Shown in pieces: positions 1 to 64,000 of a DNA stretch of 64,000 nucleotides. A program made the position numbers and the translations under genes. Within the stretch, counting starts at the first letter, position 1, and the number at the start of each line of letters is the position of its first letter. Source of the DNA: Periplaneta americana (lineage: Eukaryota > Arthropoda > Insecta > Blattodea > Blattidae); the NCBI RefSeq assembly GCF_040183065.1, contig NC_091120.1, positions 23,058,708 through 23,122,707 of the forward strand, read 5' to 3'. The notes under the pieces are model-generated. The model was not told where the DNA came from. It saw nothing but the letters and a program-made list of their open reading frames with translations, and made no database searches.

Positions 1-103
1 GAGACTGGATTAATCTTGCACAGGATAGGGACCGATGGCGGGCTTATGTGAGGGCGGCAATGAACCTTCGGGTTCCTTAAAAGCCATTTGTAAGTAAGTA
101 AGT
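1..103 (+). mobile_element. 3' end of RTE-like non-LTR retrotransposon (cut by window edge)
   Basis: The first 80 bases encode the last residues of the same protein that ends at 14879 and 63991 (final residues NLRVP, then stop). They are followed by a short tail with GTAA repeats. Short tandem-repeat tails instead of poly(A) are typical of RTE-type elements. The rest of the copy lies upstream of the window. The clade name is an inference. Confidence 0.8.
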
Positions 104-108
104 AACTA

Positions 109-109
<1 letters not shown>

Positions 110-174
<65 letters not shown>
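110..174. repeat. (AAT)n microsatellite
   Basis: About 21 uninterrupted AAT units directly after the retrotransposon tail, probably grown from that tail or present at the target site. Confidence 0.95.
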
Positions 175-176
175 TC

Positions 177-456
177 AATCTTCCTCAACTTGGTGAGGTT
201 GCCAAAGACAAAGAATGTTAAACAGTAACATTTAAAATGTCTTACAAGAAATTTGTTTACAAAAGGAACTAAAATTTGCAGTAGGTAATATTTCACATAA
301 TGAAAATTTATAAGAAATACAGATAAAAAAAATAGACTGAGAAAATTCAACTGTAATTTGAATTGAAACACAAATGTCGCCGTAAAATCTGCAGAGGCTA
401 TAATAGAAATTTCCTTAATAAGTTGTTGTTGGGACTCCAAATTTATGACAGAATGA
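177..456 (-). mobile_element. Degenerate 3' end of a non-LTR retrotransposon (RLE-type family), copy A
   Basis: The stretch matches 3160-3345 closely (shared CAACTTGGTGAGGTTGCC and CAAATTTATGACAGAATGAC blocks) but has about 100 bp of extra sequence near 260-385. On the minus strand it covers the last coding residues and the 3' UTR of the element described at 3160-3440. It carries no usable coding sequence. Confidence 0.65.
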
Positions 457-912
457 CACCTTCACGACCACAGAATCAGTCGCGCTGCAGACGCTCTGAG
501 TGGCCACTAAAAGTAGCGCTTCTAGTCGTGATAGGCTACATAGAATTAAATGGTAGGTTTCAGACGGGGTCACAGCTAGGCCACTATTTCAGTGGCGCTT
601 GAGTAGAGCGTTCGTGGCGCTGCTAGCGGACGTCTGTTGGGCCACCAATTTCCTACACCTACGCTGTCACGACAGTATATAGGCCATGTTACGACAGAAT
701 AATTTATAGAATGACGATAATAAAAAATAATAATAATAATAAAAGTAATAACAAATAATAATAGATATAACATAGACTAGGCAACTAAATAGCTGGACTA
801 GTGCGAATTACGAATATATTATTTACGTAGTAAAATCTTCTTTATTTCACGTTAAAATAAAATAACGCATCTAAAATAATGTAAATAAATTAACAAAGAG
901 ATTAAAAACTAG
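457..912. other. Unassigned sequence
   Basis: A slightly GC-richer block (457-660) followed by AT-rich DNA with a short TAA run near 720-750. Short ORFs here have no recognisable domain. I see no gene. Confidence 0.5.
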
Positions 913-985
913 ATGATCTCAGGTTCGAACCTGGGTTCAATTACATCACGGCCTTTGACTTTACCATTACACTACAGACACCTAT
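913..985 (-). pseudogene. tRNA-derived sequence with A-box and B-box
   Basis: Read on the minus strand there is an A-box-like TGTAGTGTAATGGTAAAG and a B-box GGTTCGAACCT about 30 bases later, the spacing of an internal pol III promoter. The acceptor ends do not pair, so it is a tRNA pseudogene or the head of a tRNA-derived SINE rather than a working tRNA. It lies directly beside the left end of the TIR transposon at 988. Confidence 0.5.
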
Positions 986-1226
986 TGTACAGGGTTGGGC
1001 AGATGAAACCGGCCCCATCTCGTCATATGATTTGGAAAATAAATAATGTAGGGTATTGTTTTCTTTTCTTTCTTTTTTCTTGAAAATGTAATTATGTTGG
1101 CTATACTGTATCTTCCGCGTGTTTTGTGTCATTGTTGTTGCGCCATTGTTGCTTATAACCTCTTCTGGTCGCTGTTTAAAAGTCAGACGTTCTAAACACA
1201 TGTAAAGAGTTGTTTTTTAAATAAGC

Positions 1227-2117
1227 ATGACTTATTCAATACCAGAGCGAATATTCATTGTGGAGGCGTGCGTACAGACCAGCTCTATTAAGGAAACACA
1301 ACAATTATTCAGAGACAAATATCCGCTTCGCTCAGTACCAGCGAAAAGCAGCATTCAAGATTTGGTGCGAAAATGGCGCACGACTGGATCCATAAAAAAT
1401 GTAACAAGGAACAGAACTCCTTCTGTCCGGACTCCTTCTGGATCCATAAAAAATGTAACAAGGAACAGAACTCCTTCTGTCGTGACTCCTTCTGGATCCA
1501 TAAAAAATGTAACAAGGAACAGAACTCCTTCTGTCCGGACTCCTTCTGGATCCATAAAAAATGTTACAAGGAACAGAACTCCTTCTGTCCGGACTCCTTC
1601 TGGATCCATAAAAAATGTAACAAGGAACAGAACTCCTTCTGTCCGGACTCCTTCTGTCCGGACTCCTTCTGGATCCATCAAAAATGTAACAAGGAACAGA
1701 ACTCCTTCTGTCGTGACTCCTTCTGGATCCATCAAAAATGTATCAAGGAACAGAACTCCTTCTGTCCGGACTCCTTCTGGATCCATAAAAAATGTAACAA
1801 GGAACAGAACTCCTTCTGTCCGGACTCCTTCTGGATCCATAAAAAATGTAACAAGGAACAGAACTCCTTCTGTCCGGACTCCTTCTGGAACCATAAAAAA
1901 TGTAACAAGGAACAGAATTCCTTCTGTCCGGACTCCTTCTGGATCCATAAAAAATGTAACAAGGAACAGAACTCCTTCTGTCGGGACTCCTCAACTTACG
2001 GCGCGAATTAATGAATTTATCACCCATGAGGAATTGACACGTGTTTTCATGAACCTGTTAAAACGTGCACAGAAGTGTCTAGATGCAGATGGAGGGCACT
2101 TCCAACATTTATTATGA
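1227..2117 (+). CDS. Deleted transposase ORF with 18-residue tandem repeats
   Basis: A 296-residue open frame inside the transposon at 988-2218. Residues 1 to about 55 resemble the helix-turn-helix N-terminus of a Tc1/mariner-like transposase group found in insects (YSIPERIFIVEACVQTSSI, later LVRKWRTTGSI). Residues about 54-255 are eleven near-identical copies of GSIKNVTRNRTPSVRTPS, the linker that normally follows the DNA-binding domain. The last 40 residues (FITHEELTRVFMNLLKRAQK through HFQHLL) resemble the usual transposase C-terminus. No DDE/D catalytic motif remains. The repeat unit is 54 bp, a multiple of three, so the frame survives expansion. It may be a dead relic or a DNA-binding-only protein; nothing shows that it is expressed. 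Confidence 0.55.
   Translation: MTYSIPERIFIVEACVQTSSIKETQQLFRDKYPLRSVPAKSSIQDLVRKWRTTGSIKNVTRNRTPSVRTPSGSIKNVTRNRTPSVVTPSGSIKNVTRNRTPSVRTPSGSIKNVTRNRTPSVRTPSGSIKNVTRNRTPSVRTPSVRTPSGSIKNVTRNRTPSVVTPSGSIKNVSRNRTPSVRTPSGSIKNVTRNRTPSVRTPSGSIKNVTRNRTPSVRTPSGTIKNVTRNRIPSVRTPSGSIKNVTRNRTPSVGTPQLTARINEFITHEELTRVFMNLLKRAQKCLDADGGHFQHLL
1386..1994 (+). repeat. 54-bp minisatellite, 11 units
   Basis: Units start at 1386, 1440, 1494, 1548, 1602, 1671, 1725, 1779, 1833, 1887 and 1941, each opening with a GGATCC (GGAACC in one). The fifth unit carries an extra 15 bp (a repeated SVRTP). Units differ at only a few bases, so expansion is recent. Several frames on both strands stay open across it, which produces shadow ORFs. 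Confidence 0.95.
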
Positions 2118-2218
2118 AGGTACATGCATTTTATTTTCATTCCATTTGAAGTTTGTTTCAAATCATTAGTACCTATCAATGTCATAACACGGGCCGGTTT
2201 TATCTGCCCAACCCTGTA

Positions 2219-3138
2219 GTATAGCATATTGGTTGAATTACGTGCTATGAATGGTTTCATGTTTGCTGCCTATTATCCTATATATAATTTTGAATTCTTA
2301 AATATTAAACAAAAATATGTTTTATGCCATATTGTTCCTCATTTGCGCAATTTTTAATTAAAATTTTTTATCGTTCTGATGTAAATCATCAAATAAGGTA
2401 TGGAGTAGTCCTCGATTCAGTCTTAAAAAAACTAATGGATGGATCCAGACTCTTTTTCTATTTTTACGTCCATTCTTTGACAAAATTGCCAAAAATTATA
2501 TCTACTTCTACGTCCATGTTCACTGGAAGACTGAAAAATGCTCTAAAAAAATTAATTTATAGAGCAGCGCCACTGACGCGCGATCGCAGCGCCACTATAG
2601 TGGCCTCGTCTGAAGGCACCCTAAGTCTGAAATGAACTTCCGTGTCGGGGGATTCGTACATCACCCATCCTGAAACAAACTCTCTTCCTGTTAGCTCACT
2701 CTTTCCTCTTTTGCACAGCTCACATGCCACATTTCGCCTTCGCATCTCTACACAAGCTAAATCAATAAAGATGAAACTCTAGAGACTACAGGACATACGA
2801 CTCTTTGACTTTCTTCTTACCACACACAGCTGAACCCAGCAGGAGAAGATAATTTATATAGTCGATTGTTAAATTGCATCTATACTACATTCAGGATATC
2901 TATAGAGCGGAGGTAAACAAAATAAGTTAAAAAGTGTGGTACACCAATCATATTTCTTCATGATAACGGAAATAAAACATATGTGACATAATAAGTTTAT
3001 TAATACACAAATTGTATGAACCAGCAATAGCGAAACATTCGATTGCGATGTATCGATAGATAGCGAACAATTTTTTTAAATATTAATTTACTAAAATTAG
3101 TCAGAATATTAACAAGTTATTCATCTTACATAATTTAT
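2219..3138. other. Unassigned sequence
   Basis: AT-rich DNA with a GC-richer patch at 2560-2760. The ORF at 2324-2635 has no recognisable domain. A short TA run sits at 3141-3155 just before the next retroelement. Confidence 0.5.
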
Positions 3139-3159
3139 AGTTATATATATATATAATCA

Positions 3160-3440
3160 AATCTTCCTCAACTTGGTGAGGTTGCCAAAGACAAAGAAAG
3201 TTAAACAGTAACATTTAAAATGACATTAAAAATGTCTTACAAGAAATTTGTTTACAAGAAACCGTAAAATCTGCAGAGAACCCTTCAAAGCTGTAATAGA
3301 AATTTCCTTAATTGTTGTTGGGACTCCAAATTTATGACAGAATGACACAAATTGTTTTGTTATGGTCCCTCTAGCACCCACCATTAATCCGATGACTTCT
3401 ATATCCCTGAGTTTATACGATGTTTTGTAATAAGGGATAG
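3160..3440 (-). mobile_element. 3' end of RLE-type (R2-like) non-LTR retrotransposon, copy B
   Basis: Minus-strand translation from about 3440 to 3226 gives the C-terminal residues of a retrotransposon protein. They include IEVIGLMVGARGTI, FCHKFGVPTTIKE and a stop after VRHF. This aligns residue for residue with the end of the larger ORF at 38220-38978 (VEVFGLLIGARGTIPAFF, RRQFALPT), which carries a zinc knuckle and endonuclease region. The 3' UTR runs to about 3160. The copy is 5'-truncated. The related copy at 177-456 is more decayed. Confidence 0.7.
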
Positions 3441-3506
3441 TGGGTCATAAATTCATAATTCACCTTATGCTAACTTGAAATAGAACCTTGTGAACTGAGC
3501 TTTTAA

Positions 3507-3510
<4 letters not shown>

Positions 3511-3544
<34 letters not shown>
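3511..3544. repeat. (TA)n microsatellite
   Basis: About 17 TA units, immediately 3' of the minus-strand retroelement fragment at 3545-3850. It is probably that element's 3' tail. Confidence 0.9.
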
Positions 3545-3552
<8 letters not shown>

Positions 3553-3850
3553 TTCTAATACCAGGCGTTTGACAATAAAGTCTTTGACCTCTTGCATTCC
3601 AATATTTTTCAAAGATATTATCATTGTCAGCCACTGAAGCACAGATTTTGAGGTGTTCCGAATCCATTTCTTGGTTTGAGTTACACAATGGGCAGTTAGG
3701 GGACTGATATATTCCAATTCTATGGAGGTGTTTGGCCAAACAATCATGGCCTGTTGCCAATCTAAATGCAGCTACAGACGATTTTCGTGGTAAATCGGGA
3801 ATTAACTGTGGATTATGATGCAGAGAGTTCCATTTTTGCCCTTGATATAT
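3545..3850 (-). pseudogene. C-terminal fragment of a non-LTR retrotransposon polyprotein (post-RNase H zinc-finger region)
   Basis: On the minus strand the frame reads KWNSLHHNPQLIPDLPRK, then FRLATGHDCLAKHLHRIGIY and CPLCNSNQEMDSEHLKIC. This is the CCHC-like C-terminal region that follows RNase H in jockey/I-type retrotransposon proteins: cysteines in CPLC, then histidine and cysteine in EHLKIC. The ORF proper spans 3503-3760, but homology continues upstream in frame to about 3850, so the copy is 5'-truncated there. Downstream it runs into (TA)n. No catalytic RT or endonuclease residues are present. Confidence 0.75.
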
Positions 3851-6795
3851 GTATTATATTTCCATTCTACAAATATCCTGAATGTAGTATAGTAATATAG
3901 GTTTTAAGTTAGTGTAAAAGACTGTGAGAAGGAAAGTTTCACTTCATGGGGATGGAAGACTGGATACCAGTGTGCGAACATAATAAACATTTTTTTAAGT
4001 AATAAAATAAAAGGAGCCTGTATTACACACGAACTTGTTTACCATGATATTGAGGACAAGCAACATCATTATTAATTTTGGTGGTGTTGAGAGTGACGGA
4101 AGTGATAGGCCTACTACCGAAACGGCGATGACTCTGATAGCGTTAAAGAACTAAATCGACTAGGAGCATTGAGGTAAGTGGTAAAGTTTTCGTTTTAGCG
4201 CATGTAACGTCAGTTATAGCTGTAGACATAGCTATAGTAATCCACGTAGCCTAATCCTATAAATCAGTGAAAAAAAAAAGACGAGTATTTTCCCTGGGCC
4301 ATACCTTAGCAGCACTATGATGATGATGATAATGAACAGGAATACAAAGCTAATGGATAAAAATTAGTATTTTACGATCTACCAAACTTGTGTTAAAACT
4401 GCTTAAGTACACATTACCGTGAATCACTATAGCTGTTCCAAGTTTCGTTACATTGTCTCCAAAACTACGCAGCCAATATCATTAAGGGACGACATTTTGC
4501 ATGGAAAATCGCTGTCCTCTAGTTCTCACCCCTCCCCCCTCCTATAAAACTGCTTTCTGTTCCGTCAGTTAAAAAACTGCATAGCGGTCAGTGTAGAATG
4601 TTGTCTACTCGTCTAAACAGGTTCAGTTCACTTTCAGAACACAGACAGACAATTAAGACAATCCCAACATTGCGCTCTGATTCAAACTAGTCCTAAGCTC
4701 GAACTCCCATATGCAGCGTTACAATTGCGTTTGCTTAATTGTTACGTACCATTATTTTTAACTGTTAAAAGATAAGATTTGCAGATATTATTTTGGTATC
4801 ATTGAATACATTTATATCACAACTGACAATTAATAATGTGGTTAACAAATCAATTCACTTTTTGTTTGTCCGATAAAAAAGTAGGATTCAGAGGATGACG
4901 CAAACCATGTCGAAACTAGTCATCAGGTAAAATACCACAAGAATTTATAATATTAACACAGTGAAGTAGATATTACTTGTTCAGTAACATTCATCAGTGA
5001 TTGTAGGACTGATTGTTGTTTCTAACGCAAAACTTATGGCGCTAAAGTATCTGTGTATAAAAAGGGCTTTATTAAGTCCGATAGGAATAGACCTACATAC
5101 TTTAATTACTGTTTCAGCTTCTGCTGACTTTAAAATATATATCTGTTGAATATAACACTTGTAATTATGTTTGAGACTGGAATTCCCTAAATCTTTTGAC
5201 TTTAAATTAATACAAAAAGGAACCTTTTGAATTATCTATAATTAGTAACAACATTGTTGTTCATTAATATTTTCCAAACGAAATGTTAATACAGTAATAC
5301 ATTCTGCTCATTTCTTCAAGGTATGCCCTAAAAATTACTTAACAACATTCGCAATGAACTATTCTTAATTTTATGATCAGCAATACTCCTTAAAATTTAA
5401 TGTACGTTCTCGTAATCAGCACCATGAACTGATTGTGCGCGGTACGATCTTACCATGCATTCATTTGTTTAATAATTTTCAGTAACCCCGCTAGAGGGTT
5501 TCTTGAGTTTCCTGTTAGTATTTCATGAAATATTATTACAGCATTTCGTATAATTTTCGTGACTGTAGATAATGTGAATTTTTCAAGTGTGTGTAGATTA
5601 TACATTACGTGTCTTCATTTCAAGTTGGAGTATTTATAAATTCTATTTCAGGTAAGCTTATATGAAACGTATGTAGCAACAACAAAATTCAGATAACCTG
5701 GTGGTGTTATTGCTGAAAGAGGGTGTGTATTGCATAATCGACTGTGCTTTTGTTCCTACATAATTATAGATAACAGTAATTTGAAAGTAATAATTGTATT
5801 GGTTTATGTGTTGATAATACGAACAAAGGCTCGTACGTAATCAATAGAACATCGTTGCGAAGCTTCTGAATCCGACAGTGCGCATGCTTGAGGTAAGAAG
5901 CGCGCGAAGTGAACGATTTCATAGTTCCATATTTTTTCTACAATCATTTATGGTTAATAATAGTTTATAAATCTACTATAGACTCATGCTACTATAAACT
6001 GCTCAAATTAATTTATACCGGACGAAATTATTTGATCGAAATAACACTTGGGGAACAAAGAATAACCTTGTTATTTTTAATAATCAACTCTCTTGTCATA
6101 AATGGTCTCTGTTTATATTCATATTACCCTCCCAGAATGTAGTGTTCGACTGTCAATGTATTAAGTTTTTATAACATTTTATCTTCATCTTGTTTATTTT
6201 TGTTATATATCCAGTAAAGTATTTCAGAATATTGCGGCCTTATGCTAGCCTGTTTGGAGTCCCGCTTTCCTTTTCAATTTATATTATGTATCGTCATTGT
6301 TATTGTCTTCATTAAAATTGTTATGAATATGGAGTCTACTTTATCATAACTTTAAAAACACTAAATAAGAAAGGGATCTGCTGATTTGCTACTTGCTCTA
6401 AAAAAGAACTAGTAAATTAAGAATGAGTGAGAAAGAATTTATTTTAAGTGAAAAGAAGAAAAACAGGAGTAAGTTTACTCTTACTCAAATTACGTAAATT
6501 TTAAAATTAGAGTTTGTAGTACAGCCTACTATCATCAGTATTACAGTAATATTTGCAATAAGAAAACGTATGTGTTCCTTTTTATAAATCACCATTGCTT
6601 AATGGTATCGGAATCTTCGATAGTATCTTCAATATCATATTATTTTACGAATGTAACATTTTATAAAAAAAAAAAACTTGTCAGCTGTTGCCTGACTGGT
6701 GTCTTTAGAGCAAGTCGTATTTTTTCTCTCCTCGCTCAGGGTTCAGTAGTAGTTTACCGAGCTTGTATTTGCTTCGCTGGAAATTGAGAGGCGAT
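3851..6795. other. Unassigned AT-rich sequence
   Basis: Nearly 3 kb without a recognisable gene or repeat. Short ORFs (5909-6142, 6572-6787) lack known motifs. A patch near 4075-4150 reads VESDGSDRPTTETAMTLIAL and could be a decayed acidic transposase N-terminus, but this is too short to support. Confidence 0.4.
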
Positions 6796-6803
6796 GACAG
6801 AAC

Positions 6804-7698
6804 CAGTGTTGCCACTTTTGATACAATTGTACGGATTAGGTACAATTTTAAGTGATCTGTACCCTGGTACGTACAACTATTTTTTGGGACAATTTTCAAT
6901 TTTTTGGTACAATCTGTACTTTCTTCAATTTTTTTAGTATGAAAACAGACATTATTATAACTGACATTAACAAAGTTGAAAACATTATTATGATTACTAC
7001 CAAGTGGTAGTACCAACACTGAATCAGATTTATAGTTCACTTTACGGTCAACACATTAACAGAGAATGTAAATAATTTAACTTGAAGTTTTATTTTCTTT
7101 CATTCACCTCTTGACCCATTGGCTATTTTTGACATAGATTACGTCGATAACTGCCATTGCTGCAAAAATCAGGATGAAGTGATTATTATGATGTCATGTG
7201 TCTGTAATTCTGTATATTGTATTAAATTTTTTACTATAGCTAGTTACTATTTGTTTTTTTGTTTTTGCTGTAATTCGCAATATGGTATTTGTCGCAATGT
7301 ATAGGCCTACCGGTAACACTATTTATGACTTTGTTATTCTAGTGTCCTAAATATTTTATCAACTTTGGCAACGTTGGTATGATTACCAATTTATTCCAAT
7401 TGTGTATTGTTCAGCAATGGTTATCATCAATATTACAAGATTAAAAATAAAATTTGTGAGCTTTTTTTTAAATGTTTGTGATTTTGTTTGTTAAAATATG
7501 TTTGCAGATGTATTCTTTTTTTCGTAGTCTTCCTTGTCTACCTAAACATGTTCATGCTCTTTTTTTCTGTATTTGGAATTTGTACAGGTGTTTTCACGAG
7601 AAAATTGGGTTGGTAGATTATAGAACAAAAATCTGTACAATCTGGTACAATTTTCAGAGTAATCTGGTACACTTTATTTTCGGCCAGTGGCAACACTG
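6804..7698. mobile_element. Short hAT-type transposon with 8-bp target duplication
   Basis: Inverted repeats CAGTGTTGCCACT (6804-6816) and AGTGGCAACACTG (7686-7698) are exact. They are flanked by GACAGAAC (6796-6803) and GATAGAAC (7699-7706), an 8-bp target duplication with one mismatch. TIRs starting CAGTG with 8-bp duplications are diagnostic of the hAT superfamily. Repeats of GGTACAAT lie just inside both ends, as transposase-binding subterminal motifs often do. The 895-bp interior has no transposase I can recognise, so it is non-autonomous. Confidence 0.85.
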
Positions 7699-7875
7699 GA
7701 TAGAACATAGTTCCTGTTACAATGTTGGTAAATTGAACTGGAGAATTATCCGAAATTTCGAAACTCTTGTTACGCTACGCTCATATTGTTCTGTCCCCTC
7801 AGAACCTGTGGCTATCTCATTGCCTAAGTTGGCCTATGATTAATCCCCATTGTTCACATCAAGGTTTTTAAAAAT

Positions 7876-8112
7876 TGGTTTATTTTACGACGTTTTATCA
7901 ACTGCAATATAGTTATCTAGTGTCTGAGTGAAATGAAGGTGATAATGCCAGCGAAATGAGTCCAAGGTCCAACGCCAAAAGTTACTCAGCATTTGCTGTT
8001 ATTGGGTTGAGGGAAAATCTCGAAAAAATCCAGGTAACTTGTCCCAACCAGGATTTTAACCCGGGTCCGCTCGCTCCGCGGTCAGACATGTTAACCGTTC
8101 GTGGAATTCCCT
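7876..8112 (-). mobile_element. tRNA-derived SINE, family 1
   Basis: One of six copies here (others at 21650, 26527, 36950, 54249, 62462). In sense direction the family has a tRNA-like head with A- and B-boxes (GGTTCGAATCCC type). A body follows with AAGTTACCTGGTTGAGG and GGACTCATTTCNCCGGCATT, and a tail ends GTCGTAAAATAACC. Sense here is the minus strand. It is a diverged copy. Confidence 0.85.
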
Positions 8113-8718
8113 TTGGAATGGGGTTGAGGACGGCTCTGTGGGACTTGTAGAGCTGGAGTTGTTCGGGATTGAAAACGTTATTATTTAAAACTGTTTTACA
8201 GATTTTAAAAATGAACAACATAAAAACCTAACAAGATACAATAATCTTTCAAAAAATATATTCCAGTTTAGATCCCCGGCCACGGATCATTGAGTTTTAA
8301 TGTTATACAACTATGTTGGTCGTCTAATGAACATAAACACTGCTTGCAAGGAACGATGGGTTACGTAAGAACATTTATAGAAAATTAAATAAATAATATA
8401 TTAAACATTAAAATAACCTAAATACATCTGTCTTATGTAACGCAATGTACTATCGTAACATATTTTAAAATAATTTTGCCATAAGTGTTACATAGATTGG
8501 TAACTTTTTATTTGTGTATTTTTCAATAAAGACTTTAAAGTGGAGATTTTGTAGTTTAAAGAACGGGGTGCCAGCCTTTACCATACTCTCACACAAATCC
8601 AGTTAAAATTATGATTGTTTATTTGAAATGGAATTGCCTGTTGGCAGATCTTCACTTTCGTTTTTCGATGCAAGTTTTTCATATTCTGTGTGTTTTATAG
8701 TGTTACAATATCTCTGTA
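8113..8718. other. Unassigned sequence
   Basis: AT-rich DNA with no recognisable gene. The ORF at 8628-8831 is mostly translated (TA)n. Confidence 0.5.
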
Positions 8719-8720
8719 TG

Positions 8721-8786
<66 letters not shown>
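8719..8786. repeat. (TA)n microsatellite
   Basis: About 33 TA units with a few interruptions at the 5' side. Confidence 0.95.
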
Positions 8787-8787
<1 letters not shown>

Positions 8788-9299
8788 ACGTTTGTCATCC
8801 TGCATGTTTACGCTACACAGTTCGCAAGTAATATATTCCCCATTCACTTCAAAACACTCGCCTCCAAATTCTGTCACAAATTGATGCTTCTTAGATCCCT
8901 TTTTCTTCGTCATTACTCATTATGTACTGTACTACAGATGTACTATGTATTCAGATAGGTAGCATACTGACGGGTAGTTACAATCTGTATGTCCGGCATG
9001 GGTGGGCAACTCGTGCTCTCAAAGTGTCAACACTACCGCAGTCAGGTAGAACGAACTCTGTACTATCTGTAGTGTCTGTATACGGTTCTTGTAAGACACT
9101 AGTTTGCTCGCGTCTGCAGTAAGTGGCGGCTCGTTTTGAGTGAAAAACAAAATAATCACCAGTTCATTTCCATTTAGTGATGAATAGAAAGAGAAAGATT
9201 TTTTTTATTAAGAAGGGAGGTAAAGTTTGTATTATATTCTATTACACTTTCTTACCTTGACATTTTATGTTACAAATAAACAAAGTGAAGATTTTAGAC

Positions 9300-10085
9300 C
9301 TGTTTTAGAACAGCTAAACGTAAAAATGGAATATCAACAAGGTGAGCCTGATATCAAATATCGTTAGCACATTGTGCGTGGGAGTTACAGAATTGCACGA
9401 CATTATGATCGACTAGCTAAGAGCATTTATGGATAAATTTGAAATGTGGCAGTATCATGTAAAATAGTCGACCTGGTTGGCAAGTTGGTATAGCGCTGGC
9501 CTTCTATGCCCAAGGTTGCGGGTTCGATCCCGGGCTAGGTCGATGGCATTTAAGTGTGCTTAAATGCGACAGGCTCATGTCAGTAGATTTACTGGCATGT
9601 AAAAGAACTCCTGCGGGACAAAATTCCGACACATCCGGCGACGCTGATATAACCTCTGCAGTTGCGAGCGTCGTTAAATAAAACATAACATTTCATGTAA
9701 AATAAAGACAACTTCACTATTTAACTATAAAATATCTTGAAGAGTGATAAGAAAATCTTCTTATCAGATATAATATCCTACTTCAAGACCAGCAGATTCA
9801 CTGGTAAGTTTGGAGAAACAGTGACAATTGACAAGGAATCGAGATTTTTCTGAAATTCTTTTGGCTTACAGCCGATAGAAAATCCTAAAAGTTTATAGCT
9901 TAAACTGATAAATCTACAGAACAGCACGCCACTCAGATTCCAGCGAAATCAGGAATCGGACTGTTCGTAATGCTGCCTAAGTCAGAATTTTAAAATGTAC
10001 TCTTTGCTTCCACATTATGTGCTTGAGGCAGAGTTTAATACAAGAAAGAAGTGTAAAAGCTCTCAATGTACAGAAATAGCTCAGA
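9300..10085 (+). pseudogene. Decayed hAT transposase segment (GTF2IRD2/ZBED-like)
   Basis: The sequence is broken by stops and frameshifts but parallels 30500-31115, where the reading is clearer (FKMRQYQAEHKQLSHFPSLE, later LLQDVTTEFTGRFGEI). That arrangement recalls the region before the dimerisation domain of hAT transposases related to GTF2IRD2 proteins. It is split by the SINE at 9467-9693. No catalytic residues can be placed. The family call rests on weak similarity. Confidence 0.5.
9467..9693 (+). mobile_element. tRNA-derived SINE, family 2, with 11-bp target duplication
   Basis: The head reads GTCGACCTGGTTGGC, an A-box TGGTATAGCGCTGG and a B-box GGGTTCGATCCC. The tail reads GCGTCGTTAAATAAAACATA. 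It is flanked by exact copies of CATGTAAAATA at 9456-9466 and 9694-9704. Other copies lie at 26812 (partial, minus) and 53766. The copy at 53766 is nearly identical, so the family was recently active. Confidence 0.92.
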
Positions 10086-10617
10086 AGTAAGTTTATTTCA
10101 TTTCCCGTGACATGTAAAAAATGACTTCCTTGAATTTGTAATTGTTTGCGAATACAGACTTACCGTTCTGAGAACAGAGGAATACTCTTTAATAAATAAA
10201 GACTTGAATCCTCGCGTTCTGTGTTTAAAATGAGACATATAAGAACTATTAACAAATAGTGTATAATAAATAAGTGTTGCAGCTATATTTGTTGTATCTT
10301 CAAAAGGTTGTATTCAGTTTCTATCTCCAGTACTACAGTAAACTAATTTACAAAGCTAAGAAATAATATAATTTTGTTATGTGTGTTTAGGTGCATTCTG
10401 TTTAAAATTACTCTAATTATTGTACCATGCGTCATTCTGAAATTCAAATCATGGAGTAGACATCACGACCACCTGCATGAGCCGCCAGAGCACATCGTGG
10501 CAGTGAACTGTTTTTGCAGCGAAAGTACAATTTGTAACTGCTGCGGCTGGCTCTGTCTGTCTTTCTCTCATTCAAGGTTTTTTTTTAGCACTTTGTGAGC
10601 ACGAGTTGCCGATCCAT

Positions 10618-10919
10618 ATGTATGTGTGTCGTGGTGAACAAACAGTTGTTCATTTCATAGTGTTCCTCCCTACATAGTCTGTTGTGTACATGTGCCGCTC
10701 TTGCAGCTATACACAAGCTTATGCTCCAGCATTCAGTTAACTTGCATGCACAGTGTTCCCCTCAATCGGTCCCCAAGATGCCATGTCTGCTTATGAAGCT
10801 TTGAGAATACAAGGGGCGAACTTAACAAATATACGTTTTGAGGAAAATGCACTTGAAATTATTTCATTTCAACAAAAAAGAACTTAAACAGAGTAGGCCT
10901 ATGTACTTCTCAGTTAGAA
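10618..10919. other. Unassigned sequence
   Basis: Spacer between the hAT relic and the Penelope-like copy. I see nothing in it. Confidence 0.5.
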
Positions 10920-11180
10920 ATATTTATAATTGATTAAATGGCGATCTTACTCGTGTTATTATGTAAGCATGTGCGGCTTACAGGTGTTTCGGTGCTATTC
11001 GACACCATCCTCAGAGCCTACTAGATCTCGGCGCTATCTCAACTTCGCTGCCTGTTGTGTGGGTGCGTTCGTGTAATGAAGAGTTGTGTCAAATAGTGTG
11101 TGTGTTCTGAAATTGATCTGTGTGTTGAGAATTTGACTGGGATGTGTTTTAGTGTGTCTGTATATTTCGTATTGTTCTAG

Positions 11181-11794
11181 ACTAGACGGCATTTCGGAAG
11201 GCGGTTAGCTTCTATATGCACCGTAGCATTTCTGGTATGTGACGTCACAAGCTTCTACAGTAGAACCAATCAGAATCAGTCTATAACACGCACTTCCCGA
11301 GTTCGTTTGTTCACGTGTGAGTGTTTCAATACATTGAATAAGTAAAACTAACATTTACTCTGTGTATGTAAGGTAAATAAATGGAAGAAGAGACTGTAAA
11401 AAGACAAGTATTACACAAGCAGGCGCTGAAAATAGTGTTTAAGGTGTATAATTATTTTAAAACGTTAACGAGCAGAACGCTGTCGACCATCTTGATGCTG
11501 GCAGAAACGTTGCCAACATGCAAGAAACGACTGCAGAAGCATGTGGTGTGGGATTGAGAAGCGTGCAAAGAATATTGCTAGTGAAGAAAAGAGGATTTGT
11601 TTGGTGTCATGCTTACAGTAATCAACGGCTAAGGTCATTATTGTCTTTTGATAATTTAAATTCTCTCCTGCGCTATTTGTATTGCACGTGCGCGTGAAGT
11701 ATGATGTGGCAATGTTGTACGCTGCCTTGCCCTCTCTATCTGTCTCTCTCGACGCCAACGCTAGCAGACAACCGCCTTCCGAATTGCCGTCGAC
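11181..11794 (+). mobile_element. DNA transposon inserted in the Penelope-like element
   Basis: The uninterrupted Penelope sequence at 13220-13240 shows where the interruption lies. The flanks duplicate TCTAG (11176-11180 and 11795-11799). Near-terminal inverted repeats at 11185-11206 and 11770-11791 share GACGGCA and TTCGGAAGGCGGTT with one mismatch. The interior encodes a helix-turn-helix-like N-terminus (next entry) without a catalytic domain. Superfamily not assigned. Confidence 0.8.
11381..11557 (+). pseudogene. Truncated helix-turn-helix transposase N-terminus
   Basis: The start is at 11381 (MEEETVKRQVLHKQALKI, then VYNYFKTLT). After about 30 residues the homologous frame shifts: a second frame reads NVANMQETTAEACGVGLRSV and QRIL, which looks like the recognition helix region of an insect transposase family (TAEACGVSxRTVQRI pattern). 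The original frame meets a stop at 11555. No catalytic domain follows. The family identity rests on remembered pattern only. Confidence 0.5.
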
Positions 11795-11988
11795 TCTAGT
11801 GTGTTGAGTTTTTGGTTTTTGGGTTGTACGTGTAGGATTTCCATGTCTGTATTTATGTTATTGTATGTGTGGTTAGCATTAGTTATGTGTTCGGCATATG
11901 TAGATGTATTGTGTCCTCTGGTTATTGCTTTAATATGTTCTTTGTATCGAGTTTGGAATGATCTGCCTGTCTGTCCAATGTAGAAAAG

Positions 11989-13488
11989 CAATAACCAGAG
12001 GACACAATACATCTACATATATGCCGAACACATAACTAATGCTAACCACACATACAGGGACATCATTTTATTTTTACTTCAATTTTTATTGTACCTGAGT
12101 TTTTGAATGTACTTCACTCCCACCCCTTCTACTAGTAAACTTCCAACCGTTCACGACACAGAACCGAGGGCGCATAAGCAGTACTGAGTTAGCGAGTACA
12201 GTACGTTCCAGAAATATGTTCGCGTTTTCCAGTGACGAAAGAGCTTTCAATATTGAATGACATTTTGGCACAGGTACTATCGTCCGTTTGCCTACGTCGT
12301 ATCCCGGTTTCCCCCACCTGCTTCTGTTCGCCCCTCTGTAAAGTCTAGTAGCTGGGCTGTCTTAGCTCTTTTCTGAAAAAATTTCTGTTAGGAATTGGAC
12401 GTCTACGTAATATTATACAACTGTTTAAAATAACTTAAATAAAAGGGCCTCGTTAAGTAATTAACTGTCACGTGACCCCTCCCTTTCTACGACCCTGCAA
12501 CAAAACCACTTGAACGGACAGTAGATAGCATTTCTGAGTAATTTTATCTTTCGGATCGGGCAGAAGTGAAGAATGAATTTACAGTACATAAGGTACTCTT
12601 TTATAGAGTAGGTACTGAATTATTTCAACATGAGTTACTAGAACGAAGGAGGAAACTGGTAATTGGAATTAGGTACAATAGTCTATAGAGTGATAATATG
12701 CACAAAAGAACTGAAGCCTGTATCGAAATGAATGGCCACCATTTTCAAAAATGTGTTTAAATATCCATATTATGATTATTTTTCAATTTAACTTCATTCT
12801 CTATATTGTACGCTAATGTGCTGTAACAGTACAATATACATTGCTTAATTAATACGTCCGAATGGATAGCTCAATTCGTGAGTAAAAACACTAAGTGTTA
12901 ATACATTACTGTATTTTGATTAAACAAAAACCTAATGAAAATTATCAAACTCAAAATTGCGATATTTCCTAGTTTACATAAATGGATGAACTACTTTTCT
13001 TCCCTCCTATACCTAGTAAAGTGATTTGTATTTTACGCCAGTATCATTGAACTCCAGTCGTGGAAGGGGAAGCAAACGGTGTTTCCTGTTTCAATCGTTA
13101 ATAGAAAGGTATAGCCAGGTTAATATTAAAAATGTTAGTAAAAATAAAATGATGTCCCTGTACAATAACATAAATACAGACATGGAAATCCTACACATAC
13201 AACCCAAAAACCAAAAACTCAACACACTAGAACAATATGAAATATACAGACACACTAAAACACACCCCAGTCAAATTTTTAACACACAGATCAATTTCTC
13301 ACACACACTATTTGACACAACTCTTCATCACACGAACGCACCCACACAACAGGCAGCGAAGTTGAGATAGCGCCGAGATCTAGTAGGTTCTGAGGATGGT
13401 GTCAAGTAGCACCGAAACAGCTGTAAGCCGCACATGCTTACATAATTAACATGAGTAAGATCGCCATTTAATCAATTATTTATATTTA
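11989..13488 (+). mobile_element. Penelope-like element, 3' part, plus copy
   Basis: Plus-strand sequence at 11989-12054 and 13161-13488 joins across the insertion at 12055-13160. It matches the minus copy at 10920-11988. The downstream part encodes NNINTDMEILHIQPKNQK, EQYEIYRHTKTHPSQIF and TQQAAKLR then stop at 13370, the C-terminus after the GIY-YIG motif. The 3' UTR shows the conserved stretch through GCACATGCTTACATAAT. It begins further 3' in the element than the minus copy does, and the two meet at 11988/11989. Confidence 0.85.
12055..13160 (+). mobile_element. Non-autonomous TA-flanked transposon, copy 1 of 3
   Basis: The ends are CAGGGACATCATTTTATTTT and its inverse, with TA on both sides (12053-12054 and 13161-13162). 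The empty site can be read in the minus Penelope copy (CACATACAATAAC), which proves insertion with TA duplication. There is no ORF with a transposase motif. Copies 2 (26926-28015) and 3 (58149-59336) share the interior. TA duplication and CAGGG ends suggest a Tc1/mariner-pogo relative. Confidence 0.92.
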
Positions 13489-14319
13489 AGTGTTAAAAAT
13501 AGTGTACGAAAGATTCAACATGGATTAGAAATATTTGTTTAAAAAATACAACTAAATCATGCTCTGCTTTTGTATTTCACTTTGTTTAATGTTTTCAGAG
13601 ACTGAATGTCAGTAATGAACAAGTTATGGAGCTACAACACACATCCCCTCCTCCCAAATTTTTTCTATTACAAAAAATAAAAGTATGTTACTTATTCATA
13701 GTCAATGATGTCGACGTCGCTGTTGTCATTGTATTGTTTTTGTTTCTGCGTTCCGTGAGTTTGCGTGTCGATATCAATAAAAAAAACCTGCTCCATGATA
13801 AAGGAACATACTATTTAGATTATAATGCACGTGTGTCCTTTAGTTTTGCATGAGTCAAGGCTTTTCCTTTGCAAGGTAGAATTTTGCAGGGTTATAATTT
13901 GTTTATTCGTGGCTTTTCTTTCTTGAAATTTGACTGGTGTTTTACTCCAAATTATGTTCTTGTCTATGTAGAATCCTTGTTTGTAATCCTGCGCGAATTA
14001 AAAGATTATTCCATATTTAAACTTCGCTCCCATCTACTGAGCTTCGGTAACTTGTTTCTGAAGGGCAGTGAAGTTTATGACCCAAACCTCTGAGAGGCGA
14101 ACGAGGCGAGAATATGTTTTCGTGCATTTCTCAATAAAGGCTCGAAACAGCACATACGCTTACTTAAAGGTGTTGAGTCGCAGCCACATCGCTCAAGTTC
14201 TTTCCTCTGTTTTCTTATTATCGAAAGCAAAGAAGTGTGAATTCAACAAAATTGTCTCACATTATTGTTCCCCATGGCTCATAATTCACAAAAGTAAATA
14301 ATTAGAACTTTTCGTCCTT
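13489..14319. other. Unassigned sequence
   Basis: AT-rich. The ORFs at 13626-14301 overlap one another and show no domain. I see no gene. Confidence 0.5.
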
Positions 14320-14331
14320 TGTTGAGTTCGC

Positions 14332-14896
14332 CGAGAGGAAATAAACACAGAATAAATATGGGAAATGCCTATTATTCCGTTGAGAAGCTTTTATCATACA
14401 GTCTGCTGTCAAAAAATCTGAAAGTTAGAATTTATAAAACATTTATAATACTGGTTGTTCTTTATGGTTGTGAAACTTAGACTCTCACTTTGAGAGAGGA
14501 ACATAGGTTAAGGGTGTTTGAGAATAAGGTGCTTAGGAAAATATTTGGGGCTAAGAGGGATGAAGTTACAGGAGAATGGAGAAAGTTACACAACACAGAA
14601 CTGCACGCATTGTATTCTTCACCTGACGTAATTAGGAACATTAAATCCAGACGTTTGAAATGGGCAGGGCATGTAGCATCCAGAAATGCATATAGAGTGT
14701 TAGTTGGGAGGCCGGAGGGAAAAAGACCTTTGGGGAGGCCGAGACGTAGATGGGAAGATAATATTAAAATGGATTTGAGGGAGGTGGGATATGATGGTAG
14801 AGACTGGATTAATCTTGCTCAGAATAAGGACCAATGGCGGGCTTATGTGAGGGCGACAATGAACCTCCAGGTTCCTTAAAAGCCAGTAAGTAAGTA
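14332..14896 (+). mobile_element. RTE-like retrotransposon, 5'-truncated, 12-bp target duplication
   Basis: Flanked by exact TGTTGAGTTCGC at 14320-14331 and 14897-14908. It encodes the C-terminal part of the element's protein: INMGNAYYSVEKLLS, LKVRIYKTFIILVVLYGCET, then a TAG stop in place of tryptophan. The long frame 14490-14879 (KVLRKIFGAKRDEVTGEW, WAGHV, GRPEGKRPLGRPRRRWEDN) ends NLQVP. Compared with 63614-63991, six residues (ARMGES) are missing after WAGHV. It ends with TAAG repeats. RT catalytic motifs lie upstream and are lost. Confidence 0.9.
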
Positions 14897-15071
14897 TGTT
14901 GAGTTCGCACTTTATCTTCATAATGCCTCTTATCTATTTTTTCGCCTGTCGGCCCTTCCACCCGTTCAACAGTGTGCGATATTGCATTTAAAATGCATGC
15001 TAGCGACCCGTGTGGATTTTTCGATGCGCTGCGGACCGTCCTAATGTGCGCTTATTAGAATTCTTAAAATA

Positions 15072-16088
15072 TAAGGTGAAATGGGCGATTTTCAGATTCG
15101 TGTTTTTTCGGCTGTTGTCGGGTATTTTAATTGCTACATGCACCAGGCTATTCTTCATTCAATAGTATTCATTTATAATGGATGGTTGGACGGTGAACAA
15201 TGTGCTTTTGCTATTAAGACATATTATAAAAATAATGATAGTTTCATTGCTGCACAACGACAGACATTACAAAATGCTGATAAAATAAACCGCATGACTT
15301 TTGCCAACAATTCTTGGATCTAAATGTTAACGAAGACATTGTCCACAATATGCTGATGAGTGATGAAGCTCATTTTCTTCTCTCTGGATACGTCAGTAAA
15401 CAAAACTTTCCATACTGGTCACCAACCCTTATGAAATGCATAAGTAGCCATTACACAGTGTCAAAGTCACAGTTTGGTGTGCAATAGCGTAATTTGGAAT
15501 CATCGGTCCTTATTTCTTTGAGGACGATAATGGGACATCTGTTACTGTAACATCACAGCGATATGCCCGAATGATTCAAGAATTTTTGTCTCCACAAATT
15601 GGCAATAATCCTCTCATCTATAGAGACACGTGGTGTCAACAGGATGGTGCGACCAGTCACACGGCTAGATGCTTCATGGATGCAGTCAGACGTTTATTTC
15701 CAAACCACATTGTCAATTCATGGCCTGCGAGATCTCCAGATCTGACAGCATGAAAATTTTTCTTATGAAGATATTTGAAGAGTATGGTCTTCAAAAATCC
15801 ACCTCCACAGAACATAGAAGAACTCAAAGAAAAAATTGGTCATGAAGTTGCTGAAATTTCTGTGGACATGTTGCGTCGTGTAATGGGAAACATACAACTT
15901 AGACTTGAAGAATGTGTGCAACTAAATGGGTTCCACCTGCAGGATGTAGTGTTCAAAATAATAATTTCATGAGGTACAGGTAAATGCTATTGTATATACT
16001 TTAAATGTAAAGTGAAAGTTTTGTTTCAAAGAAATCAGTGCAATAATTATTAAAGTTTTAAAATCGTCCGTTTCATTAGCTCACCTTG
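15072..16088 (+). mobile_element. Decayed Tc1/mariner-type transposon with TA flanks
   Basis: The ends TAAGGTG and CACCTTG with an inner shared CGATTTT block form imperfect inverted repeats about 23-30 bp long, flanked by TA at 15070-15071 and 16089-16090. The interior is a transposase pseudogene (next entry). Confidence 0.75.
15180..15972 (+). pseudogene. Mariner-like transposase pseudogene (DUF4817-type N-terminus, DDE_3-like core)
   Basis: The N-terminal piece reads GEQCAFAIKTYYKNNDSFIA, then jumps by deletion to NADKINRMTFA. The catalytic core follows in broken frames: MSDEAHF (first Asp), TWCQQDGATSHTARCFMDAV (second Asp) and WPARSPDL (region of the third acidic residue). A C-terminal tail with EEISVDMLRRVM-like residues ends near 15972. 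Stops and frameshifts occur near 15322, 15487 and 15752. A full protein of this kind has about 350 residues. No function remains. Confidence 0.85.
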
Positions 16089-16090
16089 TA

Positions 16091-17018
16091 TAATCTCCTC
16101 CAAATTAAATAGAAAACTTGTTTCTGGACCGCAGTAAAAATCTTTCAATATTTCTGAATTCGCAGTAAATTTTACGTCCGGAGAAACTTTATTTATTCCG
16201 AAAAATTATTTACACAGTGCACAGTACCAGAAAAATAAAATATTGAGCCGAATCTTAATGGCAGTCCTCCTGTATGTACGCAACAAATTTGGCAAGACTG
16301 TCCACAAGTAGAATATAATATAGGCTGCCTTGTTTACTGCATATGCGCAATGCGTTGTATCTGTAAATTAGTCGTCCCATTTCTTTTATCTGGAACAGTA
16401 CAGAACAAACTGGATTCTTCTTACATTTATTTTTTTGCAATATTTGAACAACCAATTTCAGAACATGAATTACATAACTAAATGGCAGAAGGAACAGTAA
16501 AAACCGCTTCACAGAGCTAGAATATGTCATATGTAGGTTGCAAACAGATATATTGATTTTAGTACTTAAAGATTCAAAGTTACTTACTAGTGCTGTTTGA
16601 GAAGGACGTGGAGTCACTTTGTTATTCAGAAGCCGGTATGTTGACTTTTACTTTTCGAAGTCCTTTCCTTAGGAAGCGATAAATTACTCGTACTTAATGT
16701 TTGTCCACTGTTGAAACATACTGTGCATCATTTTTTTTATTTCGACAGAACAGCAGAGCAGATAGTTTTTACCTCTTGATCACATCTTTTGCGTCGCATT
16801 TTCTTCTCGCAGTTAAAACTGTTCGTTATAAAATCTGGGCTCTACGATGGATTTACTAAGGCCTTCAGTTTACTTTGATAAGCGATCTCACTGTCACTTC
16901 AGTCGTGTGTGGTTTTAATTGTCTTGAAGTAAAACTACTTTTCCCTAAAAACAAATGACTATTCTTTCTCATTGCGTTTTTAAACTTTCTTCTGGGGTTA
17001 ACCCTATAGACCTATTAT
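16091..17018. other. Unassigned sequence
   Basis: No recognisable gene or repeat. The minus ORF at 16255-16617 has no domain I know. Confidence 0.5.
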
Positions 17019-17036
17019 AATATATTGTATTGTATA

Positions 17037-17367
17037 TATTATTTTAATGTACCGAAGTACATATGATATTTCCATGCAGATATTCTGCGTCATCATACGA
17101 TGAAAGAGTAATGGAACGGAGAAAAATTCTCTCCGGCGCCGGGATTTGAACCCGGGTTTTCAGCTCTACGTGCTGATGCTTTATCCACTAAGCCACACCG
17201 GATACCCACCCCGGCGTCGGACAGAATCGTCTCAGATTAAGTTCCAACTCTTGGGTTCCCTCTAGTGGCCACCCTCTGCACTACGTCATTACTCTTTCGT
17301 CGTATGATGACGCAGAATATCTGCATGGAAATATCATATGTACTTCGGTACATTAAAATAATATATA
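17037..17367. mobile_element. Long-TIR foldback element enclosing a tRNA-like sequence
   Basis: Inverted repeats of about 77 bp (17037-17113 and 17287-17365, blocks TGTACCGAAGTACATATGAT and CTGCGTCATCATACGA) enclose a tRNA-like sequence at 17132-17202 and a 60-bp unique segment. Next to it (17476-17670) lies an inverted copy of its interior. ATTGTATTGTAT occurs on both outer flanks, near 17024-17035 and 17669-17685, and may be the target duplication. Confidence 0.7.
17132..17202 (-). tRNA. tRNA-like cloverleaf, anticodon loop reads GTA (Tyr-like)
   Basis: The minus-strand 71-mer folds fully: acceptor TCCGGTG/CGCCGGA, D stem GCTT/AAGC, anticodon stem TCAGC/GCTGA with loop ACGTAGA, T stem CCGGG/CCCGG with loop TTCAAAT. 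The anticodon would be GTA, but the base before it is C where tRNAs have U. It lies inside a mobile repeat. It is more likely a tRNA-derived module with an intact pol III promoter than a translation tRNA. Confidence 0.55.
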
Positions 17368-17475
17368 TGATATGCGAAAGACGGCGCTTATTCCGTCGGA
17401 TCCCGGCCAACTAGTCACTCATAACGAGTGCACCTCAGCACATGTGTGGACTTCGGTCCTACGTTCATAGACATC

Positions 17476-17670
17476 TATGACGTAGTGCAGAGGGCGGCCA
17501 CTAAAGGGAACCCAAGAGTTGGAACTTAATCTGAGACGATTCTGTCCGACGCCGGGGTGGGTATCCGGTGTGGCTTAGTGGATAAAGCATCAGCACGTAG
17601 AGCTGAAAACCCGGGTTCAAATCCCGGTGCCGGAGAGAATTTTTCTTCGTTCCATTACTCTTTCATCGTA
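17476..17670. repeat. Inverted copy of the foldback interior
   Basis: Reverse complement of about 17095-17287, starting GACGTAGTGCAGAGGGC and including the tRNA-like module. It is separated from the first copy by about 100 bp of unique DNA (17369-17470). The two arms could form a stem of nearly 200 bp. Confidence 0.85.
17564..17634 (+). tRNA. Second tRNA-like cloverleaf, inverted copy
   Basis: Identical to the minus-strand copy at 17132-17202 except for the acceptor 3' strand (TGCCGGA instead of CGCCGGA), which leaves a G-T wobble. All four stems pair. The A-box TGGCTTAGTGGATAAAGC and the B-box GGTTCAAATCCC are intact. The same caution applies about C before the GTA anticodon. Confidence 0.55.
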
Positions 17671-18156
17671 TATTGTATTGTATTATATTCTATTGTACCG
17701 TACGTATTGCTACATACTACAATACAACATTAATATACACAGTAAACATAGCGCACACCCGTCTGAGCAAGCTCGTGTTCGGGGGCATTTCCTTTAAATA
17801 ACAATTTTGTACTGAAATACAATATAACAAAAATTAAATAAGATTACAAACATAGTGTGAAAAATAAATATGATGTTAACGTATTGTGAGTGAGAAGAAG
17901 TAAAATGCGCCTATGACGTTTATATTCACATAAGGTTTTCTTACATAAGAAAAAATTGTGACGTTCTTTCGAGAAAATTCAATTGCGCCGCGCGGAAACT
18001 CGATGCAATGGATTTGAGATTCCTATTGTGATAAATGTATACGACACAAAACTATACGTAAGACACATTTTAGTTCTGGAGTATTTAGGTGATCTGCGAG
18101 CTACGACGTAAGACATCAACGTATAAAAATAAAATTATATTACAATTACATACAAA
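17671..18156. other. Unassigned sequence
   Basis: AT-rich, starting with imperfect TATTG repeats. I see no gene. Confidence 0.5.
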
Positions 18157-18158
18157 TA

Positions 18159-18902
18159 TCAGGGTAGATCGGAAAGTAACGCACAACTATTATTTTACGG
18201 AATAATATTTTGGTTAGGACGTTCAAAGTTGGCAGATCGTTAGTTTGAATCTTGCGCTACAGACAGCAATGATTCGATCGGATGTCACCCTGGCGGAACG
18301 AGCTGTAACTACTGAGTAAAAATAGCGTGTTTTCTACCATCGTTCACTTGTGAAGGGCAGCGAGGTGTAGTCCGTTTTTTTTGCCCCCTCCTCCCTACCC
18401 CGAAAAACGAAAAATTCGAGTGAAATCTACAGGGAAATATTGGAAGTAATGGCGCTTGATTGTCTGGACCACAACAATATCTCCAAGTGGTGCAGGTTCT
18501 TCGAAGAAGTCCGCCGACGAAGCACGTTCCGTCCGACCAGTCACCGCTGCAACACCACCCAATATCAGAGACATCATTAAGGCGACAATCACCCCAGTCC
18601 AGGTCTCGCACCGTCTGACTTTCACCTCTTCGGAACAATGAAGAAATTCCTAAGAGGACAACGCTCGGTTCGGATGAAGAAGTGGAATCAATCGTGCGCA
18701 GGTGGCTATACACCCATAAAAACGGAGTTTTATGAACGAGCGGTACTGAATATGATGTCACGATGGGACAAATGTGTCGAGAGACTTGGTTCCAATGTCG
18801 AAAAATAGGTAAAATAGCTTTCTTGTGCATTATTTCATTTTGCTTACGTATGAAATACGTTACCACAAAAAATTGTTGTGCGTTACATTTTATCCACCCT
18901 CG
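18159..18902 (+). mobile_element. Internally deleted mariner element
   Basis: Inverted ends (TCAGGGTAGATCGGAAAGTA and, at the right, the inverse of CGAGGGTGGATAAAATGTAA) share GTAACGCACAA and are flanked by TA at 18157-18158 and 18903-18904. This matches mariner ends of the CGAGGGT type. The element is 744 bp; complete mariners are about 1.3 kb. Confidence 0.85.
18437..18808 (+). pseudogene. Mariner transposase pseudogene, core deleted
   Basis: The N-terminal part reads ILEVMALDCLDHNNISKWCR then FFEE, the end of the mariner helix-turn-helix domain, followed by SVRPVTAATPPNIRDIIKAT. The catalytic core is then missing, and the frame resumes at SDFHLFGTMKKFLRGQR, where D corresponds to the third catalytic residue. 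A frameshift follows, and the C-terminus TEFYERAVLNMMSRWDKCVE ends at a stop near 18807. Two catalytic Asp residues are gone, so the product is dead. The minus-strand ORF 18309-18914 is a shadow. Confidence 0.85.
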
Positions 18903-18924
18903 TACATAACGCACCTTCCGGATT

Positions 18925-19640
18925 AAAAATTATTTTATGCTCGACCATGCCGAAATGTAGTAATTATACACCTGGTAGCAGACCTTTAATGCATGTCATT
19001 AAATTACACCTACTCATTAAAGGTCAGGTCTTTCAGCCAATGACGACTCAGGTTACAACTGTTCAGCCAATGACAGGTCAGCTTTCTACCGTTATAAAAC
19101 CGCAAGTATCGATTATTCTCGGATATGCAATCGAAAGAGAATTAGCGAAAAGTCACGGAGGCTGGAAATCCAATACTGTCGCAGAAGGTTATGTTCTGTT
19201 ACTATAATAATTAGCGTTAATTGTAAATAATATTCAAATAAATTCAATTTGTCATCTCGTTTTTCAATGTCGAATTCAATAATCAAGGTTATAATATTAT
19301 AATATCAAGTTTAACGGGACTACGTCAAGGTCAATGACATTATTGTTCCTCGGAAAAAATCAGTACTTTCGCGTCTGCGCACATCTCACAATTCACGACC
19401 TAGAACAAGGTCACTTCCGATCTTGTCAGTTACAAATAAAATGTATACATCTGAATACCGGTAATTTCAAGTTAGAAATATGGTCGAGCATAAAAAGTCG
19501 TATGAAACTCGCCTATAATGGTAATTAAGAAGCTCGTATGAAAATTATGAAACTCGCTTGCGCTCGTTTCATAAATATCCATACTCGATTCTTAATTACT
19601 ATCATTATAGGCTCGTTGCATAATATACTATTAGAGTAGA
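18925..19640 (+). repeat. Inverted-repeat element family, copy A (partner at 32128-32825)
   Basis: TTTTATGCTCGACCAT (near 18932) and its inverse (near 19481) bracket 550 bp, followed by a 130-bp foldback. The foldback contains the perfect palindrome-like TGAAACTCGCTTGCGCTCGT and mirror arms GCCTATAATGGTAATTAAGA / TCTTAATTACTATCATTATAGGC. The same composite occurs in reverse orientation at 32128-32825. The ORF 18878-19207 inside it has no domain. Class unknown. Confidence 0.8.
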
Positions 19641-19792
19641 CCCTATGTGCATTTGTTTTTAATTCAAAAGTATACATTTAGATGTGAGTAAATATAAAAT
19701 ATATAACAGATTGAGGTTAGTCTCACAATATGGGTAAGGGTTGAATTCACGTCTGCAGAAACAAAATCATTACTGCAAGAAATACATTTTCG

Positions 19793-19833
19793 AAAAAGAA
19801 AGAGAATAAGAAAGAAAGAAAGAAAGAAAGAAA
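19793..19833. repeat. (GAAA)n microsatellite
   Basis: Imperfect then clean AAGA units, about 10. Confidence 0.9.
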
Positions 19834-20348
19834 CTTAACAATCTACATGAGAATAGCTCGAATAGTGTTGACTTGTTACTTTTCGAAACATTGTCAAAGG
19901 AACAGAAATGAAACAATTTACATCGAATAGCATCACGTCAAAACTAATTCTTTTGCGAACGAAACTATAATGACAAGGGATTAGCTACAGTTCTTGTCTT
20001 CCTTATTCACTACGACATCGACAGGCCGGATAGCAAAATTATTATCAGTCCTTATCAGCACCAGTAAATGGAAAATTCTTGTCTTGTATTTTCGCAACTT
20101 GTTTTACTAACAACCTCCACACTAATAGCTGGAAGGAAGCCTCACTAAAAAAAGCCATTGTTACGTTACGACGATGATTTATGCCATGTTGGTAATGTGG
20201 TACGGGGTCCCAATAAAATTGTAGCATTCATATTCAAAAGTATGGATGGAATGATTCTATTAACTCACACGCATCGATATCGCGATAGGCCTGAGTCCGT
20301 TATCTTGAAGGTCCCTAATTTCCCATAAACATGTTTTACTTCAGTATA
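19834..20348. other. Unassigned sequence
   Basis: No recognisable gene. The short minus ORF at 20045-20227 has no motif. Confidence 0.5.
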
Positions 20349-20350
20349 TA

Positions 20351-21192
20351 CACAGTGAGCCAAAAAAAAAAAGGCACAAAATTTAAATGTTTATATTCCA
20401 GTAGCTAATGATTTCACTTGAATGTTTATTTCACAGGCAAATTTCACAGTCCTTGTAGACCGGGAAAGTATTGTAATATTTAATTTTTTTTAACATTTAT
20501 TAAACATTATTTTTTATTTTTGTAAGGCAGTGTAAAATCGATCATTTATGCCGAACTGAGCATTATGATCTTACGAATTCAGCAGGCCAAGCCGTTTGTT
20601 GTGCTGTCATAATTTTTTTTTTTTTTTTTTTTTTTTCCATTTTGAGTTCTCATTTTGTCAATAATGGGTCGCTTAACGAACGGAGACAAGATTTTCATTA
20701 AACATTTGCACCAATACAATAATTTATCTGCCCATCAAACTATAAGGAACTACGCTCAGCGAGAATGGTCTGTTTCAAGTGTACAACGATTGATTAGCAA
20801 CATACGAACATGATATCCCTCCTGAGAGATTATTGCGTGAAAGATCGCATTTCTCAGATTCTCTGATGGTTTCCACTGGAGTTTCAAACGAGATCTTAAT
20901 CCTATGGACTATTTTGTATGAAATCACTACAAAAAGCAGTTTACTACAAAACAAGAAGTCGTAATATTGAACATTTAAGACAACGCCTTCTTGAATGTTG
21001 GGACCGGCTTGATCAAAGACATATCCAGTGCTATTGGACAATGGAGAAGACGCCTACAAATGGTTGTGCGGTCACATTTTTAATTTTGATTATTTGAAAG
21101 ATCATTAATTATTATTAATTTTACCAACATTAAGTTTCTGCATTTTGAAGTAATAAATTGTCTTCAAAAACCACATTTTTCGCACCATTGTG
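20351..21192 (+). mobile_element. Decayed Tc1/mariner-type element
   Basis: Imperfect inverted ends (TACACAGTGAGCC at 20349 and the inverse of TACACAATGGTGC at 21194) include the TA flanks. The interior keeps the N-terminus, the region of the last catalytic Asp and the C-terminus of a transposase. A poly(T) run lies at 20613-20636. Confidence 0.7.
20665..21082 (+). pseudogene. Tc1/mariner-type transposase pseudogene with large deletion
   Basis: The start at 20665 gives MGRLTNGDKIFIKHLHQYNN then SVSSVQRLISNIRT and a stop, a helix-turn-helix N-terminus. About 200 residues are missing. In another frame RDLNPMDYFV carries the final DDD/E residue, then FTTKQEV. The C-terminus reads LRQRLLECWDRLDQRHIQ and, after a frameshift, AIGQWRRRLQMVVRSHF with a stop near 21080. 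Order and spacing match the family; the enzyme is dead. Confidence 0.75.
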
Positions 21193-21649
21193 TATTGACC
21201 TTCATAAGATTTTAATTGAGCCTCAAAACATAATAAAAACTCCTGCTCATCTTTAAAGTCTACTCTTTCCAACAGTATATTCATTATGAATTAATGTTAT
21301 GTATTTCCGAAAATAGAGTATTTCTAATTTTGTATATACTTCATATTCCTCAGTGATATAGTGTTAAAAATGTGTAATCAAGATGTATAATCACATTTAA
21401 TCTAATAATAATTTGTCCGCGTGTTTAAAAGAATTCTGAATCAGCGTTGCCCGATGGAGAGCTCACTATTGTAATCTATGCATCTTAACCTTTTTACTTT
21501 ATATGTTACAGTACTTCCAGTCTACATCAATTATAATATACAGTGGTTCTATGTGTATTGCTGTCAAAATCTGTGGCACTTACTCATGCTACGAGCTTTG
21601 TTTCAAACAGCATCTGCACACAGCTTCTGCCTATAAGAGCGAATGTGGC
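21193..21649. other. Unassigned sequence
   Basis: AT-rich, no recognisable gene. Confidence 0.5.
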
Positions 21650-21872
21650 CAACATTCAGTAACAAACCAGGTGACCAGGGTTCGATTCCCGGTCGGGGCA
21701 AGTTACCTGGTTGAGGTTTTTCTCCGGGGTTTTCCCTCAACCCAATATGAGCAAATGCTGGGTAACTTACGGTGCTGGACCCCGGACTCATTTCACCGGC
21801 ATTATCACTTTCATCTCATTCAGACGCTAAATAACCTAAGATGTTGATAAAGAGTCGTAAAATAACCTACTA
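21650..21872 (+). mobile_element. tRNA-derived SINE, family 1
   Basis: B-box GGGTTCGATTCCC at about 21678, body AAGTTACCTGGTTGAGG, tail GTCGTAAAATAACCTAC with A-rich continuation. The A-box end is diverged or truncated. Confidence 0.88.
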
Positions 21873-22481
21873 AAATAAAAAATAATTTATAACATTACGC
21901 TTATTGCGACTCCTGAAAATTAAAATATCAAGTGGAAACATTAAAACAAACTGTTGTTAAACTACACGTCGATATAAATTATAAAGTTTATAGCATATTA
22001 TTGGTAAAATAGATTTATTATGAATAATAAAACAACAATGTAGAAACTTTTATGCCTGATGTAGTTTTATAAGATTATACAACCACGACTGGTTGAATAA
22101 TTTTATAATAAATTTTATTAGGTACTGAAACGTGAAGAAGGGAAAATTTCGTGCTTGTAGAGATGTTTAATATCTATATGTATGTAGGCCTATATACATT
22201 TGTGTTGGTTTATCAAACTCTGAAGACAAATTCTTCATAGGAAACATATAATTAAAAAAAACATACATAAGTAAAGATGGGTCTTGTCTTACTGATTTGC
22301 TGTTGTTTTTGTTGAATTATCGTTCCATGTATAATTATTTGCACGAGTTTCACAACTCACCCGCATTGCCCCGCCAGCAGTTATCGCAATGCTGAATAAC
22401 GATTACATGTTTATTGCTTTTAAAAATAGATTGTTAGCAAAGGAACAGAGTTGTTTCTATGGAAATTATGTTGTGTCTGCC
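21873..22481. other. Unassigned sequence
   Basis: AT-rich spacer before the satellite. I see nothing in it. Confidence 0.5.
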
Positions 22482-25400
22482 ACATGTCTGTATGTCATGC
22501 CTATCCATCTACCCGTCTACTTGTCTGTCTGTATGTCAGTCTACCTGTCTATCTGTCTCTATGTTCGTCTACCTGTCCATATGTCCATCTACCCGTCTAC
22601 CTATCTGTCTGTCTCTATGTCAGTCTACCTGTCCGTCTACCTGTCCGTCTACCTCTCTATGTCAATCTGCCCGTCTACCTGTCTGTGTGTATGTCCATCT
22701 ACCGTCCACTTGTCTGTGTATATGTCCATCTACCCGTCTATCTGTCTGTGTGTATGTCCATCTACCGTCCACTTGTCTGTGTATATGTCCATCTACCCGT
22801 CTATCTGTCTGTGTGTATGTCCATCTACCGTCCACTTGTCTGTGTATATGTCCATCTACCCATCTATCTGTCTGTGTGTATGTCCATCTACCGTCCACTT
22901 GTCTGTGTATATGTCCATCTACCCGTCTATCTGTCTGTGTGTATGCCCATCTACCGTCCACTTGTCTGTGTATATGTCCATCTACCCGTCTATCTGTCTG
23001 TGTGTATGTCCATCTACCGTCCACTTGTCTGTGTATATGTCCATCTACCCGTCTATCTGTATGTGTGTATGTTCATCTACCGTCCACTTGTCTGTGTATA
23101 TGTCCATCTACCCGTCTATCTGTCTGTGTGTATGTCCATCTACCGTCCACTTGTCTGTGTATATGTCCATCTACCCGTCTATCTGTCTGTGTGTATGTCC
23201 ATCTACCGTCCACTTGTCTGTGTATATGTCCATCTACCCGTCTATCTGTCTGTGTGTATGTCCATCTACCGTCCACTTGTCTGTGTATATGTCCATCTAC
23301 CCGTCTATCTGTCTGTGTGTATGTCCATCTACCGTCCACTTGTCTGTGTATATGTCCATCTACCCGTCTATCTGTCTGTGTGTATGCCCATCTACCGTCC
23401 ACTTGTCTGTGTATATGTCCATCTACCCGTCTATCTGTGTGTATGTCCATCTACCGTCCACCTGTCTGTGTATATGTCCATCTACCCGTCTATCTGTCTG
23501 TGTGTATGTCCATCTACCGTCCACTTGTCTGTGTATATGTCCATCTACCCGTCTATCTGTCTGTGTGTATGTCCATCTACCGTCCACTTGTCTGTGTATA
23601 TGTCCATCTACCCGTCTATCTGTCTGTGTGTATGTCCATCTACCGTCCACTTGTCTGTGTATATGTCCATCTACCCGTCTATCTGTCTGTGTGTATGCCC
23701 ATCTACCGTCCACTTGTCTGTGTATATGTCCATCTACCCGTCTATCTGTGTGTATGTCCATCTACCGTCCACTTGTCTGTGTATATGTCCATCTACCCGT
23801 CTATCTGTCTGTGTGTATGCCCATCTACCGTCCACTTGTCTGTGTATATGTCCATCTACCCGTCTATCTGTGTGTATGTCCATCTACCGTCCACCTGTCT
23901 GTGTATATGTCCATCTACCCGTCTATCTGTCTGTGTGTATGTCCATCTACCGTCCACTTGTCTGTGTATATGTCCATCTACCCGTCTATCTGTCTGTGTG
24001 TATGTCCATCTACCGTCCACTTGTCTGTGTATATGTCCATCTACCCGTCTATCTTTCTGTGTATATGTCCATCTACCGTCCACTTGTCTGTGTATATGTC
24101 CATCTACCCGTCTATCTGTCTGTGTGTATGCCCATCTACCGTCCACTTGTCTGTGTATATGTCCATCTACCCGTCTATCTGTCTGTGTGTATGTCCATCT
24201 ACCGTCCACTTGTCTGTGTATATGTCCATCTACCCGTCTATCTGTATGTGTGTATGTTCATCTACCGTCCACTTGTCTGTGTATATGTCCATATACCCGT
24301 CTATCTGTCTGTGTGTATGTCCATCTACCGTCCACTTGTCTGTGTATATGTCCATATACCCGTCTATCTGTCTGTGTGTATGTCCATCTACCGTCCACTT
24401 GTCTGTGTATATGTCCATCTACCCGTCTATCTGTCTGTGTGTATGTCCATCTACCGTCCACTTGTCTGTGTATATGTCCATATACCCGTCTATCTGTCTG
24501 TGTATATGTCCATCTACCCGTCTATCTGTCTGTGTGTATGTCCATCTACCGTCCACTTGTCTGTGTATATGTCCATATACCCGTCCACTTGTCTGTGTAT
24601 ATGTCCATCTACCCGTCTATCTGTCTGTGTGTATGCCCATCTACCGTCCACTTGTCTGTGTATATGTCCATCTACCCGTCTATCTGTCTGTGTGTATGTC
24701 CATCTACCGTCCACTTGTCTGTGTATATGTCCATCTACCCGTCTATCTGTATGTGTGTATGTTCATCTACCGTCCACTTGTCTGTGTATATGTCCATATA
24801 CCCGTCTATCTGTCTGTGTGTATGTCCATCTACCGTCCACTTGTCTGTGTATATGTCCATATACCCGTCTATCTGTCTGTGTGTATGTCCATCTACCGTC
24901 CACTTGTCTGTGTATATGTCCATCTACCCGTCTATCTGTCTGTGTGTATGTCCATCTACCGTCCACTTGTCTGTGTATATGTCCATATACCCGTCTATCT
25001 GTCTGTGTATATGTCCATCTACCCGTCTATCTGTCTGTGTGTATGTCCATCTACCGTCCACTTGTCTGTGTATATGTCCATATACCCGTCTATTTGTCTG
25101 TGTGTATGTCCATCTACCGTCCACTTGTCTGTGTATATGTCCATCTACCCGTCTATCTGTCTGTGTGTATGTCCAACTACCCGTCTATCTGTCTGTGTGT
25201 ATGTCCATCTACCGTCTACTTGTCTGTCTGTATGTTCATCTACCCCTCTATGTCCGTCTATCTGTCTGCCTCTTTGTCCGTTTACTTGTCTATCTGTATG
25301 TCCATCAACCCGTCTACCTGTCTGTCTGTATGTCCATCTACCCGTCTACCTGTCTGTCTGTCTGTCTGTATGTCCATCTACCCCTCTATGTCCGTCTATC

Positions 25401-26047
25401 TGTCTGTCTCTATGTCAGTTTACCTGTCTATCTGTATGTCCATCTACCGTCTACTTGTCTGTCTGTATGTCCATCTACCCCTCTATGTCCGTCTATCTGT
25501 TTGTCTCTATGTCCGTTTACCTGTCTATCTGTATGTCCATCTACCATCTACTTGTCTGTGTATATGTCCATCTACCCGTCTACTTGTCTGTCTGTATGTC
25601 CATCTACCCCTCTATGTCCGTCTATCTGTCTGTCTCTATGTCCGTTTACCTGTTTATCTGTATGTCCATCTACCGTCTACTTGTCTGTGTATATGTCCAG
25701 CTACCCGTCTACTTGTCTGTCTGTATGTCCATCTACCCCTCTATGTCCGTCTATCTGTCTGTCTCTATGTCCGTCTACCTGTCTGTCTGTATGTCCATCT
25801 ACCCCTCTATGTCCGTCTATCTGTCTGTCTGTATGTCCATCTACCCATCCATCTATCTGTCTGTCTGTCTGTTTCTATATCCGTCTACCTGTCTGTATGT
25901 CAATCTATCTGTCTACCCGTCTACCTCTGTCTGTCTGTCTGTATGTCCATCTATATGTCTATCCGTCTACCTCTGTCTGTCTGTCTGTATGTCCATTTAC
26001 CCGTCTACTTGTCTGTCTGTCTGTCTGTACGTTTGTTAGTCTGTCTG
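22482..26047 (+). repeat. 63-bp satellite array (about 40 units) with simple CTGT-rich flanks
   Basis: From about 22690 to 25200 a 63-bp unit repeats. Each unit is a dimer of two related halves of about 31 bp: ATGTCCATCTACCGTCCACT and ATGTCCATCTACCCGTCTAT, each followed by CTGT-rich sequence. Variant units lack 4 bp or replace CATCT with CATAT. The flanks (22482-22690 and 25200-26047) are looser CTGT/GTCT repeats. No stop codon occurs in any plus frame, giving three overlapping 1,200-codon artefact ORFs rich in C, Y, S, L and V. Confidence 0.97.
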
Positions 26048-26513
26048 CAATAATTTTCTTCATTTATTTCTTACTTTCGTTCATTCATTAGGTCTATTCT
26101 TTGTGAACATAAATATGTTATATAAAGTTATACTGATTGATTAATTATTTAGTGTCCAACGATTATAAACTATTTTCTCGCTACTGATGCTCACTTGATC
26201 GCAGCAGACGCTGACAATGACCCTGGCCGTTGGCCTTGGTGATGTCGACCTTGGTTACTATATTCACAAATTCGCATTATTTTGCGTGGTGCTGTGTTCC
26301 GCCGGTGTCTAATTTGCTCTTACGGCTCAGAAGAAAAGTTTGAGACCGGAAACAAGAAAGGACCTCACCAGTTCTGGAGATGACTAACAATGAAGCCGAA
26401 ACTAGTCAACAGTCAACTAATTTAAATTTCCAGCTTACTTAATTTAACACAAGAAAGTTATTTCCATAACGAAACTTAAGCGATAAAAGTGTGTAATTTA
26501 TTGTAATGATAAG
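26048..26513. other. Unassigned sequence
   Basis: No recognisable gene. A short patch near 26220-26260 is GC-richer, but I cannot assign it. Confidence 0.5.
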
Positions 26514-26526
26514 AAACATCCGTTGA

Positions 26527-26778
26527 GTCCACCGCTGTGGACTAACGAATTGCCTTCCTGACCGTGAAACCAGCGGACCTGGATTCGAATCATGGTTGGG
26601 ATAAGTTACCTGGTTGAAGTTTCTTCCGGGGTTTTCCCTCAACCCATTAATAGCAAATGCTGGGTAACTTTGGCGCTGGACCCCGGACTCATTTCGCCGG
26701 CATTATCACATTCATTTCATTCAACGCTACATAACCATAGCAGTTGACAAAGCGTAGTAAAATAACAAATTAAGAAAA
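26527..26778 (+). mobile_element. tRNA-derived SINE, family 1, with 13-bp target duplication
   Basis: Flanked by exact AAACATCCGTTGA (26514-26526 and 26779-26791). It has a full tRNA-like head from GTCCACCGCTGTGG, B-box GATTCGAATCAT, the family body and tail GTAGTAAAATAAC. It shows the true 5' end of the family. Confidence 0.93.
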
Positions 26779-26811
26779 AAACATCCGTTGAACTCAAATT
26801 ACTGAGAAAGT

Positions 26812-26919
26812 ATCGTCGCATTTAAGCTCACTTAAATGCCGTCGACCTGGGCCGGGATCGAATCCGCAACCTCGAGCACAGAAGGCCAGCGCTATACAGA
26901 CTATGTTACTCAGGCCGAC
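26812..26919 (-). mobile_element. tRNA-derived SINE, family 2, truncated
   Basis: The minus strand carries the family-2 head (TGTATAGCGCTGGCCTTC, B-box GGATTCGATCCC) and the first body block (CATTTAAGTGAGCTTAAATG). The 3' half is missing. The TA-flanked element inserted directly beside its 5' end. Confidence 0.85.
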
Positions 26920-26925
26920 AAAGTA

Positions 26926-28015
26926 CAGGGACATCATTTTATTTTTACTAACATTTCTAATATTAACCTGGCTATACCTTTGCATCAACGATTAAGAACC
27001 TGAAACACCGTTTGCTAACTCCTTCCACGACTGGAGTTCAATGATACTGGCGTAATATACAAACAAATCACTTTACTAGGTATAGGAGGGAAGAAAAGTA
27101 GTTCATCCATTTACGTAAACTAGGAAATATTGCGCTTTTGAGTTTGATAATCTTCATTAGGTTTTTGTTTAATCAAAGTACAGTACAGTATTAACAATGA
27201 GTGTTTTTACTCATGAACTGAGCTTTCCATGCGGACGTATTCATTATGCAGTGTATATTATACTGTCTATATACATTAGCGTACACTATAGAGAATGAAG
27301 TTAAATTGAAAAATAATCATAATATGGATATTTAAACACATTTTTTAAAATGGTGGCTGTTCATTTCGATACAGGCTTCAGTTCTAATGTGCATATTATC
27401 GCACTATAGACTACTGTACGTAATTCCAATTACCAGGTTCGTACTTCGTATCAGTAACTCATGTTGAAATATTTCTGTACGTACTCTATAAAAGAGACCT
27501 TACGTACTGTAAATTCAATCTTCATTTCTGCCCGATCCGAAAAGATAAAATTACTCAGACATGCTATCTACTGTCCGTCCAAGTGGTTACGTCGCAGCGT
27601 CGTAGGAAGGGAGGAAATCACGTGACAGTTAATTACTTAACGAGGTCCTTTTATTTAAGTTATTTTAAACAATTGTATGGGTATAATATTACGTAGACGT
27701 CCAATTCCTAACAGAAATTAATGTTCCCAGAAAAGAGCTAAGACACCCCAGCCACTAGCATTTACAGAGAGGCGAATAGAAACAGGTGGGGGAAACCGGG
27801 ATGCGAAGTAGGCAAATGGAAAATGATGCAATATTGAAAGCTCTTTCGTCACTGTAAAACGCGAACATATTTTTGGAACGTACTGTTTACTATGACCATA
27901 AGGCTACTATGACTGTATTGCGGTCTTGGATCTGTGTGGAGGACGGTTTAAAGGGGTGGGAGTGAAAAAACTCAGGTACAATAAAAATTGAAGTAAAAAT
28001 AAAATGATGTCCCTG
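26926..28015 (-). mobile_element. Non-autonomous TA-flanked transposon, copy 2 of 3
   Basis: Reverse orientation to copies 1 and 3. The ends CAGGGACATCATTTTATTTT and inverse have TA at 26924-26925 and 28016-28017. The interior aligns along its length with 12055-13160, including the CATATTATGATTATTTTTC region. No coding capacity. Confidence 0.92.
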
Positions 28016-28017
28016 TA

Positions 28018-28700
28018 TATGAATGGTTTTCCCAAAGCACGCTGTGAAATGTTTCATATGCGAGTACTAAATACAATTTTTTTCTCGAAAAGGAAGCAAA
28101 AACGAGCAAAATGTTCTTAAACCTTTTTGTTTGAAATATCTCAAAGAATAACCCCATGATATTACTTACGATTCACCCTGTTGATCTGTTAGGTGTATTA
28201 ACGTCATAAATGTCTGAAATTCCTATGTCTGTAAGCTGATTTGTTTTTGTTCAACGACGCCAAATGAAAATTCTTTTTTCCTGTTGTACACCTCTGTGCC
28301 ATGACTCAACAGCATACAGCAAACAATTAAATAAATACGTATTACTAAAACAAAGCATAGCCTATCAGTAGATTGACTCAGCGCGACTCAGTGCGATTTA
28401 CAGTAACAGCTTTATGAGTCAGCCTGTATAACACACGCTCAGGAGTTAAGAACTTATGCGGAACATACACTATCCGTGACTCAGAATTGGGAAGTTACGC
28501 TTAAAAATATTTTCTACACAAAACATAAAATGCGCAATTTATGTCTTAATAGCCTTACTAATAAATTGTGTATAATTTTTATACCAGACTTATGCGGAGT
28601 TGAGACAGAAAACTTTACTAATAAACCAAGCATAAGAGATGGATGTATAAGCAGTGTGTAATTAACTATTCATGGGATTTCTTTTGCCCCCTGTTTAAGC
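28018..28700. other. Unassigned sequence
   Basis: No recognisable gene. The 61-residue ORF at 28476-28661 has no motif. Confidence 0.5.
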
Positions 28701-28763
28701 GTTGTATACAGAGAAATAAAATGACCGTCTTTTAACAGCTGTTCATATCGATTTCATTTTATG

Positions 28764-30490
28764 ATGATGGTTGCTTTGTAACCACAGAAGAGCAGATCAA
28801 AGAGCACAGAATAATTAAAACAATATTGCTATAACTGTACTCTTTGATAAAAAGTATAGCGTGGTAATCGATTGCATTATCGATACTTAGCGCAACACAC
28901 TAGCGCACACTATCGGATGAAATAAAGAATCTCAGTTATTATGTTACTTTCGTAATAAAATAATGACGCAGTTCTAGAACAGTTGTAATGTTATACATGA
29001 CCATGGGTGGGCAACTCGTGCTCTCAAACTGTCAATACAACCTCAATCAGGTGGAACGAACTCTGTTCTAGCTGCAGTAAGTGTATGCGGTTCTTGAAAG
29101 ACGTAAGTTCGCTCGAGTCTGAAATAAGCGGCGGCTCGTTATGAATGAAACAGTAAAATTCGATCAGACCGTTCCTTTTTTATTCACGACTGGAGAAAGA
29201 AGTACTTTTTTATTAAAAAGAAAGGTATAGCTATGTATCTTATATTATGTTCTACTACACTTTTTACGCATAAAATTTTAATATCAGAAGACATTTTAAA
29301 AATGTTCGCTTTTCCCCTGTTTAAAAAATGGCCGCCTTAATAGCTTCATTTTATAATGATGGTTGCTTTGTAACCACAGAAGAGCAGATCAAAGAGCACA
29401 GAATAATTAAAATAATATTGCTATAACTGGCCTCTTTGATAAAAAGTATAGCGTGGTAATCGATTGCACTATCGATACTTAGCGCGACACACTAGCGCAC
29501 ACTATCGGATGCAATAAAGAATCTCAGTTATTCTGTTACTTTCGTAATAAAATAATGACACAGTTCTATAACAGTTGTAATGTTGTACATGACCATGAGT
29601 GGGAAACTCGTGCTCTCAAACTGTCAATACAACCTCAGTCAGGTGGAACGAACCCTGTTCTAGCTGCAGTAAGTGTATGCGGTTCTTGAAAGACGTAAGT
29701 TCGCTCGAGTCTGAAATAAGCGGCGGCTCGTTATGAATGAAACAGTAAAATTCGATCAGACCGTTCCTTTTTTATTCACGACTGGAGAAAGAAGTACTTT
29801 TTTATTAAAAAGAAAGGTATAGCTATGTATCTTATATTATGTTCTACTACACTTTTTACGCATAAAATTTTAATATCAGAAGACATTTTAAAAATGTTCG
29901 CTTTTCCCCTGTTTAAAAAATGGCCGCCTTAATAGCTTCATTTTATAATGATGGTTGCTTTGTAACCACAGAAGAGCAGATCAAAGAGCACAGAATAATT
30001 AAAATAATATTGCTATAACTGGCCTCTTTGATAAAAAGTATAGCGTGGTAATCGATTGCACTATCGATACTTAGCGCGACACACTAGCGCACACTATCGG
30101 ATGCAATAAAGAATCTCAGTTATTCTGTTACTTTCGTAATAAAATAATGACACAGTTCTATAACAGTTGTAATGTTGTACATGACCATGAGTGGGAAACT
30201 CGTGCTCTCAAACTGTCAATACAACCTCAGTCAGGTGGAACGAACCCTGTTCTAGCTGCAGTGTGTGTACGGGGTTCTTAAAGACGTAAGTTCGCTCGAG
30301 TCTGAAGTAAGCGGCGGCTCGTTATGAATGAAACACAGTAAAATTCAATCAGTTCATTCCTTTTTTATTCACGACTGGAGAAAGAAGTACTTTTTTTTAT
30401 TAAAAAGAAAAGTATAGCTATCTATCTTATATATTATGTTCTACTACACTTTTTACGCATAAAATTTTTATATCAGAAGACATTTTAAAA
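28764..30490 (+). repeat. 592-bp tandem triplication including the 5' end of a hAT element
   Basis: Units begin at 28764, 29356 and 29948 (ATGATGGTTGCTTTGTAACC). Each has about 235 bp of flanking DNA, then a hAT-like end (CATGGGTGGGCAACTCGTGC in unit 1) and the element's 5' region, matching 8995-9260. Units 2 and 3 are almost identical at their starts; the end of unit 3 diverges and runs on into the transposase relic at 30500. Unequal crossing-over is the simplest origin. Confidence 0.92.
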
Positions 30491-30499
30491 ATAAACATG

Positions 30500-31115
30500 G
30501 CGAAATTTTGATAAAGTAATACTGTATGGATCTACAAGAGAGAAAGTTTTAGAAGAGCTAAAGAGAAAAGTTGGATATCAACAAGGTGAGACCGATATCA
30601 CATGTCAGCACGTTACGCGTGAGAGTTACAGAATTGGGCGACATATGATCGACCAGCTAAGAGTTTTGTAGATATGTTTAAAATGAGGCAGTATCAAGCG
30701 GAACATAAACAACTTTCCCACTTTCCTTCACTAGAAACTGTCGTGAAGAGTAATGAAGAAAATCTTATCAAATATATGGCTCTTCTTCAAGACGTTACAA
30801 CAGAATTCACTGGTAGGTTTGGAGAGATAGTGACAATGGACAAGGAATGAAGTGTTTCTGCAATCCTTTTTGGTTTGCAACCGATAGAAGCTCCTGAAGA
30901 AGTTTGAATTGGTAAATCTACAGAACAACACGCCACTTAGAGTTTCTGTGAATTCAGGAATCTAACTGCTCGCTATGCTGCCTAAGCCAGAATTTCCAAA
31001 TCTACGCTTATTTACCTCCTGTCTAGTAACTATATTTGCTTCTACATAATGCTTCCAAATTTGAACCAGATTTTTATGCAAGAAGGAAGTGTCTAAACTT
31101 TATACGTAGGCCTAC
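30500..31115 (+). pseudogene. hAT transposase relic (GTF2IRD2/ZBED-like segment)
   Basis: One frame reads FKMRQYQAEHKQLSHFPSLE then SNEENLIKYMALLQDVTTEF and TGRFGEI, stops, and continues with FGLQPIEAPEEV and later blocks separated by stops. This order resembles the stretch upstream of the hAT dimerisation domain in GTF2IRD2-like proteins (an L..L...F..RF pattern, then PF.....PEE.Q). It parallels 9300-10085. The catalytic residues are not present. Confidence 0.55.
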
Positions 31116-31516
31116 AGATAGTTCATAAACCGTAAAAGGAGAATGACATAATTACCTTCAGTTCACAGCATCGTTCCGAAGCGTTCAGTAATAGTTTAAT
31201 CAGCGATTTTGAAGTTACTAAAGAATCTGTATTAAAAATAAAAGTTGAAGACATGTCGTACGCAGGAAGACCTTTGTAGGCCTATAGTATGACGAACTTT
31301 GCTTATTCCTACAAAACTTGAAAATGAAAACTGCGCAGAATGTTAGCATCTGACTCCATAATTTTAAAAAACATAGTACAGAATCTTCAAGCACATAAAA
31401 GCGTTTGTAAATTATTAATTTCATTCCATGAAAATGAGTTGTTTTGTCGCATAGAAAATCGTGTAAAATATTAGTTTTTCTAGGCGACGTAAATAAATTG
31501 TAATTTACGTAAAATA
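31116..31516. other. Unassigned sequence
   Basis: Probably the remaining 3' part of the hAT element, but no right terminal repeat was found. The minus ORF 31218-31676 has no domain. Confidence 0.4.
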
Positions 31517-31645
31517 TATACACACAGTGTATCAGAAATACTTTGACAAACCTTGGGGGCATGTTCCTCACAACAAAACAAGAAAAAAAGTTCATATCAA
31601 CATAATATGTCTGAAAATCCTTAGTTTTATAGTTATTAATGAAAG
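31517..31645. mobile_element. Possible 5' terminal region of a Tc1/mariner-type element
   Basis: The block ATGTTCCTCACAACAAAACA, then GAAAAAAAGTTCATATCAAC and TTAGTTTTATAGTTATTAAT, parallels 42370-42450 in layout. It looks like a conserved leader before a transposase ORF, but neither copy keeps the ORF. Confidence 0.35.
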
Positions 31646-31686
31646 AACATAATGAAACATCTGTTAGATAGCTCATTCGTTAGGCC

Positions 31687-31843
31687 TATCTCGTGAAATC
31701 AAATGCATGCGTGCGTCGTAGATCATAGTAAGAACCTTATGGTGGGGTTAAGTGAGCTAGCTAGCAGCAAGTGGAAGCATAGCTAGAGAGGGAAGCTTCT
31801 CTGCCCACTTACTGCTTCCCCTCATGAGCAGGTAGATTTCACG
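31687..31843. repeat. Short inverted-repeat element (MITE-like)
   Basis: TATCTCGTGAAATC near 31689 and GATTTCACGAGATA near 31827 are exact inverted ends around 130 bp with a further hairpin (GGAAGC and GCTTCC blocks). The flanks give no clear target duplication. Confidence 0.5.
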
Positions 31844-32127
31844 AGATAAGCAATGGCATACATCATGTTTTAATTCTCTTTTGCTTTATTGTGAAATTTA
31901 CCTCACTTTATAGTGCATTTATAGTTTCCACACATACAGTAGGCCTACATATAAGATACGTAATATACATGTATTTGCTGTTAATATGACGTAGGTGTGA
32001 ACAAATGAACACTGAACACACACAATATTATTATTGATAAAGACATTTTAATTTCAATTAACAAAAATATTGTACTTTTTCCCACAATAGGTAGCAAAGG
32101 GTAACTCTTTGTTTCATTTGAGAAAAA

Positions 32128-32825
32128 TCATAAACTAGCTCGTCTATTATTTTTTAAGCGTTTATAATAGTACATTATGCAACGAGCCTATAATAGTAGT
32201 AATTAAGACGCGAGTATGTTTGTTTATGAAACGAGCGCAAGCGAGTTTCATAATTTTCATACGAGCGTCTTAATTACCATTATAGGCAAGTTTCATACGA
32301 CTTTTTATGCTCGACCACATTTCTAACTTGAAATTATTCATAAGTATTCATATTATGGTTATGTAAGTGAGGAGCGGAACTGACCTGAATTGTGAGATGT
32401 GCGCAGACGCGAAAGTATTGATTTTTTCCGATGCACGAATGTCATTGACCTTGATATAATCTAGAGAATAACATGAACATTAGTCTTGATATAACCTGGA
32501 AATTGATTTAGAATTGAAAAACGAGATGACAAATTGAATTTATTTGAATATTATTTACTATTAACGCTAATTATTATAGTAACAGAACATAACCTTCTGC
32601 GACAGTATTGGATTTCCAGCCTCCGTGACTTTTCGATAATTGTCTTTCGATTGCATATCCGAGAATAATCGATACTTGCGGTTTTATAATGGTACAATGG
32701 TGATTTCTCATTGGCTGAACAACTGAATTATAATGAATAGGTGTACTTTAATGAGGTGCATTAAAGGGCTACTACCAGGTGTATAATTACTACATTTCGG
32801 CATGGTCGAGCATAAAAATATTAAA
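32128..32825 (-). repeat. Inverted-repeat element family, copy B
   Basis: Reverse-orientation match to 18925-19640: the foldback at 32150-32310 (GAAACGAGCGCAAGCGAGTTTC palindrome region), then TTTTTATGCTCGACCA at 32310 and GGTCGAGCATAAAA at 32806. Having both the foldback and the TIR part in both copies shows they move or duplicate as one unit. Confidence 0.8.
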
Positions 32826-33474
32826 AGAACAGTTCTCACATTTTTAAAGTACTCAATTCAGATTGTTTAAATCTTAAACTCAGGAGAGGGCAATTACCCT
32901 ACCCTGCCTCCCCCCCAAATGGCGCCTCTAACTATTGTCAGTTTCCCCACCACGGGATTTATGCTCATACCTATGGAGGGGAAAATATGCTGCATCTTTA
33001 TTCAACACTACTTGGACTTCTGCTAATAAACCTTGTTGTGTTCACTGTAGCGTTTGTGATCGTCTTTACACTACTTGCATCAAGAAGTCTAGCGTTCGAA
33101 TTCAGTCATGTACATCCAAGACGTCACGATTACCCCGACTTCGTGAAATCCAGACTCGTCCCTCTTCCAAGAGCGCAATCCTGACCACTCACTGTTGAGA
33201 GTCGAGCATTTAACGATAGATGGCTGTTGAATTAGTGCCTCAGGTTGTTAGTAAACCGCATTGTGTGTTGCGCACATCGTAAAGTGAATCGGCTGGACAG
33301 TTTTTGACAGTGGGTGCGTGTGAAATCCAATGCAAAACCCATGCTGTTATCTGTAGCTGTGCTGATAGTTGATATTGTAGCATTGTGGTAGGTCGTAGTT
33401 GAGTACATCCGTACTTGACAGCGGCACGACAGACCGGACAGTTGGTAGGCATCCGCTCAGCTGATCGCTCCAAA
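32826..33474. other. Unassigned, GC-richer stretch
   Basis: Composition rises here. The ORF 32987-33184 contains a hydrophobic stretch (LLGLLLINLVVFTVAFVIVF) but no recognisable family. The last 200 bases could be a 5' UTR for the candidate exon that follows. Confidence 0.4.
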
Positions 33475-33526
33475 ATGAAGAGGCCTAGCAGTCGGAAACG
33501 CAGTAAGAAAAGAAATGTAGACAAAG
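33475..33526 (+). CDS. Possible first coding exon (weak)
   Basis: ATG at 33475 preceded by CCAAA opens a basic 17-codon frame (MKRPSSRKRSKKRNVDK) that runs into AAAG|GTGAGT, a strong 5' splice donor, at 33526/33527. The sequence upstream is GC-richer than its surroundings, as promoters and 5' UTRs often are. No downstream exon in phase 1 was found before the repeats begin, so the gene, if real, continues beyond large introns. Such a short frame can arise by chance; no product name is justified. Confidence 0.25.
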
Positions 33527-33775
33527 GTGAGTGTTTGCTTTCAAGGAATTATTGCGGCATTGGTATTTTGTTCTACATGTTTTGTAAATAAGGATTGTCA
33601 TTACCAAGGACATGCGACATGCGTCTTTGTTTGCGAAACTATTTTAGACCACAAAAGACTGGGATAGAATTTTTATACTGCGTTTCGTTGCTGTGTAGGT
33701 TCGACCCACGGGCGATTTGCCAAGATATTCCACACCTTTGTCCACCTTGCTTTAGTACAAAATTTTAAAACTATA

Positions 33776-33777
33776 TA

Positions 33778-33826
<49 letters not shown>

Positions 33827-33881
33827 TTTATTGTGCCGGTATTATTATTATTATTATTATTATTATTACTACTATTATTAT
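33776..33881. repeat. (ATT)n microsatellite, interrupted
   Basis: Two ATT runs (33778-33827 and 33838-33881) separated by GTGCCGG. Confidence 0.93.
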
Positions 33882-33882
33882 A

Positions 33883-34045
33883 GATAATGTCATTGACATC
33901 ATTTCCCGATTCTTAATGCTAATAACAGTGTTTTTTTTTTCTGGCGGAACGCACCGGAACGTCGTCCCGGCACCTTTTTGTTACATTTTTCATCGAACCA
34001 AGAAATGTGTTAATATGTTTCTAACATAACTTTACTTTGAACTCC
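33883..34045 (+). repeat. Direct duplication; partner at 34456-34583 plus 35346-35392
   Basis: The block starting TAATGTCATTGACATCATTT through AACTTTACTTTGAACTCCGA occurs again after the retrotransposon fragment. There the second copy is split by the hAT element at 34592-35345. Each copy is preceded by (ATT)n, so a unit of microsatellite plus 160 bp was duplicated. Confidence 0.85.
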
Positions 34046-34398
34046 GATTATTATTTATTTATGTATTTAACCTCTACCAGGAGATTACAACTACAATATT
34101 AAGAATACAATTACAATTATAATTAATATTAAATTTACAGATACAATAAAAATCAAAGTACTAAAAGATTAACTGATTAATAAAAGCTAGACAGTTTATT
34201 GTAAAAGTTAAGAAGAGAGAAGCATTTCTTTTATTGATTAAGTACAAATTAAACCTACTCTACGCAGTAAGAAAATGCTTAATAAGCTTGCTTTTGAACG
34301 CTACTAAATTCCGACAGTCTCTGATGTCACTGGGTAGGGTATTCCACAAGCGCGAGAGCGAGATTGTGTATGATGATGAATATGATGATGTCTTATGT
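34046..34398 (-). mobile_element. 3' end of CR1/jockey-like non-LTR retrotransposon
   Basis: The minus strand reads TLPSDIRDCRNLVAFKSKLI then KHFLTA and stop, the usual WNxLPxxIRDCRNxxxFKxKL C-terminus, followed by an AT-rich 3' UTR matching 54850-55140. It is 5'-truncated. The 3' tail is ATTT-rich (34046-34065). Confidence 0.8.
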
Positions 34399-34401
34399 GT
34401 T

Positions 34402-34402
34402 G

Positions 34403-34455
<53 letters not shown>
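34402..34455. repeat. (ATT)n microsatellite
   Basis: About 18 units. Confidence 0.95.
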
Positions 34456-34591
34456 GCCTAGATAATGTCATTGACATCATTTCCGATTCTTAATACTAGT
34501 AACAATCAGTGTTTTTTTTCTAGCGCAACGTCGTCCCGGCACCTTTCTGTTATATTTTTCATCGAACCAAGAATGTGTTAATTATTATGTT

Positions 34592-35345
34592 CAGGGTTGC
34601 CATAAACTTTGGAACTTAATTAAAACATCCGTTCATTGTGCAAAAATTGATTTTTATTGGAAGTAAAATAATTTTTCAAAGAAATTAACACGATATTACT
34701 TGCTTCTTTTTTCATAATCATACCATTCATATTTCTCAGATTTGCTCACAGCCTGCATGCTGGATGGATATCTTTGTACATATTATGTACAAAGATATTC
34801 ATCCATCCATATATTATATGTAAAATTCAGAATATGCCATATTCAAATTATAGTGGCACTGCAATATGCTTTCTCTAGTGTCTATGCTTAACCGATTTCT
34901 TTCATCAGTCCATTGTGCTGCCATCAGAGAAACTTTTTGTTCAAGATTTGCATTGTGAGCAGGCACAGCGAAAATATACTGACAGATTTCCATACTGTTC
35001 TGTATGGTTTACAGTCTCAAAAAATTTAAGCCACTTGTCTTGAACTTTTCCGCTTTCCCATTGATGAACACCGAAGTTTGTACTCACAAAGTTTTTCAAG
35101 CAAACAAACTGATCAAACACTTCAGATTCTGAAAGCTGAATGTCTCTCCTATATCACTATTTAAAGTTTTCAACAAGTTCGGCTAAATCACACAATAGAT
35201 ATACTGTAATAACCTTAAAATACAAAGAAGCTCTAAACCAACTCAAAATCGGGACATCTGACCGTCCTGAATGCATTTGTCGAGACACCGGGACAGTAGA
35301 CACAGAAGGGTTACAGTCCCGGAAAACCGGACAAATGGCAACCTG
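34592..35345 (-). mobile_element. hAT element with 8-bp target duplication
   Basis: The ends CAGGGTTGCCAT and ATGGCAACCTG are inverted (one base shorter on the right). The flanks ATTATGTT (34584-34591) and ATTATGTA (35346-35353) are an 8-bp duplication with one mismatch. The empty site can be deduced from 33990-34030. The 754-bp element keeps the end of a transposase on the minus strand. Confidence 0.88.
34695..35158 (-). pseudogene. hAT transposase C-terminal dimerisation domain, broken
   Basis: Minus-strand frames give SEVFDQFVCLKNFVSTNF, QDKWLKFFE, then after a frameshift FAVPAHNANLEQKVSLMAAQ, WTDERNRLSIDTRESILQCH and YSEFY. The pattern of a small-residue/N/E..FS.. motif followed by WTDxRNRL is the signature of the hAT dimerisation domain. 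The N-terminal DDE core is missing and stops interrupt the frame, so no active enzyme is possible. Confidence 0.8.
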
Positions 35346-35507
35346 ATTATGTATCTAACATAACTTTACTTTGAACTCCGATTAGGCCTTGAAAGTCTTA
35401 AAGCTGGACGAAAATAAGGTTGAAAACGACAAAATTTCCACTGGTTGATAATCATCTTCTCATTCGTATAATATATTCTATACATTTCCACCACCTTTGT
35501 TTCCAGA

Positions 35508-35738
35508 AGAAAAGCACTGCTAACAACGAAGCCGTCTTGTCGGACGTGGGTTCAGATCTCTCTTGGGTTGATTATATTATTCTTTTTCCAAAGTTTTCTT
35601 CGACGTTAAGACGAATGTAAAAGTTGTCTCATGATGAAAACTTGATACTCGTCCCACCAAAATACCACATCGCAGTCACTAGTCGTGACGCTAGATATCC
35701 ACACAGTTGATACAGTGTCGTTAAATGACCAATATAAT
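35508..35738 (+). mobile_element. tRNA-derived SINE, family 3, diverged
   Basis: B-box-like GTGGGTTCAGATCTC at about 35547, then the family-3 tail AGTTGATACAGTGTCGTTAA at about 35705. The copy at 42066-42222 has the same tail (GTTGATGCAGCGTCGTTAAG). The region between is decayed. Confidence 0.65.
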
Positions 35739-35772
35739 AACCATAATAATAAATTACTATCTTATTACTTAA

Positions 35773-36191
35773 CTTACATATGGCTTTTAAGGAACCCAGA
35801 GGTTCATTGCCGCCCTCACATAAGCCCTCCATCCGTCACTATCCTAAGCAAGATTAATCCAGTCCCTAGCATCATATTCCACCTCCCTCAAATCAATTTT
35901 TATATTATCCTGCCATCTAAGTCTCGGTCTCCCCAAAGGTATTTTTCCCTCAGGCCTTCCAACTCAGACTCTATATGCATTTGTGGATTCCCCACACGTG
36001 CCCTGCCCATCTGAAACGTCTGGATTTAATGTTCCTAATTATGTCAGGTGAAGAATACAATGCGTGCAGTTGTGTTATGTAACTTTCTCCATTCTCATGT
36101 AACATCATCCCTCTTAGCCCAAAATATTTTCCTATGCACCTTATTCTCAAACATCCTCAACCTCTGTTCCTCTCTCAAAGTGAGAGTCCAC
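35773..36191 (-). mobile_element. RTE-like retrotransposon C-terminal fragment
   Basis: Minus strand, beginning with the 3' end (GGAACCCAGAGGTTCATTG is the complement of the terminal codons). It runs through the GRPEGK and KRLRWAGH regions to LTLREEHRL, with frameshifts. It ends where the hAT element at 36192 begins. Compared with 63614-63991 it is much more diverged, so it is an older insertion. Confidence 0.88.
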
Positions 36192-36912
36192 CAGTGGCGT
36201 AGCGTCAATGTAAGCTGAAAAGCTCAGCTTCCCCAGTTAATAATAATTTCATAATAAACCTGCAGTTTATGAACAAAATTATTTATTAATTTTAATAGAG
36301 TTTATATTTATGCGTTAAATATTGTGATGCGGCAGCTCAGGATGATTTGTGATGCAGCAGTAAACAAGAAGCCTGCACACACCAGCTTCCGAGCAGACTG
36401 GTTTCTTTCACTCATTCTTCTGTGTAATCCACTCCGCAGATTTTCCATCCCTTTCTAACTAACCTACCCTGGTCGCAAGGCACGGAAGAAGCTAGCTTTT
36501 ACATTGAAAGTTTCCGAGTTATCGCTTTCGTGAATTGTGTTCAGTTGAAGTGTTAATGTGCATTGCGGATGATATAATACGTAATGAGCGAAATAACAGT
36601 TCCTGACACCAATTTACTTGAATTTTTTAGGACAATTCTATTATCAAGACTGACTTACGAACAAAAGTGCGATTTAAAAGACAAATGACCGTGTCTATTT
36701 CTTATACATATGTGTAAACCATGAAATCATATTTTACCACTTGAGGTCATGCCTTATTGGTGTTACGAAGTTCCAACCAATCTTCGGACTGCTGACTTGA
36801 CATTGACTACTATTTATTTTAAGACTATATTTTTGTAATACGTTTTCTCATATGTACATGAAAGACAACTTGAGTTAGCTTCCCCTGCTCAAAATTTCAC
36901 GCTACGCCACTG
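36192..36912. mobile_element. hAT element with perfect 8-bp target duplication
   Basis: The ends CAGTGGCGTAGCGT and ACGCTACGCCACTG are nearly exact inverted repeats, and GAGTCCAC occurs exactly on both sides (36184-36191 and 36913-36920). The 721-bp interior has no recognisable transposase. It inserted at the truncated 5' end of the RTE-like copy. Confidence 0.92.
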
Positions 36913-36949
36913 GAGTCCACTGTCTTATATTAAGCTTATTTAGCCGTGA

Positions 36950-37090
36950 AATGAGCGGGTTCGGGTTGAAATCCTGGTTGGGACAAGTTACCTGGTTGAG
37001 GTTTTTTCCGAGGTTTTCCTCAACCCATTAAGAAAAAATGCTATGTAACTTTCGGCGCTGAACCCTGAACTCATTTCCGTGATACTATGA
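36950..37090 (+). mobile_element. tRNA-derived SINE, family 1, truncated and diverged
   Basis: B-box region GGGTTGAAATCC, body AAGTTACCTGGTTGAGG and ACTCATTTCC. The tRNA head and the tail are incomplete. Confidence 0.75.
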
Positions 37091-38035
37091 AGACTTAGAT
37101 TCGAAAATAAATTTAAAAATGACTAAATTTACACAGTAGTATTACATGCCATTCAAACTTGTGTGCTATGACGTCTTTAAATTTTCCTCCACACTTCACA
37201 ACAATGAATGAAACCCTAATTTCATAGTTCGTAATGTTGAATTTAATTAAATTTGTATAAATGTTCACAATATTGTGCAGCAGAGTGGGAATGAATGCAA
37301 ATCCAGTGAAACCTCTCTGAAAGACCACTACTATTAAGAGACCACCCTTCGTAGGGACCGATTTTTCTTAGAACCTATGTATCCCCATGAAACAAATGTG
37401 TTTTTACCTCTATTTAAGGACTACTCTCCACGACCACCGAATAGTCATTGAATAATCGTTTTCTTATGGACTCGAACTCGTGACCTCTCAATTAACATTA
37501 TGTATGCTGTTTAAGCTCTTGAACTATCGGAGTTCCTGGGGAAAGTGGGAAGAAAGTAGATACATTACCGTTAACTAAAAAGGTGGCAGACCTTAATTGT
37601 CGTTGCTAGTAATTCGGCAACCTTCGAATGTTACATTATTTAACTTCACTATACTTCGTTTTACATCATTAACTTTTATCAGAAATAGAATTATCAAAAT
37701 CAGTGACCCCCAAAAACATGCCCTCTCATTATTAGTAGTTTTTTCTTGTCTTTATCAAATATCAAGGACTTTCAGATTGGTACTGACTGACGTAGGCTTA
37801 ATACAAAATATGTTAACGCATGTCATCGCTCTAATTTGTGGGCTTAAGTATTGTCCAAACTTAGGCGCTGTTAATGTGGGCCTACTGCTAAATAGGCTGC
37901 ACCATTGCCAAGAGGTCATCGCTCTTTCCTGTAATCTTAGGAAGGTGACACACAGTTTACACTGCTGGTAAGGCGGAGTCTTGAAGTCGTACAGAACCAA
38001 CAGCAATACACGACATTAAGATAATTATATGGATC

Positions 38036-38036
<1 letters not shown>
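37091..38036. other. Unassigned sequence
   Basis: Around 37307-37440 lie phrases resembling pogo-like transposon ends (CAGTGAAACCTCTCT, AAGAGACCACCC), but no matching other end could be fixed. The ORFs at 37597-38006 have no domain. Confidence 0.4.

Positions 38037-38083
<47 letters not shown>
38037..38083. repeat. (AAT)n microsatellite
   Basis: About 15 units, 3' of the retrotransposon ORF on the minus strand. Confidence 0.95.
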
Positions 38084-38219
38084 GCAAACTGCCCCCCCCC
38101 ATTGAGGGTAGCCCTTACGGACTCAGTATATCCTCAAAAAAATTATTATACATATGTAAACATAGATATTAAATTTTAAAGAAGGGAAACAAAGAAAAGG
38201 GTGTGAAAAATTACAATTG

Positions 38220-38978
38220 CTAATAATGTGGCACCATGTGATTAATTAGGATTTGGCAGGATTTTTTTAACACAGTTATCACAATGTCATCCCTCAGAGA
38301 TGTTGGCAGAGCAAACTGCCGTCGAAATTCTTCGAAAAAAGCTGGTATAGTCCCTCGAGCACCTATGAGCAAGCCGAATACCTCAACGTGAATGAAGGCA
38401 TATTTCAGCTTCAAATAGTTGACTGTAGGCTCATAGATCGAGTTCTTCTCAAGGTGGACCTCGACTGACTGATGACATTCTACTTCAAAACGTATCGTGG
38501 GGTCCACAATGATGCCCTGTTTAGTGTCAGCATTGTACGCTAAAATATCTACTCGTCTCGTTGACCCATTTTCAGCTAGACAGGAGATTTCTTCTCCTAC
38601 TATCCAGCCCTTATTTCTTAATGTGGCAGCAATTTTGGATCGTACAAGATGATGTCTATAGCTCCTCAAGAGCAATCCCTGTTCACAGAATCCCAAGACG
38701 TGTGCTAAAGTTTCAATCTCCGGGCAGCCATGTCTGCACCGGGTACCGTCGAGAGATCTGCCGGGAACGGAACGAACAGCTGCTAAATTTGCTGTAATTT
38801 TCAGGCTAGATATCCATTCACTAGTCGAAAGTCCTTTCTTGTTTGCAATCCAACTGTTGGCGGCTGTTACTTCGCTATACATCTCAATAGGAAAGACTGG
38901 AGAATGCTGGTGTGCAGTGAAATACCTGTCCTTGGGTAGAACACTATGAATGAATGAATTAAATTTACCACTATACAA
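38220..38978 (-). pseudogene. C-terminal fragment of R2-like non-LTR retrotransposon protein (zinc knuckle and restriction-like endonuclease)
   Basis: A 252-residue open frame that starts at a non-ATG codon after an in-frame stop, so it is a truncated remnant. Residues 81-98 form a CCHC knuckle (C81, C85, H93, C98), followed by RSYRHH at 105-110. Residues 142-165 (RVDILAYNADTKQGIIVDPT, then IRFE) occupy the place of the RPD...(I/V)(I/V)D motif of the restriction-like endonuclease that R2-type elements use to cut target DNA. Here P is replaced by V. The end (EVFGLLIGARGTIPAFFEEF, RRQFALPT) matches the fragment at 3160-3440. The reverse transcriptase is missing. The frame itself is unbroken, which suggests a fairly young copy. 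R2-type elements usually insert in defined sites, but the flanks here show none. Confidence 0.7.
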
Positions 38979-40704
38979 TCATAAACGAACTCGTGTTATT
39001 TTTGTACTAGTAATGCAGGGATCAACGCAATGAATACCAACATATGAAGTGCGAAATTGACAAAGTGACTGTTTATTTAAACATACTTCTTTATTTGAAA
39101 ACTACATAAAATTAAGTTTAGATTCTCACAAATATGTGAAGGCAAAGGGAAGATATTCCGTTAAAGAGATTCACTGAAAGCACGGATTCTATAATCGCTT
39201 ACGACTGTGATATTTTTATAGGACTATCACGGGCAAAACAAACGTACCCTCTTAGATCTCTCTAAGTACCGTACCAATGATTGTTAAACACTGGTCTGTT
39301 GTAAAAAAGTGTATAAAATTCAATTAAAGCTTCAAGTATCGAGTCCAAAGAATTTTGGTTAACTAATGTTTAACTTACTGTAGCTACAAGAATCTGTCAC
39401 GGTCTCACATAATTACAAAATGCATCGAGAAACTCAGGGAAGCGTGTTCAGAGTCTCTTCTACTGTTCTCCAACCAGGAGATCAATCGTGAAAGGAATGT
39501 GCTTACTATTGCGTCATCTATTGGAACGAAGTAGATAGACGATATTACCGTTATAACGTTAGTTTAAAAACCATGCGCTCTCCTCCATATGTTATTTCCT
39601 GTATGGAGAGATTAAAGGACCAGGAGATTAACCGTGATCTAATTTTGTAACTAGGGTAGTATCAATATGTGTGATCAATGTTATGGTTTGTGCTGTGAGA
39701 GCTAGCCAATAGAGATAAGAGTATCCACGTGTGTGACCTTATGACATCTTATGACCTCGACATTCATTCACACCATTATCCTGCTTCGTCTCAGTCCCCG
39801 AAGACTTTCTCGTGGTTGGAGTACAGTAGCATAAATATGTGGTTAAATATGGAATACAAACAGTTTTAAAACAATAACAGTTTTTCAGTTCAATAAAATT
39901 AGTCAGAAACCATTTCAAGAAACAACATTATGTTATAATGAAATTTTCTTTAATTTATACCTCTCAATACTGCGTACCTCTTATTGACGGACAGTTTAAA
40001 TTTTCCCAGGAATTTTACACATGCTCTAATGGAAAAGTAACTGCTTAATAGCGGATATTCTCAATAAAGGATGCAGACACCTAATTACGCATGCAAAAAT
40101 TTTAACAATTTTCAATAGGGGATAGACTGTATATTCTAACAAGCCCCCTTTGTCATAATTCCTCACATCTACTCAACTGCTATCGAGTGTAAGTGGACTG
40201 TTAGAATTACCATCGCTGATTAGTGATAATTAGTTGTCGTAGAAAGGCACCTAGAAATTAATTCTAACAATGTGAAAAAAGGCAAACAATCTTTTTCACT
40301 ATTTTTAAGCTCTGACCATATTCATATTAAAATTTCAGCACGTTCTATGGATTTATTAAAAGAAAAAAACATTAAATCCGCTCAAGCTATAATTAAAATT
40401 GGTCTTAGAATACATTTAAGAGTTTTGGGTAAAGATAATGGAATAATACAAAACCAGTGCACTTAACTAAAAAAATCGATAAATATGAAAATAAAAGTGT
40501 TTTCATAACTTCAAAACCAAATACGTATCTCATTTGATTCATATAGTATTGGTCTCATTCAAATTTATTAAATTCTACTGATTTTTTCGCTAATAAATAC
40601 TTCCCATTTCCGAAATGAGTTCGTTGAAGGAAAGTTTCGCTGTATTTTGAACGTCTAAGTTAATATCGGGCATTTTTTAATTTTAATAACAATGTTTTTC
40701 CTTA
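38979..40704. other. Unassigned sequence
   Basis: 1.7 kb with no recognisable gene. The ORF at 40272-40466 has no motif. The stretch 40000-40130 looks like the other end of a pogo-type element but is unproven. Confidence 0.4.
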
Positions 40705-40943
40705 CTTGCAAATGGCTTTTAAAGAACCCGGAGGTTCATTGCCGCCACCAAATAAGTCCGCCATCGGTCCCCATCCTGAGCAAAATTAATCCAGTCCCTA
40801 GCATCATATCCCAACTCCCTCAAATTCTTTTACTATTATCCTCCCATCTAGGTCTCGGCCTCTCCAAAGGTATTTTAACTAACACTCTGTATGCACTTCT
40901 GGATTCACTCATACGTGCTACATGCCCTGCCCATCTCAACTCT
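40705..40943 (-). mobile_element. RTE-like retrotransposon 3' fragment
   Basis: Minus-strand match to the last 75 codons (AAAGAACCCGGAGGTTCATT at the 3' end, up to the WAGHVAR region), with indels. 5'-truncated at about 40943. Confidence 0.88.
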
Positions 40944-41226
40944 TAAATTGACAAAGTATCCTATAGGATACAACAGGTTAATAGGCTACATGCTATAATT
41001 TTAATAGAACAATAGGAAAAAAATTGGTAGGAAAATTAAAATTTCACAATACTATAATATTGTACAACATATAAAAATATGGACATTGCGATAGTTGTTT
41101 TCTTCACGGTCCGACAAAGTTTAATAAACTAGTGTGAGAAATGAAGCTTTGCCAAGTTAAGGGTTAACCAGGGCCGGGAAACAGCCACTCTCGGAGAGCT
41201 TAGCTTCTCCCGCTACAGTTGCTGTT

Positions 41227-41669
41227 GTACGCAGATACCCATGCTGACTGCTCTGTTTACAATACGAGTTTCCCACACCTGCTCTTATCCTCTGTTCCTC
41301 TCTCAAAGTGAGAGTCCAAGTTTCTCAACCATACAGAACCGGTACTGGTAAGTAACTTCTTCTAATTTTAATTTGTACGCAGATACCCATGCTGACTGCT
41401 CTGTTTACAATACGAGTTTCCCACACCTGCTCTTATCCTCTGTTCCTCTCTCAAAGTGAGAGTCCAAGTTTCTCAACCATACAGAACCGGTACCGGTAAG
41501 TAACTTCTTCTAATTTTAATTTGTACGCAGATACCCATGCTGACTGCTCTGTTTACAATACGAGTTTCCCACACCTGCTCTTATCCTCTGTTCCTCTCTC
41601 AAAGTGAGAGTCCAAGTTTCTCAACCATACAGAACCGGTACCGGTAAGTAACTTGTTCTAATTTTAATA
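41227..41669. repeat. 148-bp tandem triplication containing an RTE-like fragment
   Basis: Units start at 41227, 41375 and 41523 (GTACGCAGATACCCATGCTG). Each includes a minus-strand RTE-like piece (CTCTCAAAGTGAGAGTCC to CATACAGAACCGGTA) joined to unrelated DNA. The units differ at only one or two bases, so amplification is very recent. Confidence 0.95.
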
Positions 41670-42065
41670 AATTATTAAGAAATATGTTTGTTAATATTGA
41701 ACACGTAAAATAATAGGTTTCGAGCGTTTCATAACGACTTTCTTGTTTAAGTGGGAATTAATTTCCTGACAGCTTACGCCTCCCAAAATCTGGTGGTCAC
41801 TGCTGCTACAACACATTTCCTCTATCATCATAGTTATTACCAAGCTGAACAATGCTTAATACATAGAGATTCTGTTATCTTAATTGGAACCTTTTCAAAG
41901 AGTAGTTTGTGCATTCATGGGATAGGCGTCGTCCTTAAATGGAAATGTCACACCTAGCATACAAATACAGTACATTGGTTACAATAACAGAGCTTTTACT
42001 TCCACCTTTAAACTAGAGTACTTATCATGAACCAGAACCACCGACGTAGACTACACGTTAGCGTC
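41670..42065. other. Unassigned sequence
   Basis: No recognisable gene. The 68-residue ORF 41751-41957 has no motif. Confidence 0.5.
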
Positions 42066-42222
42066 ATTTGCCTATTTACCCGGAACTGCTCTGGGGCGTG
42101 AGTTCGATTCCATCTTGGACTCACTACCTGGTTGCATTTTCCCCAACCATAAAGTTACAATTCCATCGACGCTAAAATGTAACCTAGTAGTTGATGCAGC
42201 GTCGTTAAGTAACAGCCCAAAA
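42066..42222 (+). mobile_element. tRNA-derived SINE, family 3
   Basis: B-box GAGTTCGATTCC at about 42100, body ACTACCTGGTTGCATTTTCC and CCATCGACGCTAAAATGTAA, tail GTTGATGCAGCGTCGTTAAG. The A-box half is weak. Confidence 0.7.
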
Positions 42223-42334
42223 AACTTGGTTACTTTTTTAAAATAAATGTCAGACAAAGGAAAACAGGGGTACTCATCAAAATGAAATTATATCCTAAGA
42301 ATAAATGTCTAAATAATTTAATATAATGCTGTGT

Positions 42335-42480
42335 ATATACAGAACGTAACCAAAAAAAGTGGGCAAAACTTCAGATATGGGTTCTTCATTGTGTAGAAGA
42401 AAAAATGGTTTTATCAACATGAGTCCGGAAATGCTTGGTTTCTCAGTAGGGCTTGCAAGTATGATCGTAGTGCACTGCAG
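42335..42480. mobile_element. Possible 5' terminal region of a Tc1/mariner-type element
   Basis: CAGAACGTAACCAAAAAAAG then GGGCAAAACTTCAGATATGG, a GTTTTATCAACATGAGTCCG block and GCACTGCAGCATG. This is an ordered leader like that at 31517-31645. No transposase ORF follows. Confidence 0.4.
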
Positions 42481-43029
42481 CATGTTTGTTTACTGGAATT
42501 ATTATGAAGCATTCTGTTTACATCACCTTAGATGAACTGTTCAAAAATGCCCACCTCTTGCCTGAATACAGACCGCAGTTCGTCTCATTGGGCCATATTC
42601 ATAGACATTCTTAGCGCGGGCTTCCGGTGGATGATCAGCGAACTAAAGGCTGTGTGATGTATCTTGTCTCATTGTGAAAAGAGAGAGAAAGGAGATATGT
42701 CTTACTTCGTCTATGTTGTTATGGCGATGGGGGAGTGGAGCGGTGCCGTTCATCCATCCAGTGGCGGAAGGGACTAGTTGATACATTTTGTAGCGCAAAA
42801 TAAAATAAAATATCTCTCTTCATACTGTGTAGTTCCGTCACTGAGCTTGTCTTTCAAGAAACTGAGTTCCGGCAGCCTGTACAATAACAAGATTTTGAAA
42901 GTAATCCTGAAAATTTACAACCCTCCTATAATCTCCACCCTCATTTGAAGGGACTTGGTTTTATTGCTACTGAGACAAGATAAACCTTATCAGGTATAAC
43001 GTTTTTCGTATTCTTAAACCAGTGTTAGC
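42481..43029. other. Unassigned sequence
   Basis: No gene seen. The stretch 42595-42660 (CATATTCATAGACATTCTTA) may be the end of another TIR element, but I found no partner. Confidence 0.4.
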
Positions 43030-43124
43030 GATATGATATGATATGATATGATATGATATGATATGATATGATATGATATGATATGATATGATATGATATG
43101 ATATGATATGATATGATATGATAT
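43030..43124. repeat. (ATATG)n microsatellite, left part
   Basis: About 19 pentamer units. The array resumes at 43519 after a retrotransposon 3' end. Confidence 0.96.
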
Positions 43125-43455
43125 AACATTGTTACTTCTTTCTTTTAGACATCATCCTGATTGTGCTGTATTTTCAAAATTGTCTCATAATAATCTCTTT
43201 CTATTATCTAATATTATTTGAAATATATTAACATTCTATGTATTTTAGCTTAATTCTGCTTCACAGTTTATTTCAGTGTTTAATTAATAGTTCATAGTAT
43301 TTTGTTGTTTAATTCGTAAATAACTCTTGTATACATGTAACTCTCATCTAAATCAAATTGTTGAATTCTTTGTGTTCATGCATATGTATATACTCTTTTT
43401 GCTGGTTGAGTGGAAGAGAAGGCCTTACGGCCTTAACTCTGCCAGCTAAAACAAA

Positions 43456-43519
<64 letters not shown>
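43125..43519 (+). mobile_element. 3' UTR of CR1/jockey-like retrotransposon inserted in (ATATG)n
   Basis: About 90% identical to 46455-46826, the 3' UTR of the copy that keeps coding sequence. It has the hairpin AAGGCCTTACGGCCTT at 43419-43434 and ends in (ATT)n (43459-43519). It is 5'-truncated so that no codons remain. (ATATG)n lies on both sides. Confidence 0.9.
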
Positions 43520-43521
<2 letters not shown>

Positions 43522-43588
43522 GATATGATATGATATGATATGATATGATATGATATGATATGATATGATATGATATGATATGATATGA
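43519..43588. repeat. (ATATG)n microsatellite, right part
   Basis: About 14 units continuing the array at 43030-43124. Confidence 0.95.
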
Positions 43589-43921
43589 ATCCTGTACAAA
43601 TAATCAGTCGATAGCCGGGGATAGTTTAGCACGCTCGTAGCGCGAGCTAGCGAAATGTCTATGCATAGCACCCATCCGAACATGCTCCCTGGCATATTTC
43701 TTATTGTCGTATAACGAACTGTAAACAGAATGCATCATAATAAGACGTAAGTACTTGTGTATCTTGGGGTGCAAGTTTTGAGAAATTAGTTGTAATACGT
43801 TGTTTAAAAATAAAATGAAGATATAAAATAGTGTAGAACTCAGTTTTGACATGCAATTTTTACTGTTTTTTTTTCTCTCCATTGTGCATGTTTTGTCTTA
43901 TGACAGTGCATGAATGCATAG
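43589..43921. other. Unassigned sequence
   Basis: No gene seen. A GC-richer start (43605-43680) precedes AT-rich DNA. Confidence 0.5.
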
Positions 43922-43936
43922 GTTTAGGATTTGATA

Positions 43937-44312
43937 CTTACTTACAAATGGTTTGTAAGGAACCCGGAGGTTCATTGCTGTCCTCACATAAGCCCGCCAT
44001 CGGTCCCTACCCTATGCAACATTAATCCAGTCTCTACCATCATATCCCACCTTCCTCAAATCCATTTTAATATTATCCTCCCATTTACGTCTCGGCCTCC
44101 CCAAAGGTCTTTTTCCCTCCGGCCTCCCAAATAGCACTCTATATGCATTTCTAGATTCGCCCATACGTGCTACATGTCCTGCCCATCTCAAACGTCTGGA
44201 TTTAATGTTCCTAATTATGTCAGGTGAAGAATACAATGCGTGCAGTTCTGCGTTGTGTAACTTTCTCCATTCTCCTGTAACTTCATCCCTTTTAGCCCCA
44301 TAATTTTCCTAA
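43937..44312 (-). mobile_element. RTE-like retrotransposon fragment with 15-bp target duplication
   Basis: Flanked by exact GTTTAGGATTTGATA at 43922-43936 and 44313-44327. The minus ORF 44012-44236 gives LYSSPDIIRNIKSRRL, WAGHVARMGES and GRPEGKRPLGRPRRKWEDN, close to the other copies. 5'-truncated at the KIFGAKR region. Confidence 0.93.
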
Positions 44313-44423
44313 GTTTAGGATTTGATAGTACATGGAAATTCGGGCTCTACTTATTACTCATTAAAATGATTATTTAAAATCTGGCAAGGCTGCTACCCCT
44401 AAGTACAAACTTCTGCCGCGTAA

Positions 44424-45160
44424 ACTGGCGTTTATTAGAAATCCCAGTAAATTTTTATTATCGTTTTTCGAGTAGCCCTACTCGAGGAAAAATGGCGAGG
44501 TCAAAATTAATTAATTCTGAAAAATTATCCGAAATGTGATAAGATTACATTCTCTCTTCATTTTAATTATTATTTTTGTTTTGATATTTTATTTCATAAT
44601 AATTATTGATAAAAATATATTTGTAATCATTATCATAGCATCTATATAGGGCCTATAAGAGTTGAGACATCAATTAAAACTAACAGAAAAGCAACAATAA
44701 CAATAAGAAATGAAACGTTACTTTCAACTTTTTATTGAACGAAGTACTATCACAGTCTAGTATATACAGTCGCGAATTTTGAGTTTATGAGGGTACTAGG
44801 AACAATAGTTTGTGCAGGTAGTATTTCGCATTGTCTGTAATGAGGCGATAGTAGCGATCCTAGTGGTTAGCAACTATCTATGGATGCATATTTACTACGT
44901 ATTGAGCTTCGTGACTGTATATACTAGACTGTGGTACTATCGCACGAGCGAAATAAATAAGATTCGGTAAAATATAATAAAATATTTTTAAATTGAAATA
45001 ATGATGTAACTAGGAACTTGAGTGGAAAATAAATATCGACTAAACATGTTGAACTATATCAGATGTTAAATATTGACATTTATTTTGTTTATTTACCATA
45101 GTCCCCGATAACATTTTACTAGGATATAAAAATGTAATGGGATTTCTAATAAACGCCAGT
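44424..45160. mobile_element. TIR element containing a nested MITE
   Basis: ACTGGCGTTTATTAGAAATC plus CCA at 44424-44446 and its exact inverse at 45138-45160. The interior is AT-rich without coding sequence. The MITE at 44751-44934 inserted into it. No clear target duplication was found, so the superfamily is open. Confidence 0.75.
44751..44934. mobile_element. 184-bp MITE with 6-bp target duplication
   Basis: Inverted ends share CACAGTCTAGTATATACAGT and continue C(G/A)CGAA. TACTAT flanks both sides (44745-44750 and 44935-44940). Too short to code. Confidence 0.88.
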
Positions 45161-45780
45161 GTGGGCTTACATTAGTGCCAAATAGTACTGTATAAAGCTG
45201 TTATTTTTAAAATAAAAATAGGTCAATTATCATGGCCTCGTTAATGAAAGACGACAAAGAAAACAAAAGCATTTAAAATTATTTTCACAGGTGGAGCTGT
45301 ACGCAGTCCCATCCCAGCAGCCACCACTGCTGCAGGACCTATTGTACAGAATTTGTAATTAAAACTTTATGGTATCAGCCGTCAAGCAGTAGTTCCAGCT
45401 CCACAGCTGGCACATGATGATGCCTGCAATAAGTTATGCAGACAAAGCATAGTGGCGCTCCTTTTCCGGGAACTCTAATGTCGTTAACCTACATAAATAA
45501 CAACAAAGAACCGGTGACAGCACAGCACGTGTTTATCGGAAGTGGTTGAGATTATAGGAACATCATCGTACACGACACTTATTTACGAACTCGTTTGAAG
45601 AAACAAAGAATATACAGTTATTAGTAGCCTACCAATCACAGCAAATTAAAATTTGCATCTCTTCCCTCCTCCCTCGATTTACAGATGTCTGTAAGGATGA
45701 AACAGGAACATTATGCTGAATACATAATACATTTCCGAAACAATAAAAAAGTAATAATTCACATACAGGCGTAATAATAA
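45161..45780. other. Unassigned sequence
   Basis: No recognisable gene. Confidence 0.5.
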
Positions 45781-45896
45781 TAGAGGAAAGTGCCCTAAAC
45801 CGGACTCCTCCCCCTAAAGCTGACCCCCGGTCTCCTGGCTCTGCATTCTCCTGAATTCTAGCAGAACTAACGATAAAAAAAATCTGTTCCTCCATT

Positions 45897-46779
45897 CACT
45901 GTTTGAGTCGCTTGAGAAACTTCTTGCCCCAGCAACTAAAACTTACCCTAGTGCAAACCCTAGTAACGCCGCACTTCGATTATTGTGACGTTTTGTTAAG
46001 TGACCTAAGTTCTGAATTGTCAGTCAAGTTACAGCGAGCTCAGAATATGTGCGTCAGATACGTGTGCAACATCCGACGGTATGATCACATATCACCATCC
46101 TTCGCAAGTCTCTCGTGGCTCCGACTTAAAGAACGTAGAACTTTACACTCTTTGTCTTTACTCTTTCGAATTCTGCACACTTCAACACCAAATTACCTTT
46201 CGTCTCGTTTCTCTTATCTATACTCTAACCACGACGTAAATACCAGATCACTTATCTGTGGCACGCTAAGTATACCTCTTCATAGAACATCTTGTTATTC
46301 ATCATCTTTTACAATATCCACCTCGCGTCAATGGAATTCCTTGTCACAAAGTATTAGGGGCTGCAAGACAATAAACACCTTTAAGAACAGCTTAAAAGAT
46401 AACCTTATTAGCATTTCACTTCAATCATACTGATTTAAACTATCACTGGCTACATTGTTACTTTTTTCTTTAGACATCATCCTGATAGTGCTGTATTTTA
46501 ATTGTCTCGTAATAATCTCTTTCTATTACCTAATATTATTTGAAATATATTAACATTCTATGTATTTTAGTTTAATTCTGCTACACAGTTTATTTCAGTG
46601 TTTAATTAATAGTTCATAGTATTTTGTTGTTTAATTTGTAAATAACTTTTGTATACATGTAACTCTCATCTAAATCAAATTGTTGGATTCTTTGTAAGTT
46701 CATGCATATGTATATACACTTTTTGCTGGTTGAGTGGAAGAGAAGGCCTTACGGCCTTAACTCTGCCAGCTAAAATAAA

Positions 46780-46820
<41 letters not shown>
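45897..46820 (+). mobile_element. CR1/jockey-like retrotransposon 3' part inside the pogo-like element
   Basis: The coding end (45903-46433) is followed by a 3' UTR nearly identical to 43125-43458, the hairpin AAGGCCTTACGGCCTT (46743-46758) and (ATT)n. It is truncated at the 5' side. Confidence 0.9.
45903..46433 (+). pseudogene. Reverse transcriptase C-terminal region (CR1/jockey-like), 5'-truncated
   Basis: A 176-residue open frame without a proper start (first codon TTG). LRNFLPQQLKLTLVQTLVTP then HFDYCDVLLSDLS is the thumb region just after the RT catalytic core, followed by KLQRAQNMCVRYVCNIRRYD and YLSSRFSYL. The conserved C-terminal pattern RQWNSLSQSIRGCKTINTFK ends with a stop at 46433. 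The YADD active-site motif lies upstream and is lost. The open frame suggests a young insertion. Related copies: 34046, 51948 and 54787. Confidence 0.85.

Positions 46821-46826
<6 letters not shown>
46783..46826. repeat. (ATT)n microsatellite
   Basis: 3' tail of the retrotransposon copy, about 14 units. Confidence 0.93.
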
Positions 46827-46990
46827 AATATTAGTTTAGGCTTCTACCACTCTGTAGCGGAGCACACACGTCGCCCGCTTCACTTCTTGCTTAGTAGTCT
46901 CCCATTACGTGTTTTGACAGTGGAAAAAGTTTTTATATTGTGCTACATTTTTCGTTTTTTCTCCTAGATATTGGGAGGTAAGCCACTCGA

Positions 46991-46991
<1 letters not shown>

Positions 46992-47066
<75 letters not shown>
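46992..47066. repeat. (TA)n microsatellite
   Basis: About 37 TA units within the pogo-like element. Confidence 0.96.
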
Positions 47067-47069
<3 letters not shown>

Positions 47070-47362
47070 TTAAATGGTAAGGTTTAAGGTTATTTCTTGT
47101 CATTAAACCGTTTAATTTAGATGTTTGGTTAAAAATCTATTGAGTTAACAAAATGTTGGCTATAGTGGCGTAAACCGGACCCCCTTCAGTTGCCTGAACC
47201 GGACCCCTTATTTTTTCATGTTTAAAGTCTACCTGTATTTGTACACACTCTTATTCTCTTGGGATTCTGTTCCAAATTTCAAGAGGATAATGGGGAAGGA
47301 AGAAACAATCTTTACAGCGTACCATTCAGGGTGAATCCAAATGAACATCTTCACTCAGTAGT

Positions 47363-48281
47363 TTCGACACTTCATCGAGTTTGCCAATCTTAAAAAGGAA
47401 AAACCTGTGCTGTTGCTCTTGGATGGCCACTTTAGCCACACACAGAATATTGATATGATCAACTTGGCAAAAACAAATCATGTTACCATTGTGTCGCTGC
47501 CACCCCACTCTTCACGCAAACTACAACCTTTGGACAAAATTTTCATGGGTCCCCTCAAAGTTCACTACAGCAAGGAAATCAGGAAGTGGTTAAGGCACAA
47601 TGAACGTGCTGTCAGTGGACGTGCTGTCACTACAGCAGGAAATCAGAGCTTTCCAGAGAACAGAGAAGAATGTGATGTGAACAAACCCCAAGTTATTTGA
47701 CCCAAATCAACCATCAACATCTTCGGCAGGTCAGGGTATTTCTCTGTCATCAGCTACACTTGAGGATCCTCAGGGTTCCACAGCTTCTAAGACAAGCCCG
47801 TTTGATATCACTCCCATTCCAAAATTAAAAAAAGAGGTTCTCGAATAGGGGGCGAAAGACCTGCAGTTCTACGGTCATCACATGTGCGTCTTATAAAACC
47901 CAATTGGTGGAAGCTAAAAAAGCTAAAGAAGCCCTGGAAGCTGAACAACAAGCATGGAATCGTGCTCAAGGACGCAAAAGCAATCGCGGCCAGGGACGTG
48001 GTTCAGCAGTACAGCCTTCAAGAAAAGGGAAAGGGCTCGTGAAAAGCGTCTAAATTTTGAGAAAAATGTGAAAGAATCAAGCACTGAAGATGAAAACAAC
48101 GTGACCTCTGGAATATATGAATTGGATCTTTTTCTCAGGAGTTTCCTCATCCAAAGATGATGCTTGGTGTGTGTGTTTTGTGACAGCAAATTTTCGGAGG
48201 ATTCTAAAGGGGAACTTTGGATCATGTGCGCTATGTGCTGGGACTGAAAAGGACATGAACATCTGCGATTTTTGTCGCTAA
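47363..48281 (+). pseudogene. Pogo-like (DDE_1) transposase C-terminal half with PHD-like tail
   Basis: From 47363 the frame reads FIEFANLKKEKPVLLLLDGH, where D is the second catalytic residue. HTQNIDMINLAKTNHVTIVS follows, then LPPHSSRKLQPLDKIFMGPL, with the last D of the triad in QPLD. A frameshift follows about 47650. Downstream (48160-48281) cysteine-rich segments CDSKFSEDSKGELWIMC and CAGTEKDMNICDFC in separate frames form what was a C-terminal PHD-type zinc finger. The N-terminal DNA-binding domain and first D are missing. About half a protein of roughly 500-600 residues remains. Not functional. Confidence 0.8.
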
Positions 48282-48684
48282 ACGATTTAATTCTGTTGTA
48301 CGTTTTGTGTAACTTTTTTAAAAATACATCCTATATCTCTCTTTAAAATCTAAAACATGAATTGTAATATTGTACCTATACTTTGTAACTAGATTATGTT
48401 TTCTCTCATTTAATACCTTTTCCCAAATTTGTTTACTGTTATTTTGATTATTTTTACAAGGGGTCCGATTTCGGCAACTATTTTTCAAATCGCCAAAGTG
48501 TAAGGTTATTGAAAATATTTGTTTTTTCATACTAATTTTTAATTATATTTTCTAAAAGTAAAATGTAAATGGTGCATAACATTATAAAGTAAATATTACA
48601 TGCCTTTAAAACATAATTGTTTACAATTTTATATTTTTTAAAAATCAAAAACAAAATGGGGGTCCGGTTTTGGGCACTTTCCTC

Positions 48685-48745
<61 letters not shown>
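48685..48745. repeat. (AAT)n microsatellite
   Basis: About 20 units at the right end of the pogo-like element; the target TA merges with it. Confidence 0.95.
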
Positions 48746-48746
<1 letters not shown>

Positions 48747-49159
48747 TTGAATTTTTAATACAGTATTTCAAGATGAACGTTACCAAAGCAACAAAAAATT
48801 AAACAAAATAAAAGGATCGCGATGTTGAAAGCTATTCCTTTATGAATGTATGCCGTCTTCATTTTTGTGCAAAAATATTTTGGTAGCATGTTTTTAATGT
48901 TTATCCAACACAATTTTAACAGAAACTTAGCGATTTAAAATGGCTCCGACTTTTGAATTACTGCATACATTAGTTTAAAGTGATGTCTTCTTATTGGTGT
49001 CACTTATGAGTAGGGAGCGGGTTTCTATGTGCTAAAAATTTTAAATATATTTATTTTTTATGTGCTAAGAAGTACGAAAATATTTGGTAAAAATAAAAAA
49101 AAATATATATATATATATTTTAAATATGACAAAAATACCTTACTTAGCTTGAAAAAAAA
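48747..49159. other. Unassigned sequence
   Basis: AT-rich, probably the flank or 3' end of the hAT relic that follows. No gene seen. Confidence 0.45.
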
Positions 49160-49700
49160 AATGTTATTAGGTAGGCCTACTCACCAACCACACTTGAGTG
49201 CTAGTAGTTGGCCGAGAATTGCAGTGAACAACAAAGATCATCTCCAAATTCTCCATCACAAATGCATGTCGATTATCTCTGAACAACGACTTACACTGTG
49301 AAAACGATCTTTCCACATCACAGGACGTCAGACGTGCATATTTAAAGAGAGGAATGTCGCAAACACATACACTGTCAATTTCACCTACAGGCATATCCTC
49401 CAATACTTGAGCAATTTTACACATTTTTTTTTATATCCACTGTTTTTCCCAAACACGTTCTGGAATTTGTCCCTTAATAATTGTGCTTCTGAACCTGGTA
49501 GCGAGTCTAGTTTAATTTCCACGGCACGCACCTCCCTGTTTCAGACAACAGGTTTTTGGATGTTTCGAGTTTTTTTTATGGTGTCGCACAAAAAGCTTAA
49601 ATTTGCTAATAGGAAAGCCAAATCGTTTTTTAAATAACCTTCTTTCGGTATATCTTGAAGGATATCGGTTGACGAAGCCCGATAACAGGGAATCACAAGA
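49160..49700 (-). pseudogene. hAT transposase C-terminal region, broken
   Basis: Minus strand, upstream part: LAFLLANLSFLCDTIKKTRN, then VRAVEIKLDSLPGSEAQLLR and DKFQNVFGKN. The ORF 49167-49424 gives VCDIPLFKYARLTSCDVERS, FSQCKSLFRDNRHAFVMENL and EMIFVVHCNSR. The motif with YA.LTS.DVERSFS followed by RRHAF..ENL is the hAT dimerisation domain. Frameshifts separate the pieces, and the DDE core is absent. Terminal inverted repeats were not found. Confidence 0.82.
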
Positions 49701-51346
49701 TATATTGCCTTACTTGATAGACATGAGCGAGAGGCGAGAGATTTGTTTAAATTAAATAATGTTCATACCCGAGCTCTTAACTGTTGTGTTTCACAAACAA
49801 AGCGTGGAATGAAATCATCTTGAGCAACAATAAACATTCCTAGGATAATTATGTGTTGCAAGATCTCTCCTCCTTGTCCATGTTAATTTATTCTCTAATG
49901 TATAATAACACTGATATGCTGCCTAGCAGTTCTCAGAACTTGAGGAGATACTATTACGAAAATTGGATCCCAGATACACCACACAGCGCTTAGAAACACG
50001 AAGCAACCAAGAATTCTTAAAAAAAGATAACGTACTTCCGAGTGATATAATTTATTTAGTTTTAAAATATTTAAAAGTTCTTGTAAACAATAATTTAACT
50101 AAAAAAACTCCAAGATTTATGTGTTTTTAATAGATTTCCTGAAAATATGTATTTACATAATTTTTGTGAAAATATGTGTTTTTATGCGAAATAAAATTCG
50201 GGTTTTAAACTTGAAACTTCATGTTCGGAATTTTTAACTTTGTTAATTGTGTTTTATCAACAGTAATCTCACTAGAGGTTTTGATTTATCTAGAGAAAAT
50301 CAAAACTCGAGTGGGATTTGACTATTACACGATTAGAAGAAAGTATATAAAGATTAGAAGTAACAAAGTACTCCAATACAATAAAATTTTAATTGGCTTA
50401 CGAAAACACAACTGTCTTCAAATGTATTATTCTATCATCTCAACATTACGCTAGATGGCAGTAGTGTTTTATGATTATGTTTTCTTGTTACCGGTATCAG
50501 TTGTGCCAACTATGGAATCATCATTGAACTCTGTGGACTGTTACTAGTCAAGAAGGCTTTGTTGATTCAGTTTCATTTTTATTAAAACATTTGCATTCCA
50601 CTTCAATCATCCGGATCCCAGTAATCAACGTCACTTGACAGATGATTTCCAATAAATCTTAGTATTAAACAATCTCTGATACGTGACTATCCATAATATC
50701 ATATAGTAGAAGCTATAACAAACATAACCTAAATAATATAAACGAGTGTTAGAAAAGTTTTAATTAGGGATGATGAAATAAACAAGAAACGTTTTAATTA
50801 ACGATGATGAAATAAAAAATAAACATGAATAATTTTAAAAGAAACAATTATTGAAAGTACAATTTTCAAATTTGAATGTTTTAGTGGTTGGTGGTTCAGT
50901 TGATGTTATATTGGACATGTGCGTAAAAGAAGTGAACTCGTTGTTGTACATGGTGTATCCCTCAACTCAGTGGCGTATACTGGTTAAAGGGTTTGGGCTA
51001 CCGCTGACCCTATTATTACACAAAATATATCTAACAATTACTTTAATTTTAATTACTATGGTAAAATTAATAATACAAAATTATTACATTATGTTATATT
51101 ATAAACTTTTTCTTTTGTAATTTCCTTGGGCTACCGCCGGTAGCCCCGGTAGCCCGCAATCAACTTATTCAGGATTTCCGAATGGTGCTCCTCATATATG
51201 ACCAGTGACCTTTATTAATTCTTGTTCTTGAATGCCAATGCGAATCACATTTGAAAGTGCTGTGCATCGACTGGAGTGGTTTGTAATTTTCTGTTTTTTT
51301 TTTACGTCCAGACCAGTGCAGTTTGAAGTGTTGGCAAACAAGGAAA
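49701..51346. other. Unassigned sequence
   Basis: 1.6 kb, AT-rich. Near 50972 CAGTGGCGTATACTGG resembles a hAT end, and TAGCCC/GGGCTA inverted motifs occur to 51155, but no second end was found. No gene seen. Confidence 0.4.
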
Positions 51347-51430
51347 CAAATGCTAGGGTAATGATAAAAATAAACAAATGCTAGGGACGCGATAAAATTA
51401 AGCAAATGCTAGGGACGCGATAAAATTGTG
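51347..51430. repeat. 28-bp tandem repeat, 3 units
   Basis: CAAATGCTAGGGACGCGATA units start at 51347, 51375 and 51403, the first slightly diverged. Confidence 0.88.
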
Positions 51431-51947
51431 CGATAAGCAGCCATGATTGGTTGAAAGACGTCCTTTCGTACCGTTTTATTGGTGGAAAGTAGTGTGACAT
51501 AGTAAAAGTGTAATAGTCACACGAAAAAAGAATATTTAATTACATAGGAATCCGCTCCTTATGAGGTTCCAGTCAGTCTTCGGACTGTCGACTAACCATA
51601 CATACGTTTGTCGCTTTCCCTTCTACGAATACCTACTACCCGCTTATGGTTTCATGACATGGCATATTCGTGACTTTGGCAACGTTGTGTTGAGTACAGG
51701 AAATCAGCGTATGCTTTAATTTACACAGTGAAACACAAGCACAACTTGATGAGGCTCGCGGGCGAGAGTGTAGGCACAAAAGAAAAGAATAAAACTGCTA
51801 GTGACGGATAAGACACCGTGGTACATTTTATCCAACTTTTCCTGAAAACAACATAATAAAGCAAGTTTTAGAAAATAAGAGTTGTCTTAAATATTATCCA
51901 TATTGGCTATGGTGAGCCAGTCCTCCTATTAAACCAATTTTACGAAC
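51431..51947. other. Unassigned sequence
   Basis: No gene seen. A phrase near 51560-51595 (CAGTCTTCGGACTG) recalls the interior of the hAT element at 36192. Confidence 0.4.
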
Positions 51948-52320
51948 TTGGCACATATCTGGAATTCGTTACCTAATGACGTCAGGGACTGCCGGACTTT
52001 ATCACAATTCAAAATTAAATTGGAAAATTTTGTCTTATTTAATGCTTTTTAGGTATTGCTAGAAGTGTTTTTTTTTTTTTTTTAATCTAGACTAAAATTG
52101 CAAGTTTCTTGTTCATGTTAGTTAATTAGTTAGGAAACAATTAATTATGATACTTAATCACTCATTTAAAGTTTGTGTGACTGCAACCTGTGTATATTTT
52201 TGTTCGGGCTTACTTTGTTTATAGTGTTTTTGTTTCCTTCTTATTTCTATTATTGTATTTGTATTTCTGGTGGTGTGGAAGAGAAGGCCTGATGGCCTTA
52301 ACTTCATAAAAAAAATTGAT
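51948..52320 (+). mobile_element. CR1/jockey-like retrotransposon 3' end
   Basis: Codes for IWNSLPNDVRDCRTLSQFKI then KLENFVLFNAF and stop, followed by a 3' UTR with the hairpin AAGGCCTGATGGCCTT (52284-52299). 5'-truncated. It differs from the 45903 copy in sequence but not in architecture, so it is a second subfamily. Confidence 0.82.
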
Positions 52321-52440
52321 AATATTCAAGAACAATCCCATTATCACAAATAAAAAGGAGAAAACAAGTCGGAAGTCTTATTTTTTTCATGGAAAAAATG
52401 TAGTAAAAATTTTAAAATTTTGTACTTCAGAGTACATTAA

Positions 52441-53617
52441 GGTTACCAGAATTTTTTAATTATTTCCGGGGACATATCGATGGCCCAGAACCAGACTGTT
52501 CCGAGTACATTTTACTATTTCTTTTTTCAGGAGCGCTATTTTAAGCTCCTGACATTCAAAGCTTCATGAAACAATTTGGAATAGCTTCATAGCAACCTTA
52601 TAGAGAGGAATATTTACAATTTTACTCGATTCATATATGCAGACAAGAACTGGAACACAATGAAACACAGGTATCTTTCTTATAAAAAGTTGGACTTAGA
52701 ACAGTCTGGTTCTCAGCCATCGATATATCGGCGGCCCAGTTCAAAAAGGGAAACAACTCAAAATTTAAAGTTTTGAAAATTCTGCATTGTGAAAAATCAA
52801 AGAATCGTTGAAATTGCTCCAAAATGTGTTAATGTTTTATAAAGGCTATACTAGAAGTTTCAAATTAGAATGTGTTAATTGGATTTTTCACACCATCATT
52901 AAGCTTTAAAATTCAGTTTTCTTAAAACTGTAACTTTTGAGTTGTTTCCCTTTTGAAATGGCCCGTCGATATATACTTTAACATTTCTGTTAGTTTACCA
53001 TTCGCATATATTGGTTTTACACATTTAATGCAGCAGTCCTCAGCACATTGCACCCTCGGGCTAGCGTCTCACCCATAGAGAAGACACTGCACTATGGTGC
53101 ATTCGTAGCTGCTGGCGGGTATGCTCTCTACCTCTTCCTGCTGCATGACGGGGCACAACACGTCGCTCCGCTTACCCTTTACCCATTTCAGCGAGTGCTA
53201 ACGATCACTGCTTTAAAGAATTAAAGTAATCAGTCTGTTTGCACGCTAAAAATATTAATTATACTTACCTACTACTTCAACTACTGATATTTTTCAGAAA
53301 AGTGAATTTTAAGCAGGTATTCTCTCTGTCACAATTTGCAGCAAATTTCTTGTTTTCATAGGCATAGAGAACAAAGCTATCAGGGAGTAGACCAAAAAGA
53401 TCGTAACCGACGAGTACAGCGAAATTATGAAAACATAAATGAATACCGTATTTGTGCATATGAAAAGAGTATGTTTAAACAGCCTTGTAATGTTTTACTC
53501 GACGTAATGTGAACCATATTAATAATTAACACTGAAAATCCGGGATATCTCGAGACAAATGATTAAATCCGGGGACAACAGGAAAATTCGGGGACTCTCC
53601 CCGGAAAACGGTGACGT
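52441..53617. mobile_element. TTAA-flanked TIR element with a nested MITE
   Basis: The ends GGTTACCAGA and TCTGATAACC (inverse with one change) are flanked by TTAA at 52437-52440 and 53618-53621. TTAA duplication is characteristic of piggyBac-type elements. CCGGGGA motifs lie inside both ends. No transposase was recognised; the ORFs inside are short. Confidence 0.6.
52729..52965. mobile_element. 237-bp MITE with 9-bp target duplication
   Basis: Inverted ends contain GGCCCAGTTC / GGCCATTTC and the shared AAAAGGGAAACAACTCAAAA. TCGATATAT flanks both sides (52720-52728 and 52966-52974). No coding capacity. Confidence 0.8.
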
Positions 53618-53765
53618 CTGATAACCTTAATTTATAACCAGAGCTAGGAAGTTGGTACCAAAACTGTTAGGTAGGTTGTAGAGCTTGGACTATATCTCTA
53701 CCGAATGAAAAGTAGTAGCGCAACTCTCATTGTCAGTGAACCAGAACGACAAACATGTACAGCCG

Positions 53766-53997
53766 AGTCGACCTGGTTGGCAAGTTGGTATAGCGCTGGC
53801 CTTCTATGTCCAAGGTTGCGGGTTCGATCCCGGGCCAGGTCGATGGCATTTAAGTGCGCTTAAATGCGACAGGCTCATGTCAGTAGATTTACTGGCATGT
53901 AAAAGAACTCCTGCGGGACAAAATTCCGGCACATCCGGCGACGCTGATATAACCTCTGCAGTTGCGAGCGTCGTTAAATAAAACATAACATAACATT
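53766..53997 (+). mobile_element. tRNA-derived SINE, family 2, with 10-bp target duplication
   Basis: Flanked by TGTACAGCCG (53756-53765 and 53998-54007). A full-length family member with A-box TGGTATAGCGCTGG and B-box GGGTTCGATCCC. The body matches the copy at 9467 at nearly every base. The tail is an ACATA repeat. Confidence 0.94.
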
Positions 53998-54248
53998 TGT
54001 ACAGCCGGATAGTATATAAACGTATATTTAAATTGTGCATGGCCTTAGAACAAGAAAACAATAACGAATAATATAAAAAAACAATAATTTTAATTATAAA
54101 TTCTTAACTCCCAATCTAAAATAATTTATCCATACATATATTTATAACTACAAAATATACTCGTACAATTGCAGCCTCATTATAACAAATAACAATCAAC
54201 ATTTTCATTTTATCAAAAAAAATAAAATTCTCCTTTTATGTTCAGAAA

Positions 54249-54511
54249 TTTTTATTTTATTTTAGTAGGTTATTTTACGACGCTTTATCAACATCTGAGG
54301 TTATTTAGCGTCTGAATGAGATGAAGGTGATAATGCCGGTGAAATGAGTCCGGGGTCCAACACCGAAAGTTACCCAGCATTTGCTCATATTGGGTTGAGG
54401 GAAAACCCCGGAAAAAACCTCAACCAGGTAACTTGCCCCGACCGGAAATCGAACCCGGGCCACCTGGTTTCGCGGCCAGACGCGCTGACCGTTACTCCAC
54501 AGGTGTGGACC
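54249..54511 (-). mobile_element. tRNA-derived SINE, family 1, with 13-bp target duplication
   Basis: Flanked by exact TTATGTTCAGAAA (54236-54248 and 54512-54524). Full-length and close to the 62462 copy. On the minus strand the head starts GTCCACACCTGTGGAGTAAC and the B-box reads GGTTCGATTTCC. Confidence 0.94.
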
Positions 54512-54786
54512 TTATGTTCAGAAAAAAATACAATATTTGTACTCTGAAAATATTCGTTCTTCGTCACAAGACGTTAGTGGAGCAAATCTGAAATATGATA
54601 CAACTATCATCAGGTGAACACTACTTTGTGAATTTAATAGTGTATCTCGTATGTATCACATAATATTTAACCCATAATTTTATTGTTTTCAAGAAAATTT
54701 TTCATTTCTATTGTAATGACAGCTAGAAAGTTCGTATCATAATTCCGATGTTGAACTTGGACTGTAACGCAACCGAATGTAGTATT

Positions 54787-55545
54787 TAGTAGTATTTATT
54801 TATTTAACCTGGTAGAGATAAGGCCGTCAGGCCTTCTCTGCCCCTCTACCAGGAGATTCCAACTACAATATCAACAATAAAATTACAATTAAGTTAGTAT
54901 TAAATTTACAATTACAATTACAAATAATATTACAATTAGTATTAAATTTACAATTACAATAAAATCAAAGTACGAAAAGATTACCTGAATAATTAAAGCT
55001 AGATAATTTATCATAGAGAAACAAAGAATATTTTATATTTACTGAATTACAAATTAAATCTAGAATAACTAAATTGTATAGTGATGAAATTACTGAATAT
55101 TGAAATATTTTGTGATAGATTAAAGAAACTATTTACATGTAATCAATTACTGACCAAGAGCCTAGTAAGTTTTCGTTTGAATTCAATTTTATTTCGACAG
55201 TCCCTGATGCTAGCAGGTAGCGAATTCCAGAGTCTTGGCAGGGCTATTGTGAAAGAAGATGAGTATGAGGAGATGCGATGGGATGGTATTGTTAGCATTG
55301 TTTCATGACGAGAGCGTGTGTTCAGATTATGGTGGGAAGAAAGGTAAGTGAAGCGAGACGACAGGTACGAAGGAATAGAAGAGTTCAAGATTTCGAAGAG
55401 AAAGAGAAGTGAATGTAAATTTCTTTTCTTATCTAGTTTAAGCCAACCTATTGCTTCCAGGGATGGGATAATATGATCATATTTACGAACATTGCTTACA
55501 AAACGTACACACAAATTATGAGCATAGCCTAGCAGCACGAGACGT
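54787..55545 (-). mobile_element. CR1/jockey-like retrotransposon 3' part
   Basis: Minus-strand ORF 55143-55538: HNLCVRFVSNVRKYDHIIPS, LKLDKKRNLHSLLFLFEILN and LWNSLPASIRDCRNKIEFKR, ending LLVSN. The 3' UTR with hairpin AAGGCCTGACGGCCTT (54820-54835) and an ATTT-rich tail reach about 54787. It matches the 34046 copy in the UTR. RT motifs are lost through 5' truncation. Confidence 0.87.
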
Positions 55546-56371
55546 CAACATTTAATGAAGAATAATTCGGGAAAAAATAAACGTGTTACACACTGCTGTT
55601 TGCATAATTATTTAATAACAGGTGAGTTTACTTTTTTGGAATCATCATAATATTTTTTTTATTCAATGCAGTTTTTGACTGGAGTCATTGGCCGTACAAT
55701 GGCGAACATGCATAATATTAACATTACATAAATAACACAATAATTACAGAATAGCTCAGAGGCTAAAATATTAATATAAATTGACAATACTCATCAAACT
55801 ATTAACGACTCTGTACAGCTCCACAGAATGCCACTATGCGTTGTTTATGGAACATACTGTGTATCGTCTGTTGTGAGCGCGAGCAGAGCGAGACGCGGGT
55901 GACATCTGTACTCCTCGCTGTACTCAACTGAAATCTACTGTTTTGGTATGAATTTCCTACCGATGCTTATAACTAGACAGCGGAAAAATGTCAAATAAAA
56001 GCCATGTTTACGGTTTACAAGTACTGTACAGGCATGAGGTGTGCATGCATCCCAAGTAGGTACAATACGGTACCGTCCGCAGAGAGCAACACATGAACAT
56101 CGAAAACAACTGCCACTCTGCGTTCTCACTCAGTCCTCGTCCGTAGTTGAACAGAGAACACTGAGATACGTAAACATATTCTTCATTTGTGATCAGTGAA
56201 GTGATCATAATGTCGAAGACAGATGTTAAAATAGTAGGGTGTATTCTTTAATACAAGAATATGTGTCCACATTTTTAATAGTGATCCTGATGAAACAATT
56301 AGTGTCGGTTATGTATATGTGCATTAAAAAGATAACAAAACAATAAACAACACTGTAATACACAGAAACAT
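55546..56371. other. Unassigned, possibly 5' part of a hAT-like element
   Basis: It precedes the outer transposase relic at 56372. An ATG at 56210 (MSKTDVK) soon meets stops. The stretch 55860-55920 is GC-richer. No terminal repeat found. Confidence 0.4.
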
Positions 56372-56522
56372 ATGAAAAATGTTGTTCATATGTTAGGAGA
56401 AAATAAGGGTTCAAGTTCAAATTCCGCCTCAAATATGAAATATGACTTTTGCCAGGATTTGTGTCGAATGATGATAAATTGCAATATTCCATTCAAAAGG
56501 TTGGACAACCCTCACTTTATAG
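56372..56522 (+). pseudogene. Outer transposase-like N-terminal segment split by a hAT element (resumes at 57749)
   Basis: The frame reads NMKYDFCQDLCRMMINCNIP then FKRLDNPHFI, and after the insertion at 56523-57748 continues GFIEISGTF before a stop. This resembles the FCxDLCxAxxxANIPLxKLxNPxFRxFLEKYTG segment of hAT-derived CGGBP1-like proteins. It is a relic: stops follow on both sides. Identification is by remembered pattern. Confidence 0.55.
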
Positions 56523-57748
56523 CAGACGTCTCCAAAAGCCTACTCGCGAGTAAACCCCTGAACGGATCCGAAGCCAGTACGTAATGAGCGTGCTCCGCCT
56601 CACCCATCTCCACCTGTACTGTACTCAATGTTTATGCGCAAACGAAGAGCAGTGGTGGACTGCCATTATCATTGTGTTGGTCGGAGTGTTCCACGTTTCA
56701 CAATGTCTTCTAATCATGGACGTAGTACATACATGGATGAATAGGAAGAGAAACTTTATTGTGTTAGTGGGAAGAATGTGAAATGCTTAATTTGTTCGAA
56801 AATTCTTAAGCGTGTGTTAAAATTCAACACGCGACGGCAATACTCGACTCTTCACGAAGAATATCATACAAATACAGGCATGTTGGACATGTGAAAATAG
56901 TTTATTTTGGGGCTATCTGTGTAACTGTTGGCTATACATAATAATCAGTATATTACAATACGTTTACACTCAGTTCCGCATGACAAACATATGTTTTTCG
57001 TTTAATTTTAGGCGAAATGCGTAGGCATACAAATATTTTGATAAATATAAAAGAAGAAAATACAAATACAAATCACACACGTGTCCTCAGTCTTACACAA
57101 AAAAGCTTCTTGCTAGCTATGTTCTAGCTTGGAATATTGGAGAATCAATGAAGCCCTTTACAGAAGCATCATTTTTAAAATCGTGCATACAGGACGTTAC
57201 TAAAATACTGTATCCAGAAGAAAGTCAAAGTTTAAGAAAATAAAATTGTTTCCAATTACAGTTCAGAGAAGGAATTTCAAGAATGTAAATGTAATTGAAT
57301 CTGAAGTCGAAACCACAATTAACCAGTTTGTAGCTTACTCACTTGCATTGGACGGAAGCACAGATAGAAATGACAAAGCTCACTTAGCCATTTTCATCCG
57401 AGTAGTTAACGAACATTTTACTGTGTCTGAATGTCTTCTAGATGTAATTACAAAATGCAACTGGAGAAGATCTTTTCCAGGCACTGAAAGGCACCATAGA
57501 ACAGAAGAGGTTGAATTTGCAATGGCCACAGACGGGGCTCCAGCTTCATAGTATGTCAAACGTATGATATTTCTTATTCTTTTGATGTTATTATTTGTAA
57601 ACATAACCAGACCGTTGCCGCGATCCCCCACTGGTCGCTCCCATCTGTTGAGGTACGAGTCTCTCCCCCTTCTCTAGCCTTACAGCACACTGTGTTCGGC
57701 GGGCAGCATCGAGAGCAAGAATGACTATACGCTTTTTGGAGACCTCTG
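56523..57748 (+). mobile_element. hAT element inserted in another transposase relic
   Basis: The ends CAGACGTCTCCAAAAGCC and the inverse of CAGAGGTCTCCAAAAAGCG are matched, with CTTTATAG (56515-56522) and CTTTAAAG (57749-57756) as an 8-bp duplication with one mismatch. The 1,226-bp element keeps the N-terminal part of a transposase. Confidence 0.9.
56748..57551 (+). pseudogene. hAT transposase N-terminal half (GTF2IRD2-like) with BED-type zinc finger
   Basis: A BED-type finger is visible as CVSGKNVKCLICSKILKRV (CxxC) followed by STLHEEYHT (HxxxH). Next, KLLASYVLAWNIGESMKPFT and CIQDVTKILYPEESQSL run to a frameshift. The frame 57246-57551 then gives FVAYSLALDGSTDRNDKAHL, where D in LALDGSTD is the first catalytic residue, and VEFAMATDGAPAS, where D in TDGAP is the usual second region. 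The C-terminal half and dimerisation domain are deleted. Related human genes are domesticated copies of this transposase type. Not functional. Confidence 0.82.
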
Positions 57749-57756
57749 CTTTAAAG

Positions 57757-58146
57757 GGTTTATAGAAATATCAGGCACCTTCTGAATCATCGATTCGAAA
57801 ACAGTTCTTACCTGTGTTATACCGGAGTTACAAATCGAATTAGGAATACAGTAGCAAACAATAACATTTGGGTTTCAATAGATTAAACCACGGACGTGAA
57901 GGGTAGATACGTAGAAAATGTAATCGTTGGAATAATGTCACCTAATTGTCTGGGTGAAACATTTTTATTGACGTCGACACACTTGAAAAAGTTGACCATG
58001 CACAAATAAGTTAGATACGTTATTTGAAAATGCCATGTCAGTTTTATGGCCCGATGGAATCAAATATTATACCTCCACGCGCCTCTAGTGTACCTACTGT
58101 GCTTACGTAAGCAACAACCCTCTGACGAGACAAAATACTCACGTTG
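57757..58146. other. Unassigned sequence
   Basis: Starts with the continuation of the outer relic (to about 57840), then nothing recognisable. Confidence 0.45.
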
Positions 58147-58148
58147 TA

Positions 58149-59336
58149 CAGGGACATCATTTTATTTTTACTTCAATTTTTATTGTACCTGAGTACTTCA
58201 TTCCCACCGTGAACTTCCTACTTTTCTCCTCACAGAACCAAGCGTATGCAGTCAAAGTCGCCTTAAGGTCGTAGTAAACACAAACAGTATTGAGTTAGTG
58301 AGTGTAGTACGTTCCAGAAATATGTTCGCGTTTTCCAGTGACGAAAGAGCTTTCAATATTGAATCATATTTTCGCACTGGTACTGTCGCATCCCGATATC
58401 CCTCACCCGCAACTGTTTAAAATAACTTAAATAAAAGTAATTAACTATCACGTGATTTCCCCCCTTTCTACGATCCTGCGGCATAACCTCTTGGACGGAC
58501 AGTAGATAGCATGTCTGAGTAATATTATCTGTGCGGGTCGGGCAGAAGTGAAGATTGAATTTACAATACGTAAGGTCTCTTTTATATAATCGGTGTAGAC
58601 TTATTTAACATGAGTTAAGGCTGATTCATAATAAACCTCGAATGGAAACGACAACGAGAACGAGAACGGAAGCAATGTTAAAATAAATGTATTTAAATAT
58701 GAGCATTCACAATAGGTAATTGTGAATATTCACATTTAAATAATTTATTTTAACAATATTTCCGTTCTCGTTGTCGTTTCCGTTCCCGGTTTATTGTGAA
58801 CCAGCCTTCATAGTACGAAGGACGAAACTGGTAATTGGAATTAGATGCAATAGTCTATAGTGCGATAATATGCACAAAAGAACTGAAGTCTGTATCTAAA
58901 TGAATGGCTACCATTTTCAAAAATGTTTAAATATCCATATTATGATTATTTTTCTATTTAACTTCATTCTCTATATTGTACGCTAATGTGCTGTAAACAG
59001 TATAATATATACTGCATAATAAATACGTTCGCATGGATAACTCAGTTCGTGAGTAAAAACACTTATTGTTAATACTGTACTGTATTTTGATTAAACAAAA
59101 ACCTAATGAAAATTATAAAATTGAAAATTACGATATCTCCTACTTTACGTAAATGGATGAACTACATTTCTTCCCTCCTATACCTAGTAAAGTGATTTGT
59201 TTGTATTTTACGCCAGTATCATCGAACTTCAATCGTGGAAGGGGGTAGCAAACGATGTTTCCGGCTCTGAACCATTAATCCAAAGGTATAGCCAGGTTAA
59301 TATTAAAATGTTAGTAAAAATAAAATGATGTCCCTG
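58149..59336 (+). mobile_element. Non-autonomous TA-flanked transposon, copy 3 of 3
   Basis: The same ends as copies 1 and 2, with TA at 58147-58148 and 59337-59338. It is about 80 bp longer than copy 1, the net of a nested MITE (58619-58806) and deletions near 58400. No coding capacity. Confidence 0.92.
58619..58806. mobile_element. 188-bp palindromic MITE nested in copy 3
   Basis: The arms GGCTGATTCATAATAAACC and inverse of GGCTGGTTCACAATAAACC continue with GGAAACGACAACGAGAACGG-type sequence, so nearly the whole element folds on itself. The flanks TTAA and TTCA suggest a TTAA-type duplication with one change. The empty site is readable in copy 1 at about 12630. Confidence 0.85.
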
Positions 59337-59338
59337 TA

Positions 59339-59871
59339 GTTACCTTCACATCCGAATGACTTTTTTTCCACTGTCTTAACTTACATCAATCTACAGACCA
59401 AGACAGCAGCGATATTGGGTATAAGTGATAGACTACTTTAGCGCCAATTGAAAGAAGTCAAAGCAAGTCATGATGGTCTATTTGTGAATTAAAATGAAGA
59501 ATACAAGTTTGTTATATCCAGTTGTCGAATAGAAGTCGAATGCCTTTCCACAAGGTGAGCGAATCTCTGACGTTATCTGTTTACGAAATGTTGCACTTAA
59601 CGCTCGTAAGGTAATAAAGGAGAGCTAATTTGTCCCAGAGTAATACATATTTCGATTTTACTTGAATAAGGCTTGTGTAATGTCGTTTCAACGACACAGC
59701 TTTAATCTGACTCGAGGAAATTAAACATTATCAAGTTCTCCATTGACGATTACCGAAACCATATCGATATTAGATTACGAACCTAATAATAAAATCTATT
59801 GAACTCCTTAGGAGGAGATGGAGTAACCATTTGTGATTTGTTGTTGATTTTGAACAGGCTAATTGAGTCTA
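59339..59871. other. Unassigned sequence
   Basis: No recognisable gene. Confidence 0.5.
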
Positions 59872-61194
59872 ACTACTACTAGGTTCAAAAAGTTCCCGGA
59901 ATTTTACTACCATTTTTCGTATTAATATATAACAAGGGATATTATACATTTGTTTTGTTGGTAACATTCATGATGTCATTTCCTTAAAGTTTGTTGATAA
60001 TGGCGATTGTTGGTTTTGAGTTGTAGGCAATTGTTTATCATAGTGTTTTGTTTGTTCGTCGCTTTTTGTAATTATGTCCACAGAGCAACGTACAAACATC
60101 AAGTTCTGTGTTTTGTTACACAAAACTCCTGCAGAGACATTAAGATTGTTGGAAGAAGCATATGGCGAAGCAGCAATGAAAAAAACTCAAGTGTATGCCT
60201 GGCATAAACGCTTTTCTGGTGGCCGTGATAGCATCAAAGATGATGTACGCAGCGGCCGACCAACAACTGCAACAAATGAAGCAATCGCTCAGCGTGTGCG
60301 TAATGTTGTGAGGGACGACCGACGTAAAACCATAAAAGAGATAGCAGCAGAGGTCGGAATATCAGTCGGAAGTGTACACAATGTTCTTCACAAGCATCTC
60401 AACATGCATTACGTGTCTCAGAAGTTAGTTCCGAAAATGTTGTCGGCAGAACAGAAAGAAACAAGAATGACTCTTGCTGGGGACATGATCAGTATGGCTG
60501 ATGAAGATGGTGATTTCTTAAACAAAATTATTGCTGGTGATGAAACTTGGTGCTACTTGTACGACCCAGTCCCTAAACGACAGTCATCTGGGTGGAAATC
60601 GAAAACATCTCCTCGGAAGCAAAAATTTCCTAGGGACACTTCCAAAGGCAAAGTTATGTTGGAAGTTTTCTTCGACTCTCAGGGTCTCATCCACCATGAG
60701 TTCATTCCAGAAGGTCGTACTGTAACGAAAGAATTGTACGTAGAAATCCTCCGTCGCCTTCGGGACGCAGTGAGAAGGAAACGTCCAGAAAAGTGGGTAG
60801 AAAACAACTGGTTCCTTATGCATGACAATGCACCTGCTCATCGCGCAATTATTGTAAAGAATTTTCTTGCCATGCACAACATAACTGCTTTGGATCACCC
60901 GCCATACTCTCCTGATCTCTCACCACCTGATTACTTTCTGTTTCCCCGTCTGAAAAGTGATCTGAAAGGACGGAGATTCAATGCTGAAGAGGTTATCGCA
61001 AACGCGACGAGAGCACTAAGACGGGTTTCACAAAATGGCTTCCAGGCCTGCTTCCAGGAACTCTACACGCGTTGGCAAAAGTGTGTTGTTGCGGAAGGCA
61101 ACTATTTTGAAGGGAATGCTGTAGAATAGTGTTTAAGGTACGTTGTTTCTATGATATTAGCAAATTCCGGGAACTTTTTGAACCTAGTAGTAGT
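59872..61194 (+). mobile_element. Complete mariner transposon
   Basis: Perfect 33-bp inverted repeats (59872-59904 and 61162-61194) run ACTACTACTAGGTTC then AAAAAGTTCCCGG and AATTT. TA lies outside on the left (59870-59871) and overlaps the last base on the right. The ACT repeats at the ends may belong to the target, which would shorten the true TIR. The length of 1.32 kb is normal for mariner. It encodes one uninterrupted transposase. Confidence 0.95.
60074..61129 (+). CDS. Mariner transposase, full length
   Basis: A 351-residue enzyme that cuts and pastes its own element at TA sites in the nucleus. Residues 1-50 are the first helix-turn-helix (FCVLLHKTPAETLRLLEEAY, then VYAWHKRFSGG), and 60-110 the second, with the GRP linker at 61-63 (KEIAAEVGISVGSVHNVLHK). 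QKLVPKML (116-123) holds the place of the WVPHEL interface motif. The catalytic triad is D156 (GDETW), D251 (HDNAPAH) and D286 (SPPDYF). There are exactly 34 residues between the last two, the mariner D34D signature, and YSPDL sits at 278-282. There is no stop, frameshift or missing key residue. The upstream in-frame ORF start at 60007 is a different frame. Similar proteins are often auto-named SETMAR-like, but there is no SET domain. The copy could be active if transcribed. Confidence 0.95.
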   Translation: MSTEQRTNIKFCVLLHKTPAETLRLLEEAYGEAAMKKTQVYAWHKRFSGGRDSIKDDVRSGRPTTATNEAIAQRVRNVVRDDRRKTIKEIAAEVGISVGSVHNVLHKHLNMHYVSQKLVPKMLSAEQKETRMTLAGDMISMADEDGDFLNKIIAGDETWCYLYDPVPKRQSSGWKSKTSPRKQKFPRDTSKGKVMLEVFFDSQGLIHHEFIPEGRTVTKELYVEILRRLRDAVRRKRPEKWVENNWFLMHDNAPAHRAIIVKNFLAMHNITALDHPPYSPDLSPPDYFLFPRLKSDLKGRRFNAEEVIANATRALRRVSQNGFQACFQELYTRWQKCVVAEGNYFEGNAVE

Positions 61195-61969
61195 ACGATG
61201 ACGACGGCGACAGTGACGCGATTTTATAAAATGTTAAATAAATAGTTTCAAGAATGTAGATGTAGAAGTCTAAAAGGGGGCAATCTCGATTTTCTCACAT
61301 CCTCTCTCCCTCACACAAACACTTGTACTTTCTCGCTCATTTTCTCTCACACATTCTCTCTCTCAGGCTTGGGCGCTAATAAATCAATTGAGTCATGGAG
61401 ACCACCCCTTAACTCCTCACTCCATCTTCCCTGGCTGAGACATGTTTTGGTGCGATACCAGCAGGCAGGAAGGTCAGTGACAGGTTGTATCAGGCGGACA
61501 TCATAGCTTTCAAGTATAGTTCTAGCCGCATCTGTGGCTACAGTGCTACAGCTCGACCAAGTTAAGTCTGCGAGCCGAAAGGGGAAGTTGGAGACAGTTC
61601 TGTAGTGAAAGGAGGCGGTAACGAGAGGAGACCAGTACAGTCTCATATGACAGCAAAGTTTTCCTACTGTGCTTCAGTTCATAGAGCGGTAACAATTTAA
61701 GACGCTTTGAAATAGACTGTACTTCTACTTCTGCTTGGCAGTGAGGTTTGGCGTTCTGATTGGCACGCGTGGAGAAAGTTGCATGAGGGGGGGAGGCTGG
61801 GAGACAGCGTAACTGTTGCCTTTATCTGAAGACAAGGACAACAAATGCGTGCGCTCCGTAGTGCATTTTAAACGATGTGCACACGTTGAAATCTGAGCGT
61901 CAAGTGACCTATGTGGCAACTGTGTTTTGCCTCTACATTCCTCTACATTCCATCCTGTTATCCCCACTC
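61195..61969. other. Unassigned; contains a minus-strand SINE family 4 fragment
   Basis: Near 61535-61582 the minus strand matches the head of the SINE at 61970 (CAGACTTAACTTGGTCGAGC). The stretch 61300-61370 is CT-rich. Nothing else recognised. Confidence 0.5.
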
Positions 61970-62335
61970 GCAGACTTGACTTGGTCGAGCTGTAACGCGC
62001 TGGATTTCCATCCAGGCTGCCCGAGTTCGATCCCCGGCCAGGTCGTGTTGGAATTTGTGTGGACAAAGCAGACTTGCAGATGATTTTTCTCGAGTTACTC
62101 CCGTTTCCCTCTGTCGTTTCACCAACACACTCCACTTTCCATTCATTTCATCTGTCATCTGCAAATAAAATAAAAATAGACTGATGTGAAATCTGGGGGT
62201 AGTACGGGTTTCTGATGCTGATATAGGAAGGCCTTGGTGCTCCGGACCCCTGGGACGTATCAGACTACTCGTATGCGAACGGGGTCTGGCTATCAAAGGC
62301 TGGGGCAGTATGGTCCACCTGTCAGCGTCGGTTGA
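61970..62335 (+). mobile_element. tRNA-derived SINE-like element, family 4
   Basis: The head GACTTGGTCGAGCTGTAACG is followed by B-box GAGTTCGATCCCC and a body running through GCCTTGGTGCTCCGGACCCC to about 62335. The 3' boundary is uncertain. A second, partial, minus-strand head lies at 61535-61582. Confidence 0.6.
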
Positions 62336-62401
62336 TCAGGAAGGGATGCAAGATTTATTAAATTGTAAAAATTACAAAACTCAGTAGCGCGTCGCCTTGA
62401 T

Positions 62402-62402
62402 C

Positions 62403-62461
<59 letters not shown>
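62402..62461. repeat. (TA)n microsatellite, left of SINE
   Basis: About 29 units, interrupted by the SINE and continuing at 62707. Confidence 0.95.
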
Positions 62462-62464
<3 letters not shown>

Positions 62465-62703
62465 GTTATTTTACGACGCTGTATCAACATCTAAGGTTAT
62501 TTAGCGTCTGAATGAAATGAAGGTGATAATGCCGGTGAAATGAGTCCGGGGTCCACCACCGAAAGTTACCCAGCATTTGCTCCTAGTGGGTTGAGGAAAA
62601 ACCCCGGAAAAAACCTCAACCAGGTAACTTGCCCCGACCGGGATTCGAACCCAGGCCACCCGGTTTCGCGGCCAGACGTGCTGACCGTTACTCCACAGGT
62701 GTG

Positions 62704-62706
<3 letters not shown>
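62462..62706 (-). mobile_element. tRNA-derived SINE, family 1, inserted in (TA)n
   Basis: Full-length on the minus strand: head GTCCACACCTGTGGAGTAAC, B-box GGTTCGAATCCC, body and tail GTAAAATAACCC. Nearly identical to the copy at 54249. TA repeats on both sides are the target. Confidence 0.95.

Positions 62707-62745
<39 letters not shown>
62707..62745. repeat. (TA)n microsatellite, right of SINE
   Basis: About 19 units. Confidence 0.95.
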
Positions 62746-62748
<3 letters not shown>

Positions 62749-62988
62749 CTTGCAGCTAGGCTTATATTAATTGCAATATATAGGCTATTACGATACAAAG
62801 TTGAGAAGTGCTTTTTACAAAAATGTTTGAAAAACGAGCACAGCGAGATTTTGTAATGCATTTCACAAATGTGTATTGTACAACATTTTTTGCACGATTA
62901 TATTTTTAAAATTGCGAATACAACATATTTTGCATTGAAAATTTAGAGCAATATTATTCCAAAGGCTTCTCAAAACTGCACTGTAGCC
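62746..62988. other. Unassigned sequence
   Basis: AT-rich; nothing recognised. Confidence 0.5.
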
Positions 62989-63050
62989 TAATGGTAACTA
63001 AGTAACAATAAGTGCACTGTAATGGTAACTAAGTAACAATAAGTGCACTG
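62989..63050. repeat. 31-bp tandem duplication
   Basis: TAATGGTAACTAAGTAACAA units start at 62989 and 63020 and are identical. Confidence 0.9.
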
Positions 63051-63115
63051 TAATGAGTCTATTTCAGTATAGTTTTATATTATGAAGAAAGTTTTCCCTA
63101 GCAAAAAGTTTCTGT

Positions 63116-63149
63116 GAGAGAGAGAGGGAGAGAGAGAGAGAGAGAGAGA
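63116..63149. repeat. (GA)n microsatellite
   Basis: About 17 GA units with one G insertion. Confidence 0.93.
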
Positions 63150-63374
63150 AGAATCCAAAAAGGATAGCTGCCCTTGAAAAAGGGGTACCGAGCGGTAACA
63201 GCACCTAAATTAATTGTAGATCAACAATATTCTGTTTTACATTTTAATTTTATTTTTATTTTATTTTAATTTAATTTATTTTTGTGGGGCAGCTGTCCTC
63301 GACATGAATAACGTGCAAAAATGTCATAAACATTTGGTTTCCATGGCAATCAATACTGTGATCTATGAATTCCA

Positions 63375-63991
63375 AGTCTAGTAAGTTCAAATAACTTGGA
63401 GCAACAGTAACAGATATAAATGATACTCGGGAGGAAATTAAACACAGAATAAATATGGGAAATGCCTGTTATTATTCGGTTGAGAAGTTTTTATCATCCA
63501 GTCTGCTGTCAAAAAATCTGAAAGTTAGAATTTATAAAACAGTTATATTACCGGTTGTTCTGTATGGTTGTGAAACTTGGACTCTCACTTTGAGAGAGTA
63601 ACATAGGTTAAGGGTGTTTGAGAATCAGGTGCTTAGGAAAATATTTGGGGCTAAGAGGGATGAAGTTACAGGAGAATGGAAAAAGTTACACAATACAGAA
63701 CTGCACGCATTGTATTCTTCACCTGACATAATTAGGAACATTAAATCCAGACGTTTGAGATGGACAGGGCATGTAGCACGTATGGGCGAATCCAGAAATG
63801 CATATAGAGTGTTAGTTGGGAGGCCGGAAGGAAAAAGACCTTTAGGGAGGCCGAGACATAAATGGGAGGATAATATTAAAATGGATTTGAGGGAGGTGGG
63901 ATATGATGGTAGAGACTGGATTAATCTTGCTCAGGATAGGGACCAATGGCGGGCTTATGTGAGGGCGGCAATGAACCTCCGGGTTCCTTAA
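63375..63991 (+). mobile_element. RTE-like retrotransposon 3' part, best preserved copy
   Basis: Coding begins near LGATVTDINDTREEIKHRIN (after a 1-base frameshift) and runs through LSSSLLSKNLKVRIYKTVIL and PVVLYGCETWTLTLRE, where a TAA interrupts. It then continues in the frame 63614-63991: NQVLRKIFGAKRDEVTGEW, WTGHVARMGESRNAYRVLVG, RPEGKRPLGRPRHKWEDNIK and DWINLAQDRDQWRAY, ending NLRVP. This is the RT C-terminal region typical of endonuclease-RT elements; the active site lies upstream and is absent. The 3' tail is cut by the end of the window. Only two disruptions, so it is fairly young. Confidence 0.92.
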
Positions 63992-64000
63992 ATGCCAATA

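Follow-up and report, generated by a model that had tools for sequence, protein, structure and literature searches.

A minisatellite of transposase linker units and its open reading frame in an internally deleted Tc1/mariner-like element of Periplaneta americana

The birth of tandem repeats from transposons and MITEs has been reviewed (PMC9659126) and, going by the portions of the source papers available, internal tandem repeats occur in elements bounded by terminal inverted repeats (TIRs) such as the Merlin families (PMC8101967), Tetris (PMC4079207) and BrickBuilt, a bacterial MITE (PMC4596501). A small non-autonomous element may also encode a repressor, the precedent being KP, made by such a P element (PMC7776569, available part). 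The locus described here, an array with an open reading frame through it inside a transposon, touches on both themes. In mammalian LINE-1, a retrotransposon, ORF1 carries in-frame length repeats and the functional protein is retained. An array made of transposase linker, as found here, is named in no title or abstract opening among the records listed from the open-access literature that was searched; one paper there contains both DUF4817 and transposase.

The locus lies in a window of 64,000 nucleotides of Periplaneta americana DNA, the whole stretch that was analysed. Our preferred reading, to which we give a probability of roughly 0.88, is that the copy in the window is a non-autonomous, internally deleted member of a Tc1/mariner-like family with a DUF4817-type transposase, the family having been active recently, that its minisatellite is neutral and that its frame is open by chance. 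No function of the predicted 296-aa product would be needed for this explanation, the best one that the sequence offers.

The element and its full-length parent

The element spans 990-2216 with TA on each side, and its 26-nt TIRs, rated as good in a first-pass annotation made from the letters of the window, are identical at 25 of 26 positions; with as many as 3 mismatches allowed, the window holds two matches to the TIR pattern where 0 are expected. The features of this copy are as follows.

988-989, unstranded: left TA target-site duplication, read from the sequence
990-1015, + strand: left terminal inverted repeat, 26 nt, by inverted-repeat and pattern search
1016-1226, + strand: 5' untranslated part of the element, common to the full-length parent
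1227-2117, + strand: ORF, 296 aa, predicted net charge +46, of which the repeats make up 42
1239-1394, + strand: DUF4817 helix-turn-helix (HTH1), Pfam PF16087, E 2.2e-12
1386-1991, + strand: HTH1-HTH2 linker in eleven tandem copies, period 54 bp, by TRF
1602-1670, + strand: unit 5, with an extra 15-bp copy of ACTCCTTCTGTCCGG, by TRF
1992-2018, + strand: remnant of the HTH2 start, QLTARINEF, the native continuation of the linker, by comparison with L022, L033 and L047
2018-2021, + strand: join left by the internal deletion of 702 bp, with microhomology (TAT) at 2018-2020
2019-2117, + strand: transposase C-terminal tail including the stop (2019-2114 plus stop), which also ends the full-length proteins of L044 and L047
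2118-2190, + strand: 3' untranslated part of the element
2191-2216, - strand: right terminal inverted repeat
2217-2218, unstranded: right TA target-site duplication

The helix-turn-helix-like N-terminus first suspected from the sequence corresponds to the Pfam DUF4817 match, which covers residues 5-56 of the ORF, and the window copy keeps both this DNA-binding domain and an open frame. A PDB search with the 296-aa ORF returned a single match at E 0.87, which was discounted, and no relatives of the element were found in viral_contigs or genome_contigs. A DUF3020 match in the repeat region reached 30 bits over the whole protein against a cut-off of 25, with no single stretch passing; together with five further Pfam matches in this region, of which no stretch passes alone, it was rejected as a repeat artefact. 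The units start at 1386, 1440, 1494, 1548, 1602, 1671, 1725, 1779, 1833, 1887 and 1941, and the description of eleven in-frame 54-bp copies is borne out in that ten are of 54 bp and unit 5 is of 69 bp with the ORF remaining open, the in-frame expansion of 15 bp reported for one unit being the extra ACTCCTTCTGTCCGG of unit 5. The final three bases of unit 11 belong to the native continuation. Over 51 bases, five of the eleven show no difference at all (unit 5 taken without its extra 15), and the mean pairwise difference over the 55 pairs is 3.6%.

Several other repeats and elements were observed in the window. A second minisatellite (22658-25803; 63-bp unit, about 50 units) is stop-free in all three + frames over more than 3 kb and is a trap for gene finders, and a 148-bp unit stands in three tandem copies with 99% matches at 41225-41668. 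A decayed DUF4817-type copy at 15140-15960 contains frameshifts and stops, DDE-like remnants and a C-tail; its N-terminal match lies at the Pfam cut-off, and HTH1 gave no alignment above shuffles with its N-terminus at 15177. Two copies of an element with TA-CAGGG-TIRs, at 12053-13162 and 26924-28017, are 86% alike on opposite strands and bear transposase C-tail-like fragments, that of the second being very weak; the former sits inside a longer inverted repeat (11795-11865 and 13161-13231).

The host genome (3.23 Gb in 91 contigs) was searched with the element, yielding 76 matches from the 40 candidates scored out of 446, and with the start of the coding region, which at up to 2 mismatches has 213 matches, repeats inside one copy being counted. 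The best element-search matches, further matches and sites from the first 100 of these 213 gave 111 distinct copies that were parsed, a non-random sample chosen partly by likeness to the window copy. Other copies and a full-length parent of 1,373 bp, to which the first-pass annotation had looked as a check on its proposal, were thereby recovered from the same genome. Full-length copies measure about 1,373 bp, and seven of the 111 are of the full type, the transposase frame being open in three (L047 and L044, 345 aa each, and L057, 344 aa).

In the L047 protein, Pfam places DUF4817 at residues 5-56, HTH_Tnp_Tc3_2 at 75-135 (E 9e-6, below the curated cut-off) and DDE_3 at 171-303 (just below the curated cut-off), and SETMAR, which contains a mariner transposase, is a PDB relative (E 9e-6). 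Of its Asp residues D155, D241 and D276, the last two are separated by 34 residues, the spacing of a mariner-like DD34D motif. Judged by these predicted domains, the parent is Tc1/mariner-like, with a paired HTH and a DDE/D domain. A further mariner, apparently intact from its perfect 33-nt inverted repeats and uninterrupted 351-aa frame (Transposase_1, E 4e-16), was observed at 59872-61194 of the window. The L047 protein is related to this mariner (60074-61126 of the window), at 24% over 317 positions.

Parent residues 57-74, between the two HTHs, account for most of the repeated segment, whose counterpart in the alignment with the window's mariner is the linker SIKDDVRSGRP. The proposed origin of the unit in an inter-domain linker is correct as to the linker, which in the parent, however, separates HTH1 from HTH2 and does not adjoin the catalytic domain. 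L047 and the window copy have in common the TIRs, the TA target duplication, HTH1, the linker and the C-tail, and their outer parts differ by only a few per cent in the tree; L047 has HTH2, a DDE domain and a single linker copy, whereas the window copy is without HTH2 and DDE and has eleven linkers. Of the stretch first assigned to the C-terminal tail, 2019-2114 was rightly placed, whereas 1992-2018 (QLTARINEF) is the start of the parent's HTH2.

Parent codons 80-313 (702 bp, in frame) are absent from the window copy, which removes HTH2 and all three catalytic Asp, and TAT is present at both ends of the deletion. The loss of the catalytic core and the presence of an in-frame linker repeat, here of eleven units, were correctly recognised at the outset; that the minisatellite had replaced the core is contradicted by the sister copies. 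The deletion form was found in 27 of the 111 parsed copies, 26 by script and, in addition, L016 (the same copy as L128), its right part sitting past a 3.1-kb insertion, while 29 of the remaining 84 could not be typed, a key sequence not having been found. Since 19 of these 27 have no detected array, the deletion and the amplification must have occurred separately. A single coupled event giving both, suggested by unit 11 leaving the repeat exactly at a unit boundary, was dropped because there are deletion copies with one unit and the native QLTARINEF continuation. The short frame of the array-free deletion form encodes HTH1, linker and tail in 111 aa, and it is kept through the tail in 8 of the 18 such copies with a recognisable linker.

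Arrays across sister copies and their origin

Eight of the 27 deletion-form copies, and none of the 84 others, have two or more linker units (Fisher P 5e-6, uncorrected for shared ancestry or likeness-biased sampling, with 18 of the 84 showing no recognisable linker). The period is mainly 56 bp in L016/L128, L018, L019, L021 and L052, where spacings of 41 and 57 bp (once each) and 55 bp (twice) also occur; it is mixed 53/56 in L020, 53 in L017 and 54 in the window copy only. As periods of 56 and 53 bp are not multiples that keep the frame, the frame is broken in the sister arrays, and the first-ATG ORF comprises 52-86 codons in the other seven array copies against 296 in the window copy, the only one in which an ORF crosses the array to the C-tail. 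The frame has already changed before or at the first unit in L052 and L019. L017 shares the CTTCTGG junction with the window copy, yet nine of its ten units lack one G, hence an array with the very junction of the window copy has become frameshifted almost throughout by a change that spread from unit to unit; of the sequence comparisons made here, none speaks more strongly against coding selection. The first-pass annotation had named beforehand, as telling against a selected protein, frameshifted repeats in other copies at the same locus; this is largely borne out, frame-breaking periods being seen in seven of the eight arrays, though at different insertion sites.

A genome-wide scan for the two junction types with up to 1 mismatch, which other or more diverged junctions would escape, found no array copy beyond the same eight; a match on C17 was rejected as unrelated sequence. 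The flanks of the eight are mutually unlike over up to 250 bases a side (left side only for L016). In a tree of 25 deletion copies and two outgroup rows (L077 dropped, L016 absent), 2 of the 24 inner branches are well supported, the bootstrap is unsettled, and the array copies form no well-supported clade. At unit position 9, A is found in 48 single-unit copies and C in 31, and both variants occur together in six of the eight arrays. This suggests either that units came from more than one family member, through gene conversion or template switching, or that the arrays descend from a founder that was already mixed.

Further rearrangements were observed in individual copies. In L069 (G000:C4:94101400-94104500) a 149-bp unit that spans the beginning of the ORF, start codon included, stands six times in tandem, a second array type from which it follows that tandem amplification reaches beyond the linker. 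The 14-unit array of L128 (1305-4494; 56-bp unit), of which one unit is split, is broken by an insert of about 3.1 kb that ends in CTAAT repeats, at a guess a retroelement. The interior of L032 (G000:C7:173097400-173099500), a family copy of 1,533 bp, includes reverse-transcriptase-like coding sequence when read by eye and is apparently an insertion of another element.

Under the preferred reading of a neutral array in a deleted element, an in-frame 702-bp deletion at the 3-bp TAT microhomology took out HTH2 and the catalytic domain in a first step, and in a second the linker between HTH1 and HTH2 was tandemly amplified in some deletion-form copies. The native linker span is 56 bp with ACT on either side (GTACGACT before GGATCC and CCTCAACT before TACGG), and the junctions suggest that joining at these ACTs would yield the 56-bp period. 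The 54-bp junction of the window copy and L017 reads ACTCCT-T-CTGG in place of ACTCCT-CAA-CTGG, as might result if synthesis first slipped by 15 bp from one ACTCCT to the other and then switched at CTG; the slip proposed for this junction is also the one seen as the 15-bp insert of unit 5. Polymerase slippage or template switching may be responsible, possibly in gap repair after excision. For the P element, the available part of PMC8951532 describes repair synthesis that is aborted after excision and concluded by alternative end joining, and a comparable abortion of repair may have caused the 702-bp deletion. From the many dispersed copies it seems probable that full-length copies mobilise the window element in trans. 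Since 54 is a multiple of three, the inherited short frame stayed open by chance; against this stands the coincidence of three frame-keeping events (the 702-bp deletion, the 54-bp unit and the 15-bp insert), of about 1 in 27 if they are independent.

An alternative that we regard as very unlikely is that the array was favoured as DNA, adding transposase-binding or enhancer sites that assist mobilisation, as has been discussed for the TIRs of Galileo and Tetris. The occurrence of eight array copies at separate places speaks for it, as does the proposal, in the part of PMC4079207 available, that tandem repeats in TIRs aid recognition. The unit, however, bore no detected likeness to the TIRs in an inverted-repeat search and a comparison of the element with the window, the array is internal to the element, and arrays are few (8 of 111 parsed copies) with no well-supported clade among them.

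Selection on the protein

The consensus unit is stop-free in five of the six frames, and the real array in three of six. Given that only 1.4% of single changes in the unit yield a stop, it is as expected that none of the 7 substitution events inferred produced one (P 0.91). These events comprise 2 synonymous and 5 non-synonymous changes, and 29% of random changes are synonymous; the bias among units that the first-pass annotation had thought worth computing is accordingly not seen. One of the 2 synonymous events, the A/C difference at unit position 9, segregates among single-unit copies and may for that reason predate the array. In 1,000 runs of a neutral simulation excluding indels, the ORF was stop-free in 59% at 2% divergence and in 32% at 5%.

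Private substitutions were counted over 100 of the 111 copies, 11 having been dropped for poor alignment, the array copy L020 included. The 236 sites before the ATG carry 133 of them and the 211 sites of the first 70 codons carry 118, at equal rates (UTR 0.00564, CDS 0.00559). The 118 coding changes divide into 25 synonymous, 86 non-synonymous and 7 stops, where the spectrum of the same copies predicts 23.5% synonymous, 71% non-synonymous and 5.4% stop (about 6 stops), and the family-wide private changes in these codons are read as neutral. By class, synonymous changes are 6 of 13 with 0 stops in the array-free deletion form (18 copies; P 0.06), 4 of 13 in the array copies (7), 3 of 6 in the full-type copies (7), and 12 of 86, below expectation, in the other deleted copies (68). 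The synonymous excess in deletion copies lacking an array, along with the short frame kept by 8 of those 18, hints weakly at constraint and is to be taken as a lead only.

These counts bear on the possibility, raised at the outset alongside chance, that the repeat ORF is selected, with HTH1 and eleven basic linkers binding the element ends and repressing transposition in the manner of KP. HTH1 and the frame are intact, 42 of the 46 net positive charges come from the repeats, the linker aligns with that of the window's mariner, KP offers a precedent, and the weak synonymous excess points the same way. Seven of the eight arrays are nevertheless frame-broken, L017 with the window copy's junction among them, the unit changes fit the neutral expectation as do the private changes of the family, and HTH2 is lost. 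Selection for a repeat protein is thus very improbable. An equally slim chance is given to a variant in which the 111-aa protein of HTH1, linker and tail would repress the parent in trans, the window copy being a tighter-binding version with eleven linkers and the out-of-frame arrays dead products.

AlphaFold2 models the repeats of the ORF as beta-strands (mean pLDDT 69), and regular beta-strands, at a lower confidence of 56, are obtained for the antisense frame also. As perfect repeats are reported to yield confident but artefactual beta-solenoids (PMC11795689, available part), the fold lends no support to repression by the protein. Least credible of all is that misassembly produced the array or its number of repeats, for though tandem arrays are difficult to assemble, the eight copies lie at separate places with unlike flanks, differing periods and internal variants, and one array (L128) holds a 3.1-kb insertion.

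Comparison with known systems

If the array is neutral, as we prefer to read it, the element shows a striking in-frame repeat protein arising by accident inside a transposon, and illustrates how sister copies in one genome can settle the reading of such an ORF. The family is also a record of minisatellite birth, with single-unit copies, two-unit copies, copies of 7 to 14 detected units and microhomology at the junctions, and may be used to study how transposons seed tandem repeats.

With mammalian LINE-1 ORF1, the window copy shares in-frame tandem repeats within the ORF of a mobile element, here a DNA transposon. Like KP of the Drosophila P element, in the part of PMC7776569 available, it is small, internally deleted, non-autonomous and endowed with an open frame. 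Biochemical evidence exists for KP, going by titles in the reference list of that paper, while the window copy is known from its sequence. To our knowledge, KP has no repeat array. A tandem array within a TIR element is common to the window copy, Merlin, Tetris and BrickBuilt; as far as the available portions of the papers on those three extend (PMC8101967, PMC4079207, PMC4596501), what sets the window copy apart is that its unit is former transposase coding sequence, with an open frame running through the array in one copy of the family.
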